The notes under the pieces are model-generated. The model saw only the letters and a program-made list of their open reading frames with translations, searched no databases and was not told the origin of the DNA. A stretch of DNA of 64,000 bases from Populus alba (lineage: Eukaryota > Streptophyta > Magnoliopsida > Malpighiales > Salicaceae), in contig NC_133287.1 in NCBI RefSeq assembly GCF_005239225.2, positions 11,885,493 to 11,949,492 of the forward strand. The letters run 5' to 3'. Shown piece after piece: positions 1-64,000 of the stretch (its first letter is position 1; every line of letters starts with the position of its first letter). The position numbers and the translations under genes were made by a program.

Positions 1-41
1 TGGTTCAGTGAAGTAGCATTCACCACTAAAATTATGGTGCC

Positions 42-185
42 AGTAACGAAACAGTTTTTACTGCCACATTGGGCATCCTATAGTGAACCGGTTTTTGCTG
101 TTGAATTGCACAGCCTGCAACGAACCAATTTTTGTTGTCGAATTGTCTGGCTTGCATCAAGTCAGTTTTTGCTACCGATTTCTAC
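42..185. repeat. Degenerate ~37-bp tandem repeat, about 4 units
   Basis: The core (a/g)(g/a)tttttgctg recurs near 54, 91, 129 and 165, spaced 36-38 bp. The units are diverged and carry no credible coding sequence. It is the first of several short-period arrays that fill the left 2.4 kb, and probably belongs to the LTR or untranslated part of a large retrotransposon whose coding region is outside the window (inference). Confidence 0.6.
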
Positions 186-701
186 AATAGACTTCCTAAG
201 CAGAAATGACTCAAATGCTTACAACAATTTCATTGTATGATGGTACAATATGTGGAACACTTGAATGTGAACATATGGATTCTTGAAATAAGTACGGTGA
301 TGAATGTGATTTAATGATACAATTATACTGAATTTTTGGCATTGATGTCTTAGGTGATGTGGCCAGGATCAGACCATTGTCGGGACAAGGTGGAGCAGGT
401 AGGTGTTTTCTACCTTCTTCTCGTATGATGTTTATGTTTTGAAATGATTTACTTATGATAATATATTATTGAATCCTTGATGAATGATGAAACAACAATG
501 AAGTGTCTGATTGAATTCTTGATGATTGTCAAAACGACTATGAAATGTTGATCGAGTTCTTGATGCATGTTGAGACAATGATGAAAATGTTAATGTTCTG
601 AAATGAACTATTTGAGGTGGATATATTATTGCGTTGTGATGAATATTAAACGAACTATGAGATGTTGATTGGGCTATTATGAATTTAGGTTGCTGACAAA
701 T
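186..701. other. Non-coding, T/G-rich repeat-derived stretch
   Basis: No gene seen. Between about 475 and 660 the phrases 'gttgatcgagttcttgatg' and 'acaatgatgaaa' recur in diverged form, suggesting a worn tandem repeat leading into the array that begins near 702. Confidence 0.4.
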
Positions 702-1265
702 GGTTGTATAAGTATTATGAAGGATCTATTGTTGTATTTTATTGAATGTAATTATGATAAATGGTTGTATGAGTATTACGAAGGATCTACTGTTGTATGA
801 TAAATGGTTGTATGAGTATTACGAAGGATCTACTGTTGTATTTTATTGAATGTAATTATGACGAATTGTTGCATGAGTATTACAAAGGATCCACTATTGT
901 ATTTTGTTAAATGTAATTATGATGAATGGTTGTATGAGTATTACAAAGGATCTACTATTGTATTTTATTGAATATAATTATAACGAATGGTTGTATGAGT
1001 ATTACGAGGGATCTATTGTTATATTTATATTGATCATTAACTGTTATGAATGGTTGGATGAGTAATACAAAGGGTGTGCTATTGTGTTATACTAAATCCT
1101 AAACTGTTATGGAATGTTTGTTTATGTATTACAAAGGATCTGTTATCGTATTTACTGAATGTTAAACTATTACAGGACATCTGTACGAGTATCATGAAGG
1201 GTCTACTATTATGTTACAGTGAATGTTGAATTGTTATGAATCGTTTGAATGAGAAAATCAAAGGA
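702..1265. repeat. ~61-bp tandem array, about 9 units
   Basis: Units begin with ggttgtatgagtattac and continue with a(a/g)ggatctactgttgta, then an AT-rich tail. The first copies are close to each other; those after about 1020 are progressively diverged, and one unit near 760-800 is shortened to about 43 bp. This gradient is what decay from one edge of an array looks like. No coding potential. Confidence 0.75.
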
Positions 1266-1309
1266 TATTACCATGTTATAGTGATCTCATAAATCGCCTC
1301 TAGAACATT

Positions 1310-2152
1310 TGATTGGTTAATGATTAGCTTCGGCTAATGGAATTCAAATGGATAACCGGGACAAATGGTTTGATTAGCTTTGACTAATGGCATCCAAATG
1401 GATGATCCGAGACAATTAATTGATTAGCTTCAGCTAATGATATCCTAAGTGGATGACCGGGATAAATGATAATTAGCTTTGACTAATGGCATCCAAATGG
1501 ATGACCGGGACAAATGTTTGATTAGCTTCAGCTAATGGAATCCGAATGGATGACTAGAATACTTGATTGATTAACTTCGGCTAATGAAATCCTAAATGAA
1601 TGACCAGGATAAATGATGATTAGCTTCGACTAATGACAACCTAAGTGGATGATCGAGATAAATAATGATTAGCTTCGGCTAATGACATCTGAGATGGATG
1701 ACTGGGTTGTGATTGTTGATCAGTTTCGACTAATGGCATCCAAATGGATGACCATAATAAATGATTGATTAGCTTCGGCTAATGGCATCCTAAATGGATG
1801 ACCAGGATAAATGATGATTACCTTCGGTTAATGACATCCAAGATGGATGACCAGGTTGTGATTGTTGATCAGTTTCGGCTAATAGCATCCAAGATGGATG
1901 ACTGAGACAGATGTTTGATCAGCTTTGACTAATGGCATCTGAGACGGATGATCGGGTTGTGATTGATGATCAGTTTCGGCTAATAGCATCCAAGATGGAT
2001 GACTGGGACAAATGTTTGATCAGCTTTGGCTAATGGCATCCGAGACGGATGATCGGGTTGTGATTGATTGATGATAAATGACTGAGTTGCGTTTGATGAT
2101 TTGCTTTGGCTAATAGAATCCGTGGTGGATGGCTAAATTAATTAATTAATTA

Positions 2153-2199
<47 letters not shown>

Positions 2200-2340
2200 G
2201 CTTTGGTTAATGGTATCTATAGAAATGACGGGGGTTGATTTTGTGATTAGTTTTTGTTAATGGCATTCGAGACGGAGGGTTGAATTTAAATGTTGCAATT
2301 AGCTATGGCTATAAGTATCCAAGGTGGATGACTAGGTTAA
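1310..2340 (+). repeat. ~50-bp tandem array with two inverted repeats per unit
   Basis: About 20 units with a 46-50 bp period (starts at 1322, 1372, 1422, 1471, 1520). Each unit has TTAGC-TTCG-GCTAA followed by CATCC-AAAT-GGATG and a linker resembling accgggacaaatg. Both parts are inverted repeats, able to form short hairpins in RNA or single-stranded DNA; the first would have a C(UUCG)G tetraloop. In several units the second stem is changed on both sides together (CATCCA/TGGATG versus CATCCG/CGGATG). Interrupted by a TA microsatellite. A similar 50-bp array lies in reverse orientation at about 21.8-22.1 kb. Confidence 0.8.
2160..2196. repeat. (TA)n microsatellite
   Basis: An uninterrupted run of about 18 TA dinucleotides inside the 50-bp array, preceded by an (attа)-type AT-rich run. 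It splits one repeat unit and therefore expanded after the array had formed. Confidence 0.9.
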
Positions 2341-3394
2341 GGCGAAGAATTTAACCCCGATCGATGTTAAAATTCGGCCCTACAACCCCAAGGAGAGGTT
2401 AGGGTATGTGAGTGAGAAAAGTACAGTTAACAAAATAATAGGAGATGTACAATGTATATAAAAAGTATAAGAAGGAATCTTCCTGTTCTAAGTTAATAAC
2501 AAAAAATAACGACAATGTACTTCTAGATGTTTATTATTATGTTGGATTAGTTACAATTATTGTATCCATGTTGTTTTGTAATAGGGACATCACACAATCA
2601 AGGTGCATAGGAAAGCTCGTTCCACAGGTTCACATATTTTGAAAAGTGCTATATAATAGTATGACTTAGCTGTTATATTGAATATTTGTCATTCAACACT
2701 TTTGTAAGGACTTGTAATGGAATGGAAATTGTAATGAAGCATGGATGAGGATGTGCGAACATGTAGACACGATGCTATAAATACATTTATTTGGTATTTC
2801 CTTTTATGAGGATGTTATGTTGTGAAATCACATGAGGATCGTATGAAAGAAAGTACTAGTTGAGTAAGATTGTCGATTATAAACTCGTGTTGATAATGAG
2901 AATGGAACAGGAATGCAAACACATGGGTATGCCAATATGACGTAATATAAATGTATTAATATGAAAATATAATATTATGGACATGTGTATTAGGTATCTG
3001 TTGTATGAGAATGTTGTTTTACGAGAACTATATTCTTATGATGCCATGATAAGGAAGGAACATAATTACTAATTCACAAAATGTCATTGCGAGAAGTATA
3101 AAAAAATAATCCATTGATTTTGGCCTTGAAAAAGCTGGGTCATTACAATCATAAACCCAAACTTAGCTAGGATTTTTAATAAATCTTTGTAGGAAAAGGA
3201 TCTCAACACCCCAATCAATCCTAGCCGCTTTTGGACCCCATGTAGCCCAATTTCATTCATATCCACAAGGCCCAAATCAAATTTGCCCAAAACCAAATCC
3301 TCTATAATTGGGTCGAACGCATCAACACCAACAAACCCAATCTAGCAAAATGTATTCCAAGGTGAAAATCCAACATAACTTAATGGAATACAAG
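2341..3394. other. Non-coding flank of the tandem arrays
   Basis: No gene recognised. Short frames here lack domain signatures. The text from about 2341 to 2440 (gaccccg-, ccctacaacccc-type phrases) looks like the tail of an LTR-like unit that contains the preceding arrays, but I cannot place a terminal CA or a target duplication. Confidence 0.3.
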
Positions 3395-3975
3395 CTAAAA
3401 CCCAAGGGAAAACCCCTCACTTGGCCGAATTGAGATCTGATCCCGGAAAGCCGAAAGAGGTCTGATAGGAGTATGATACAATGAAAACCTATCCCAATAC
3501 ACTAGCACTATTAGAATGAAATTGAATAATTCCACAAAGCTAATTAATTTTCGATAAGTTAGATTCAGTTTGTTCAAGAACCAAACAATGCAAGAAACTC
3601 TCTCACACATTAAACTACGGAGTTCATAAGTGTTATTCATCAAAGGTGCTGAAATTTAGACTTTACATGTGTTTAAATAGTTCTGAGAAATTAACTCTAA
3701 TGAATTTACCCTTGTGGGCTGAATTGACCCACTTACAAAAATTGACTCAAAATCTTTAATAGTAAGCCCAAACCCTAATCCAAACAAGTTTTTGATTCTA
3801 GCTAAAAACAAAATATTAATTATGCCCAAACAAACCTTGGGTTATAGCTACTAAAATAAAATTAAAGCCTATAATTTTAAGTCTTGTTCTGTCATGAGAA
3901 GAGAAAAGAAAAGAAAACATTGTAGGTCTGATACAAGACTTATTTATAACTTATATTGCTACCCAATAATCCTAG
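3395..3975 (-). mobile_element. LTR-like dispersed repeat, copy 1
   Basis: Read on the minus strand, this segment matches 22285-22700 (plus strand) over several hundred bases: both share a stretch like aggat(t/c)att..., tataa(g/a)(c/t)tataaataagtctt, ctcttctcatg and a block ending in ccacaagggtaga-type sequence. The TATAAATA is probably the U3 promoter TATA box. A more diverged relative with the same order of blocks is the solo LTR at 59266-60279. No terminal repeats resolved. Confidence 0.5.
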
Positions 3976-4141
3976 GAACTAAAAAAAAAGTTGTTGCCCC
4001 TTTGGTTTCTAAGTTAGAATAGGATTCTAATCTCAGCCTTGTATTTATCCTTCTTTCATAAGGAAAATGATATTGCCTTTAATGCTTCTCTTTGCTGTCA
4101 TATGTGTTTCCTAAGTTAGCTTGGATTTCTTTGTTTTCTTT

Positions 4142-5084
4142 TGATGTGCCGTGAATGATTCAAAATCGACAACAATGATTCTAATGAAAATGGATGAAGG
4201 ATGGGTCTGGTTGTGTTGTCTTTCTTTTGGTATTTAGGCTGGATTGTAGTGATTTGAAAGTAAATAAAATGGAGGATAGACTAGAATGATACTTTGATAA
4301 GTCGATCTGGACGCCACAAAGATCAGTCTAGGATTTCGACGCCACACTCTTTGTGATTGAAGAGTGATAAGTCAGGTAGGGTTCTTCACAAAAACGAATT
4401 TGGAAGAACAACTCTTAATTCTCTGAATTAAGTTTTTCAATTTTGGCCAAAAGTGTTTTCTTCATATTCTGATACATATTTATCTTTGGAACATCCCTCC
4501 AAAGTTAGGTGAATTCAACATGACAGAAGTCAAGCCTAGAAACTAGACTTTTAATAAAGCAAGTAGACAAATTTAACTAACAGACGTTTTTTTTTACATT
4601 TCTAAAACATATGCAGACTACATTTAAAACAGCCATAACTTTTGACACAAAAGTCCAATGTTATCATGGTTGGACAATATAGAAAGATCACGTTCTGAAC
4701 TTGAATTTTACCTACATAAATCTTGTTTTCACATGCATTGGATGACTTCAAATTCGGGTTCAAATCCATCTACTGTTCTGACCGTAAACAACATCAATTC
4801 CTTCACTTGCATTATCAATCCAAATACAAGTAGCCCATCATGAAAAGAACCATTAAGGGCTTTTCCCATCTCCAAGTTCCAATTGTAGGCAAATAAGCAC
4901 CCTTGAACCAATTTCAAACTGATTGCTAATTTTTAACTCCGACGCAGCTTCAATCATTGCAATTTGATTCGTCAAGGCCCGTTGTAGTTGTTTCGCTCTC
5001 GCTCTTGTCATTGGACCATATGAATCCTCTTGCATATTAGATTCAGCTTTACGAGATGGATTATAATTCCCATGATGCACATCA
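4142..5084 (-). repeat. 3' LTR of the 4.1-8.3 kb element
   Basis: On the minus strand it starts TGATGTGCATCATG and ends with CACGGCACATCA. It contains the last 232 bp of the pol reading frame (about 77 codons) and the stop codon, so coding sequence is duplicated in the 5' LTR. Left flank tcttt is the target duplication. Confidence 0.93.
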
Positions 5085-6982
5085 TCAGCCCCGGGTTGAA
5101 AATGATTTGTCCTCAAATCAGAATCGTCATCATCATCCAAGTACGGAGATAAGTCTTTCCCTTTAAAAGTAGCTGATACGTTGTAATCACCAGGAAGATC
5201 TACCTTATACGCATTGTCATTCACCTTCTCTATAATACGAAATGGACCGTCAGCTCTTGGCATCAACTTGGACTTACGTTTGCTTGGAAATCTACCCTTG
5301 CTAATATGAATCCAAACAAGATCTCCAGGTTCAAACCTGACCATCTTTCGCCCCTTGTTAGCTTGTTTAGCATACTTTGTTGTTTTCTCCTCAATATGTA
5401 GTCGAACCTGCTCATGTAGTTTCTTCATCAATTCTGCCTTTCTAATTCCATCCATAAATGTCCTCTCATCAATTGGAATATGAACAAGATCAATAGGAAC
5501 ACAAGGATTAAAGCCATAGACAACCTCAAATGGTGAAAATTTTGTAGCCCCATGCACACTACGATTATATGCAAACTCCACAATCGGCAAACAAGTATCC
5601 CAACTCTTCAAATTCTTATGTATAACAGCTCGTAACAAAGAAGATAAAGTTCGGTTTACTACCTCAGTTTGTGGATGACATGCCGTACTGAAAAGTAACT
5701 TTGTTCCAAGTTTCCTCCAAAGAGTCTTCCAAAAGTGGCTTAAGAACTTTGTATCACGATCAGAGACAATGCTTTTAGGAATTCTATGCAAACGAACAAT
5801 CTCTTGAAAGAACAAATCAGCAACATGTACTGCATCGTCAGTTTTCATACAAGGAATGAAATGGGACATTTTGGAGAATCGATCAACCACCACCATTATT
5901 AAATCCTTCCCACGTTGTGTTCTTGGTAATCCAAGTACGATTTGAAAATCGACTTTAGAAAACAATACAGCACCATGCAACTCATCAAGCAAATCATCAA
6001 GTCTGGGTATAGAAAATCGATACTTAACTGTTATTTTGTTGATAGCACGGCTGTCCATACACATCCTCATGGTACCATCTTTCTTCGGAACAAGCAAAGT
6101 AGGTACGGAACATGGACTAAGTGATTCTCGCACATAGCCCTTCTCTAAGAGCTCACCGACCTGCCTTTGAATCTCTTTCGCTTCCTCTGGATTACATCTG
6201 TATGCTAGTCTATTAGGAAGTGAAGCTCCCGGCACCAAATCAATTTGATGCTCAATACCACGAATAGGTGGTAATCCTTTAGGTAATTCATCTGGAAACA
6301 CATCTTTAAATTCTTCAAGTAATTCTTTAATCTGTCTTGGTAAGTCCAATCCTTCTACTTGTAGTAGTTGCTTTGCCCAGACCATGAAAACAATCCCTGT
6401 TGCGGCTAATGCTTGTTTGATGTCTCCTTTTTTGGCTAACAACAGCCCCTTTCGTGATGTCACCTCCTTTTGTTGGCTTCGTAACTGATCCTCTCTAACT
6501 TGTTGAGAACTCAGTGGTAACAAGTTCACCTTCTTTCCATTCAGCATAAAAGAATAAGTGTTCTTTCGTCCATTGTAGGTCACATCCTTATCAAACTGCC
6601 ATGGACGACCCAGCAACAAATGGCTAGCTGACATTGGTGCAACATCACATAAAACCTCGTCATGATAGGTTTTAATGGAAAAAGGTACACGAACTTGCTT
6701 TGTCACCCGAATCTCCCCATTCTCATTCAGCCATCGCAAACTATAGGGTCTGGGATGTGGAAGGGTATTTAAACCCAATTTCTCCACCAAGGTAATTGAC
6801 GCAACATTAGTGTAACTTCCATTATCAATGATCATCCCGTACACCTTATCTCGAATCTGACATCGAGTATGAAAGATGTTCTCGCGTTGCTCATCACTAA
6901 CGTCAATTTGTGCATTCAGAACCCGTTGAACAACCAACAAATCTCCCTTCACTGGTTCGAAATCCTCTTCTTGTTCAGCCAC
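4853..6982 (-). CDS. Ty3/gypsy pol polyprotein with RT-integrase deletion fusion (709 aa)
   Basis: Open frame of 709 residues. Aspartic protease domain at about residues 40-150, with active-site DNGS at 53-56 and LLGRPW at 123-128. The start of reverse transcriptase follows ([19 protein letters not shown] around 298-316) but ends near residue 345 at FSKVDF. The frame then enters integrase directly ([29 protein letters not shown] carries the second catalytic Asp, and TEVVNR the Glu after HPQ). RT catalytic YxDD, RNase H and the integrase zinc finger are missing. The C-terminus is basic with a [11 protein letters not shown] stretch, and its last 77 codons lie within the 3' LTR. In-frame with the gag remnant upstream, separated by one TGA. 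Not a working polymerase; an intact integrase core is possible but the HPQTDGQTE-like region is shortened to HPQTE. Confidence 0.9.
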
Positions 6983-7078
6983 TTGTACCTCATCTTCGTC
7001 TTCAGTTTCAACCTCATCTCCACTGATCAGCTCTCCATGATCCCCATTTGGATCTTCGTCAGCTTCTATAATATCATT

Positions 7079-7345
7079 TCATGGCACCTTAAGTGCTTGC
7101 CTCGGTTGGGGTTGCAAATTATTTCTTTGCATAATTTGCGTAAGGGTATTCAACTGTTCACGAATTCCAGTCATCTCATCCCGAATCTCAGCATGAGATC
7201 GTTGTAAGCCCATGACCTGAGCCTGTTCCAAACTTAACCCTCTTGGCAAATCTTCTTTATCTCCAGCCATAGTTAAGTCTGTCAACCTCAATTCCAGCAA
7301 AACTTTCTTGTTGTTGTTGTTTTTGGCTCCTGTCTTAGATCGCAA
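7079..7345 (-). pseudogene. gag N-terminal remnant, 88 codons
   Basis: Encodes a polar, Gln-rich segment with a likely coiled-coil stretch (SLEQAQVMGLQRSHAEIRDE and onwards to about residue 75), as seen at the gag N-terminus of chromovirus-type elements. It ends in TGA at 7079-7081. The capsid core and CCHC zinc knuckle expected next are absent; pol continues in the same frame (7345 minus 6982 is a multiple of three). The gag core was therefore deleted while the frame was kept. Confidence 0.65.
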
Positions 7346-7350
7346 CTGAT

Positions 7351-7359
7351 GCTCTGATA
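7351..7359 (-). promoter_or_regulatory. Primer-binding site, tRNA-iMet type
   Basis: On the minus strand TATCAGAGC follows five bases after the 5' LTR end. It matches the core of the usual TGGTATCAGAGC complement of initiator tRNA-Met; the first TGG is altered to TAG. Position next to the LTR supports the call. Confidence 0.75.
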
Positions 7360-7364
7360 CTAGA

Positions 7365-8308
7365 TGATGTGCCGTGAATGATTCAAAATCGGCAACAATG
7401 ATTCTAATGAAAATGGATGAAGGATGGGTCTGGTTGTGTTGTCTTTCTTTTGGTATTTAGGCTGGATTGTAGTGATTTGAAAGTAAATAAAATGGAGAAT
7501 AGACTAGAATGATACTTTGATAAGTCGATCTGGACGCCACAAAGATCAGTCTAGGATTTCGACGCCACACTCTTTGTGATTGAAGAGTGATAAGTCAGGT
7601 AGGGTTCTTCACAAAAACGAATTTGGAAGAACAACTCTTAATTCTCTGAATTAAGTTTTTTCAATTTTGGCCAAAAGTGTTTTCTTCATATTCTGATACA
7701 TATTTATCTTTGGAACATCCCTCCAAAGTTAGGTGAATTCAACATGACAGAAGTCAAGCCTAAAAAATAGACTTTTAATAAAGCAAGTAGACAAATTTAA
7801 CTAACAGATGTTTTTTTTTACATTTCTAAAACATATGCAGACTAAATTTAAAACAGCCATAACTTTTGACACAAAAGTCCAATGCTATCATGGTTGGACA
7901 ATATAGAAAGATCACGTTCTGAACTTGAATTTTACCTACATAAATCTTGTTTTCACATGCATTGGATGACTTTAAATTTGGGTTCAAATCCATCTACTGT
8001 TCTGACCGTAAACAACATCAATTCCTTCACTTGCATTATCAATCCAAATACAAGTAGCCCAGCATGAAAAGAACCATTAAGGGCTTTTCCCATCTCCAAG
8101 TTCCAATTGTAGGCAAATAAGCACCCTTGAACCAATTTCAAACTGATTGCTAATTTTTAACTCCGACGCAGCTTCAATCATTGCAATTTGATTCATCAAG
8201 GCCCGTTGTAGTTGTTTCGCTCTCGCTCTTGTCATTGGACCATATGAATCCTCTTGCATATTAGATTCAGCTTTACGAGATGGATTATAATTCTCATGAT
8301 GCACATCA
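7365..8308 (-). repeat. 5' LTR of the 4.1-8.3 kb element
   Basis: Same terminal motifs as the 3' LTR and followed on its right by tcttt. It carries a second copy of the pol C-terminal codons (8077-8308 region), which here cannot be joined to the rest of pol; the frame continues a few codons into flanking DNA and stops. Confidence 0.93.
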
Positions 8309-8313
8309 TCTTT

Positions 8314-8745
8314 ATTGTGTTTTCTCCTCACATAACAAGGGAAATAAAATAAAATGAAAATAATAAATCATAATATTTAAAAGAAATAATTAATGTTCCC
8401 ACACATAATAGGAAATCCAAATCTAGTTAGGAATCCACAAAACACATGGAAACAACATAAAACAAGGTTGGCCAAAACTAATACAAAATTGACAACCTTG
8501 TTGTCGAAACTTCATGGTCCAAATAAGGGTGGATTGGGTCCCTCTTTCACATGGATTAAATGTATTAATGCCTCCTCTTAATGCTCCAAAGGATCCTCAA
8601 GTTCAACCTTAGCCAAAACTTACACAACCAGTCCATTAAATGCTTCTTTTAATACCTTCGTTTTGGACCTTGTGATGAACCCATTTGGAATGTGTAATGA
8701 GTCTGTAGTATTCATGGGCTGATCCAAATCACTTCCCCTCAAATC
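8314..8745. other. Non-coding target sequence of the insertion
   Basis: AT-rich, no gene. Together with about 3976-4136 it formed one continuous sequence before the Ty3 element landed. The phrasing (short Thr/Lys-poor frames, no domain) suggests LTR or untranslated transposon sequence. Confidence 0.4.
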
Positions 8746-9576
8746 CAAGCTCCCAACTGAATTCCCATCATGAGTAACCTACGGCCAAACCATAGGTTGA
8801 ACCATCTTAATAGCGAAAAATACCCAAGATAAATAATTGTTAAAGAATCCTTGCTGAATAAAAGTTTGATACATTGTAAAATAAGAATTAATTCTTATTA
8901 TTTGATATGAAACCTTGTAAAATAAGTAACCCAAAGGTTGTCACATAAGTTTCCATTAGCATTAAAGACTCATTGTAGTGAACGAAATACATAACTCTTA
9001 AGGAAATAATGTCTTTTCCATTTTTGCACTTTGCTAGCGAATTCTTGGCCTAACTTTAAACATATCATTCTCTCTTGTCTAGATAAATTAGCGGGCCTAC
9101 CATATATCATTGGACATATAGAAATGTCTAGTTTCCCAAAAAAATCATAATCGCAAGCTCCTAATTGAATTCCCATCATGAGCAACGCAAGGCGAAACCA
9201 TAGGTTTACCTATCTCAATAGTGAAAAATACCCAAAATAAATAATTGTTGAAGAATCCTTGCGAAACAAAAGTCTGATACCTTGTAAAATAAGAATTAAT
9301 TTTTGACCAATTAATTCTTCTTGTTTGATATGGAATCATTGTAAAACAAGTTACCCAAAGGCTATCACATAAGTTTCCAATAGTAGTAATGACTCTTTGT
9401 AGTGAATGAAATACATAACTCTTAAGGAAACAATGTCTTTTTTTTATTTTTGCACTTTGTTGGCAGATTATTGGCCTAACTTTAAACATGTCGTTCTCTC
9501 TTGTTCGAATAAATTAGCGGGCTTACCATGCATCAATGGAAAAGTATAAATGTCTAGTTTCTAAAACAATCATAAT
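8746..9576. repeat. 408-bp tandem duplication, two units
   Basis: Unit 1 about 8746-9153, unit 2 about 9154-9576. Both open with caagctcc(c/t)aa(c/t)tgaattcccatcatgag and share blocks such as gaaatacataactcttaagga. Unit 2 has a small insertion (a repeated aattaattctt phrase near 9296-9320). Divergence is appreciable, so the duplication is not recent. Frames on the minus strand are repeats of one another and not convincing genes. Confidence 0.85.
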
Positions 9577-10739
9577 CATATTCAAAATCTTCCTCTAGCT
9601 TTATATAGGACCTGAAAAATAGACAAAAATCTAGATTAACATTTTTGAAACTTTTTAACCTAAGCCTATTAACTTAGCTCATTAAACTCCTCTTTGACCC
9701 ACTTCTTTTTAAACTTTAGAATAGATTCAATGGACACTCCTAATGTATCATTTAATGTCATAGCCAGGATTGCATCATATTCATTCATAAAAATGGAAAA
9801 GTATAGTTTTACAAAATGAAACTAACATGATTGCAATGTCATAAAAAAAAAAAAAAAAGAGAGAGTGAATAGTGCTATGTATGAAAAACCCTGGGATAAA
9901 AAGAAAAGAGGGAAGAGAGGTTGTGGCTTACCTTAAAGGTGGTTCCAGAAGAGTGAGGAGCTTCTATGATGGCTGTCGGGGGCAAAACATATAGTGGTAT
10001 CAGCGAGGAAGAAGTTTTTGGTGGTGTTCTCTCTCTAACTTCAAGTTTCTCTTATTTTTCTCCTTTTCTATTTCTCTTTTTCCTTCATCCACTATCCTAT
10101 CTATTGACTCAAAACTACCATTTTTGTAGCTTAAAACTCTCTCATTTCTTTTATCTCTCACTTTCTTTGTATTTTCTTTCTCTAGCTTGGGTTCCCTTGT
10201 TCCGTGCCTTGCCCCTTTATTTCTAGGCAAGGATGAAGGTCCGGGAACCTTTTTAGATGTAATGATCATGTCTTTTACCATGAGTGTACCCTTTGGACAA
10301 ACATACATGAGTTGGCGTCTTTGCACTGGTTGCTCAGCAAATTTATAAGGTCAGAGCATATATTGTTTTGGCTCAACATGGAGTAGATATGCAGAAGAGG
10401 AGAGTGGCGCCTGGTTTGATGTTTTTGAGTGACACAAGAGAGAGAAACAAGTGCTCAAAGTCAGGCCAAAAGCCATAAACCACCTTTTTTAGACCAACCA
10501 TGTGGACTATTTTGATTTTTTTAAAAAATAATGCTACTTTGGCATCTCTTTTTTCTTTTTCTTTTTTTTTAATAACAACATTTGTTTTTAGGAAAACTTA
10601 TTTTTCAAAACAATCCTCCAAGTTTGCTACCTTTTCCATTTTGGTTATTAACTTTTTTGAATTTTTGGCACATTTTGATATTTTCTCAAGACTTATTTCA
10701 ATTTAGTCCTTAATTAATTTAAAAAGTCCCTGCATGTTA
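9577..10739. other. No gene seen; T-rich stretch
   Basis: Contains a poly-A run at about 9843-9858 and a CT-rich block at 10020-10200. Short frames on both strands are low-complexity translations of these tracts. The pattern resembles a retrotransposon LTR, but no ends or target duplication were found. Confidence 0.35.
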
Positions 10740-11060
10740 ACACCTTTTACAATTTGATCATTGGCTTTCTAATTTTAAATTTTAGCCAATTCCAGCCATT
10801 TTCTTTCAATTTCTTCTCAACTAAACCTTGAATATATTAAAAATGGCCCTTGAATGTTGATGCCCTTTTCAATTCAAACATTGGCTTTCTAATTTTTATT
10901 TTTTTTTTAGTAAATTTCAACCTTTTCTCTTCACAATTTCACCCTTAATTATATATAAAAAAAAAAACCTAGATTTTGGTGCCCTTTTCAATTTAGTCTT
11001 TGGCTTTCTAAGTTTCAATATTTATCCAATTTCAATCCTTTTCTCATTTTTATTCTTAAC
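10740..11060. repeat. Degenerate ~120-bp repeat, three units
   Basis: The phrase ttggctttctaa recurs three times at roughly 120-bp spacing, each preceded by ccttttcaattt-like sequence and followed by a poly-T/AT block and (c/t)aatttcaacc. Internal repeats of this style are common in long plant LTRs. Boundaries approximate. Confidence 0.55.
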
Positions 11061-12419
11061 AACTTCACCCCTGATTGCAATTTTTCAATTCATTTTTCCT
11101 TTTCCTTTTTGTTTTTGTATTTTTGAGTTTTGATTTTTCTTTATTTTCCAACTACATATTTTTTGTAACATTGTTTCAGAAATTTTGATCACGAAATATA
11201 TTTTTTGGGTGAAAATGTTTATTTTCCAGGGGGGTAAAAATTAGGTTAGGACAAACCTTGACAACAATGTGTAGAAAAGATTCTTGGTTCTGTACAAGGT
11301 TTAAATAAGCAATTTTTTTAAAAAAATAAAAAAAGAGGAAAAATGGTCCAACAACATAGAAAGGTGATAGTAATATGTGTAAAATATGATTGTGAATGTG
11401 TTGGGGTGCATAAAAAGGCAAGCAATATATGAATAAAATGCGTAAAGTCTAATACATGATAATAATATGTATTTCCTTTTTTCTTAAACAAAAAAAGACA
11501 AGATTCTATTTCACCTCATACACAAAGAGGATGCTTAAAAATCAGTATAAAGTTGTTAGTATTTAGGTGAGAATGCTAATAATCATAAACAACATGCAAG
11601 TTTTTTTTCCTTCTATATTGATGCTTAATGAAACAAAAATAAATCATGGACAAAAATGAAAGGATGTTATAATCACGATCTTTCTGCATTAAAAGAATCA
11701 TCAATTTCTAAAGGAGAAAAGGAAGATTAAAGAAAATTACGCAATAGGTGCATAGAAATCCTTTGTAAAGGGATACGGGGAGAGCCTCTGTCTCTTGCTA
11801 GTTCGACCTGATCCAATGCTGGTTGAAAGGAAAGTATTTTTATTTTTTTGTTGAGATTTAGTTGCAACTGTGCGCTATCATGTTGTGTTATTGTTAGAGG
11901 AGATTGAGCTACACAAAAACGATATGTTAGTTGGGCAAAAGTATGTTGTTTAATAATGTAACTAGTTTAAAAATGGTAGATCCTTTAGCATAAGGTAAAA
12001 CAAAAATGAAAGGGAAAATAGAATATACAAATGGATGAAAAGAAGGCGATTAAGTAGTAATGGTAGAGTCAACTATGAGGTGGAATGTAACCTAGAAAGC
12101 AATTGGTTTTTAGAATATTTGGCTATTTTTGCATAGTACTGTTATCTATTTTAGTTAGTGGAACTGTGGAAGCATGTAAATTGATTATGATCGTAAGGGC
12201 AACGAAAATGACAAAATATATATTGGTTTTAAACAAGAGATGAAAAAATCATTTGTAAATATGGATTCGATGAGTCATTACACTAATATCATGATTTATA
12301 TTTGAATTATTCCCCAAAAGTTATTCTTTTTTTTTTTAAAACCAAATAATGGGAAGAAAACTGACAATTTACAAAAAGTAAGTTGAGAGGATTTCAAATA
12401 TAGAAAAAGATCCAGCTAC
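11061..12419. other. No gene seen
   Basis: AT-rich sequence with long T tracts; no domain-bearing reading frame, RNA gene or clear repeat border on either strand. Confidence 0.4.
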
Positions 12420-13241
12420 AATTTTGAATGAATTGGGAACTTAATTGTACTTTATTATACCTAAACCTAAAAAGATAATGCAGATTCAAGGTTAAATTAA
12501 ATTACTATTGGATGAATCTATATAAAAATTAAGTCTAAAGATATAATTAAAATTTTAATAGGCCAATTTGATTTAATTATTGGTCAAATTAAAAGTTTAA
12601 TTATGTTTAAGAATTAATTTGGGTCAAATTAAAGGATTTAATTAAGTGTAAGGACTTAATTATACTTTAAATGAGTCAAATTAATTTTGTTAAGTACTTA
12701 ATTGATAAAAAATTAAGTTTGAGAGCTCAATTTAAGCTTAATTGAGAAGATTAAAATTTCAGAGTACCAAACTTAATTTTTACAAAATTAATTGGTTGAA
12801 ATCAAGTGTAAAATGACAAAAAAATAAAAAGTTTAAAGTCAATTAAGAGTTAAATTGAAAAAATTCATAGCCAAGAACTTTTTTGGAAAAGACACTAAAC
12901 TCTAGGGATTAAATTGATCGAAATTAAGGGTGAAATTAAAGAGATTTGAAAGTTTAATGATCAATTAAGGGCTAATTTGTATAAATACAAGACCAAGGAC
13001 TACAATGAAAAAGACACTAAAATTCGGGGCCGATATTGAAGTTTTGGAGGGGAAAATTGCATATAATTAAAATTTCTAATATAATCAAGGGTGCAATTAA
13101 ATGAATCAAAAGCCGAAAAACAAATTGAACTTTGGCCACAACCCTAAATTAAAACTTTAAAATCCAAAACAATATTGTTTCATTTAAAAGAAATGGCGTT
13201 TTTTTTTCTTTCAAAACAATGTTTTTTTTTACCCAAACTGT

Positions 13242-13273
<32 letters not shown>

Positions 13274-14041
13274 AGGAACCAGATGACATATCATGTGGTT
13301 ATTGTTTATCATCTTTTTTTGTTTTTTTTTTTGCCAGAAAAGCTACTCGGGTGGCTACTTTTCAATGGTATTTAATGGTTCATCTCTTACCCAAACTAGA
13401 CAAACAATTTATTGTCATGATGGCCTGACATTTTATTACACCTTGATATGGTTCCTTCTAGCTGATTAACATTACAATGGCTATGACGTTAGTCTAAAAA
13501 GGCCAACTCAAGCAGTTTTTAACTGTCAAAATTTGATAGTTTCTAATGACTACTTTAAACTAATTGTTAAGATTCTTTTGAGCTGAATCAAGGGTCAAAA
13601 TTTATCCCCAATAAAAATAAAATGTCCATCTTTCAAGGTAGATTCCATGCATTGATGCGTAAGAAATTAGAGGCTAGAGTTTTTTGAAAAAAAATCAGCC
13701 TCTCCTCAGTTTTTCTCCTCTCATTATTGTTCTCCCTCTCTCTCTCTCTACTCCACCGCCATTTTAGCCATTACAACCTTACCCACGCCATGACCAACAG
13801 TGACCCAACCTCCTCAACCAACTCACCTTCCCTCCGGCAATGATAATAGCTGCCACCACGGCCAATTTCTTCCTCTCCTTCCATGCAATATTTTCCAACA
13901 GCAACGCCAGGAATAACTTAAACAGCTACTTAGCCACACCAGCCTCCACCTCGAGCTACCAACAACTCCTCTCATTTGAGCTAAGTAATCTTCTCATCTG
14001 TTTTCCCCTACCTACTACAATTGCATATACCATATACATAT

Positions 14042-14061
14042 AGGACGTGAATTCACGTCCT
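14042..14061. other. Perfect 20-bp palindrome with ACGT cores
   Basis: AGGACGTGAATTCACGTCCT is its own reverse complement. Each arm holds an ACGT core of the kind bound by plant bZIP proteins. It lies in the LTR-like repeat, 1.5 kb upstream of the oxidoreductase gene; the second repeat copy (near 23455) does not preserve it. Confidence 0.9.
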
Positions 14062-14227
14062 GTAGAGGGAACCAAGTGAAAATAATCTGTACCCATTTTA
14101 ACCTAACCCAAATGATGAGGTCCGGGTCAGCCTAGCAAAAAAATAAAGAGGAGAGAAGCTTGTCGGGCTGCTAGTCAAGCTAGAGCTGTTTTAGTTTAGC
14201 CCAAATAGTTAGGCTGGTCCAGCCCAT

Positions 14228-14229
<2 letters not shown>

Positions 14230-14262
<33 letters not shown>

Positions 14263-14271
14263 TTTTTCTAA
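14230..14271. repeat. (AAT)n microsatellite
   Basis: About 13 ATA/AAT units without interruption. The corresponding position of the second repeat copy (near 23593) has a shorter ATA/TA run, so the tract existed in the ancestor and changed in length. Confidence 0.9.
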
Positions 14272-14870
14272 AAGAAAAATAAAAATTTCCAAAAGATATT
14301 TTAAAAATATTTATGGCCCTTACATATTTTTCCAACTATTTTGCATAATATCAGGTTGTAGACTTACACTGTAAGATACAAATATTTGGTTTTCTTTGAA
14401 ACTTTTCTTTAATTTTTTTTAAAATTAAATTAATTTCCTACTTCAAAAAAAATAAAAAAAAATATTTTGTTTTTATATGTACAACCAAATCCTAAAGGTT
14501 TTTTTATGTATATTTTAAAATCATATTTTTATAATGTTAAAACAAAAGTAAAAAATATATCATAACCAGATTAAAATTATTCATTAGGGTTTGATCAAAA
14601 TATAAAAATATCTCATGATAATTATTTTTGTTATTCGGAATGCTAGGACTAAGCTATATCCAATAAATAAACAAGTCTAGCCCTTAGAATAATTAATATT
14701 TAACCCAATAAGGTAAAGATTTTTTCATGAAAGGAAATCTATCTTGAAATCTAGACAAGACTAATGAACATAAAATGAGACTAAGAATAACAAATAAACA
14801 ACAATGCAACTTAGATAAGATACACTAGGGGTAATGTGTCTTCCCCTTGATTCTAGTTTCAAATGTCTTT

Positions 14871-15490
14871 TTTTTTTTCCATTGATTTTTTTATTCTTTA
14901 GTTTTTTTTTATTCAATATTAGGTTTTTGTTGAGTTTTTTTATTGGTTGTTTTATTTTTCAATTTTAGCAAAATTTTAAGATTTTTTTTAATATAATAGA
15001 ATAGAATTTTTAATTAGTTTATGAAGAAGATTCCACCATTTTTTCTAATATTTAGAAGTATTCTTTTCTTGTAGTTCTATTTATTTTTTTTTCTCTTTAA
15101 TTTTATTCAATCACTTTTTTATAAGTGTTTTTTTTTTTTATTGTTTTATCAGATAAAATATTGGTTCTAACATAAAATAATTATTTTATTTGTAATATAT
15201 GTAACTTTGTATAATTTTATTTTTCTTTGATTTTATTTAATCTTATATATTTATTTTTATTATCTTTAGATTAAATAAAATAATAATTTTAATAAACAAA
15301 ACAATAAGGTACATGGGCTCTGTTAAATATCTTGATTAATATCTATTTTTTAATTTTTTCAGTTTAACTTTAAATTATTGTTAATATTTTTTTTTATTAA
15401 TAAAAATAATTTTTAATTTATTTAATTAAATAAATACATAAATTCTTATTTAATTAAAGGATTTTCTTAAATAAAAAACACTTCAAAAAG
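14871..15490. other. AT-rich upstream region of the oxidoreductase gene
   Basis: Very AT-rich with many T tracts; no gene or repeat border seen. It presumably includes the distal promoter of the gene that starts at 15540. Confidence 0.4.
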
Positions 15491-15492
15491 TC

Positions 15493-15499
15493 TATATAC
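15493..15499 (+). promoter_or_regulatory. Probable TATA box
   Basis: ctatata sits about 45 bp before the start codon at 15540. A start of transcription 25-35 bp downstream would leave a very short 5' leader. Placement is by consensus and distance only. Confidence 0.5.
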
Positions 15500-15539
15500 G
15501 GTAGCAAACCAAAATCTCCCGACAGATTCAACCAAAAAC

Positions 15540-18500
15540 ATGGAAGCTAACTCATACCTGTCTCAACCAGTCTCACAACCACCTCTCTATGATCTAATAA
15601 TCTTAGGAGCTTCTGGTTTCACTGGAAAATATGTTGTCAAAGAAGCCCTCAAGTTCCTCAATGTCCCTTCTTCTCCTCTTAAATCTCTCGCCCTTGCTGG
15701 CCGCAATCCCACCAAATTAGCTCAAACCCTCAAATGGGCCTCCCACCCCGACCACCCTCCTCCAATTCCTATCCTCACCGCTGACACCACCGACCCTGCT
15801 TCTCTCCACCACCTCTGCTCCCAATCCAAGATCATCCTCAATTGTGTCGGTCCCTTTCGCCTCCTTGGCGAGCCTGTTGTCGCTGCCTGTGCAGAAACTG
15901 GGTACCCTTTTTTATTTTTTTCTCTATGTTATGTCTCTGTGTTCTTATGGATAATTGGTGTTGCAACTTAAATGAAGAGAATGATGCTTGTAAATTGGAT
16001 TTTTTTGAAGAGAATGATGCTTGTAAATTGGATTTTTTTGTGTAGTTTTTTATGGGGTTTTTTTTTGTTGAAAATAATGCTAGCTGTGATTACTTGGATA
16101 TATGTGGGGAGCCTGAGTTTATGGAGAGAATGGAGGTGAAGTACCATGAGAAGGCGATGGAGACAGGTTCTTTAGTGGTTTCTGCTTGTGGGTTTGATTC
16201 GGTTCCGGCTGAATTGGGATGGATGTTTAATTCCAGGCATTGGGTGGGTCCGGCTGCACCAAACCAAATTGAGGCCTATTTGAGTCTGGAGTCGGAGAAA
16301 AGGATTGTTGGGAATTTTGGCACATATGAATCCGCGGTTCTGGGGGTTGCCAATGTCGAGCAGTTGGTGGAGCTGAGGCGATCAAGGCCCAAAAGAGCAA
16401 GGCCAGCTGTAAGAACTTTGTTGTTTGTCTTATGATTTCCTTTTATTGAAAGCAAAGCAAAAGTGTAGGTCAATCCCTCTGATTGTGAACATTATTATAA
16501 ATCAATTGTGGTTTATGTTGTTTGTTTGCACGTAACTATATTATGATAGGTTAATTATTGGTAGGTGTGCATCGAGAACACGCTAATAATGCTCTTAACT
16601 TCGGTTGCACTTCACACTTCCATAATATGCTAAACTGTAATCCTGTCTAATGAAATCACTTTAATAAGTCTCGTAAAATATAACCATTTTTCAAGTAATT
16701 GAGTTAAGTTAGTTTATTTTCACTAGAAGAAACATTTCAACTGGTGAAGATTATAGGCCTACTACATCTGGCATACAATGGTTTGTAATATAGAATGAAA
16801 TATATCAAGGCAGTCTTTAATGAGGCTTCTGAAGTCCTGTGTGGGATTATTAAGTTGAAATGCATTTAATAGTACCTAAAAAAAGTTAAGGTTCCATGTG
16901 GTTTAGAAACAGGAATTTTTAGGTTGTGTAGCCTCTGTTTTGGCCCTTTGCTGCAAGAGAAGGGTGGATTTTATTTTTATTTAATAGAACTTCATGAAAA
17001 AGCTAGCATTGCTTTAGTTTTTTGAAAAAAATCCTCTGTAATGTCTTTTTCCCCCTGCCTCTGCTCTTTCTTTATTTGTCCTCTGAAGGCTGGTGGGGTG
17101 AGTACTCTGTTGCGTCCATGCAAATATCAACAAGGTACCTAAGTTACTACTGTTGAGCTAATGGACTTTTTATACAAAAACTGTGATCTATTGACTATTG
17201 TGTGTGCTGCAATATGCACATGTTGAGTGCCTTGTTTATACTTGCAAGAATAAATGTCTAGCTTCCACCACTACAGTGGCACCATTACTAGTAATTTCTG
17301 TTGTTGGAGGGCCCTGGTAGTGGAAAAGTATACAGTAGGCACATAGTTTAGTTATGATAATATTATGATGGCCTATCATGTTGACTGAGAATATCATTGG
17401 TAATGCCATGGTGATGGTGGTTTCAGCAACTGTAATATGCTGATTGTAGCAGTGGTGATGGTCTAGCTAGTGGTGGTGGCAGGTGCCAGCGAATTATATT
17501 TGTGCATGGGTAATGTTGGTGGTCATATCAGTAGCGGTGATGCTGAAAACGTTGCCGTGCCTTCAGCTCTAATTATATTATTAATATTGCATGTCAGTGG
17601 TACTGTCTTTCTTAAGGGTTCAATTCTTGACTTGCATGCTTCTTGAACTTGTCAACATTTAAGCAGCGGTGTGTTTTATATCTTTCTCATGATTGCTCCT
17701 TTATGCTTGTGCCCTAATCAAGTGGTGAAGAGGTTGCAAGGCTTTTGTTTATTTTACTTTCTAAACTTTCTTGAATAAAAAGAAATAGAACAAGAAAAAT
17801 TGAGAAAAATTGAAAACTTTCTTGAATTGTCTTCAATGTCATGATTTTGGTCTGTTCCCGAGTCAGGATAAGCCAATAGCAATAATATTTGAGTTTTACT
17901 AGATAATTTTCAAATGTCTGTCTGATTGCTGTTTGGTTAAATTTGTTATTGGCCCCTAGCTCTAGTAGGGAAAAAATATTATCATTTTCTTAGTTTTCTT
18001 TTACCATATGCATCAACAAAGTTTGCCTAGTTATCAACATAAACAATCTTTGATGCATGCATTATGCTTCCTAGTTGCATCACAAGATGTAGCTAATGTT
18101 GCCAATTCACCTGCATTTTTGCAGATACCTGATCTCTTCCCTCTCAAAGTACCAAGATGCATGCATTATGCTTGCAGCTAATCCCTTTGATTCCCTTGTT
18201 CTTGCAGATTCCTGGTCCCCTTCCTACCAAAGGACCAATGATAGATCACCAAAAGGAGATTGGTCTTTGGGCTTTGAAGCTACCTTCTGCAGATTCTGTT
18301 GTTGTTCGTAGAACTCTAACAACTCTGACAGAAAACCCTCGTGGTCTCCCTGGACTCAATGAGAGTCCTGAACAGATTGAAAAGAGGGACGCTTTCTGGT
18401 CAACAGTAAAACCAGCCCATTTTGGGGTGAAGCTAGGCTCTAAGACTCTATTGGGAGTCTTCCGATTCATTGCAGTTGGCATGTTCATTGGCCTCTTAGG

Positions 18501-18897
18501 TAGAAATGCTATTGGGAGGTGGCTTCTATTAAAATTCCCTTCGTTTTTTAGCCTTGGTTGGTTCAGGAAGAAGGGTCCCTCAGATGATGAGGTGAGAAGT
18601 GCTTCATTCAAGATGTGGTTTGTTGGACGCGGCTTTAGTGACATGAATGTTTCTCAGGACAAAACGAAACCGGACATGGAAATAACAACACGAGTAGTGG
18701 GACCTGAGATCGGCTATTTAACAACCCCAATCATCTTAGTTCAATGTGCTCTTATTCTTCTAAGCCACCGTGATAACCTGCCGAAGGGAGGAGTTTTTCC
18801 TCCAGGGATAGTATTTGGCCCGACAGATCTCCAAGAACAGCTCGAACAAAATGGAATATCGTTTGATCTCATTTCAAAAAAGTCTATTCTGGCTTAA
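15540..18897 (+). CDS. Saccharopine-dehydrogenase-like oxidoreductase (SCCPDH family), 3 exons
   Basis: Exons 15540-15901, 16084-16408 and 18208-18897 join to 1377 nt, 458 residues plus stop. All introns are GT-AG; phases are 2 and 0. The N-terminus has a Rossmann nucleotide-binding motif, LGASGFTGKYVV, at about residues 23-34, then AGRNP around 56-60. GEPEFMERM and SACGFDS (exon 2) and GFFGTYES-like GNFGTYES are family-conserved. A hydrophobic stretch in exon 3 (around FRFIAVGMFIGLLG) is probably a membrane or lipid-associated segment, as in plant and animal SCCPDH-like proteins, whose reaction is not established; they are not the lysine-catabolic saccharopine dehydrogenase itself. Length is normal for the family. 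ATG context (aaaacATGG) is good. This is the only host gene here that looks intact. Confidence 0.93.
15974..16040 (+). repeat. 33-bp tandem duplication in intron 1
   Basis: gaagagaatgatgcttgtaa plus the following 13 bases occur twice back to back (15974-16006, 16007-16039), identical or nearly so. It ends about 45 bp before the exon 2 acceptor at 16083 and moves the acceptor's upstream poly-T further away. Confidence 0.95.
18052..18246 (+). repeat. Tandem duplication spanning the exon 3 splice acceptor
   Basis: gatgcatgcattatgctt starts both units (18052 and 18156). Each unit continues to a tttgcag/cttgcag acceptor (AG at 18123-18124 and 18206-18207), and the roughly 35 bases after each AG align (ATACCTGATCTC... 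and ATTCCTGGTCCC...). The downstream unit is the real exon 3 start because it keeps frame with exon 2 and the family sequence; the upstream one is a decayed decoy exon end. Confidence 0.8.
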
Positions 18898-19333
18898 TTA
18901 GTTCAAACTTATCAAGAAAAAGAGCAAGACCTTGACTAAATAGTAACAGTATTAGCCAGGTTTTTCTTCGAGCTTTTTTTTATCAGACATCCAAGGAACA
19001 GAAGTGACGTTTGGTTATGCCTTGTTGAAGTAAGTTATATAGCTTTGATGCGATTATGGTTTGAATGAATCTGATCTCTTTCGTAACTTGCATCCTTGTT
19101 CCCCATTCTAATCTTGTATTGATGAACATTTTAAATATATGGTAATGACAATAAAGATGCAGATACTCGAACAAAGGACACTGTTTTTCATGACTTCAGA
19201 ACTTCTTCCTAGCCTCCTCTTCTCTGATGAACATTGCCTGACCTCTCAATGATTCATTCCCCATCATTGCTTGGATCTTTTCTGCGATTTCTGCCCCATT
19301 CATCACTCTCTCTGTCTACCCCACTCTCACAGT
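18898..19333 (+). other. 3' flank of the oxidoreductase gene, candidate poly(A) signal
   Basis: No further coding sequence. AATAAA at 19150-19155 is a plausible polyadenylation signal giving a 3' untranslated region of about 270-290 nt. Confidence 0.45.
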
Positions 19334-19690
19334 GTTTTTTAAAATTTTTAAAATTGATTTTTTTTATTTAAAATATATATTTTAATATTTTAGAATTGTT
19401 TTGATGTGTTGATTTTAAAAATATTTTTTTTTATTTTAATGTATTTATAAATATAAAAACACTTTAAATTATTATTACTACTATAATCTCAAATATACAC
19501 TAACCCTTGTCCCTATTCCAAAACATCTACATTGACTTTTAATAACATTTTAAATATACTACTTTTGGTTCTTGGGTTGGGGTTGGCTAAGAGTTTTTAA
19601 TAACAATCAAAAACATAAAAAAAATAATTTAAAATAAAAAAATAAAAAAATAATTTTTTAAAAGCTTTTTTAAAATATAAAAATAAATAT
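19334..19690. repeat. AT-rich, possible MITE-like sequence
   Basis: Dominated by tttaaaa/aaaatttt runs at both ends with the phrase ttgttttgatgtgttgatttt near 19395, which recurs in many short non-autonomous DNA transposons of eudicots. I could not prove terminal inverted repeats or a target duplication. Confidence 0.3.
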
Positions 19691-19919
19691 ATTTTAAGAT
19701 TCTCACTTCATGTTACTGAATTCCACCAACAATGACTCAAAAATCCACCACTTGCTAGGTGACCTAATATACCCTCTTGGTTTAATCAATTCTTCACCAC
19801 CAGTCTCTTTTTGTTTAGCCTTTCCATCAATTGTGTCCAATCTCCTCTTCCAGCACTCCTACATCTTTTCTATCAACTTTCTTATCTTTCGTTACCATAA
19901 AAGTCTAATCCCACTCTAT

Positions 19920-20640
19920 ATTAGGAAATTTAATGAAATTTTTTATATGTTAATTCATAAAAATAAAAGATTTTGTTAATTGATAAATCTTAGAAAAAAC
20001 TTTCACTTTAATCCTTAAAAATTAAATATTTCATCAATTTGAGGAATTTAATGAAATTCTTGATGGTAAACTTAAAAATAAGAGACTTCATCATTTGAAA
20101 ATTTTACAAAACTATTCGGATATTAATTTCTAAAAATAAAAGATTTCACCGATTCAAGAATTTTATAGATTTAAGGGATTTAATGAAATTTTTGACATTA
20201 ATCCCTAAAAATAAAGGATTTCATTGATTTGAGAATTTTACAAAATAATCTGGAAGTTAATCTCTAAACAAAGAAGATTTCATTGATTACATAATTTTAA
20301 TAAATTTGTTATGTTAATCCTTAAAAATAAAAGATTTAACTGATTTGAGAATTTTAATGAAATTCTTTATGTTAATCCTTAAATTTTGAAGATTTTTTTT
20401 TATTTAGGAATCTTAACAAAAACTTTGACCTTTATCTCTAAAAATTAAAGATTTCATAGATTTTAGGAATTTAATGAAATTCTTGACGTTAATTCCTAAA
20501 AATAGAAGATTTCATCGATTTAAGAATTTTACAAAATAATCTAGACATTAATTTCAAAAATAGAAGATTTTATTGAATTGAGAATTTAATGAATATTTTG
20601 ATGTTAATCATCTAAAATAATGTATTTAATGAAATTTTAA
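19920..20640. repeat. Degenerate ~60-bp tandem array, about 11 units
   Basis: The phrase (c/t)taaaaataaaagattt(c/t)at(c/t)gattt followed by gaattta-atgaaat-ttttgacgttaat recurs throughout. Units are worn and vary in length. A similar start, taggaaatttaatgaaatt, is at 19922. No coding potential. Confidence 0.75.
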
Positions 20641-20649
20641 TGAATATTT

Positions 20650-20960
20650 CAGCTCAGTGGGTCGACTTGGGACCCAGCCGACTCGGGGCTGGAACCGGAT
20701 CAGGTTGAAGAAAAAATAGGAAAAGTCATGACCTGGTGTGACCCAGCTGACCCAACGGGTTAACTCGATGACCCGGTTGACCTGGAAAAACCCAGTCAAA
20801 ACCTAGTTGCAACCCGTTGACTTTTGTTTTTTATTTTTACTAAAATCATGTCGTTTTGATTTTTTTTTTAAATAAAGGGCGACCCAGTGACCCGGTCAAA
20901 ACCTAGAACCCCGGAACCTGGGCCTTGGACTGAACCGGCCATTGGACCGGGTTTAAAAAC
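20650..20960. repeat. GC-rich block of ACCCGG/TGACC motifs
   Basis: Repeated short phrases such as gacccggttgacc, gacccagctgaccc and gacccagtgacccggtc produce a local GC peak in AT-rich surroundings, split by an AT-rich gap at 20823-20878. It looks like a degenerate short-motif repeat from a transposon. No reading frame of interest. Confidence 0.6.
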
Positions 20961-21149
20961 TTTCTTACTTTATGTATTTGGATATCTTATTTAATTTATT
21001 TCCATTCCAGGTAAGGAGAATACACAACAAAAGGAAACAAAGAATCAAAACTTAAAAGAGAAATAAGGTGGCAACAAAGTTTCCTAGATTTACAACAAAA
21101 ATATTTCAACAACTTTAATTGTTTTTTCTAGTGATGGAAGGATAAATAC

Positions 21150-22280
21150 AAGTGTAATATCCCCATTTCCAAAACTAACACATCAATCATAAAAAAGAGA
21201 AAAAACATGGTAAAATTTTATTTTATTTTATTTTCTTGTTGAACTCATACAAAGTTTATTGAAATATCTTTGAAATTTCGGTAGAGTTTCCCCTATACCG
21301 AGAGGTTCCAAGTTATCGACAAAACACTTGTACTCATCCATTATTTATTGCTCGTGCACATTCCAATCATTCCAAGTCTCAAATTGTAATACCCCAAACT
21401 TTGACGGTAAAATTCACATACTTATCAAGTCCAAAATGAGAAAAAAAATCCCAGGATGTTTTTTTTTAAAAAATTAAGAGATAACCATTAATTAACCATC
21501 ATAATAGCATTCATACATTAACATAATGTAAATTCTAAATTTCAAATTACTATATAAAGTTTTAACAAAATAGTACTACATAACTCTATACACATAAATT
21601 AGAAGTATTGTTAAATACAACCCAAAATAAAATTCTTTCATTTTCCTATTAACTTAAGTGACTATACATAGGGAACACCCATACATCAACTAAGGGTTAC
21701 ACTGTTGAGATGAGCATGCATATTAATTTACATGAACATAACTAAATTAATTATGATGATCTAGTACATTTTTCATTACACTAACAATTTGCTTTTAATT
21801 CATCTATCATCAATTTCTATAATCTCCCACTTGTCAACGCACCAATCTTGTCCAATAATAATTGATTCTATTGGTCGCCTATTCTCAGAGCACCAGTTCT
21901 TTTCCAAAATACAGGTCCAACTAACATCTCATTCACAAGACACCAGTTCCAAACTAGGACATCGGTCCAACCATCAGCCCATTTACAGGGCACCAGTTCC
22001 AAACCAGGACACTAGTCCAACCATTAGCCCAATCTCAGGGCACCAGCTCTATACTAGGAAGCTGGTCAAATCATCAGCCCGTTCACTAGGCGCCAATCCC
22101 AAACAAGCAACTGGTTCAACTATCATTCAAACACTATATATAAATACTAAAATTTGAATTACATCTTATTAGGAGCTAACCTAAAAAAATTAAAATAGAC
22201 TTTAAATTAGAGATCTAAATGTCAGACACCCACCTAAAATCTATGATCTGCTAATCGTCTCTGCTCTTGTATCAAAATAA
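21150..22280 (-). mobile_element. LTR-like sequence with a 50-bp repeat array
   Basis: Five to six units with caccag at 21891, 21941, 21991 and 22041, exactly 50 bp apart (array about 21790-22125). Each unit holds GCCC-N7-GGGC and an ACCAG(T/C)T...A(G)(C)TGGT pair, again two inverted repeats. On the minus strand, ggggtattaca near 21387-21400 and a weak TGATACAAGAGCAGAG near 22254-22270 (compare the tRNA-iMet primer site) suggest a Ty3 element in minus orientation. Ends not resolved. Confidence 0.55.
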
Positions 22281-22284
22281 GTAT

Positions 22285-22700
22285 TTGTAGGATCATTAGG
22301 GGGCATTATAAGCTATAAATAAGTCTTATATCAAATTTTTATTATTTTATTTTCTTATTCTCTTCTCATGGCAGCATAGGAAATTAATTAATGAGCTTTA
22401 TTTTTATTATTTCAATTATACCTAAGGATTATTCGGGCTTAACTGATACTTTAGTTTTTAGCTAAGATTCAAGATTTGTTGGGACTAGTGTTTTCGACTT
22501 GTCAGTATATGTTTTGGGTTAATTTTGTAAATGGACCAATTTAGTCCACAAGGGTAGATCCATTATGGTTATTTTCAAAGAGTACTTAAACTCTTTGTAA
22601 GCCTAAAATTTAGCAATCATTGAATAATATCATTTTGAATTTTTAGATTGTGTATAAGAGTTATTCTTGCATTCTTTAGTTCTTAAAAAAATAAACCAAC
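22285..22700 (+). mobile_element. LTR-like dispersed repeat, copy 2
   Basis: Plus-strand relative of 3395-3975: shared blocks include tataaataagtctta, cttctcatgg, ttcgggctta..ctga and agtccacaagggtaga-tccatta. The TATAAATA near 22313 is a candidate LTR promoter. Coding sequence of the parent element is not present. Confidence 0.5.
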
Positions 22701-22854
22701 TTATGAAAGATTAAATGTCTTCATGATGCATGTCATAACCCTTTTCTAGGTTATTCCTCAAATTCACCTTTTCTCTCTCAAAATAAAAATAAAATAATGA
22801 TGGCAAGAGGGCTGACATTTTGGTAAAAGCAAGCTAAAATTATTTTACATGTAC

Positions 22855-24482
22855 AAAAAATCAAGGTGTAATTTTGGATAGAATCGAGAGCCTAATTGTA
22901 CTCCATTTTACCTAAAATTAAAAAGACAATGCAAATTGAAGGTCAAGAGTTACATGATTATTGGAAGAATCTGTATAAAAATTAAGCCTAGGGATATAAT
23001 TAGATTTTTAATATGCCAATCTAATTTAATCATAGGTCAAATTAAAGTTTAATTATGTTTAAGAATTAATTTAGGTCCAATTGAAGGATTTAATTAGGTG
23101 TAAGGATTTAATTATACTTTAAATGAGTTGATTTAATTTTATTAGGAACTTAATTAGTGAAATATTAAGTTTGAGAGCCCAATTTAGGCTTAATTAAGAA
23201 AATTAAAATTTTAGAAATTTATTTTTTACCAAATTAAGTGCACTGCCTAGCGCCTCTCTCTCTCTCCTATGTAAACCTTCTTCTTCCTCCTTTAGCATCC
23301 CGCCATCAACTTGAGAACCATCCTCTCCACTAGCTCCATAGCCAGGTCACCAGCAGCTTCCCATGCCAAATAATCCCTTCCCCCTTCTTCTTCTTCTTCT
23401 TCATTCCTTCCTACCATTGTCCAGCATGCACAATGTTAATTCGTTTTGCATGCAGGGCGTCAAGGGGGAAACGTAATTCCTTTCTTGAGTTTGGGCCGAA
23501 CCTGTGCGACCTAGATAAAAAAAAAAAGAGACAATATCTGTTGGGCCAATATCAGCCCCATCTAACTGGGTCTGATCCAACCCAATATATTTAATAATAA
23601 TAATATATATTTTATATATAAAAAATAAAAAAATTACAAGGGTCATTTCAAAACAATTCTGATTTTATCGCGCATTTTTCTACTAATTTTGCATAATATA
23701 TGGTTGTATTTTACATTGCAGGAATAGATTCGTTATTAAAATACTGGTTTTCTCCTAACCATTTCTTAAAAAAAATTAAAAATAAAAAAAATCTCAAAAC
23801 TTTTAAATTAATTTCCCTTTTCAAAAAAAAAAAAATATATATATATATATATATGTTTTTATGCATACAACCAAATCATAAAATGTTTTCCAAGTATATT
23901 TTCATAAAAAAAACAAAAAAATTGCATCTTTCTCATGTTTTTAAAAAGAAAAAAAAAAGGACATCGTAACAGTTTAAGATGATTATTTATTAGGATTTGG
24001 TTAATATATCAAAAACCCTTCACCAATCATTTTGTTTATTTTATATTAAGGTTTAGACGTAGAATTTAATATTTGGGGTGTAAAACTGCATCATAGAGTA
24101 CATCCTCAACTATTATAGATACAAAAGGCAAAATAAATGTGATGCTAAATTTTGGACTTTATAACGATTAGAATTGAACCCAATAAGATAGAGATCCTCT
24201 TATAAAGGGAGATCTACCTTTGACCTTAGAAGAAGACTAACAAATAGAAACTTGACCTAGAAAAAAATAAAATCAAACAACAATGCAACTTACCATAGGT
24301 GGGGTGCATTGGGGGTGATGTGTCTTCCCCTTATACAACAAATCCCTCACTCAAACTTTCACAGACCATAAGTTTCTTAGTAACCTTAATACTAGGTGGC
24401 AACTCTTGAATCTTATAATCATAATTTTATGATTAAAACCAAAACTCTTTCTTTTCCCAACAACACCTCTCAGGAGGCTCAC
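22855..24482 (+). repeat. Long LTR-like dispersed repeat, copy 2, cut by an Athila-type LTR
   Basis: Same family and orientation as 12420-14870 but shorter. After gtgtcttcccctt (24322-24334) it continues with a stretch containing taggtggcaactc, typical of sequence just inside Tat-like elements. It is interrupted at 24483 by the LTR of the composite element. Contains a (TA)n run at about 23835-23852. Confidence 0.55.
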
Positions 24483-26128
24483 TAACATGACCAAAAGATT
24501 GATATCTTCTCCCAAGTGCAGGAGTGTCGAAGTAATAAATAACCCAACAAGACCGGGGTCAAAACACAAGGAGGTTAATTATATAAATTATAAATAACAA
24601 TAACACACAACAACAATAATAATACTAATAATAATTAGTAGTAGTAGTAGTAGTAGTACTAGTAATAATACTAATACTAATAATAACAATAATAGTAATA
24701 GTAGTAGTAGTAGTAATGATATTAATAATAGTAATAGTAATAATAAAGAGGACTTTGGGATGTAAGATTAATTAAGGATTAAACAATAATAAAAACAAAT
24801 GTCAAGGTTAGAGGATCCACTAATGGTACTTCAAACAAGTATAGTATAAACTCTTATTACTTAATTGGAAACCACACAAAAAGGAGGTTCCAAAGATTAT
24901 AATTGTTAACATGATTATATTAATTATCTTGTTCAAGTAATGCCAATACTTGTAAATATTATCAGGTATTCATGAAGATAACTTATGTTAACAACAAATC
25001 AAGTTCCTTTCATAGCACAGGTGTAGGTGTACGGTTGAGCTATGAAAGTGCCGAGCATTTGTTGTACCAAGGGTTGTTCAACACAAATCTAGATTAACCA
25101 TTTAACAAGCAAGGTATTAAGAGTGAGCAAGATAATAAATATAAAACATGTTAGTATCAAGTATTAAAGTCCATGTTGAGTTTATATTATACTTACTCTT
25201 ACACCATTAGTGTAACCTTTTCACCTTGACATAATAGATTTAGCTAAACATAATGAAAGAAAGAAATATAAATAAACAAGATAAGAACATAATTATATAA
25301 ATAAAGGAAAGGAAATGAAAAGCATAAACAAGAGTTTAATATAACATAAAATAAAACTTAAACATTACAAAATACAAAGAAAGAGAGCAAGAGCATGATT
25401 TTGATCTGAACGCCAAGATGCCTAAATGTATGGCAAATGCCTCATTTTATAGCCCAAAATTTGGAACTAATGATTTAATGACTAATTGTTGTGTAGGTGG
25501 CCAACTCTTGACTTAGTGAAAATCTTTATCTTCTTGTCTGAATAAAACGTCACTGCTAACATCAGAACTGGAACCACCTGTGCTCACGAAAGTTCTAGAA
25601 AATTGTCTTATCTTTCTAGGAAAAAACAATTGAGGTTATTTGGACTTCTAGAACTCGAGATATGGGCTAAACACTGAACAATGTCTAGGCTGTAGGATAG
25701 ATTCGGACTTCTCCGTTGTTGCTATAATTTGGACTTGAAAACGACCTTTTTAAATTTTGGACTCCACATGAAAGTTGTAGGCCTATGTCTTACCAAATTT
25801 TTCCAAAAAATTGAGATCATTTGGACATCTAGAGCTCGAGATATGACCCAATTATCAAACAATGTTCCAGTTTGGACTACACCAACATCTCTTTTCTAAG
25901 TTTGACCCTCTCTTTGTCCTTTCAATTTCAATACTTAAACTCGTCAATCAATCCTTTCATTTATGTGATAGGTCTGCATTTAAGATGAACATTTACCATA
26001 AGTTAAAGGTATCTTATATTATTAGGTATGTTATTATAAAACATGTTTTAGTTAAGGAGTTATTGATACTTCAAGTGCAAAATGATGATATAAAACCTTG
26101 ATAAAAATGCACTTTTAAGCACTAATCA
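24483..26128 (-). repeat. 3' LTR, subfamily I
   Basis: Plus-strand start taacatgacc (ancestral TGACACGACC with the TG decayed) and end actaatca. Contains a long variable block of aac/aat/tag trinucleotides at 24600-24745. Its inner edge is followed by cacaccttccaacc, a polypurine tract on the minus strand, as expected at a 3' LTR. Confidence 0.85.
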
Positions 26129-27307
26129 CACCTTCCAACCAGCTTATTACTAGTCCCTAGTAATCAAAGCGTTAAAATAGAAAAACAATTTGGAAATTCC
26201 ATAAATCAAGGCATTTATCATTCTACTTCCATTAATCTATCTAGATAAACAAACTCTCATTAAATTTATATTCCTGCTTCATGTTTCTTAAACAAGATAT
26301 TAATAAACCTTCTTTTTATGTGCTCATAGATGATGAGGCTTTTGTTGGAAGAAAACAATATTATGTTCGAATGTTTAAGGTTAACTTCCTTGGGTTGGGA
26401 TTATTATTATTATTATTTTTTTTATATACACATACAACTTAAAAACACAATGTATCTTTAACCCATGTAATGAGTTTTCAGCTAATGACTTCCAACCAGT
26501 TGATCTTAGGGCATTAGGTGTTGAGACACCCCTACGATCTTAGTAACTCGAGTTGCAGATACTGATACATAGATAGTGCAGTGTTTGATTCCCTTAAGTT
26601 TTTCTCCTTAACCCATGTAACAAGCTTTAGGCCAATAACTCCCAAGTCAATTGACTTTAGGGTATTAGGTGTTAAAACACCCCTTTGGGCTTAATTACAT
26701 AGGTTAGGGAGGCTATGAAACCAAACTTATCTATGTTTTTATTATCATCAATATTATCATTTTTTTGTTGCAAATTATATACTATCCCTTTCCCTTAGTT
26801 GTTACGTTTAACAAAAGAACATAAATAATGTAATAATCCAATGTGCAACCCACAATCATATGTTAAAGTGTGTGTGTGAAAATGAAGGTTTAAGAATACT
26901 TGTTAAATGAGTATATGAGCAAGATCAAGTGATAACAATATTAGAGTTTGTAAACCTGAATATTTCAAGAAGTATTCTGATAGACCTTGATGATGATACT
27001 TACTAAAATGCATGTCAAGAGTCAATAAAATTTCCTCCTTACTCAGCCATCCTAATAACAATTTTGTCAAATGGTTTTAATAATAGCAAAAACAGTTAGT
27101 AAGTTAGTTTCTTTTTTATGTCAACTACTACCCTCTCCCCCTAACCAAAACGAGACATTGTCCTCAATGTTTGAAGGTAGAAAGATAGAGTATAGAAGAC
27201 ATCACCTGAAACAACGAACAATGACAAACCTGAAACACACTTAAACAAATATAAGAAGTAACAAAACAAAATAATATGCTATTAATAAAACCAAAAGACA
27301 TAAGGTT
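26129..27307 (-). other. 3' non-coding interior with ~150-bp tandem repeat
   Basis: No gene. The phrase ttaacccatgtaa(t/c)-aagctttaggc ... ttaggtgtt-a-acaccc occurs twice, at about 26458 and 26608. A second polypurine tract (ccctctccccctaacc on the plus strand, about 27131-27146) lies just before the accessory module. The same layout is found in the copy at 58.4-60.6 kb. Confidence 0.7.
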
Positions 27308-27960
27308 TCACAAATGAAGGCTCAAATCTAATCTAAGCTTTTTACAGCTTTCCTTAGTTGACCAATTTAGGCGACTCATGCAGGGATCAATGACAGGGAT
27401 GAAAGATTGTAGTTGGTCAATCAATTGTTCAGTAGTAGCAGCAGATATTACGATTTGTCGTGCCGAAGATGTTAGAAATTCTTGTTCCACAGCTTGATCA
27501 AGGAAAGACAACAATTTATCATAGAAACCATTAACATTTAACAAACCTATAGGTTTATGGTGATTGTGCAGTTAGGCCTAAGATGAAATATGAAAGATCT
27601 CTTCCAATGTGCCCAGAACACCTGGTAAGGCAATGAAGGCATCAACATGATTAAACATGGTATTCAACCGATCAGACATTATAGGGATTTGTAGTTCCTC
27701 TCCAATTATTTTTCCAATGATGACCCATTTGTTAAAGCTTTGGGGGCAACCTCCAAAATTTGACTGCCTCTTAAAAATACAGCCGTTGACACATCTCCCA
27801 TTAACCCAAGGCTGCCTCCCCTATACACTAAATGAATCTTTCTCTTAGCTAGTACCCGACTAAGATAATTTGCTGATTCTAAAAACTCTTTTTCTTTCTC
27901 AGGACTGGATCCACCGAAAACAGAAATATTTCTTATGTGATGACTTGAGGAACCTGCCAT
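27308..27960 (-). pseudogene. Decayed LOG-like gene carried by the retrotransposon
   Basis: Aligns with the intact copy at 60627-61280 along its full length. The first 84 codons are open (start at 27960, GGSLGLMG motif present) and end early in TGA near 27706; the last 78 codons (27544-27308) are open in another frame. In between, a frameshift and at least one stop have accumulated. Intronless, same position and orientation relative to integrase as the other copy, so both descend from one capture. Confidence 0.85.
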
Positions 27961-28240
27961 TTCTACACACTTCTATATTTGATGAATGTATGGGTTGAGT
28001 AGAAATGAACGGAAGGAAGAGAAGAATTTATAGATGAGAAATTGAAAATGCAATCATACCACCTATATGTAGGCCAACTATTGTCTCACACTCTCTCTCT
28101 TTATTTATTTATTTTGAAAAAGCATGTATGTACAGGTAGTTGTGATTGTGGCTCACATCTTCCTTTGGTTTTACGTCCAAGAACGGCTTAAACGCCCTCT
28201 ATGGGTCGGGGATAGGCTTCCCATCCATTTTTCTTAAAAA

Positions 28241-28747
28241 CTAGCAAACAGGGTCTTTTTTAGTCAGATTCCCAAGACTAAGTCGATCATGTTCTTTATG
28301 AAATTGTGGCCATAAATCATGAATTACATGATGCACATCTCCACTAGGATGTGTCTCAAGGGTCAACAAAAGATTATCTAAAGACCCCTTACTTAGGCCA
28401 TCCTTAATGAATTGTATCTTATCTTCACGGTTTACAGATACCATTCCTAAAGAACAACATGTTGCATTGCAAGTCCATCTGGCATATCTGTGACAGACTT
28501 TTAGTCATTTTGCACGACGTTTCTTTGCAAAAGTGTTTGTACGTGTTCTAGGCATGTGTGAAATGAAAGAATTGGAGGGCTGACCTGATAATCAGACCTT
28601 TGCTTTAATTAGCCAACAAATATCTTCAGGAATTACATGATTCATTAACAACCTCAATCTTGCACAACTAGCACGGTAAATTTTTGTAATCGCATTTGGA
28701 GGTAGAGCGGGAAAATACCTTTTTAATTTTTCAAGAGTAGTGTCCAT
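28241..28747 (-). pseudogene. Decayed virus-like nucleic-acid-binding protein gene
   Basis: Counterpart of 61519-62067. The upstream half (from Met at 28747) is open and ends in the same TGA (28592-28594) as the other copy. In the downstream half an additional TGA (28505-28507) interrupts the basic stretch, and the second zinc-finger Cys has become Tyr. The C-terminus stops about 14 codons earlier than in the other copy. Confidence 0.8.
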
Positions 28748-28976
28748 TTTCAAAAGAGAATTAGAGAAGTGATTCAAAAAAGGGAGAAAGAGCAAAGAAT
28801 TGTACATATATATACAAATATCAGTTATTATAGGAAACTGAAAGAACCGACTTAAGTCACGGAGTACCGTTATCCGCTATTTGACCGAGGTGAGAGAGAG
28901 ACTAGCAAAACCAAAACAAAACACAAAACAATGTGAGAAAAAGAATCAATCTTTATATATAGGATCACTCAATTCA

Positions 28977-31840
28977 ATAGTCATTTTCAACTGAAAAATT
29001 GTCCAAGTAAACTTTTAGACGATGCCCATTTACCTTGAAAACATTGCCATTCTTTGGATTCTCGATATCACAGGCCCCATATGGATACACATGTTTCATA
29101 ATAAAGGGACCGCTCCATCTTGATCTTAGTTTTCAAGAAAATAAATGGAGTCAAGAATTATAAAGCAAGACTTTTTGACCAACATTGAATGTTATTCTCA
29201 GTATTTTCTTGTCATGAAAGTCTTTGATTCTTGCTTTATGAATTCTTGAATTTTCATATGCATCATTTCTTATTTCCTCAAGCTCATTTATTTGCAATTT
29301 TCACAGCTGACTAGCATCATCAAGGTTTGAATTGAAAGCATTAATAGCCCAATAAGCTTTATGTTCAATTTCCACAGGCAAGTGACAAGGTTTTCCATAG
29401 ACTAGTCTATAAGGTGACATACCTAATGATGTTTTATAAGCAGTTCGATAAGCTCAAAGTGCATCATTAAGTCTTAAAGACCAGTCTTTCCTTTTGGGTT
29501 CACTATTTTCTCCAAGATTTTTTTGATCTCCCTATTAGCAAGCTCTACTTGTCCACTTGTCTGAGGGTGATAAAGGGTGGCAACTTTGTGTTTGATTCCA
29601 TATTTTTTCACTAAAGAATCAAATGGCTTGTTGCAGAAATGTGTTCCACCATCATTTATCATGGCTCGAGGGATTCCAAATCAACTTAAAATATTGTCTT
29701 TCAAAAACTTTATCACTATTTTGTGATCATTGTTTCAACTTGGAATTGCCTCTATCCATTTTGAAACATAATCTACTGCGACTAATATGTACACGAAACC
29801 AAATGATGGAGGAAATGGACCCATGAAATCTATACCCCAACAGTCAAAGATCTCAATGACAAGAATATGATTTAAAGGCATCATATGACGTTTTGAAATA
29901 GATCCCAACTTTTGACAATTTTAACAAGTCGTATAGAATGCATGTGAGTCTTTGAACATGGTGAGCCAGTAAAATCCACTTTGTAAGATTTTTGCAATTG
30001 TCTTTTTTGACGAGAAATTACCCCCATATACCTCAAAATGACAAAATTTAATGACACTACTTACCTCATTGTGAGGAATCCATCTTCGAAATATTTGATC
30101 AGGATAATATTTTAAATAAATACGGGTCATCCCAATAAAAGTTCTTCACTTCGTTCAAGAACTTTCTTTTATCTTGGGTACTCCCATGAGCTGGCAATTG
30201 TCCTAAGACAAGAAAATTAACAATATTAGCAAACCAAGGCATCGTAGAAACGGAAAGTAAAGATTCATCGGGAAAGTAGTCATCGATTGGTGTGATGTCA
30301 AATTTTGAATCTATTGTCAATCTTGATAAATGATCCATGACAACATTTTCGGTGCCTTTCTTGTCTTTGATTGTGATATCAAATTCTTGAAGTAACAAAA
30401 TCCACCACACTAATCTAGCCTTAGAATCTTTCTTAGAAAGAAGATATTTCAATGTTGCATGATCACTAAAAACAACAGCAGGTGAGCCAATAAGATAAGA
30501 CCTGAATTTATCACATGTAAATACTACTATAAGTAATTCTTTTTCAGTGGTGGTGTAATTCAATTGAGCACTATTTAAAGTTTTACTTGCATAGTAAATC
30601 ACATAAGGTTTTTTATCTTTTCATTGTCCTAAGACAGCACCCACGACATAATCACTAGCGTCACACATTATTTCAAAAGGTAATGACCAATCAGGAGGTT
30701 GAATGACAGGAGTAGAAGTAAGCAAGTTTTTAAGTTTAACAAAGGCTTCTTCACAATGTCCAGTCCATTCAAAAATATTATCCTTTGTTAGAAGGTTACT
30801 CAAGGGCTTAGATATTACACTAAAATCTTTGATGAACCTTCTGTAAAAACCAGCATGTCCTAAGAATGATCTAACATCATTAATAGATTTTGATGTTGGT
30901 AAGTTATCAGTTAACTCGATTTTAGATTTATTAACCTCAATTCCTTTCAATGAAACAATGTGACCAAGTACAATGCCGTTTGTTACCATAAAGTGACATT
31001 TTTCCCAATTCAGTACAAGATTCTTCTCTTCACACCTGCTCAAAACCTTTTTCTAAGTTAGTCAAACAATCATCAAATGAATCACCAAAAACAAAAAAAA
31101 ATCATCCATAAAAATCTCAAGAAAACGTTCAACCATATTATTGAATATTCTAAGCATGCATCTTTGAAACGTGGCTGGTGCACTACCTAATCCAAAAGGC
31201 ATCCTTCGATATGCAAAAGTACCAAATGGACATGTGAAAGTAGTCTTCTCTTGATCTTCCAATGCAATTTCAATTTGATTGTAATCTGATTAGCCATCTA
31301 GGAAACAATAAAATTCATGACCTACTCTTTCTAGGATTTGATCCATGAAAGGTAAAGGGAAATGATCTTTTCTAGTCATTAAATTAAGTTTTCTATAATC
31401 AATGCACATGCACCAACCAGTAACAGTCCTAGTTGGAATTAACTTATTTTTCTCATTTATTATCACAGTGACTCCAAACTTTTTTGGTACAACTTGGGTA
31501 GGACTTACCCATTTGCTGTCAGAAATAGGATAAATGATTCTATTATCTAGAAGCTTAATGACTTCATTTTTCACTATTTCTTTCATATTAGGATTAAGCC
31601 TTCATTGAATTTCTCTAGAGGGTTTAACATTTTCCTCCAAATAAATCCTATGTGTGCAAATCAAAGGGCTAATTCCTTTTATGTCAGCTATGGTCCATCC
31701 TAATGCATTTTTATGCATTTTCAGAGTCTGTAATAACTTACCTTCTTGATGTGCATTAAGTTTGGAAGAGATTATTACCAGAAAAGTTTCATTTTCTCCC
31801 AAAAATGAGTATTTGAGATTAAATGGTAACGACTTCAATT
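28977..31840 (-). pseudogene. Athila-type pol remnant: RT, RNase H, integrase
   Basis: RT: RTVTGWCMCIDYRKLN at about 31400-31440, MPFGLGSAPATFQRC and FMDDF (catalytic YxDD variant) at about 31100-31215. RNase [21 protein letters not shown] at about 30540-30600. Integrase: H/C zinc-finger remnant at about 29925-30060, then ISDGG-like [13 protein letters not shown] (29620-29662) and QVELANREI (29520-29545). Several frameshifts and stops separate these. Residues such as WVSPTQVVPKK and GAVLGQ are typical of the Athila/Tat branch that lacks a chromodomain. Confidence 0.88.
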
Positions 31841-31883
31841 CAGGTTTTGGTGGTTGAACACTTGAAGGTATGGACTCAATTGA

Positions 31884-33183
31884 TCATGGTGGCAATTCTT
31901 TAATTTGTGGTCTCCAATTGCATGCCTTTAGTTCTTCCTGAAAATAGACCATTTGCAAATCATCAGATTCATCAATCTCAGTTTGACTGGAAGTGGTTTG
32001 AAATTGATCATAAACTAATTTTTCAATAAAGTCTAGTTCCTGTAAATCATTATCATCTCCAGGTTGTTTGTAAATTTTGAAAATATTCATCTCCAAAGTC
32101 ATGTTTCCAAATGATAGCTTCATCAGTTCATTTCTATAATTAATCAATGCATTAGAAGTAGCAAGAAATGGACGTCCTAAAATGACAGGAATAGAATTAT
32201 ATGCTTCAACAGGTTGTGTATCCAAAACAAAAAAAATCTATAGTGTAAATGAATTTATCAACTTGTACTAACACATCCTCAACTATTCCTCTAGGCACTT
32301 TTACAAATCTATCGGCAAGTAAAAGAGTTACAGAGGTTGGTTTTAACTTACCTAGATTGAGACTTTGAAAGACTGAATATGGAAGTAAATTCACACTAGC
32401 TCCAAGATCAAGTAAGGCTCTTTCAATTTTATGTTCTCCAATAAAGCAAGAAATTGTAGGACAACCAGGGTCTTTATATTTCAAAGCATTATTGTTTTGA
32501 AGAATGACACTTACTTGTTCAGCTAAAAAGGCTTTCTTTTTCACATTCAGTTTTCTCTTCACAGTGCACAGATCTTTCAAAAATTTAGCATAGGAAGGAA
32601 CCTGTTTAATAGCATCCAACAAAGGTATATTGATCCTTACCTGTTTGAAAGTTTCAAAGATTTCAGAGTTGTGATTGACTTTCCTTTGTTTGGTCATGGC
32701 ATGAGGAAATGGGAGTGCTGGCGGGGAATCATCCTTCTCTTTGTAATGTTCAGGTTCAACCCCTTCCTTACCCTCAGAGATAGACTCATCATCTTTCTCA
32801 CAAGGTTCAATAATAGGTTTTTCAATAACCTTACCACTACGAAGAGTGATGACTGATTTGACTTGATCCATGTGTTGGCTTCCAGAACTACTCGCATTTG
32901 CATTGTATTGCGCTTTTGGATTTTGCTGTGGTTGAGATGGAAACTTACCTTTCTCTTGGAAACTGAGAGCAGATGTTAATTTTGCAAGAGCATCTTTAAA
33001 ATCTGTCATGCTTTGAGCAAGTTGAGTGTTGATTGTCTCCTGCTTTTTAATGAATGCATGCAATGTTTCCTCAAGATTTCTTCTAGGAGGTGGAGCATAA
33101 GGAGGTGCATATCCATGAGAATTTTGAAAATTATGGTGTGCTTGAAACGGTGGGCAGTGAAGTTTGTGCATTATTGTTATCAC
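31884..33183 (-). pseudogene. Protease and gag C-terminal part
   Basis: ALLDLGASVNLLPYSVF (about 32370-32420) is the aspartic protease active-site region in DLGAS form, characteristic of Athila-like elements; VILGRPFLAT near 32170 is the following conserved motif. Upstream the frame has the linker SVITLRSGKVIEKP (about 32830). One frameshift lies near 32206-32225. Inactive in this copy. Confidence 0.85.
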
Positions 33184-34211
33184 TCTTCCAACTAAAATTT
33201 AGGTGATTTCTCCAACCAGGGTTATACGTTTGTGAGTATGGGTTATGGTTGGGTCTTTGGAAACTATTTAAAGCATGGGCTTGTTCATGGAGGCATTCCC
33301 TAAAACAAGGCAAAGTTGGACAATCATTTGTTGAGTGTTCCTTGGTTTCATAGATTTGACACACAATGTCTTGAACATATTTTAATTGACCACTCTTTTT
33401 CAATTCAAGTGCTTCGACTTTTCTAGCTAAAGATGCAAACTTGGCTTGGAGGTCATGATCTTCCCTAAGGTTGTGCATACCTCCACTAGATGTATGAGGT
33501 TGAGTTTTACTTGGTGTCTCATAAGTACCTGTGGTGTCCCAATTTTGAGCATTTTCGGCTAACAAGTCTAGGTACTCCATTGCTTAATTAGGGTCTTTAT
33601 CTTCGAAAGTTCCATTGCACATCAATTCAACCATTTGCCTATCTCTAGGTGTTAAACCTTCATAAAAATGTGAAACCAATCTCCATGTTTCAAAACCATG
33701 ATGAGGGCAAGTATTAAGCAAGTCTCGATACCTATCCCAACATTGGTAAAATGTTTCTCCTGGTTTTTGAGTGAAAGTGATGATTTGTCTTTTGAAAGAG
33801 TTTGTTCTGTGAGACGGAAAAAAACTTCTTTAAAAATTGTTGTTTCATTTCATCCCAAGCACGAATGAATCCTGGTCTCAAATTTTGTAGCCATGTTTTA
33901 GCTTTATCTTTTAATGAAAAAGGAAAAAGCTTTAATCTAATGGTGTTCATGCTACAATTTGAGTCATTATAGGAATTACAGACCTCCTTAAATTCCCTTA
34001 AATGCAAGTATGGATTTTCTAGGTCTAAACCATGAAAAGAAGGTAAAAGTTGAATAATGCCTGGCTTAAAATTAAAATGAGATGCATGAGGAGGGAAAAC
34101 TATGCATGAGGGTGCACTTGTTCTTGTGGGATTCATGTGGTTTCTAAGAGTTCTCGTACGGTTATTCTCATTATTCTCATTATGCAGCGATTGATTATCT
34201 TCTTCGGCCAT
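33131..34211 (-). pseudogene. Athila-type gag
   Basis: Starts at Met 34211 (MAEEDNQ). The capsid region is recognised by LPSFHGLDLENPYLHLREF and FPFSLKDKAKTWLQ. The knuckle region (CQIYETKEHSTNDCP, about 33330-33365) is followed by the proline/asparagine-rich NPYSQTYNPGWRNH typical of this branch. Frameshifts near 33732 and 33600 break the frame. Confidence 0.85.
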
Positions 34212-34421
34212 ATTTTCTGAAAATGATGAGGATACCCTACAAAGTTGACCACTTAATGTATGTGACCAAACTCTCATGCACGTGTAAGAAGACAATAAAA
34301 GGAAGAAAAGAAAATAGAAGAAAAAGAAACAAAACAAAACAAAGAAAACAAAAGTTAGATAAAATGAAAAGTGAAAAGAGAAAACAAATTAAATATTATA
34401 ATTTATACAAGAATTTACCTC

Positions 34422-34436
34422 CTCGGCAACGGCGCC
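34422..34436 (-). promoter_or_regulatory. Primer-binding site, tRNA-Asp type
   Basis: Minus-strand TGGCGCCGTTGCCGA matches the complement of the 3' end of plant tRNA-Asp (ends GGCAACGGCGCCA), the primer known for Athila-type elements. It lies 7 bp inside the 5' LTR. Confidence 0.85.
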
Positions 34437-34443
34437 AAAAACT

Positions 34444-34562
34444 TGACACGACCAAAAGATTGATGTCTTCTCCCAAGTGCAGAAGTGTCGAAGTAATAAA
34501 TAACCCGGCAAGACCCGGGTCGAACCACAGAGAAGTTAATTGTATAAATTATAAATAAAAAG

Positions 34563-34600
<38 letters not shown>

Positions 34601-36181
34601 AATAATAATACTCAGTACGTGGCGTTGTTACACCTGAGAATGATCTAAAAGATCGGGTCACAGGTTTCCAGCCTATATACTGAGTTTATGAAAAGATCAA
34701 AGAGATATATTATATAATATAAATAGAATGTAATTAATAGTAGTAGTAGTAGTAGTAGTAGTAATAAAAGAAGAAGAAGATGAATAAATTACTGAGAACT
34801 TTGAGATGAAAGATTAATGTAAGGATTAAACAACGATAAAAATAAATGTCAAGGTTAGAGGATCCATTAATGGTACTTCAAACAAGTATAATATAAACTC
34901 TTATTACTCAATTGGAAACCACACATAAAGGAGGTTCCAATCAGATTATAAATTGTTAACATGATTACATTAGTTATCTTATTCAAATAAAGCTAATACT
35001 TGTAAATGTTGGCAAGCATTCATGATTATAACTTATGTTAACAATAAATCAAGTTCCTTTCATAGCTCAGGTGTCGGTTATACCATACAGTATGGGCTAT
35101 GAAAGTGCCAAGTATTTGTTGTCCCAAGTGTTATACAACATAAATCTAGATTAACCATTTAACAAGCAAAGTATTAAAAGTGAACAAGATAACAAATATA
35201 AAACATGTTAGTATCCAATGTTAAGGTCCATGTTAAGTTTATATTATACTTATTCTTACACCATTAGTGTACCCTTTTCACCTTGACATAATTAACTTAG
35301 CTAAACATAATGAAAGAAAGAAACATAAATAAATAAGATAAGAACATAAATGAGAAAGAAGTTAACTAAGTAATGGAAAGGAAATGAAGTGCATAAACTT
35401 GATATTAATGAAAGCAAAACATAAGCAATACAAAGAGAGAAAGCAAGAGCATCATCTTGATCTGGAAACTAAGATGCCTCAATACATGGTAAGTGCCTCC
35501 TTTTATAGGCCAAAATTTGGAACTATTGATTTGTTAACTAATTGATGAGTGGATGGCCACATCTTGACTTGGTGACAATCCTTATCTTCTTGTCTGAACA
35601 AGACATCATTGCTAACATCATAATTTGCCCAGAATTGTAAGGAATGTTCTAGGAAATTGTCTCAGCTTTCCAACAAAAAAAAGATGAGGTCATTTGGACT
35701 TCTAGAACTCAAGATATGGGCTGAACACTAAATAGTGTCTGGGCTGCAAGACAACTTCGGACTTCTTTGTTGTTCCATCAATTTGGACTTCAAAACGGCC
35801 TTTTTAAATCTTGGGCTCCCATGAAAGTTGTAGGCCTTTGTCTTAACTTTCCATCTATATAAAATGGACCTAAATCCGAGATCTAGAGCTCTAGATATGA
35901 TCCAATTACCGAGCAATGTTCCGGTTTGGACTGCATCAGCATCTCTTTTCTAAGTTTGGCCATCTCTTTGTCCTTTCACTTTCAATACTTAAACTCATTA
36001 TTCAATCCTTTTATTTATGTGATAGGCCTAAATTTAAGATGAACATTTACCATAAATTAAGGTATCTTATAGTATCAAACTTGTTATTATAAAACATGCT
36101 TTAGTTAAGGAGTTATTGATACTTCAAGTGCAAAATGATGATATAAAACCTTGATAAACATGCACTTTTAAGTACTAATCA
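34444..36181 (-). repeat. Full LTR, subfamily II (5' LTR of the inner element)
   Basis: 1738 bp; plus-strand TGACACGACC to ACTAATCA. Contains (caa)n and (tag)n/(aag)n blocks at 34563-34605 and 34738-34780, and the segment gatctaaaagatcgggtcac shared only with the LTR at 56526. Adjacent to a primer site on its left and, abruptly, to mid-gag of another copy on its right. Confidence 0.9.
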
Positions 36182-36420
36182 GTATTACAGACCTCTTCAA
36201 ATTCCTTTAAATGCAAGTATGGATTTTCTAGGTCTAAGCCATGAAAAGAAGGTAAAAGTTTAATAATACCTAGCTTAAAATTAAAATGAGATGCATTAGG
36301 AGGGAAAACTATGCATGAGGGTGCACTTGTTCTTATGGGATTCATGTGGTCTCTAAGTGTTCTGACATGGTTATTCTTATTATTCTCATTATAAAGCGAT
36401 TGATTATCTTCTTCGGCCAT
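36182..36420 (-). pseudogene. Second gag N-terminal fragment
   Basis: Begins at Met 36420 and runs through LPSFHGLDLENPYLHLKEF to the LTR border at 36182, where it is cut. It duplicates codons present at 34211-33970 and belongs to the subfamily-I element whose LTR follows at 36653. Confidence 0.88.
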
Positions 36421-36630
36421 ATTTTCTGAAAATGATGAGGATACCCTACAAAGTCTACCACTTAATGTACGTGACCAAACTCTCATGCACATGTAGGAAG
36501 AGAATAAAAGGAAGAAAAGAAAACGAGAAGAACAAGAAACAAAACAAAACAGAAGAAACAAGAGTTAGATAAAATGAAAAGTGAAAAGACAAAATAAAAT
36601 AAATATTAGAATTTATATGAGAATTTACCT

Positions 36631-36645
36631 CCCAGTAACGGCGTC
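36631..36645 (-). promoter_or_regulatory. Decayed tRNA-Asp primer-binding site
   Basis: cccagtaacggcgtca on the plus strand differs at a few positions from the site at 34422-34436 and is at the same distance from its LTR. The two C-to-T type changes fit an older copy. Confidence 0.7.
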
Positions 36646-36652
36646 AAAAACT

Positions 36653-36818
36653 TGACACAACCAAAAGATTGATGTCTTCTCCCAAGTGCAAGAGTGTCGA
36701 AGTAATAAATAACCCGGCAAAACCGGCGTCGAACCACAAGGAGGTTAACTATATAAATTATAAATAACAACAATAACAACAACAATAATAATACTAATAA
36801 TAATTAGTAGTAGTAGTA

Positions 36819-36857
<39 letters not shown>

Positions 36858-37906
36858 ATGATATTAATAATAGTAATAGTAATAATTAAGAGAACTTTGA
36901 GATGTAAGATTAATGTGAGGATTAAACAATAATAAAAATAAATGTCAAGGTTAGAGGATCCACTAATGGTACTTCAAACAAGTATAGTATAAACTCTTAT
37001 TACTCAACTGGAAACCATACAAAAAAGAGGTTTTAATCAGATTATAATTGTTAACATAATTACATTAATTATCTTGTTCGAGTAATGCCAATACTTGTAA
37101 ATATTATCAGGTATTCATGGTGATAACTTATGTTAATAACAAATCAAGTTCCTTTCATAGCACATGTGTAGGTTATACCATACGGTTGGGCTATGAAAGT
37201 GCCAAGCATTTGTTGTACCAAGGGTTGTTCAACACAAATCTAGATTAACCATTTAACAAGCAAGGTATTAAGAGTGAGCAAGATAATAAATATAAAACAT
37301 GTTAGTATCAAGCATTAAAGTCCATGTTGAGTTTATATTATACTTACTCTTACACCATTAGTGTAACCTTTTCACCTTGACATAATATATTTAGCTAAAC
37401 ATAAAGAAAGAAAGAAACATAAATAAACAAGATAAGAACATAATTATATAAATAAAGGAAAGGAAATGAAAAGCATAAACAAGAGTTTAATATAACATAA
37501 AATAAAACTTAAACATTACAAAATACAAAGAAAGAGAGTAAGAGCATGATCTTGATCTGAACACCAAGATGCCTAAATGCATGGCAAATGCCTCCTTTTA
37601 TAGGCCAAAATTTGAAACTATTGATTTGATGACTAATTGTTGAGTAGATGGTCAACTCTTGACTTGGTGAAAATCCTTATCTTCTTGTCTGAATAAAACA
37701 TCATTGCTAACATCAGAACTGGAACCATATGTCCGCATGAAAGTTCTTGGAAATTGTCTTATCTTTCCAGGAAAAAAAAATTAAGGTCATTTGGACTTTT
37801 AGAACTCGAGATATGGGCTGAACACTGAACAATGTCTGGGCTGCAGGACAGATTCAGACTTCTCCGTTATTTCTATAATTTGGACTTGAAAATGGCCTTT
37901 TTAAAT
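36653..37906 (-). repeat. Truncated 5' LTR, subfamily I
   Basis: Plus-strand start TGACACAACC. Homology to the 24483 LTR stops at ttttaaatt (37906), about 350 bp before the expected ACTAATCA end, so the outer 5' end of the element is lost. Holds the trinucleotide block at 36765-36890. Confidence 0.85.
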
Positions 37907-40900
37907 TAATAGGTGTGAGTTTTAAGGGCTATTTATTGGAAAAGATAAGAGGTTTGGGAAGTTGATTTGGTAAGACCAAGACCGTTGATCTTTAAAAAGC
38001 TATCACCACTGTTGGTTCTAGCTTATACGCATCCTTGCCTAAGCTACAAGCTAGCCAATTATAGTCATATGTTTTTTCATGCTTTGCAAATTTTGGCTCA
38101 GTTAAGGCATATTTTTTTTGTGCAAATTTACAACATCTTAAAGGCTAAAAAGGTATAGATTTTGGCTTGGGGTTGTAGGTGGCATGTTAGGGAATAGGTT
38201 GGATGTGTTCTTTGTCTCTTACAAGTGAAAACTCAATGGGAATGAAAGCTTAAAATTAATCCCTTACAATCTTTCTTGCTTTTTTTTTAAATCATTGTTT
38301 ATATGATTTCATCCTAAATCATATATATTTTGTTATTTTTGTATTTTGATTAATATTTAATAGCTATATTTTTCTTCAAAGTTCTGTTAAATTTTATCTA
38401 AAAAAAATTTTGGTTCAAGTTTTAGTTTTTTTCTTTCAGAAAGGGTAGAAATTAGGTTATGACAATGAAAGTGAAAAAAAATTACAAGTAGAGATTTTGA
38501 GTTTATTTGAGGAGATAAATGACAATTAATAAAAATGAAACAATCTGTACATTAATCTTTTTTCACTTTAACAATGTTTTCCTTTTTTCAGGCATATTTA
38601 TGATAATGTTATTGAGAACATTAAATTGCTTTATGATTTTATTGGAGACAAATCAATCAGACACTAGTGGCTAGGCCAAATACTAATCTAGTTATAATCT
38701 CTTTAAATATGAGATTTTAAAGAGAAAGAAATATTAATATCAATTGATTTATAGTTCTTAGGTAATGATAATGTCATGAAAAAATTCACATTGGGCTTTT
38801 CATGACTGTGTCTAGGGTTGATGAGTGACTGGACTTGGTAGGTTGACAAGCTTTTCTATAAAATAAGTCTCATTTTAGAACATGGAACCCTCTGATATTT
38901 AAGTTAGCAAGTGTTGAAGGACTCTAGTGTGTGTGTGAAAAGAAATGTATGAGAGAAAGTTTATATGTGTAGCATGGGAATGACGTGTATAGCTAGGCCC
39001 AAACAAATAGGATGCTAGGCCCTAATCACCAACATGCTAGCGTGTGCAATGTATGAGACAATGAGTGGAGCACTCTTTGCCTTTGGATGACTATTGTAGA
39101 TCACTTTGACCTTCAAAAGTGACCTTCCAAGGTATGTATAAATTTGTCTTATCATTGATCTTCTTGATGACACTAGGGTGTCCTTATCAGAGCTTAGGTG
39201 TGATCCCAACATCATATTCTTTCTTTCTTTCTTTCTTTCTTTTTCTCTTTCCCCTTTCCTGCCCTTTTTTTGTGCTACCTCTTTGAAATTAATGCATGAA
39301 ATGAATGGAAGGTCTTGCTTGTGCATGAAAATGATGCATTTTAATTACTCCAGTCCTAGTTGTTTGGTGGCCCAAATTGCTAGAAATGTTTTCTCTCTTA
39401 TGTTTTTTGTACCATCATTTGCCTTATCAAAACTTTTAAACAATCATATTTGGAAGTCTTTTACCATCAAAAGTGGAAGAACAAAATACATGTTGTATAA
39501 ATGTTACCTTTTGTGGTTATGCATGTTTGAGAAACAAGTGTTTTTTTTTTTTTTTTGCAAGAGATATGTGAGTTTGATTAGTTTTAATTGTTACTTCTAT
39601 GAGAGAGAATATTATTAAATAAAAATGAGAGCATTGTTAAAGCATTGTAAATAGGTGTTGCATGAAGACATTGATAATTAAATGAATATCTTGTTTTGGA
39701 GTTTTTCTTTGGAGACATTAGATATATAGAGAATGTTTTTAGAGACAAGATTTCAATGGAGATATAAAGATCTTGCCATTAAGATATTTTATGGAAAAAT
39801 GGAGATATATTTGGATACATAGAGAATTCAAAGGAGACATGAAATCCTATCATAAGAGTTTTTCATTTGAAACAATAGAGACATGGAAAAGTTTATTTAT
39901 TTTTATTTAAAAAATCAAAAGATAATGGATATACAACTTCTAAAAAGTTATATGATCTCAAGTAATGCATCATGAGAATTTTTCTTTGATTGTTTAGGAT
40001 ATATCTCTTTCTTCATAAATTGTTAAAGACATCCTTTAAAAATAAGTTTTTCTATCTCCTTTTCATAGCATGGTAGTTCTCAATATCATAACCATAGTCA
40101 CGATGAAAGTGATAGAACAAGGGTTTCTTATGTTCATTGCCTTCTCATGGAAGATGAGTATTACATGAAATCCTTTCCTTGAATGGAAACAAACACCTTG
40201 GCACGTGTAATGGTAAAGGTTTGCTTAGGAGCTCAAAAAATGTTAGGTAATCATGGATGGATCCTTTGGTGCTTCTTTTGGATGCCTTGGCATGAAATTG
40301 GTGGTATTAGGAAGATTATGCTATTTGAAAATATGGGTGTCCTTGTCTGATCAAGCTTGCTTCTTCTATTTAAATATGATTCTCCATGGTCTGTTTCATG
40401 TTGACAAGACTCTTATCATAGAGAGAATAAAAGGGTTCCTATAATGCATAGTTATAGACTTCACTCATTAGGGCTTCAGTTGTAATGAGTTCAAGTAAAT
40501 TCTTCACATTTAGCATTTCCTCATTAAATCTCTAGAGATATGCCTTGGTTCTTTCATCTTTTGTTTGGTAATAGAGAAGAGCTCATTCATGCTATTTTAG
40601 TTGGTATGCTATGTTAGAATAAGACCATTATAGTTGTCACATGCATGCAGTGTCGCAGGAATCATCCTTTTGGATTAGGATTTTTGGTGTAGGTGGAAAG
40701 AATAAGGAATTCTTGTCTCTTATTAGTTAAATAATGATTGGAGTTTCCACCTAGTAATTTGGTCATAAGAAACCCTAATTGGTCTTCATAGTCTGGCTAA
40801 GAAGATTTGTTGTGTATAGGATGAACAATATTATCCTTAGTACACCCTACCTAACGTATGTCGTATTGTTTATTTACCTGATTGTTACTAAGGCTCTATT

Positions 40901-40985
40901 ATATTTTCTATCCTTTTGGTCGATATATTGGTTATAGCAGGTCCAAGCATAATGAACCAACTTTACAAGTTAAACCTAGCCATTG
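37907..40985. other. No recognisable gene; probable old transposon sequence
   Basis: Frames are short and domain-free. A (CTTT)n microsatellite is at 39217-39243. Near 40735-40780 ggagtttccacctagtaattt resembles the region just inside some Ty3 elements (ggagtcgccacc-type), so an eroded element in plus orientation is possible. Recurrent ggagacat(t/g) phrases occur at 39710-39890. Confidence 0.35.
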
Positions 40986-40989
40986 TAGA

Positions 40990-42600
40990 CCTAATATTTT
41001 TTTTTTCATTTGTTTCTTTTAATACTAGAATACATCTTAAAGTTCCTTTTCAGTTGCATGGTAATTGCATTGTGCTTCGTCCAACATTCGGGAAGCATAT
41101 GCAATAACATGCAAATTATTTCCTATTCTTTGCCCAAGCATAGCTCCTACTACATAATCACTTACATCACACATTTTCTTGAAAAGCTCATCCTAGTTTG
41201 GTGGTTGGATAATAGGGGCAAATGTGACACACCTCTTAATCTCATCATGAGCATCTTTACATGCTTAATGAAACACAAAATCCACTTTTTTGGCTAATAA
41301 TTTCCACAAAGGTGTTGTAATCTTTAAGAAATATTTGATAAAGCTTTGATAGAAACTTGCATGGCCCAGAAAAGAACAAACTTCCCTCAGGCATGAGGGG
41401 TAAGGCAATGATGAAATAAAATCAAATTTAGCTCAATCAACTTCTAATCCATGCGAAGACACAACATTCCCAAGAACTATTCCTTGTTCTACCATAAAAT
41501 AACACTTTTCATAGTTCAAGACAAGGTTAGTTTCAATGCATCTTTTCAAGACCAAAGATAAATTTTCTAAACACTTATCAAAAGAATCACCATACATCGT
41601 GAAATCATCCATGAAGACCTCAATTATTCTTTCAATATAGTCATAAAAAATACTTATCATGCATCTTTGAAAAGTTGCGGGTGCATTCTAGAGACCAAAG
41701 GGCATTCTCTTACATGCATATGTACCAAATGGATATGCAAATGTAGTCTTTTCTTGATCTTCATGATTAATAACAATATGATTATATCCACTATATCCAC
41801 AATAAAGCAATTAAAAACTTACATGCCAGGTGTTTAAGCATTTGGTCCATGAATGGTAATGGGAAATGATCTTTACGTGTAGAAAGATTAAGCTTTCTAT
41901 AATTAACACACATTTCCATCCACTCGAGATGCGAGTAAGGATGAGTTCATCATTTTGGTTCTTTACCAACATGATTTCGGTCTTTTTGAGCACCACATGG
42001 ATAGGTGCTACCTATTTACTGTCTATGATAGGGTAAATGACTCCTACATCTAATAATTCCAAAATCTCAACTTTCACTATCTCCCTTATAGGTGGGTTCA
42101 ACCTCCTTTACATTTTCCTTGTTGGTTTCGCATTGTCTTCCAATAGTATGTGATGCATACACATCGAAGAATTAATGCCCTTGATATCGGCTAAAGTCTA
42201 TCCAATGGTCGTTTTGTGATCATACAACAACTTCACGAGTTTTTTCCTCTTATACACTTGTAAAACCTATTGCTATAACAACAGGAAGTGTATTGTTGTT
42301 GCCAATGAATACATACTTCAAATTATCGGGCAAAGGTTTCAATTCTAACCCGAGGGCTTGTAAAATAGATGGCGAAAGCTTTTTATATGAAAGTACTAAA
42401 TCAGCAAAGACATTACCATGATGGACGTTTTGCAAAGCCAATGCTGATTCATGAACATTTTGGGGAACATATATGTGCCTTTCCATCTCTTCTATCTTAG
42501 TAAAATCATAGTCATAGCTCAAAGCCACACTTAATCCATCCTTACAATCAAAATCAAAAACTTGTTGCACATACTTACAATAAAAAAACATGTAATAGAA
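40990..42600 (-). pseudogene. Athila-like RT and partial RNase H
   Basis: FMDDFTMYGDSFDKC (catalytic) and CYFMVEQGIVLG are at about 41460-41625. The N-terminal RT region is at 41811-42060, the pre-RT linker at 42250-42591. The RNase H start (CNYHATEKELL-like reading around 41040-41075) shows stops. At least three frameshifts. Confidence 0.82.
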
Positions 42601-42653
42601 TAAACAATGTTGTAAGGATATTTCACTGCATCATGAAAATTAAATTCAATCTT

Positions 42654-43490
42654 TTAATCTCCTACTGATATGGACAAAGTATCCTTACCACAATCAATTT
42701 TGGTATTGACAGTTTTCAAGAATGGTCTCCCAAACAGTATAGGAGTGTTGTTTGATGAATCACAAGAATCACATTCCATATCAAGAATATAAAAGTCGCA
42801 TGGAATAATCAAACTATCAATCTTGACTAGGACATATTCTATCACACCAAGTGGATAAACAAAACTATGATTCACAAGTTGTATTACAATGCTAGTTTTA
42901 ATCAAAGGCTCAAGACTAAGAGAATCATAAACATGTTTAGGCATAACACTAATGGATGCACCTAAATCACATAAGGCCCTTTTAAAACTAGAATTACCAA
43001 TAACACATGTGATAGTAAACGCACTTGGGTCCTTTTGCTTCAAAAGCAGATTCTTTTGAACAACAGCAGATACAACTTCACCCATACTTACCATTTCATA
43101 ACCTTTTAGCTTGAAAGCTTTCTTGGCAGTACAGAACTCCTTCAAGAATTTAGCATACTTCGGAATTTGCTTGATAACATCAATTAAAAGAATGTTGAGT
43201 TCCACTTTCTTGAAGACCTTTAAAATTTCTTTTTCTTTGTCCTCTTTCTTTGACCTAAAAGAACTCACAGGAAAGGGTGGAATTGTTTTAAAACTGGAAT
43301 TTAATAAGTTAGTACTTACCTTTGGAGTGTTAGTTGTTTTTTCAATTTATGGAGTAAGAGGATGTTTCTTTTTTATACTCAATTCGGCTTCTATCTCCTC
43401 TTTTTCCTCCATCTCAATTTGTTTTGACCTTTTCTCTTTAAGTTCTTTCCAACTTCACAATGTGATCACACTAACAATCTCTTTTGGATT
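42654..43490 (-). pseudogene. Athila-like protease region
   Basis: 204-codon open frame (43268-42654) with ALCDLGASISVMPKHVY, the DLGAS active site, and ILFGRPFLKT. Upstream, to the solo-LTR border at 43490, the gag-protease linker reads KEIVSVITL before stops. The protease itself is the best preserved part of the element. Confidence 0.82.
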
Positions 43491-43609
43491 TGACACGACC
43501 AAAAGCTTGATGTCTTCTCCCAAGTGCAGGAGTGTCGAAGTAATAAATAACCCGGCAAGACCGGGGTCTAACCACAGAGAGGTTAATTGTATAAATTATA
43601 AATAACAAT

Positions 43610-43641
<32 letters not shown>

Positions 43642-45207
43642 AATAACAATAACAGTAATAGTAATAGTAATAGTAATAGTAATAGTAATAGTAATAGTAA
43701 TAGTAATAGTAATAGTATAATAATAATAACAATTAGTAGTAATACTAATAATAATTATAATAGTAATAATAATAGTAGTAGTAGTACTAATATTAATAAT
43801 AGTAATAGTAATAATAAAGAGAGCTTTGAGATGTAAAATTGATGTAAGGATTAAACAATGATAAAAACAAATGTCAAGGTTAGAGGATCCACTAATGGTA
43901 TTTCAAACAAGTATAGTATAAACTCTTATTACTCAATTGGAAACCACACATAAAGGAGGTTCCAATCAGATTATAAATTGTTAACATGATTACATTAATT
44001 ATCTTATTCGAATAAAGCTAATACTTGTAAATGTTGGCAGGCATTCATGATTATAACTTATGTTAACAACAAATCAAGTTCCTTTCATAGCTCTGGTGTT
44101 GGTTATACCATACAGTATAGGCTATGAAAGTACCAAGTATTTGTTGTACCAAGTGTTATACAACATAAATCTAGATTAACCATTTAACAAGCAAAGTATT
44201 AAAAGTGAACAAGATAACAAATATAAAACATGTTAGTATCCCACATTAAGGTCCATGTTAAGTTTATATTATACTTATTCTTACACCATTAGTGTACCCT
44301 TTTCACCTTGACATAATTAACTTAGCTAAACATAATAAAAGAAGGAAACATAAATGAACAAGATAAGAACATAAATGAGAAAGAAGTTAACTAAGTAATG
44401 GAAAGGAAATGAAGTGCATAAACTTAATATTAATGAAAGCAAAACATAAGCAATACAAAGAGAGAAAGCAAGAGCATGATCTTGATCTGGAAACCAAGAT
44501 GCCTCAATACATGGTAAGTGCCTCCTTTTATAGGCCAAAATTTGGAACTATTGATTTGTTGACTAATTGATGAGTGGGTGGCCACATCTTGACTTGGTGG
44601 CAATCCTTATCTTCTTGTCTGAACAAGACGTCATTGATAACATCATAATTTGCCCAGAATTATAAGGAATGTTCTAGGAAATTGTCTTAGCTTTCCAACA
44701 AAAAAAAGATGAGGTCATTTGGACTTCTAGAACTCAAGATATGGGTTGAACACTAAATAGTGTCTGGGCTGTAGGACAGCTTCGGACTTCTTTGTTGTTC
44801 CTACAATTTGGACTTCAAAACAACCTTTTTAAATCTTGGGTTCCGCATGAAAGTTGTAGGCCTATGTCTTACCTTTCCATCCATATAAAGTGGATCTAAA
44901 TCTGAGATCTAGAGCTCCAGATATGATCCAATTACCGAGCAATGTTCCGGTTTGGACTACACCAGCATCTCTTTTCTAAGTTTGGCCATCTCTTTATCCT
45001 TTCACTTTCAATACTTAAACTCATCAATCAATCCTTTTATTTATGTGATAGGCCTGCATTTAAGATGAGCATTTACTATAAATTAAGGTATCTTATAGTA
45101 TCAAACTTGTTATTATAAAACATGCTTTAGTTAAGGAGTTATTGATACTTCAAGTGCAAAATGATGATATAAAACCTTGATAAACATGCACTTTTAAGTA
45201 CTAATCA
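43491..45207 (-). mobile_element. Solo LTR, subfamily II, inserted in gag
   Basis: 1717 bp, TGACACGACC to ACTAATCA on the plus strand, with no primer site or polypurine tract of its own family at either side. Flanks are ggatt (43486-43490) and agatt (45208-45212), a 5-bp target duplication with one mismatch. Removing the LTR and one duplication restores gag-linker continuity. Contains a large (aataгt)-like run, agtaat/agtaata repeats at 43650-43720. Confidence 0.88.
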
Positions 45208-46520
45208 AGATTCAATGCTTGGGGGGTAATTTTCCATTTATTTGTCCCTCTAATTTCCCTATAATTGAAGCTACTTGCCTCATTTACTTCTCTAAATTGT
45301 GAATGCTTAAACTTGTTTCCTGTTGAAAAGACATGATATTTTGTTGCAATGTCACTATATTAGAAGCTAAGGTTTTTCATCATCTCACGAAGAACATCAC
45401 TCGATGACCCCATAACATTAGAATTTATGAATGCAAGGGGCTGTCTCGTTTGATAATTTTGTTGGGGCCAAAATTCATGGGGATGGAATTGTCAACTTTG
45501 ATTGCCTTGTTGAGGCGAGTTCCCATAATGTAAGTTGGGATGATCTCTCTATTCGGGATTGTAGGTATTGGAAAAGGGATCATACTTACGATGAGGTTGT
45601 CCATTGAATGCTCCAACAATTACATTAACTTGTTCAATGTATTCTTCTTGCATTGTTGGGCACATATTTGAAGTATGTCCTTGTAACGAGCATATGTTAC
45701 AAACTTTCACCTGTTGTACATTTCCACAAGCCAAAGAGCACACAAGAGAAGTAAGATCATTAATTTTATTCTCAAGGTTAGAAATACTTACCTCATTTAC
45801 TCATTTGCTTGGGAAGTCTCCATGCATGCCAAATTATTTCAAGTTAGCTGCCATATTTGAGATCAATTGGCGTCCAGCCTCGGGTGTCATATCTACCAAT
45901 GCCCATCCACTTGCCACATTAATGATATTGTGGTCAATAGGCATTAGTCTTTCACATAAATATTAAATAAGCAATTGATCAGGTATTTGATGATAAGGGC
46001 ATTGAACGCATAGTTGCTCAAATCTTTCCCAGTACTCGAAGAGTATCTCCTCATGAGATTGTTGAATCCCACATATTTCTTTACTTATGTTGGCAACTCA
46101 AGATGCTAGGAAATACTTTTCAAGGAAAGTCTTCTTCATGTCATTTCAAGTTCAAATGGAACCTGAAAGAATAGAGAAAAGCCATGCCTTTGCTGCCCCT
46201 TTTAAAGAGAAAGGGAAAGCTTCCAACTTAACATGTTCTTCGTCAACTCTGTTCGGGTTCATACCAACATAAACCATATGGAACTCCTTGAGATGAGTAT
46301 AAGGATCTTCTATAGCAAGTCCATTGAATATTGGTAGTAAGTGTATAAAACAAGAATTGAGCTCGAAGTTAGCATTGTTGTTGATGTTTATGCATAATGG
46401 TTGATTCTCCACGTTATGAGCAGCGAGCTCCTTAAGTGTCTGTTGTCGTGCAACAACAATGGTGTTGACCCGAGCTTTCTTTTGTAAATTGTGTAAAGTG
46501 TTTTCAATTTCGTGATATAC
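45208..46520 (-). pseudogene. Athila-like gag of the older element
   Basis: Capsid: LLPIFNGLAIEDPYTHLKEF and FPFSLKGAAKAWLF at about 46160-46350. Zinc knuckle CNICSLQGHTSNMCP at about 45650-45700 followed by YDPFSNTYNPE. Frameshifts near 46150 and 45550; the C-terminal part continues beyond the solo LTR at 43490. Confidence 0.82.
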
Positions 46521-46799
46521 CTACACTTGTATGTGATTATTAGAACGAGTTATAGGCATAAATAGTCAAAAAGACTAAAAAGAAACCAACCATACAAGAG
46601 ATTTAGAGTAGTGCATATTGAATGAAAATCTTACTCTAGAAAACAAAAATGCCTAAAAACCTTAGAAAACAATGGAATTTAGCCTTGATAGGGTGGGGCT
46701 AGTGGCTTTTAGCCACTAGGCTTTTTTAGAATGTCGTTTCCCTTTAGGAAACAAAAGGCTGAGACCTAATTCCACCAAAAGATTGGTTTTAAACAGTAA

Positions 46800-48414
46800 C
46801 TGTACAGTATCGCCGCAAGCAAAAAAAATATTTGTTTCTCTTTTTTTACAAAAAAATAGCAATCACGAACAATAACAATCACAACACAAGTTGTTGCGAT
46901 GTCGCAGTTGCACAAATTAATTACCCTAGCTTAAAACACAACACACATGATAATAGTATAGAACAAGCAAGGGGTTGATCTTACGAGGAAGGTTCAAGTT
47001 AGATTTTTATGCTAGATGATATGCGATTTGAGGGGTTTGGAGGTTATCTAGGCTAAAGCAAAATAAAATAGAAAACTATCAAACAAAATTAAATAAAATC
47101 AGAAAATTATCAAGAGAACAAACCTTGGTTTCAAGTAAACATTCACCTACGGAAATCAGAAGTGATCATGGAAATGAAACATCAATTTATACTCTGAATA
47201 TTTATCTTTTTTTACATTAATTAGTTAACAGATCAGTTGTATAACTAATCATAACCATCAAACAACCACAGTGTTAGTACTAGTAATTTAATTCAATGGT
47301 AGACTTAAGAACTAGATGAGTTGATTAATCGAGACAACATAACCTTCAGCAGTCCATGTTTGATTTGATCAATCAAATGTTTTCCCTAAGATTATTAATC
47401 TAGATCTGCCATAATTATTAATCTCAGTTGCTTCACAAGTTTATATACCACAACTCCGGTTTTGATAGCAAACTTAGTAATAGATTGTTCACAATAATAA
47501 CTTAGAGTCCGCTCTAGCAATTAAAATAAAAAATCATAGAAAATAGACATAGGAGAACAAACATATTCATTCAAAAAGTTTAGCCTTGCATGTCTACTGA
47601 ACAATTAATCAAAAAGAAAGAAGAAAGCATGATTTCGGGTTCTATTAGAGGAAGGTGTGCTTTTTTTTTTCTCTTGGCTGCGCGTTCTTCTCTTTCCCTT
47701 CTCTCTTTCTTTTTATATCCAAAGAAACCCTAATCTTTTTTCTACAAAATGGTCCGTTTCTAAGTAGACAATTTACATTTAAGTATTTCAATAACTATTT
47801 TCCTAAAAAAGGAGAAATAGCCTTGTATAAAATCTTCAAGCTTTGACTTTGACTTAGAGGAGCTAAATTTTTGAAATAAATACTTGGATGTCGGATTAGA
47901 TGCTTTGGTATGTAATTTGGACATATTTCTTCAAAACCTGTCTGTTGACAGAATTCATGGGTCATCTTAGAAAAATTATATATCTCTCATATGAACTCAT
48001 TTTCTACTGAAATGTGGTATGCTAATAGGTCTTCGAGTCAAGAATGTAAAAAAATTGAGTTTGCATCAAATGGACTAGCAGAATACGATATTTGACTTTA
48101 AAGGCTGAGATATCAATGCTCTTTCTCTTTTTATTTTTCTTTCCATATATGTAAAGAAAGGTATAGATGTTAGCTTTCTAATTCCATTAGAATCACATCA
48201 TTTTGACTTCTAGAGCTCAAGCTTTGCACAAAATTTCGATCAGAGGTCAAATCTATCAATTATCTCTAATTTACTTCTTTTTTGAATCTTACATCCAAAA
48301 GTGCCTTTAAAACATAAAACATAAAATTAAGAATATCAAGGCATTTTATATATAAAACATAGGCAAAATATTAGGTAAATGTGGGTAAAACTATTAAATA
48401 ATATGGTTTCATCA
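46800..48414 (-). repeat. 5' LTR of the older Athila-like element (left border approximate)
   Basis: On the minus strand it starts near TGATGAAACC (48414) directly against copia codons. It includes a promoter-proximal block with cttctagagctc similar in style to the other Athila LTRs. The inner border is near 46760-46810 but I could not identify the primer-binding site. Confidence 0.6.
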
Positions 48415-49330
48415 AACTACCAAGAGGTGGTTATCATCAAACTTTGAAATGAAAGATATGGGTGAGGTCAGCTATGCTCTTGGTGTGAAAATCATAAGAG
48501 ATCATGCTAAAAGGCTTTTGGGTTTATCTCAAGAGACTTACATAAAAAATATGTTAGAGCCTTATCACATGCAAGATAACACACCAATAGACACCCTTGT
48601 TGATAAAAGCTTGCGCCTAAGCCATGATACCCAAGACTACATAAAAAAAAAAGAGAAAATATTCATAGTACCTTATGCCAGTGTTGTTAGTAGTTTGATG
48701 TATATGCAATGATGTATATACATATGTCTCGATATATGTTATATTGTTGAATTGGTTAGCCGACATCACTCAAACCCTAGTTAGAAACACTAAATGGTAG
48801 TAAAAAGGATTCTACGATATCTGAAAGAAACTTCAAATTACATGTTATGTTACCAAGGAAATAAAGACTTACAATTAATTGGTTACTTTGATGCTGAATG
48901 GGAAGAAGATGTTGATCATCCAAATCAACTTCGGGATATGTTTTTTTTTCTTAATAATAATGCAATACCATGGTGGAGCAAGAAATAATACTGCATAACT
49001 TTATCTACCATAGAGGCTGAGTATGTAGCTTGTTCTGCAATAACACAAGATGTTGTTTGGTTAAGGAGTTTCATGTATCATTTGAAAATTATCAAATCAG
49101 CATCAGACCCAATGATAATTTACTATGATAACACTGCTACAATAGTTGTAACCAAAGATCCAAAATACCAAACACATCAAGATGAGATATCACCACATTA
49201 GATAAGCAATTATTGAACATGATGTGATCCTAAAACACAATTCTACAAATTCTATGGTTGCAGATCCACTCATAAAACCAATAGCAAGGGATGTATTTGT
49301 TAGATATATGAGATCCTTTGGCCTATGTAG
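48415..49330 (+). pseudogene. Ty1/copia RT C-terminus and RNase H remnant
   Basis: Plus strand: WLSSNFEMKDMGEVSYALGVKIIRD-type RT end (48430-48500), LLGLSQETYIKNML, then YASVVSSLMYMQ; RNase H motifs follow: [20 protein letters not shown] (48794-48855), NNNAIPWWSKK, STIEAEYVACS (49005-49035). Stops at 48710 and 48987 and short shifts break it. RT upstream is missing because the Athila-like LTR ends at 48414. Confidence 0.87.
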
Positions 49331-51478
49331 AATATAATTAGTAATATAACTAGTTTTAAGGATCATACAAAGACTTACTGTGATTGAGTAATGAATAAAT
49401 CTCATTAGAATATCATTTTATTCACTATTTATTTTATGGAATATATTGAGTATCATATAGTATAATTTCTTAAAGTATGTCAATAGACTTAGATTGACTC
49501 ATTCACATGAGCAATTACCTCTAGCACTTGTAAAGCGAGTAAAGATGAGACTAATTGAGTTTTAATGCTCAATAAGCAACTTGGGCATAGTGGGAGCAAT
49601 TTTAACTCAAAGTAATTTTTAAAATATTACCTTGGTTAAGACCAAGATGAGGTTCTTAAATAAAGGAATCAATATTAATAAATTCTCACTATTCATGTGT
49701 CTACTATGATTAAAGTCGAGTATGAAATTATTCATCTACCACTACTGACAATGAGCAAATGAGAATTTCTAATTGAAGTCTATGTTTTTGGCAACAAAAC
49801 TAAGACTTGTATGGTGTATTTCCTTTAATAAGAAGAGCAACGACATATATTCTGTCTTAAAAAAAGAAAGTAAATTCCACTATAGCATGTATTTCATACT
49901 ACATGTGCCAAAAACTATTACAATAATAAAGAATGGATCCCTGCTTATTTACTATGTGAGTCTTGGAAATCATATCTAAGATTTCAAAATCTTACCTTTG
50001 GTGACTTTTGACTGTATCCATAAGTGATGTATAAATGATTGCTACTTTAGAAGTACATCTTATGATCATAAAATTATTAAACTTAAAAAAATGCTCCAAA
50101 AAAAATGAGTTAATTCAGATATAATTAATATGAGTGTAAAGAAAAAAATAATTTTAACACCAAGAGCACAAATCACAAGATCGGTAGTATCCAATCTCTT
50201 CCTCCTTAAAAGGTTCTCATGCCGTCAGTGAAATTTAATCATCTCATTAAACATGGTAAAAAAATGTTTTTGGTCTATAGAAACCAAAAGACCCCTACCC
50301 TCATAAATTTCTACCAATGCCTAGATATCTGCATGAATTTCTATTGTTTATGGTAAGCACTAAACTCTCCAACTTTATCATTAAACATATATAATTAATA
50401 TTAAGTATTTTTTGTTTTGTTTTTTACTAGTCAAGATTTAACTGGCTCAATATATGATGGTTCGTCTGCTACAACAATGGTCTTACTATATTTGTGGCTG
50501 TGTTGAATAAAAGAGGAATGCAAAGTATGTGCAACCTAAAAAATAGCTTGGCAAGGTTTCAAGGCTTGTGCTTATCTTTTGAATTTTTGTGCTCATTATT
50601 ATAAACACTTCCTAATTTGTTCGGCAACATATATATTACTGGTTAGTTTGACAGTGTGTGCTTAGAAAACAGAAATCTTAAGAAAACCTCCATCATGTGG
50701 CAGGATTTATCATCCTGTGCGTCTCAACAGGGTTGAGTTTTTAAAAACAGATGGTGTAAGAGGATTGCTCATACTCCGTTGTCTTCCATATTTAAGATAG
50801 CAATATTAATAAAATTAGGAATGAATTAAAGAATCCAATTGGTCTCTCTATTGCTTGTTATTAGAACAATAATAGTCTTAACCGTTAGAGATTCAAAAAT
50901 AATAATAATAATTATAATTCCATATCAAAATTTATGCATTCGGTGATAGCATATATAAATGTAACTGTTCTTATTGATATGTTTTTCGAGCCAAATTATC
51001 TAGCTCCACTACAAAGGGGGTTGAACATGCTGTTGGACTCAACCTGTAGTTTCCAATGCAACACGCACAATGTATTATTGCATGTGTGCTACACTAGATC
51101 CTCCAATAAAAAGGAGCAGGTTCTAAAAGTTAAATGCTTGGAATATATTCGAAGCTCTATCTCAAACCCTGAGGTTTAAATTTCTGGCACATTCCTTTAG
51201 GGGTGGCGAACCTGAAAATAGCTCAACCGCAATTACTTCCACGAAGCGAAAAACACATTTAGTACTGAAAGGTGGCCAAGAAGATTGTTTATTATACATG
51301 AAGTATTCAACATCTCTGCACTCTGCAGCAATTATTGATTTCATTGAGCAACAAAATCACATGACTTTAGATGATAGAAAGTACAAATGATCTCCAATTT
51401 CGAAACTATGCCAAAAGCACTCTGAAAACACACAATCATCTTGTTTTTTTCATTTGAAAGTTTGGTGTCCCGAATTAT
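49331..51478. other. No gene; probable copia 3' end and intergenic DNA
   Basis: agtgggagcaa at about 49589-49600 is a candidate copia polypurine tract. The rest is AT-rich without domain-bearing frames. Short (aat)n at about 50900. Confidence 0.35.
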
Positions 51479-54299
51479 CTAGAAATTCGAAAACTTGATC
51501 AACATCTGATGCTTATAGAACGTCCCTGGATTCAGAATCTGTGAAGGGAAGTTGGGGTGATTTACTGAATCAGGAAATCCTTGAGTCTCTAGACAAAGAG
51601 CTCCATGAGGTTCATACACGAATCCACCTTTTCCCTTCTGATGCAAAGTGTTGCTTGTGTAGAACTGCACACCTGGTTGATTTGTTAATATCTCCATCAT
51701 TCTTCCAGACTTCTTATCATGCACAATTGCTCTTTCTTCAACTTGTCGTTTCCACTTCCATCAAGTGCATAGTTGATGTCATAGCCATTAGTGAGTTTGT
51801 TGATCTTGCTTCCGATGGTGTTGGGTTTGAGAAAATCATAGGGTGTTCCTTTCACTGTCACAATCTCTCCTGTAGGAATGAGTTTGCTGTCAACAGCAGT
51901 GTAGTGCGAAGCGAAGATCTGAATTTCCTCTGACAAGATATCACCACTATTGTGTCCACCAAGGTTCCAATAGGCATGGTTAACTAGATTAACCGGAGTG
52001 GCCTTGTTTAGAGCTTTTGCTTTCATTGTTATAAGCAACTTGTTGTGCCCAAGGAGCTTGGATCCCACAATTACATGGAGATCACCGGGGAATCCTGTGT
52101 ATATGAAAAATGTTTCATAGCTTTAATTTCTGTTGTAGGTGTCATTTATGCTCACACACACACACACACACACACATATATGTGTGTGTGTGTGTTGAGC
52201 CTGTAGCTAGTGTGAAAAATTATGGCTTGACAGACTATGCTGACCTTCTTCACCATCAAAGCTGTGATAGGCAAAGACAATGCAAGGAGTACGTCCTTCA
52301 GGGCTGTACTTTTTCACTTTTCAAACAACCTTACTAAATCCTTTAGGGCCGCCTGATATCCATGGAAGCAATTAGTGCCAAAAGTATAAAAAAAAAAAAA
52401 AAAAGATACCTCTTCAATTCAAGTTGATAGAAAATCAATCAATACGGGGAAAAATTCTACTTTGCTAGCGAAGGTGTAGTAAGATGTATATTTTACCATG
52501 AAGCATGTTCTTCCCTTCATTAGCAACTAGTTTATATAGAGTTCCATTCAAAGTAAATTGAGCACCAGCAATTCTATTGGCAATTAACTCGTCCCACAGT
52601 GGCTCCAAAGTTTGATGAATCATTCTGCACAACGTTATCAATCCGATATACATGAAGTGAAAACAAAGAAAATAAAAGTGGCAACTTTTAGAGCATGACT
52701 ACTAAAATATATATATAGTTTAAAGTTTTGAATTAAAATGATTTTTTAATTTTATGACCAAAACTATTTTCATGATCTCACCAACCATTTAAACTAGTTC
52801 TTTTACAATGGCAATGAGGTATAGGATGAAGTGCAAGAACAAACAAATTAGTCTCTTCGAGATATATTTAAGAGAATGGATTTTCTTTAAAATGTAAATA
52901 AAAAATCGATCATTAAGAAATCCACTGCTAATTAAAAGCATCTTCCACTCGTATATCTCGAAGAGCCAGCAAATTAATCTGCTACCCATATTTTTTTTTT
53001 TTTTTTTTCCTTGACAATGTTTTGTACCACTAACATCCAATGACTGTTCATAATAAAAAGAATCAGTCAAGAATTTTATAGAGATAATTCGTTGCATTTG
53101 GAAAAGCAATTAAAGAAATTGATTTAATGATTGTTATAGATATGAAAATATTTACATGCTGGAAAAAATTAAAAGTTTAAAGAAAAGAAAAGGGAAATGC
53201 TTTATTATTCTTTCTAAACAAGTTTCATATGGACAGTCTGTTTAATTTTAAAAATAATTTTTAATTATATTTTATTTTCTCTTACTTTTATATTAAAACA
53301 TTAATATTAAAAGGAATAAAAGATGCCTTTGAATACTTTAATGTTGCACACAAAAATTTATTATTTTGAGACTTAATAATGCAGTTCTCAAGATAAAGAT
53401 TTGACTTTTGAATTTAACCAAGAGATGATACATATCTAATAAATGTCATATGGTATTATTCTCTGCGTTGTCGTATGAACATGCATCAACCTATGATATT
53501 TAATAAATGCAGCACGAGATAAGACGAAGAGGGACGGTACTGTAAGAAGAATCAGACAAGTGTGAACAGACACGACAAAGTATTTTTTGAAGTGATAAAT
53601 ATGAACTATAATAATAATAATAATAATAATTCCTCAGACTATCGAGAAGACACATATTTCAGTACGACAAATTATACAGCTAGCTGATCTAGCTTTAACC
53701 CAACGGAATTTTAATAACTTTTTTTGCCCTGCGAGTCGTGGTCCTGCAGAAGAACCCATCATCTTATATATTCTGAGTGCCATTGGCTTGAAAGAGAAAG
53801 ACACAAATTGAACAATCAACAATGTGGATCAATTTGTAAAAGAATGTGAAATCATATACTTTCATAAAACCAAAGCAAAAACAAGGAAAAGAAAGGAAAG
53901 GAAGAACAAATCTCACCTTGTATTCCTTAATAGTATCATAGCCAAGGACAATATCAGCGAACTTTCCTGTTTTAATTTGTTAATTAACACAAAAGCAAGA
54001 AACAAAACTTTAGCATGAGAACGCATCTTCTTGAACCTGAAATGCAATGTCATACGTTCCCAAAATAAGGAATTAACAAATAAATTTCAAGAAATAAATA
54101 ATGGATGAAGAAAAACTGTACCGTATTTATCAGGGAGAAGAAGGGAGATAATATGTGCGCCCTAATTGGTGAGTTTCATAGAGAAATTTCCTTTCTTGAG
54201 CTCATACATGCCAATCTCTTCCTTTGTTGCAGAGCCAATAGCTGGAAACCCGAAAATCAGCAGCAGGCTAAAACACAACAACAGACAAAACTTGGCCAT
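51479..54299 (-). pseudogene. Aldose 1-epimerase (galactose mutarotase)-like pseudogene, 5 exons
   Basis: Exons on the minus strand: 54122-54299, 53917-53966, 52497-52624, 52245-52352, 51479-52094, all with GT-AG borders and correct phases. The start encodes a secretory signal peptide-like sequence (LLLCFSLLLIFGF). Family motifs: ANEGKNMLHG, NHAYWNLGGHNSGDIL, GTPYDFLKP, CLETQGFPDSVNHPNFPS. Four lesions: codon 46 is TAG (54162-54164) where Trp is expected; a 4-bp insertion near 52582-52586; TGA for Trp at 52321-52323; a 1-bp deletion near 51732. Unprocessed (introns kept), so it arose by genomic duplication or by decay of the locus. The family interconverts sugar anomers; this copy cannot make the full protein. 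Confidence 0.9.
52153..52195. repeat. (CA)n-TATA-(TG)n inverted microsatellite
   Basis: About 11 CA units followed by tata and about 8 TG units: a near-perfect inverted repeat within intron 4 of the pseudogene. It can form a hairpin or cruciform. Confidence 0.9.
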
Positions 54300-54532
54300 C
54301 TTTTCCACTCAGAGTATGAGATATGTTTGGCCTTTATGTATCAGAAGTTATGTGTCCTAATATGGTCTGACTTATCATATGCTTTATAAGAGAGCTGTAT
54401 GGGTGTGCATTGAAAATTTGAAACTGATAATATGGTATACACTATACAGCAGCACTGTTCTTCTCAGTTTGCTCCTTCAATGATAGCCGGTTGTGTTGAC
54501 TAGGTAAAGGAACAAGCGTGGCAAGATTCTTA

Positions 54533-54599
<67 letters not shown>

Positions 54600-54752
54600 T
54601 ATATATTTTACCGCGGGTAGCTTTTTAGCAACTCGATCTAGCCTCACATGTATCCATGGTGTTTAGTTGATTCAGAGTATATTTAGAAATGTAATCAATA
54701 TTATTTTTTAAAATTAATAACATAATTTTTTTAGTAGCATATTTTTTTAATA
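54300..54752. other. Intergenic, with long (TA)n at 54538-54606
   Basis: Upstream region of the pseudogene. A TA microsatellite of over 30 units dominates. No other feature recognised. Confidence 0.6.
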
Positions 54753-56525
54753 TGAGAGAGCGACTATTAAAATAAAGGTTTGAGTTGAGAATAATAGAAT
54801 GTGTTGGGTTGTGCCTTAGCCAATCTTCCTATTTATATAGAGGCAGTAATGATTACAACATCCTATATTAGAATTTTATTCTATAATATGCCCCCTCAAG
54901 CTGAGGGTGGGGGATCAACCCGAAGTTTGAATCGAAAAGCAGTAAAGGATGCAACAGGAAGCGGTTTAGTGAAGACATCGGCAAGTTGATCCTAAAAGGG
55001 AACAAAACGAATTTGAATTTCTTTCTTGGCAACACGGTCACAGACAAAGTGATAATCCACTTCAACATGCTTAGTATGAGCATGGAAGATAGGATTTGCT
55101 GAGAGATAGGTAGCACGAAGATTATCACACCAAATGGTAGGGGCAGAGACTGAGGGAACCTGCAAATCTGTTAACAAGTATTGAAGCCAAATGACTTCAG
55201 CGGTACCATCAGCAAGGGCTTTATACTCAGCCTAAGTAGAGGAGTGAGCAACAGTGCGTTGCTTGCCGGATTTCCAAGAAATCGGCGTCTGACCAAAAAA
55301 GACAAGATAGTCGCTCGTAGACTTGTGATCATCAATACTACTAGCCCAATCTGCATTTGTAAAGCCATGTAGAGCAAAAGAGGAGCATCAAGTGATATGG
55401 AAACCATAAGATGTTGTACCTTTAAGATATCGTAAAATACGTTTGACAGCGGCCCAATGAGATTCTGTAGGAGCATGCATAAACTGACAAACTCTGTTAA
55501 CAGCAAAACATATATCTGAACGGGTGAAGGTAAGATATTGAAGAGCACCCACGATTTGACGAAATCATGTAGGATCAGAGAATGAATGATCCGGTAATAA
55601 AATGACTTTCGAAGGGGAGACAAGAGTATCAAGTGGTTTGCAGGAAGTCATACCAGCTTGGGTGAGGATGTCAAGAATATATTTATGTTGACGCAACATT
55701 AAACCCATACTGGTAGACTGAACTTCACCTAAGTCACGAAGTTTGAACTCATAGCTGAGTAACTGTATAAGGTGATGGAGCATAGCAGAGTTGCTACCCG
55801 TGAGCAGAATATCATCAACATACACCAGAAGATAAGAGATATTAGTACCATCAGATAAGATAAACAGGGAGGTGTCAACCTTGGAAGCTTGGAAACCGAT
55901 GGAGAGCAAAAAATCACTTAGACGAGTGTACCATGCTCTCGGTGCCTGTTTCAAACCATACAATGATTTGTGCAATCTGCACAAATGAGATGGAAGAGAA
56001 GAGTCAACAAAACCTGGAGGCTGTTTCATGTAGACCTTTTCAGCAAGAACACCATTGAGGAAGGCATTATGAATATCAAGCTGATGAATCTTCCAATTTC
56101 GCGAAACCGCGATAGAGAAAATCAATCGGACAGTGGCCTGCTTAATAACTGAATGAAGGTTTCAGAATAATCAATACCTTCCTGCTGGGTAAAACCTCTA
56201 GCAACCAGGCGTGCTTTATAGCGCTCAATACTACCATCAACATGACGTTTGATCCGATATACCCATCTACTACCAACAACGTTCATCGAAGGATGAAATG
56301 GAACCAAAGACCAAGTGCAATTTTCACGTAAAATGGTGATCTCATCACATAGCATTATGCCAAACTGCATACCGGTCAGCATCAGAGAATGCAAAAGGCT
56401 CAAAAGAGGGAGAATACAGTACCCGTGTGGAGGTAGAAGTAGCGGCAGCGGAAGCAACCAGATTAGTTGTCTTCGGCTGCCGCAGTCTAAGAGTCATAGG
56501 ATGTCTGCTGTGTGCTGGTGGAGAC
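54753..56525 (-). pseudogene. Ty1/copia pol remnant with 3' end, interrupted by an Athila-type LTR
   Basis: RT: VYMKQPPGFVDSSLPSHLC and LLVYVDDILLTGS (catalytic YVDD) in the frame 56125-55565; upstream [20 protein letters not shown] at about 56260-56320. RNase [21 protein letters not shown] (55090-55150) and VADVFTKPL-like region. A polypurine tract (ccccctcaagctgaggg on the plus strand, 54890-54906) is followed by a short 3' LTR, about 54753-54888, with a ctatttatatag promoter-like stretch. Several frameshifts. Coding sequence stops abruptly at 56525 where another element's LTR begins. Confidence 0.85.
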
Positions 56526-56838
56526 TGACACGACCAAAAGCTTGATGTCTTCTCCCAAGTGCAGGAGTGTCGAAGTAATAAATAACTCGGCAAGACCGGG
56601 ATCGAACCATAGAGAGGTTAATTGTATAAATTATAAATAACAAGACGACAACAACAACAACAACAACAACAACAATAATAACAATAATAGTAATAATAAT
56701 AATAATAATAATAATACTCAATACGTGGCATTGTTACACCTGAGAATGATCTAACAGATCGGGTCACATGTTTCCAACTTATATACTGAGTTTATGAAAA
56801 GATCAAAGAGATATATTATATAATATAAACAGAATATA

Positions 56839-56872
<34 letters not shown>

Positions 56873-56876
56873 GTAA

Positions 56877-56920
<44 letters not shown>

Positions 56921-58358
56921 AGTAGTAGTAGTAGTAATAAAAGAAGAAGAAGATGAAGAAATTAATGAGAACTTTGAGATGAAAGATTAATGTAAGGATT
57001 AAACAACGATAAAAATAAATGTCAAGGTTAGAGGATCCACTAATGGTACTTCAAACAAGTATAGTATAAACTCTTATTACTCAATTGGAAACCACACATA
57101 AAGGAGGTTCCAATCAGATTATAAATTGTTCACATGATTATATTAGTTATCTTATTCGAATAAAGCTAATACTTGTAAATGTTGGCAGGCATTCATGATT
57201 ATAACTTATGTTAACAACAAATCAAGTTCCTTTCATGGATCAGGTGTCGGTTATACCATACAGTATGGCTATGAAAGTACCAAGTATTTGTTGTACCAAG
57301 TGTTATACAACATAAATCTAGATTAACCATTTAACAAGCAAAGTATTAAAAAGTGAACAAGATAACAAATATAAAACATGTTAGTATCCAACGTTAAGGT
57401 CCATGTTAAGTTTATATTATACTTATTCTTACACCATTAGTGCACCCTTTTCACCTTGACATAATTAACTTAGCTAAACATAATGAAAGAAAGAAACATA
57501 AATGAACAAGATAAGAACATAAATCAGAAAGAAGTTAACTAAGTAAAGTAAAGGAAATGAAGTGCATAAACTTGATATTAATGAAAGCAAAACATAAGCA
57601 ATACAAAGAGAGAAAGCAAGAGCATGATCTTGATCTGGAAACCAAGATGCCTCAATACATGGTAAGTGCCTCCTTTTATAGGCCAAAATTTAGAACTATT
57701 GATTTGTTGACTAATTGATGAGTGGGTGGCCACATCTTGACTTGGTGACAATCCTTATCTTCTTGTCTGATCAAGACGTCATTGCTAACATCATAATATG
57801 CCCAGAATCCTTAGGAATGTTCTAGGAAATTGTCTCAACTTTCCAACAAAAAAAAAAAGATGAGGTGATTTGAACTTCTAGAACTCAAGATATGGGCTGA
57901 ACACTAAATAGTGTCTGGGCTGCAGGACAACTTCGGACTTATTCGTTGTTCCTTCAATTTGGATTTCAAAACGGCCTTTGTAAATCTTGGGCTCCTCATG
58001 AAAGTTGTAGGTCTTTGTCTTACCTTTCCATCCATATAAAATGGACCTAAATCCGAGATCTAGAGCTCTAGATATGATCCAATTACCGAGCAATGTTCCG
58101 GTTTGGACTGCACCAGCATCTCTTTTCTAAGTTTGGCCATCTCTTTGTCCTTTCACTTTCAATACTTAAACTCATCATTCAATCCTTTTATTTATGTGAT
58201 AGGCCTGCATTTAAGATGAACATTTACCATAAATTAAGGTATCTTATAGTATCAAACTTGTTATTATAAAACATGCTTTAGTTAAGGAGTTATTGATACT
58301 TCAAGTGCAAAATGATGATATAAAACCTTGATAAACATGCACTTTTAAGTACTAATCA
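56526..58358 (-). repeat. 3' LTR, subfamily II
   Basis: 1833 bp, TGACACGACC to ACTAATCA on the plus strand, then cacaccccccaacc, a polypurine tract on the minus strand. Trinucleotide block at 56645-56940 is the longest among the five related LTRs. Contains gatctaacagatcgggtcac as in the 34444 LTR. Confidence 0.92.
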
Positions 58359-59265
58359 CACCCCCCAACCAGCTTATTGCTAGTCCCTAGTAATCTAAAG
58401 TGTTAAAATAGAGAAACAATTTGCAAGTTTCACAAAGCAAGGCATTCATCATTCAACTTCCATTAATCTATCTAGATAAACAAACTCTCATTAAATTTAT
58501 ATTCCTGCTTCATAGTTCTTAAACAAGATATTAATAAATCTTATTTTTATGTGCTCAATATATGAAAACATAGATGATGGGGCTTTTGTTGGAAGAAAAC
58601 AATATTATGTTCAAATGTTTAGGGTGAACTTCCTTGGGTTGGGATTATTATTATTATTACTTTTTTTTTTCTTTCTTCTTTCTTCTTTTAATTTTTTTGT
58701 TTTATTTATATACACATACAACTTAAAACACAATGTATCTTTAACCCATGTAACGAGTTTTAGGCTAATGACTCCCACACCAGTTGGTCTTAGGGCATTA
58801 GGTGTTGAGACACCCCTACGAGCTTAACAATTCGGGTTGCAGATACTGATACATAAATAGTGCAATGTTTGATTCCCTTAAGCTTTTCTCCTTAACCCAT
58901 GTAACAAGCTTTGGGCCAATAGCTCCCAAGTCAGTTGACTTTAGGGTATTAGGTGTTAAAACACCCCTTTAGGCTTAATTGCTTAGGTTAGGGAGGCTAC
59001 GAAACCAAACTTATCTACGTTTTTATTATCATCAATTTTATCAATATTTTTTTTTTTGCAAATTATATACTATCCCTTTCTCTTAGTTGTTACCTTCAAC
59101 AAAAGAACATAAATAATGTAATAATCCAATGTGCAACCCACAATCATATGTTAAAGTGTGTGTGTGAAAATGAAGGTTTAATAATACTTGTTAAATGAGT
59201 ATATGAGCAGAATCAAGTGATAACAATGCGAGAGTTTGTAAACCTGAATATTTCAAGAAGTATTC
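58359..59265 (-). other. 3' non-coding interior with ~150-bp tandem repeat
   Basis: No gene. The phrase ttaacccatgtaac(g/a)ag ... ttaggtgtt(g/a)a(g/a)acacccct occurs at about 58741 and 58892. The whole stretch parallels 26129-26970. Confidence 0.75.
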
Positions 59266-60279
59266 TGATACGATCCAGCCAAGGTCAAATTCGGATTTTG
59301 ATGTAAAATGCGCAACTATCCAGTTTTACGGAAATAGTCATAATTCTCAATCCCACCGTTGGATCGGGCTGAAATTTTACGTGGAGGCTCCTGACATGTT
59401 TTTGTACCTTGGGTTAAAATATCATGTCAATCGGAGTTCGGAAAGACATCCAAACACGGGTCAACAGAGGCTATACGGGTTTTGTTATTTACTTCCTTTT
59501 CACTTGTGGACTTCCTATTTGGCTAGGATTCTTTTCTTAAAAGGATGCGGCAGCTTATTTTGGGAATCTCCTAATTCTACAAAGATCTTTAATGGGCTGC
59601 AACATAGTTTCCAAGTGTGGCAAGGATTCATAAATGTTTCAGAATCCTTTTCTTGCAAGGATTCCTTATTCATCCTAGCTACAAAAAGGAAAGAAGATTT
59701 CAGAACTAATTCTACCTTCAGATTTGATTCTCCTAGCTTATATAGGACTTCTCAAGGGCTACAAATCTGATCCTATCATATTTAGGATATTAAATTTAGA
59801 TTTATTTATTTTAATGTTATTTTCTTCTTAGTTTAGGGTATATTTATATTATTTGGGTTTAATTGTAAGTGGGCATCATATAAGTCCACATATGGGGTCC
59901 ATTAGGGTTTATTTTAGTTTGCAGTCACTATAAATAAGGGCATAACCAGACATGTAAGAAGACAATTCATATTAATAAAACTTCTTGTTTGCCGCACTTT
60001 GTGTGTGTGTGTGTTGGTGAGATAATCTCCCTTCCTTGGTTCTCTAAAGAATTGAAAACGACTTATCGAAGAACAACTGGCATTATGGCATCATCCTTAT
60101 ACTTCTCGTTCGCGAATCTATATTCGTTGGGTGGGGGTTTTTCGTTTCCAATAGTGCTGGTGCCTAGGTACAAGTTATCTTTGTGTCACACTCCTATCAA
60201 ACCTGATTTACTTGGCTTTCCGGGAATTGGTGTCTTTGCATGTGGGTTGCGTGACCACGTGATCACGAGGTTCGCATCA
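59266..60279 (+). mobile_element. Solo LTR with exact 5-bp target duplication
   Basis: 1014 bp, TGATACGATCC to TTCGCATCA, flanked by tattc at 59261-59265 and 60280-60284. The paralogous site near 26975 has the sequence uninterrupted (agtattctgatagacc), proving the boundaries. Inside, tataaataaggg near 59930 is a probable promoter, and the order of blocks is like 22285-22700. Orientation plus is inferred from that promoter. Confidence 0.95.
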
Positions 60280-60450
60280 TATTCTAATAGGCCTTGTTAT
60301 GAATATTGCAAATAACCATTAGAAAGTTTTTACTAAGATGTGTCTCAAGAATAATTTCTCTTTACTCTGCCATCCTAGTAATAACAGTTTTGCCAAATGG
60401 TTTTTTAAAAACAAAAACAGTTAGTTGGTTATTTTTTTTTAAACTACTAC

Positions 60451-60465
60451 CCTCTCCCCCCAACC
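60451..60465 (-). other. Internal polypurine tract
   Basis: cctctccccccaacc on the plus strand; preceded on the minus strand by TTGAGGACAATG..., a phrase common in Athila/Tat elements near the polypurine tract. It lies 2.1 kb from the LTR-adjacent tract and directly after the accessory module. Kept in the other copy at 27131-27146. Confidence 0.65.
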
Positions 60466-60626
60466 AAAACGAGGCATTGTCCTCAATGTCCTAAAGTAGA
60501 AAGATAGAGTATAGAAGACATCACCCGAAACAACGAACAATGACAAACCTGAAACACACTTAAACAAATATAAGAAGTAACAAAATAAAATAATATGCTA
60601 TTAATAAAACCACAAGACACAATGTT

Positions 60627-61280
60627 TCACAAATGAAGGCTCAAATCTAATCTAAGCTTTTTACGGCTTTCCTTAATTGACCAATCTAGGCGACTCATGC
60701 AGGGATCAATGACAGGGATGAAAGATTGTAGTTGGTCAATCAATTGTTTAGCAGTAGCAGCAGAGATTATGATTTGTTGTGCTGAAGATGTTAAAAATTC
60801 CTGTTCCACAGCTTGATCAAGGAAAGATAGCAACTTATCATAAAAACCATTAACATTTAACAAACCTATAGGTTTATGGTGAATGTGCAGTTGGGCCCAA
60901 GATGAAATATGAAAGATCTCTTCCACTGTGCCCAGACCACCTAGTAAGACAATGAAGGCATCAGCATGGCTAAACATGGCGTTCAGTTGATCAGACATTG
61001 TTGGGACCTGTAGTTCCTCTCTAATTGTTTTTCCAATGGTGTCCCTATTTGTTAAAGCTGTGGGGACAATCCCCAAAACTTGTCTGCCTCCTAAAAATAC
61101 AGCCATTGAAACACCTCCCATTAACCCAAGGCTGCCTCCCTCATACACTAAATGAATCTTTCTCTCAGCTAGTACTTGACCAAGATGATTTGCTGATTCT
61201 AAAAACTCTTTTTCTTTCCTAGGGCTGGATCCACCAAAAACACAAATATTTCTTATGTGATGACTTGAGGAACCTGCCAT
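60627..61280 (-). CDS. LOG-like phosphoribohydrolase ORF carried by the retrotransposon (217 aa)
   Basis: Full-length, intronless frame of the LOG family, which releases active cytokinin bases from their riboside 5'-monophosphates. Visible: FGGSSP at 15-20, GGSLGLMG at 48-55, the nucleotide-binding GGLGTVEE at 114-121, WAQLHIHHKPIGLLNVNGFYDKLLSFLD downstream in shorter blocks, and a basic tail ending LDLSLHL. Deviations: Glu47 where Gly is usual before GGS, Leu113 where the PGGxGT Pro is usual, and Gln98-Leu99 where many plant LOGs have Arg-Lys. Activity is therefore doubtful. Plant LOG genes have several introns, so this was captured from spliced RNA. It sits after integrase and before the internal polypurine tract, on the element's strand. 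Confidence 0.88.
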   Translation of the reverse strand: MAGSSSHHIRNICVFGGSSPRKEKEFLESANHLGQVLAERKIHLVYEGGSLGLMGGVSMAVFLGGRQVLGIVPTALTNRDTIGKTIREELQVPTMSDQLNAMFSHADAFIVLLGGLGTVEEIFHISSWAQLHIHHKPIGLLNVNGFYDKLLSFLDQAVEQEFLTSSAQQIIISAATAKQLIDQLQSFIPVIDPCMSRLDWSIKESRKKLRLDLSLHL

Positions 61281-61518
61281 TTCTACACACTTCTATATTT
61301 GATGAATGTATGGGATGGGTAGAAATGAACGGAAGGAAGAGAAGAATTTATAGATGAAAAAGTGAAAATGCAATCATACCACCTATATATAGGCCAGCTG
61401 TAGTCTCACACTCTCTCTCTTTATTTATTTATTTTGACAAAGCATGTATGTACAGGTAGTTGTGATTGTGGCTCACATCTTCCCTTGGTTTTACGTCCAA
61501 GAACGGCTTAAACGCCCT

Positions 61519-62067
61519 CTATGGGTCGGGGATAGGCTTCCCATCCAGTTTTCTTAAAAACTGGCAAACATGGTCTTTTTTAGTCAGATTCCCAAGACTA
61601 AGTCGATCATGTTCTTTATGGAATTGTGGCCATAAAGCATGAATTACACGATGCACATCTCCACTAGGATGCATCTCAAGGGTCAACAAAAGATTATCTA
61701 AAGACCCTTTACTCAGGCCATCCTTAATGAATTGTATTTTATCTTCACAGTTTACATATACCATTCCTAAAGAATGACATGTCGCATTATAAGTCCATCT
61801 GGCACATCTGTGACAGACTTTCAGTCGTTTTGCACGACGTTTCTTTGCAAAAGTGCTTTTACCTGTTCCAGGCATGTGTGAAATGAAAGAATTGGAGGAC
61901 TCACCTGATAATCAAACTTTTGCTTCAATTAGCCAGTGAATATCTTCAGGAATTCCATGATTCATTAACAACCTCAATCTTGCACACCTAGCACGGTAAA
62001 TTTTATTAATCACATTTGGAGGCAAAGCGGGAAAATACTTTTTCAATTTTTCAAGAGTGGTGTCCAT
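61519..62067 (-). CDS. Virus-like nucleic-acid-binding protein, two in-frame ORFs split by one TGA
   Basis: Upstream ORF: Met 62067 (or 62097) to TGA at 61912-61914, helical and basic (IYRARCARLRLLMNHGIPED). Downstream ORF: 118 codons, Met 61875 to 61519, same frame. Near its start it has GKSTFAKKRRAKRLK (residues 5-19), then Cys21-X2-Cys24 and Cys33-His34, a basic stretch next to a zinc-finger-like cluster. That order, a leucine-rich N-part then arginine/lysine-rich motif then Cys cluster, is the plan of nucleic-acid-binding proteins of carlaviruses and vitiviruses (Pfam Viral_NABP), some of which suppress RNA silencing. Similarity is by motif and order only. The remaining 70 residues I do not recognise. 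The intervening TGA is shared with the decayed copy, so it is old. Confidence 0.6.
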
Positions 62068-62270
62068 TTTCAAAAGAGAATTAGAGAAGAGATTCAAAGA
62101 AGGGAGAAAGAGCTAAGAATTGTACAAATATATACAAATATCAGTTATTTGGGAAACTAAAAGAACCGACTTAAGTCACGGAGTACCGTTATCTGCCATT
62201 TGACCGGGGTGAAAGAGAGACTAGCAAAACAATAAATACAACAAAACACAAAACATTGTGAGAAAAAGAA

Positions 62271-64000
62271 TCAATCTTTATATATAGGATCGCTCAATTC
62301 AATAGAGTCATTTTCAACCGAAAAATTGTCAAAATAAACTTTCAAACTATGCCCATTTACCTTGAAAACATTGTCATTCTTTGGATTCTCAATATCACAG
62401 GCCCCATATGGATACACATGTTTCACAATAAAAGGACCGCTCCATCTTGATCTTATTTTTCCAGGAAATAAATGGAGTCGAGAATTATAAAGCAAGACTT
62501 TTTGACCAACATTGAATGCTTTTCTCAGTATTTTCTTGTCATGAAACTCTTTAATTCTTTCTTTATGAATTTTTGAATTGTCATATGCATCATTTCTTAT
62601 TTCCTCAAGCTCATTTATTTGCAATTTTCGCAGCTGACTAGCATCATCAAGGTTTGAATTGAAAGCTTTAATAGCCCAATAAGCTTTATGTTCAATTTCC
62701 ACAGGCAAGTGACAAGGTTTTCCATAGACTAGTCTATAAGGTGACATACCTAATGATGTTTTATAAGCAGTTCGATAAGCCCAAAGTGCATCATTAAGTC
62801 TTAAAGACCAGTCTTTCCTATTAGGGTTCACTGTTTTCTCCAAGATTTGTTTAATCTCCCTATTAGCAAGCTCTACTTGTCCACTTGTCTGAGGGTGATA
62901 AGGGGTGGTAACTTTGTGTGTGATTCCATATTTCTTCATTAAAGAAGCAAATGGCTTGTTACAGAAATGTGTTCCACCATCACTTATTATGGCTCGAGGG
63001 ATTCCAAATCGACTCAAAATATTATCTTTCAAAAACTTTATCACTGTTTTGTGATCATTGTTTCGACTTGGAATTGCCTCTATCCATTTTGAAACATAAT
63101 CTACTGCGACTAATATGTACATAAAACCAAATGATGGAGGAAATGGACCCATAAAATCTATACCCCAACAGTCAAAGATCTTAATGACAAGAATAGGATT
63201 TAAAGGCATCATGTGATGTTTTGAAATAGATCCTAATTTTTGACAATTTTCACAAGTCTTACAGAATGCATATGAGTCCTTGAACATGGTGGGCCAGTAA
63301 AATCCACTTTGTAAGATTTTGGCACTTGTGTTTCTTGATGAGAAATGACCCCCACATGCCTCAGAATGACAAAATTTAATGACACTACTTACCTCATTGT
63401 CAGGAATAAATCTTCAAAATATTTGATTAGGACAATATTTGAATAAATAAGGGTCATCCCAATAAAAGTTCTTCACTTCGTTCAAGAACTTTCTTTTGTC
63501 TTGGGTACTCCAATGAGCTGGCAATTGTCCTGAAACAAGAAAATTAACAATATTAGCAAACCAAGGCATCGTACAAACAGAAAGTAAAGATTCATCGGGA
63601 AAATAGTCATCGATTAGTGTGATGTTAGATTTCGAATCTGTTGTCAATCTTGACAAATGATCTGCAACAACATTTTCAGTGCCTTTCTTGTCTTTGATTG
63701 TGATATCAAATTCTTGAAGTAACAAAATCCACCGCACCAATCTAGCCTTAGAATCTTTCTTAGAAAGAAGATATTTCAATGCTGCATGATCACTAAAAAC
63801 AACAACAGGTGAGCCAACCAGATAAGACCTGAATTTATCACAAGCAAATACTACTGCAAGTAATTCTTTTTCAGTGGTGGTGTAATTCATTTGAGCACTA
63901 TTTAAAGTTTTACTTGCATAGTAAATCACATAAGGTTTCTTATCTTTTCTTTGTCCCAAGATAGCACCCATGGCATAATCACTAGCGTCACACATTATTT
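62271..64000 (-). pseudogene. Athila-type pol 3' part: RNase H and integrase, one nonsense codon
   Basis: RNase H (63995-63620): [55 protein letters not shown]. Integrase (63287-62271): CKTCENCQ end of the zinc finger, GIDFMGP (first Asp), [13 protein letters not shown] (second Asp), QVELANREI (Glu), then a C-terminal [18 protein letters not shown] domain. The two frames are the same, separated only by TGA at 63414-63416, where the other copy has CGA (Arg), a typical CpG-decay change. RT continues past the window edge. Confidence 0.92.

Follow-up and report, generated by a model that had tools for sequence, protein, structure and literature searches.

The locus in white poplar analysed here raises the question whether an Athila-type retrotransposon carries, between its integrase (IN) and its 3' LTR, a virus-like nucleic-acid-binding protein (NABP) together with a LOG-family enzyme, and whether such a pair belongs to a family of elements or to a single disrupted copy. 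We analysed a window of 64,000 nucleotides (the whole stretch of DNA examined; G000:C4:11885493-11949492 of the 416 Mb Populus alba source assembly), which holds two copies of the pair, in elements A and B (Table 1). Element B lies on the minus strand with its 5' end beyond position 64000, and the order along that strand is RNase H, IN, NABP, LOG, polypurine tract, and 3' LTR; the coordinates, the strand, and the gene order from IN to the 3' LTR had been given correctly in the initial annotation. The insertion that separates LOG from the 3' LTR in element B is flanked on both sides by the TSD TATTC. An in-frame TGA at 61912-61914 follows codon 51 of the window NABP, so that its reading frame is open from 61911 to 61519 only, the last 130 of 182 codons, and in the window LOG the catalytic Arg98 is replaced by Gln and Pro113 by Leu, the sole such copy among 51 full copies. 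Both genes appear dead in the window copy and, because of this damage, the finding rests on the family and not on this copy.

Table 1. Positions of the parts of elements A and B in the window
Feature	Positions	Strand	Evidence
pol, RNase H part, element B	63414..63998	-	PF17917, E 2.5e-35
pol, integrase part, ORF of 338 aa, element B	62271..63287	-	PF00665 (rve), E 5.1e-18
NABP gene, element B; 182 codons in relatives, interrupted in the window copy	61519..62067	-	Carla_C4, 28.2 bits; 182-aa homologues 92-93% identical
Near-invariant segment, NABP 3' end and ~50 nt past the stop	61468..61587	-	diversity among 49 copies
LOG-family ORF, 217 aa, intronless, element B; Arg98 and Pro113 replaced	60627..61280	-	PF03641, PDB 2a33
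Insertion taken as a solo LTR of another family, 1,014 bp, TG...CA	59266..60279		absent from element A; ends and TSD read
Polypurine tract, element B	58361..58370	-	sequence
3' LTR of element B, TGTGATTAG...GTGTCA	56526..58360	-	sequence comparison; ends read
Primer binding site TGGCGCCGTTGCC, adjoining same-family LTR, element A	34425..34437	-	sequence
NABP of element A, broken (three stops)	28199..28747	-	locus reading
LOG of element A, broken (stops and frameshift)	27308..27960	-	locus reading

The Athila-type layout that had been proposed for the element (Ty3/gypsy, OTA) is supported by its order of parts and by its domains. Gypsy-type gag (PF03732) and rve (PF00665) domains were found, RVT_1 (PF00078) and RT_RNaseH were present in an open pol stretch of L014, a locus with the same layout as element B in which tblastn placed RT before IN, and the protease matches in the profile scan stayed under their cut-offs. 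A primer binding site in element A is one that we take to be of the tRNA-Asp type; tRNA-Asp-like sites are tied to Athila. The RNase H and IN pieces of element B are separated by 126 nt, which leaves no room there for the additional RNase H that distinguishes Tat from Athila, the latter being without it (PMC6317226). Athila ORF-1 (PF03078), which is described in 16% of Athila elements (PMC6317226) and is not a required feature, was matched neither in the ten pieces of the window that were scanned nor in the pol of L014. Extra ORFs between pol and the 3' LTR have long been known in the Athila lineage (Neumann 2019, PMC6317226; Vicient and Casacuberta 2020, PMC7264820), and the poplar family shares with the Athila elements described there the sense ORFs between IN and the 3' LTR and the lack of an additional RNase H between RNase H and IN, but has NABP and LOG as accessory genes in place of an env-like transmembrane protein.

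By its profile matches and motifs, the first accessory gene encodes a predicted basic zinc-cluster protein of 182 aa, of the type that carla- and vitiviruses have as NABP or cysteine-rich protein (CRP). It had initially been taken for a small Cys-cluster protein of that family, and the family stood, with a Carla_C4 match of 28.2 bits (cut-off 20.9) to the window ORF at 61519-61875, whereas the gene proved longer, starting at 62067, and cut by the TGA in the window copy. Viral_NABP, one of the two profiles named for the module at the outset, scored 20.6 bits in the window copy, under its cut-off of 23, but 31.6 bits in the full-length 182-aa homologue P0001 (residues 37-120, 84 residues aligned), which also matches Carla_C4 at 26.4 bits. 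At E < 0.01, Viral_NABP matches 24 and Carla_C4 23 of 26 chosen members. A basic NLS-like stretch stands directly before the Cys cluster of P0001 (KKRRAKRLKVCxxCxxxxCxxxC), and five cysteines (Cys 85, 88, 93, 97, and 168) are kept in 37/37 NABP copies. Protein searches gave 720 homologues at E up to 0.01, the named sources among the 120 listed being Populus alba, P. x canadensis, Xanthoceras, and Parasponia; a second search added Acer and Rhamnella, as protein records apart from genomic context. Searches of phages and of the PDB found no NABP relative, none of 155 pattern matches in IMG/VR was confirmed, and the structure model (pLDDT 60) was too poor for a fold search. Cysteine-rich or nucleic-acid-binding proteins are described for carla-, viti-, allexi-, and mandariviruses, silencing suppression has been reported for the carla-type CRPs, and p12 of the carlavirus CVB is described as a transcription factor that induces hyperplasia (PMC12172455). 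The poplar NABP is like the viral CRPs in matching both profiles and in having its basic stretch just before the Cys cluster; it is unlike them in being encoded by a retrotransposon and in being known here from sequence alone.

LOG enzymes release free cytokinin. The second accessory gene is the full-length intronless LOG-family ORF that had been claimed, and PF03641, the other profile named for the module, matches its 217 aa at 118.9 bits (cut-off 27; E ~2e-34). The closest solved structure is that of Arabidopsis At2g37210 (PDB 2a33, E 1e-55); the structure model (pLDDT 42) was too poor for a fold search. Among the 51 full LOG copies, 46 of which were chosen by LOG score, the catalytic Arg98, the GGxGT core, and Glu121 are present in all except the window copy. 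Residue 99, assigned from alignment reading (M-x-x-R-K in At2g37210 versus M-S-D-R-L in the transposon LOGs), is Leu in 50 copies and Met in one, so that the adenine-site Lys is found in 0/51. In CgLOG, Arg99 and Glu122 are described as catalytic and Met96, Lys100, and Glu121 as lying at the adenine, and alanine at AMP-binding or catalytic residues almost abolished activity, with the exception of one Ser (PMC4979012). Because Leu or Met stands in place of Lys in every transposon LOG, the substrate or the activity may differ. The 1560 protein homologues at E up to 0.001 presumably include ordinary LOGs, and the species-named matches among the 120 listed are all from Populus. A P. trichocarpa record (P0234) under the name LOGL10 has 77% identity with the window LOG and also has its Leu99; annotated LOG gene counts and families in poplar genomes may include transposon copies.

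The P. alba assembly was searched for each gene, and the best 150 of 1248 first-look candidates were scored for LOG and the best 150 of 1721 for NABP. Both lists are spread over 22 contigs, and for 47 of the 150 listed NABP genes the LOG list holds a same-strand match 600-1300 bp downstream, versus 0.03 for shifted positions. We examined 61 distinct loci that were selected for their LOG score. All 61 have NABP, whole or in part, upstream; NABP is full and stop-free in 29 of them (one with an in-frame deletion), LOG is full and stop-free in 48, and both genes are open by the criterion of the script in 25, a count that includes L022 with its in-frame NABP deletion. The profile scores and the genome-wide recurrence of the pair exclude chance. 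It had been allowed from the start that the module might occur only in the two window loci, as a local duplication of one disrupted element, and their distance of 33 kb and identity of about 92% would be in keeping with that; the dispersal of the best-150 lists and the separate branches that copies A and B occupy in the LOG tree refute it, and we regard it as vanishingly improbable. We also drew 15 loci from the NABP list, all outside the LOG list; in five of them the part covered was just the LOG stretch. Four have a fully open LOG and one has a LOG open to codon 207; in the other ten a stop or a frameshift breaks it, or it is truncated or deleted, two of these having no LOG in the 691 bases read. 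LOG is therefore lost more easily than the LOG-ranked list implies, although the pairing is still common.

At 20 loci of 9.5 kb, the family LTR lies downstream of LOG in 19 and integrase is present in nine (in pieces in L018), and two loci are interrupted upstream. Five loci (L009, L011, L013, L015, and L020), designated NA1, are without RT, part of RNase H, and the integrase core and keep gag, damaged or shortened in some (e.g. L011 and L020), and a protease-like stretch; the LOG ORF is open in all five and NABP in four, L009 having one stop. L010 resembles NA1. In three further loci, designated NA2, integrase residue ~36 is joined to NABP residue ~118, with a common stop; NABP is dead in L012 and L027, where LOG is full and stop-free, and these derivatives without NABP nonetheless exist in several copies. 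An in-frame IN-NABP fusion protein was considered for L012, L025, L027, and L013 and rejected, since all four share one stop position, the mark of a dead remnant. The tree of the LOG region, in which many forks are weak, intermixes NA1, NA2, and full-length copies, and its simplest reading seems to be that the 3' module recombines between backbones. The LTRs of the NA1 copy L011 differ at 5 of 1509 aligned sites, so that some of the spread is recent. We conclude that white poplar holds a large and recently active Athila-type family with NABP and LOG in the env position as regular components of its genome.

As dS rises, pairwise dN/dS drops: among the 29 NABP copies it goes from 0.62 to 0.19, and among the 49 LOG copies (window copy included) from 0.78 to 0.23, the LOG bins above the first being non-monotonic (0.34, 0.24, 0.34, and 0.23). 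A fall with divergence is expected of genes that are constrained during replication of the element and free after insertion. The ratio omega*, whose neutral expectation was fitted to the mutation spectrum of each pair, the pairs not being independent, was 0.33-0.43 for NABP, 0.39-0.73 for LOG, and 0.31-0.66 for the integrase control (nine copies, five with one in-frame stop, stop codons skipped). A codon model gave omega values of 0.28 for NABP (36 copies), 0.41 for LOG (50 copies), and 0.26 for IN (the four stop-free copies). LOG score, and not NABP score, decided which 29 NABP copies entered the pairwise analyses, so that choice by NABP score does not bias their value; the codon-model set comprised 37 copies (36 after removal of one duplicate), ten of them added through NABP choice. 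The LOG value is open to the corresponding bias, because 46 of the 51 full copies were picked for their LOG score. For the four LOG copies chosen through NABP, omega* was 0.71, a shallow value obtained without the window copy; the all-pairs value of 0.84 and the deep value of 0.44 include the window copy. Comparisons of distant LOG copies stay at ~0.4, with LOG-ranked copies involved. NABP is under purifying selection of integrase-like strength, and the mutation patterns suggest that the element still needs it. LOG is probably, though not certainly, under selection; it is less constrained than NABP or integrase, and the constraint measured partly reflects how the copies were selected. In the NA1 subset omega* was 0.23-0.30 for LOG (five copies) and 0.59 and 0.24 for NABP (four copies). 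Given the mixed LOG tree and the seeming recombination of the module, there is no way to attribute these values to the time since the deletion, and the proposal of a constraint specific to RT-less derivatives was withdrawn.

Among 49 copies, third-position diversity is 0.0054 in the last 23 NABP codons versus 0.059 in codons 1-159, and noncoding diversity is 0.016 in the near-invariant segment versus 0.050. This stretch of ~120 nt looks like a possible cis-acting signal; Rfam gave no match in 58000-64000. A TATA promoter of LOG's own was dropped as a candidate, as TATATATAGG occurs in 1/49 copies; CTATAAATTC was found in 41/49.

On balance we lean, by no great distance, towards an Athila-type family that carries the virus-like NABP as a nuclear or RNA-binding factor and a host-derived LOG as a second, less required one. 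NABP would derive from a betaflexivirus-like RNA and serve the element, like its viral relatives, in silencing suppression or transcriptional activation, and LOG would derive from a host mRNA and be less strictly required. Most simply, LOG would release active cytokinin (or another base) and push the host cell towards division, and dividing cells would let the element reach the germ line; silencing suppression and cytokinin release would both favour dividing, less silenced cells. A more specific proposal, which we hold to be quite doubtful, makes the pair a cassette for reprogramming the host cell, in which an RNA-virus-derived zinc-finger factor that may suppress silencing, switch on proliferation genes (cf. 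carlavirus p12), or both, and a cytokinin-releasing enzyme would together bring about a dividing, poorly silenced state for transposition, the module being exchanged by recombination among full-length and RT-less derivatives.

LOG might instead be a passenger, a transduced host cDNA that is decaying and is open mainly through the youth of its copies, with NABP alone functional. The omega* of 0.71 in the NABP-chosen copies, the damage to or absence of LOG at ten of the 15 NABP-chosen loci, with four fully open and one open to codon 207, and the existence of at least one very young copy (L011, with five LTR mismatches in 1509 sites) are what such decay would produce. They are set against the ~0.4 of the distant comparisons, in which LOG-ranked copies are involved, the catalytic Arg and Glu kept in 50/51 copies, although LOG score had decided the choice of 46 of the 51, and the full stop-free LOG that L012 and L027 keep despite a dead NABP; we consider a passenger LOG possible but on the whole not likely. 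If LOG is selected, it may still act as something other than a cytokinin enzyme: its substrate might be a different nucleotide, it might sense nucleotides, or it might join host LOG dimers as a dominant negative. The Leu or Met at position 99 in 51/51 copies speaks for this, the matching Lys100 of CgLOG being an adenine-site residue in a protein whose AMP-binding and catalytic alanine mutants were, one Ser excepted, nearly inactive (PMC4979012), but the proteins otherwise retain the PGGxGTxxE motif and the catalytic Arg and Glu, and we judge a non-cytokinin role unlikely.

The viral origin of NABP in our favoured reading has its own competitor, namely that NABP is a basic zinc-cluster protein of host or Gag-nucleocapsid derivation, or that viruses took it from such elements. 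The link to viruses is one of profile similarity, IMG/VR yielded no viral relative, and the Carla_C4 match covers a short stretch, all of which a non-viral source would accommodate; however, Viral_NABP aligns over 84 residues at 31.6 bits in P0001 and matches 24/26 members at E < 0.01, and Gag and NABP are separate genes. We rate a non-viral origin as rather improbable.

Two Athila-like elements with similarity to LOGL4 were reportedly noted by Steinbauerova et al. in 2011. LTR-retrotransposon consensuses with a YgdH (LOG) domain are described in Citrus and P. trichocarpa (PMC9289625, citing Steinbauerova 2011). They are like the P. alba family in having a LOG-family domain within Gypsy elements, and one of the hosts is a poplar, but the account of them in PMC9289625 makes, in the part that concerns these consensuses, no mention of an NABP partner, numbers of intact ORFs, constraint, or the state of the active site. 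Orchid Gypsy elements carry an ORF for an AlkB m6A demethylase that is reported to be functional (PMC9289625); they are alike in that a family keeps an enzyme ORF of a kind also present in betaflexiviruses, and differ in the domain, the plant lineage, and the reported function, the poplar genes being known solely as sequence. For the Tekay ORFs of sunflower, a role in RNA silencing has been proposed from structural likeness to double-stranded-RNA-binding proteins (PMC11728184). The additional ORFs of sunflower Tekay and Athila elements are likewise Gypsy accessory proteins conserved across copies, but no virus CRP or LOG domain is named in the sections of PMC11728184 that describe them, and the Tekay ORF lies upstream of gag-pol. 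In the main texts of the open-licence literature searched, we found neither a Carla/Viral_NABP gene reported from an LTR element nor an NABP-LOG pairing. Judged by that literature, the virus-type NABP and its pairing with LOG appear to be new, while the LOG half had already been published (PMC9289625).

The extra ORFs of plant LTR retrotransposons are mostly obscure in origin and function, and NABP has a recognisable RNA-virus counterpart. With that counterpart and with integrase-like constraint, a concrete function becomes testable (nucleic-acid binding, silencing suppression, or transcriptional activation). LOG links transposons with cytokinin metabolism, and if either protein works, plant retrotransposons would be using virus-like genes for control of the host.

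Other repeats were noted in the window. Upstream of element A, two adjacent LTRs and two gag starts lie at 34443-37907, and these LTRs match the LTR at 24.5-26.2 kb unevenly (84% and 91%), as nesting or recombination would suggest. At 4142-8310, a single pol-like ORF of 660 aa (4853-6835, minus strand) is flanked by 946-bp direct repeats with 98.6% identity; the ORF is seemingly shortened inside, and the whole may be a young Gypsy element with an internal deletion. The window also has minisatellite-like arrays, at 694-2072 and 19918-20639, whose spacings are about 61, 49, and 58 bp.
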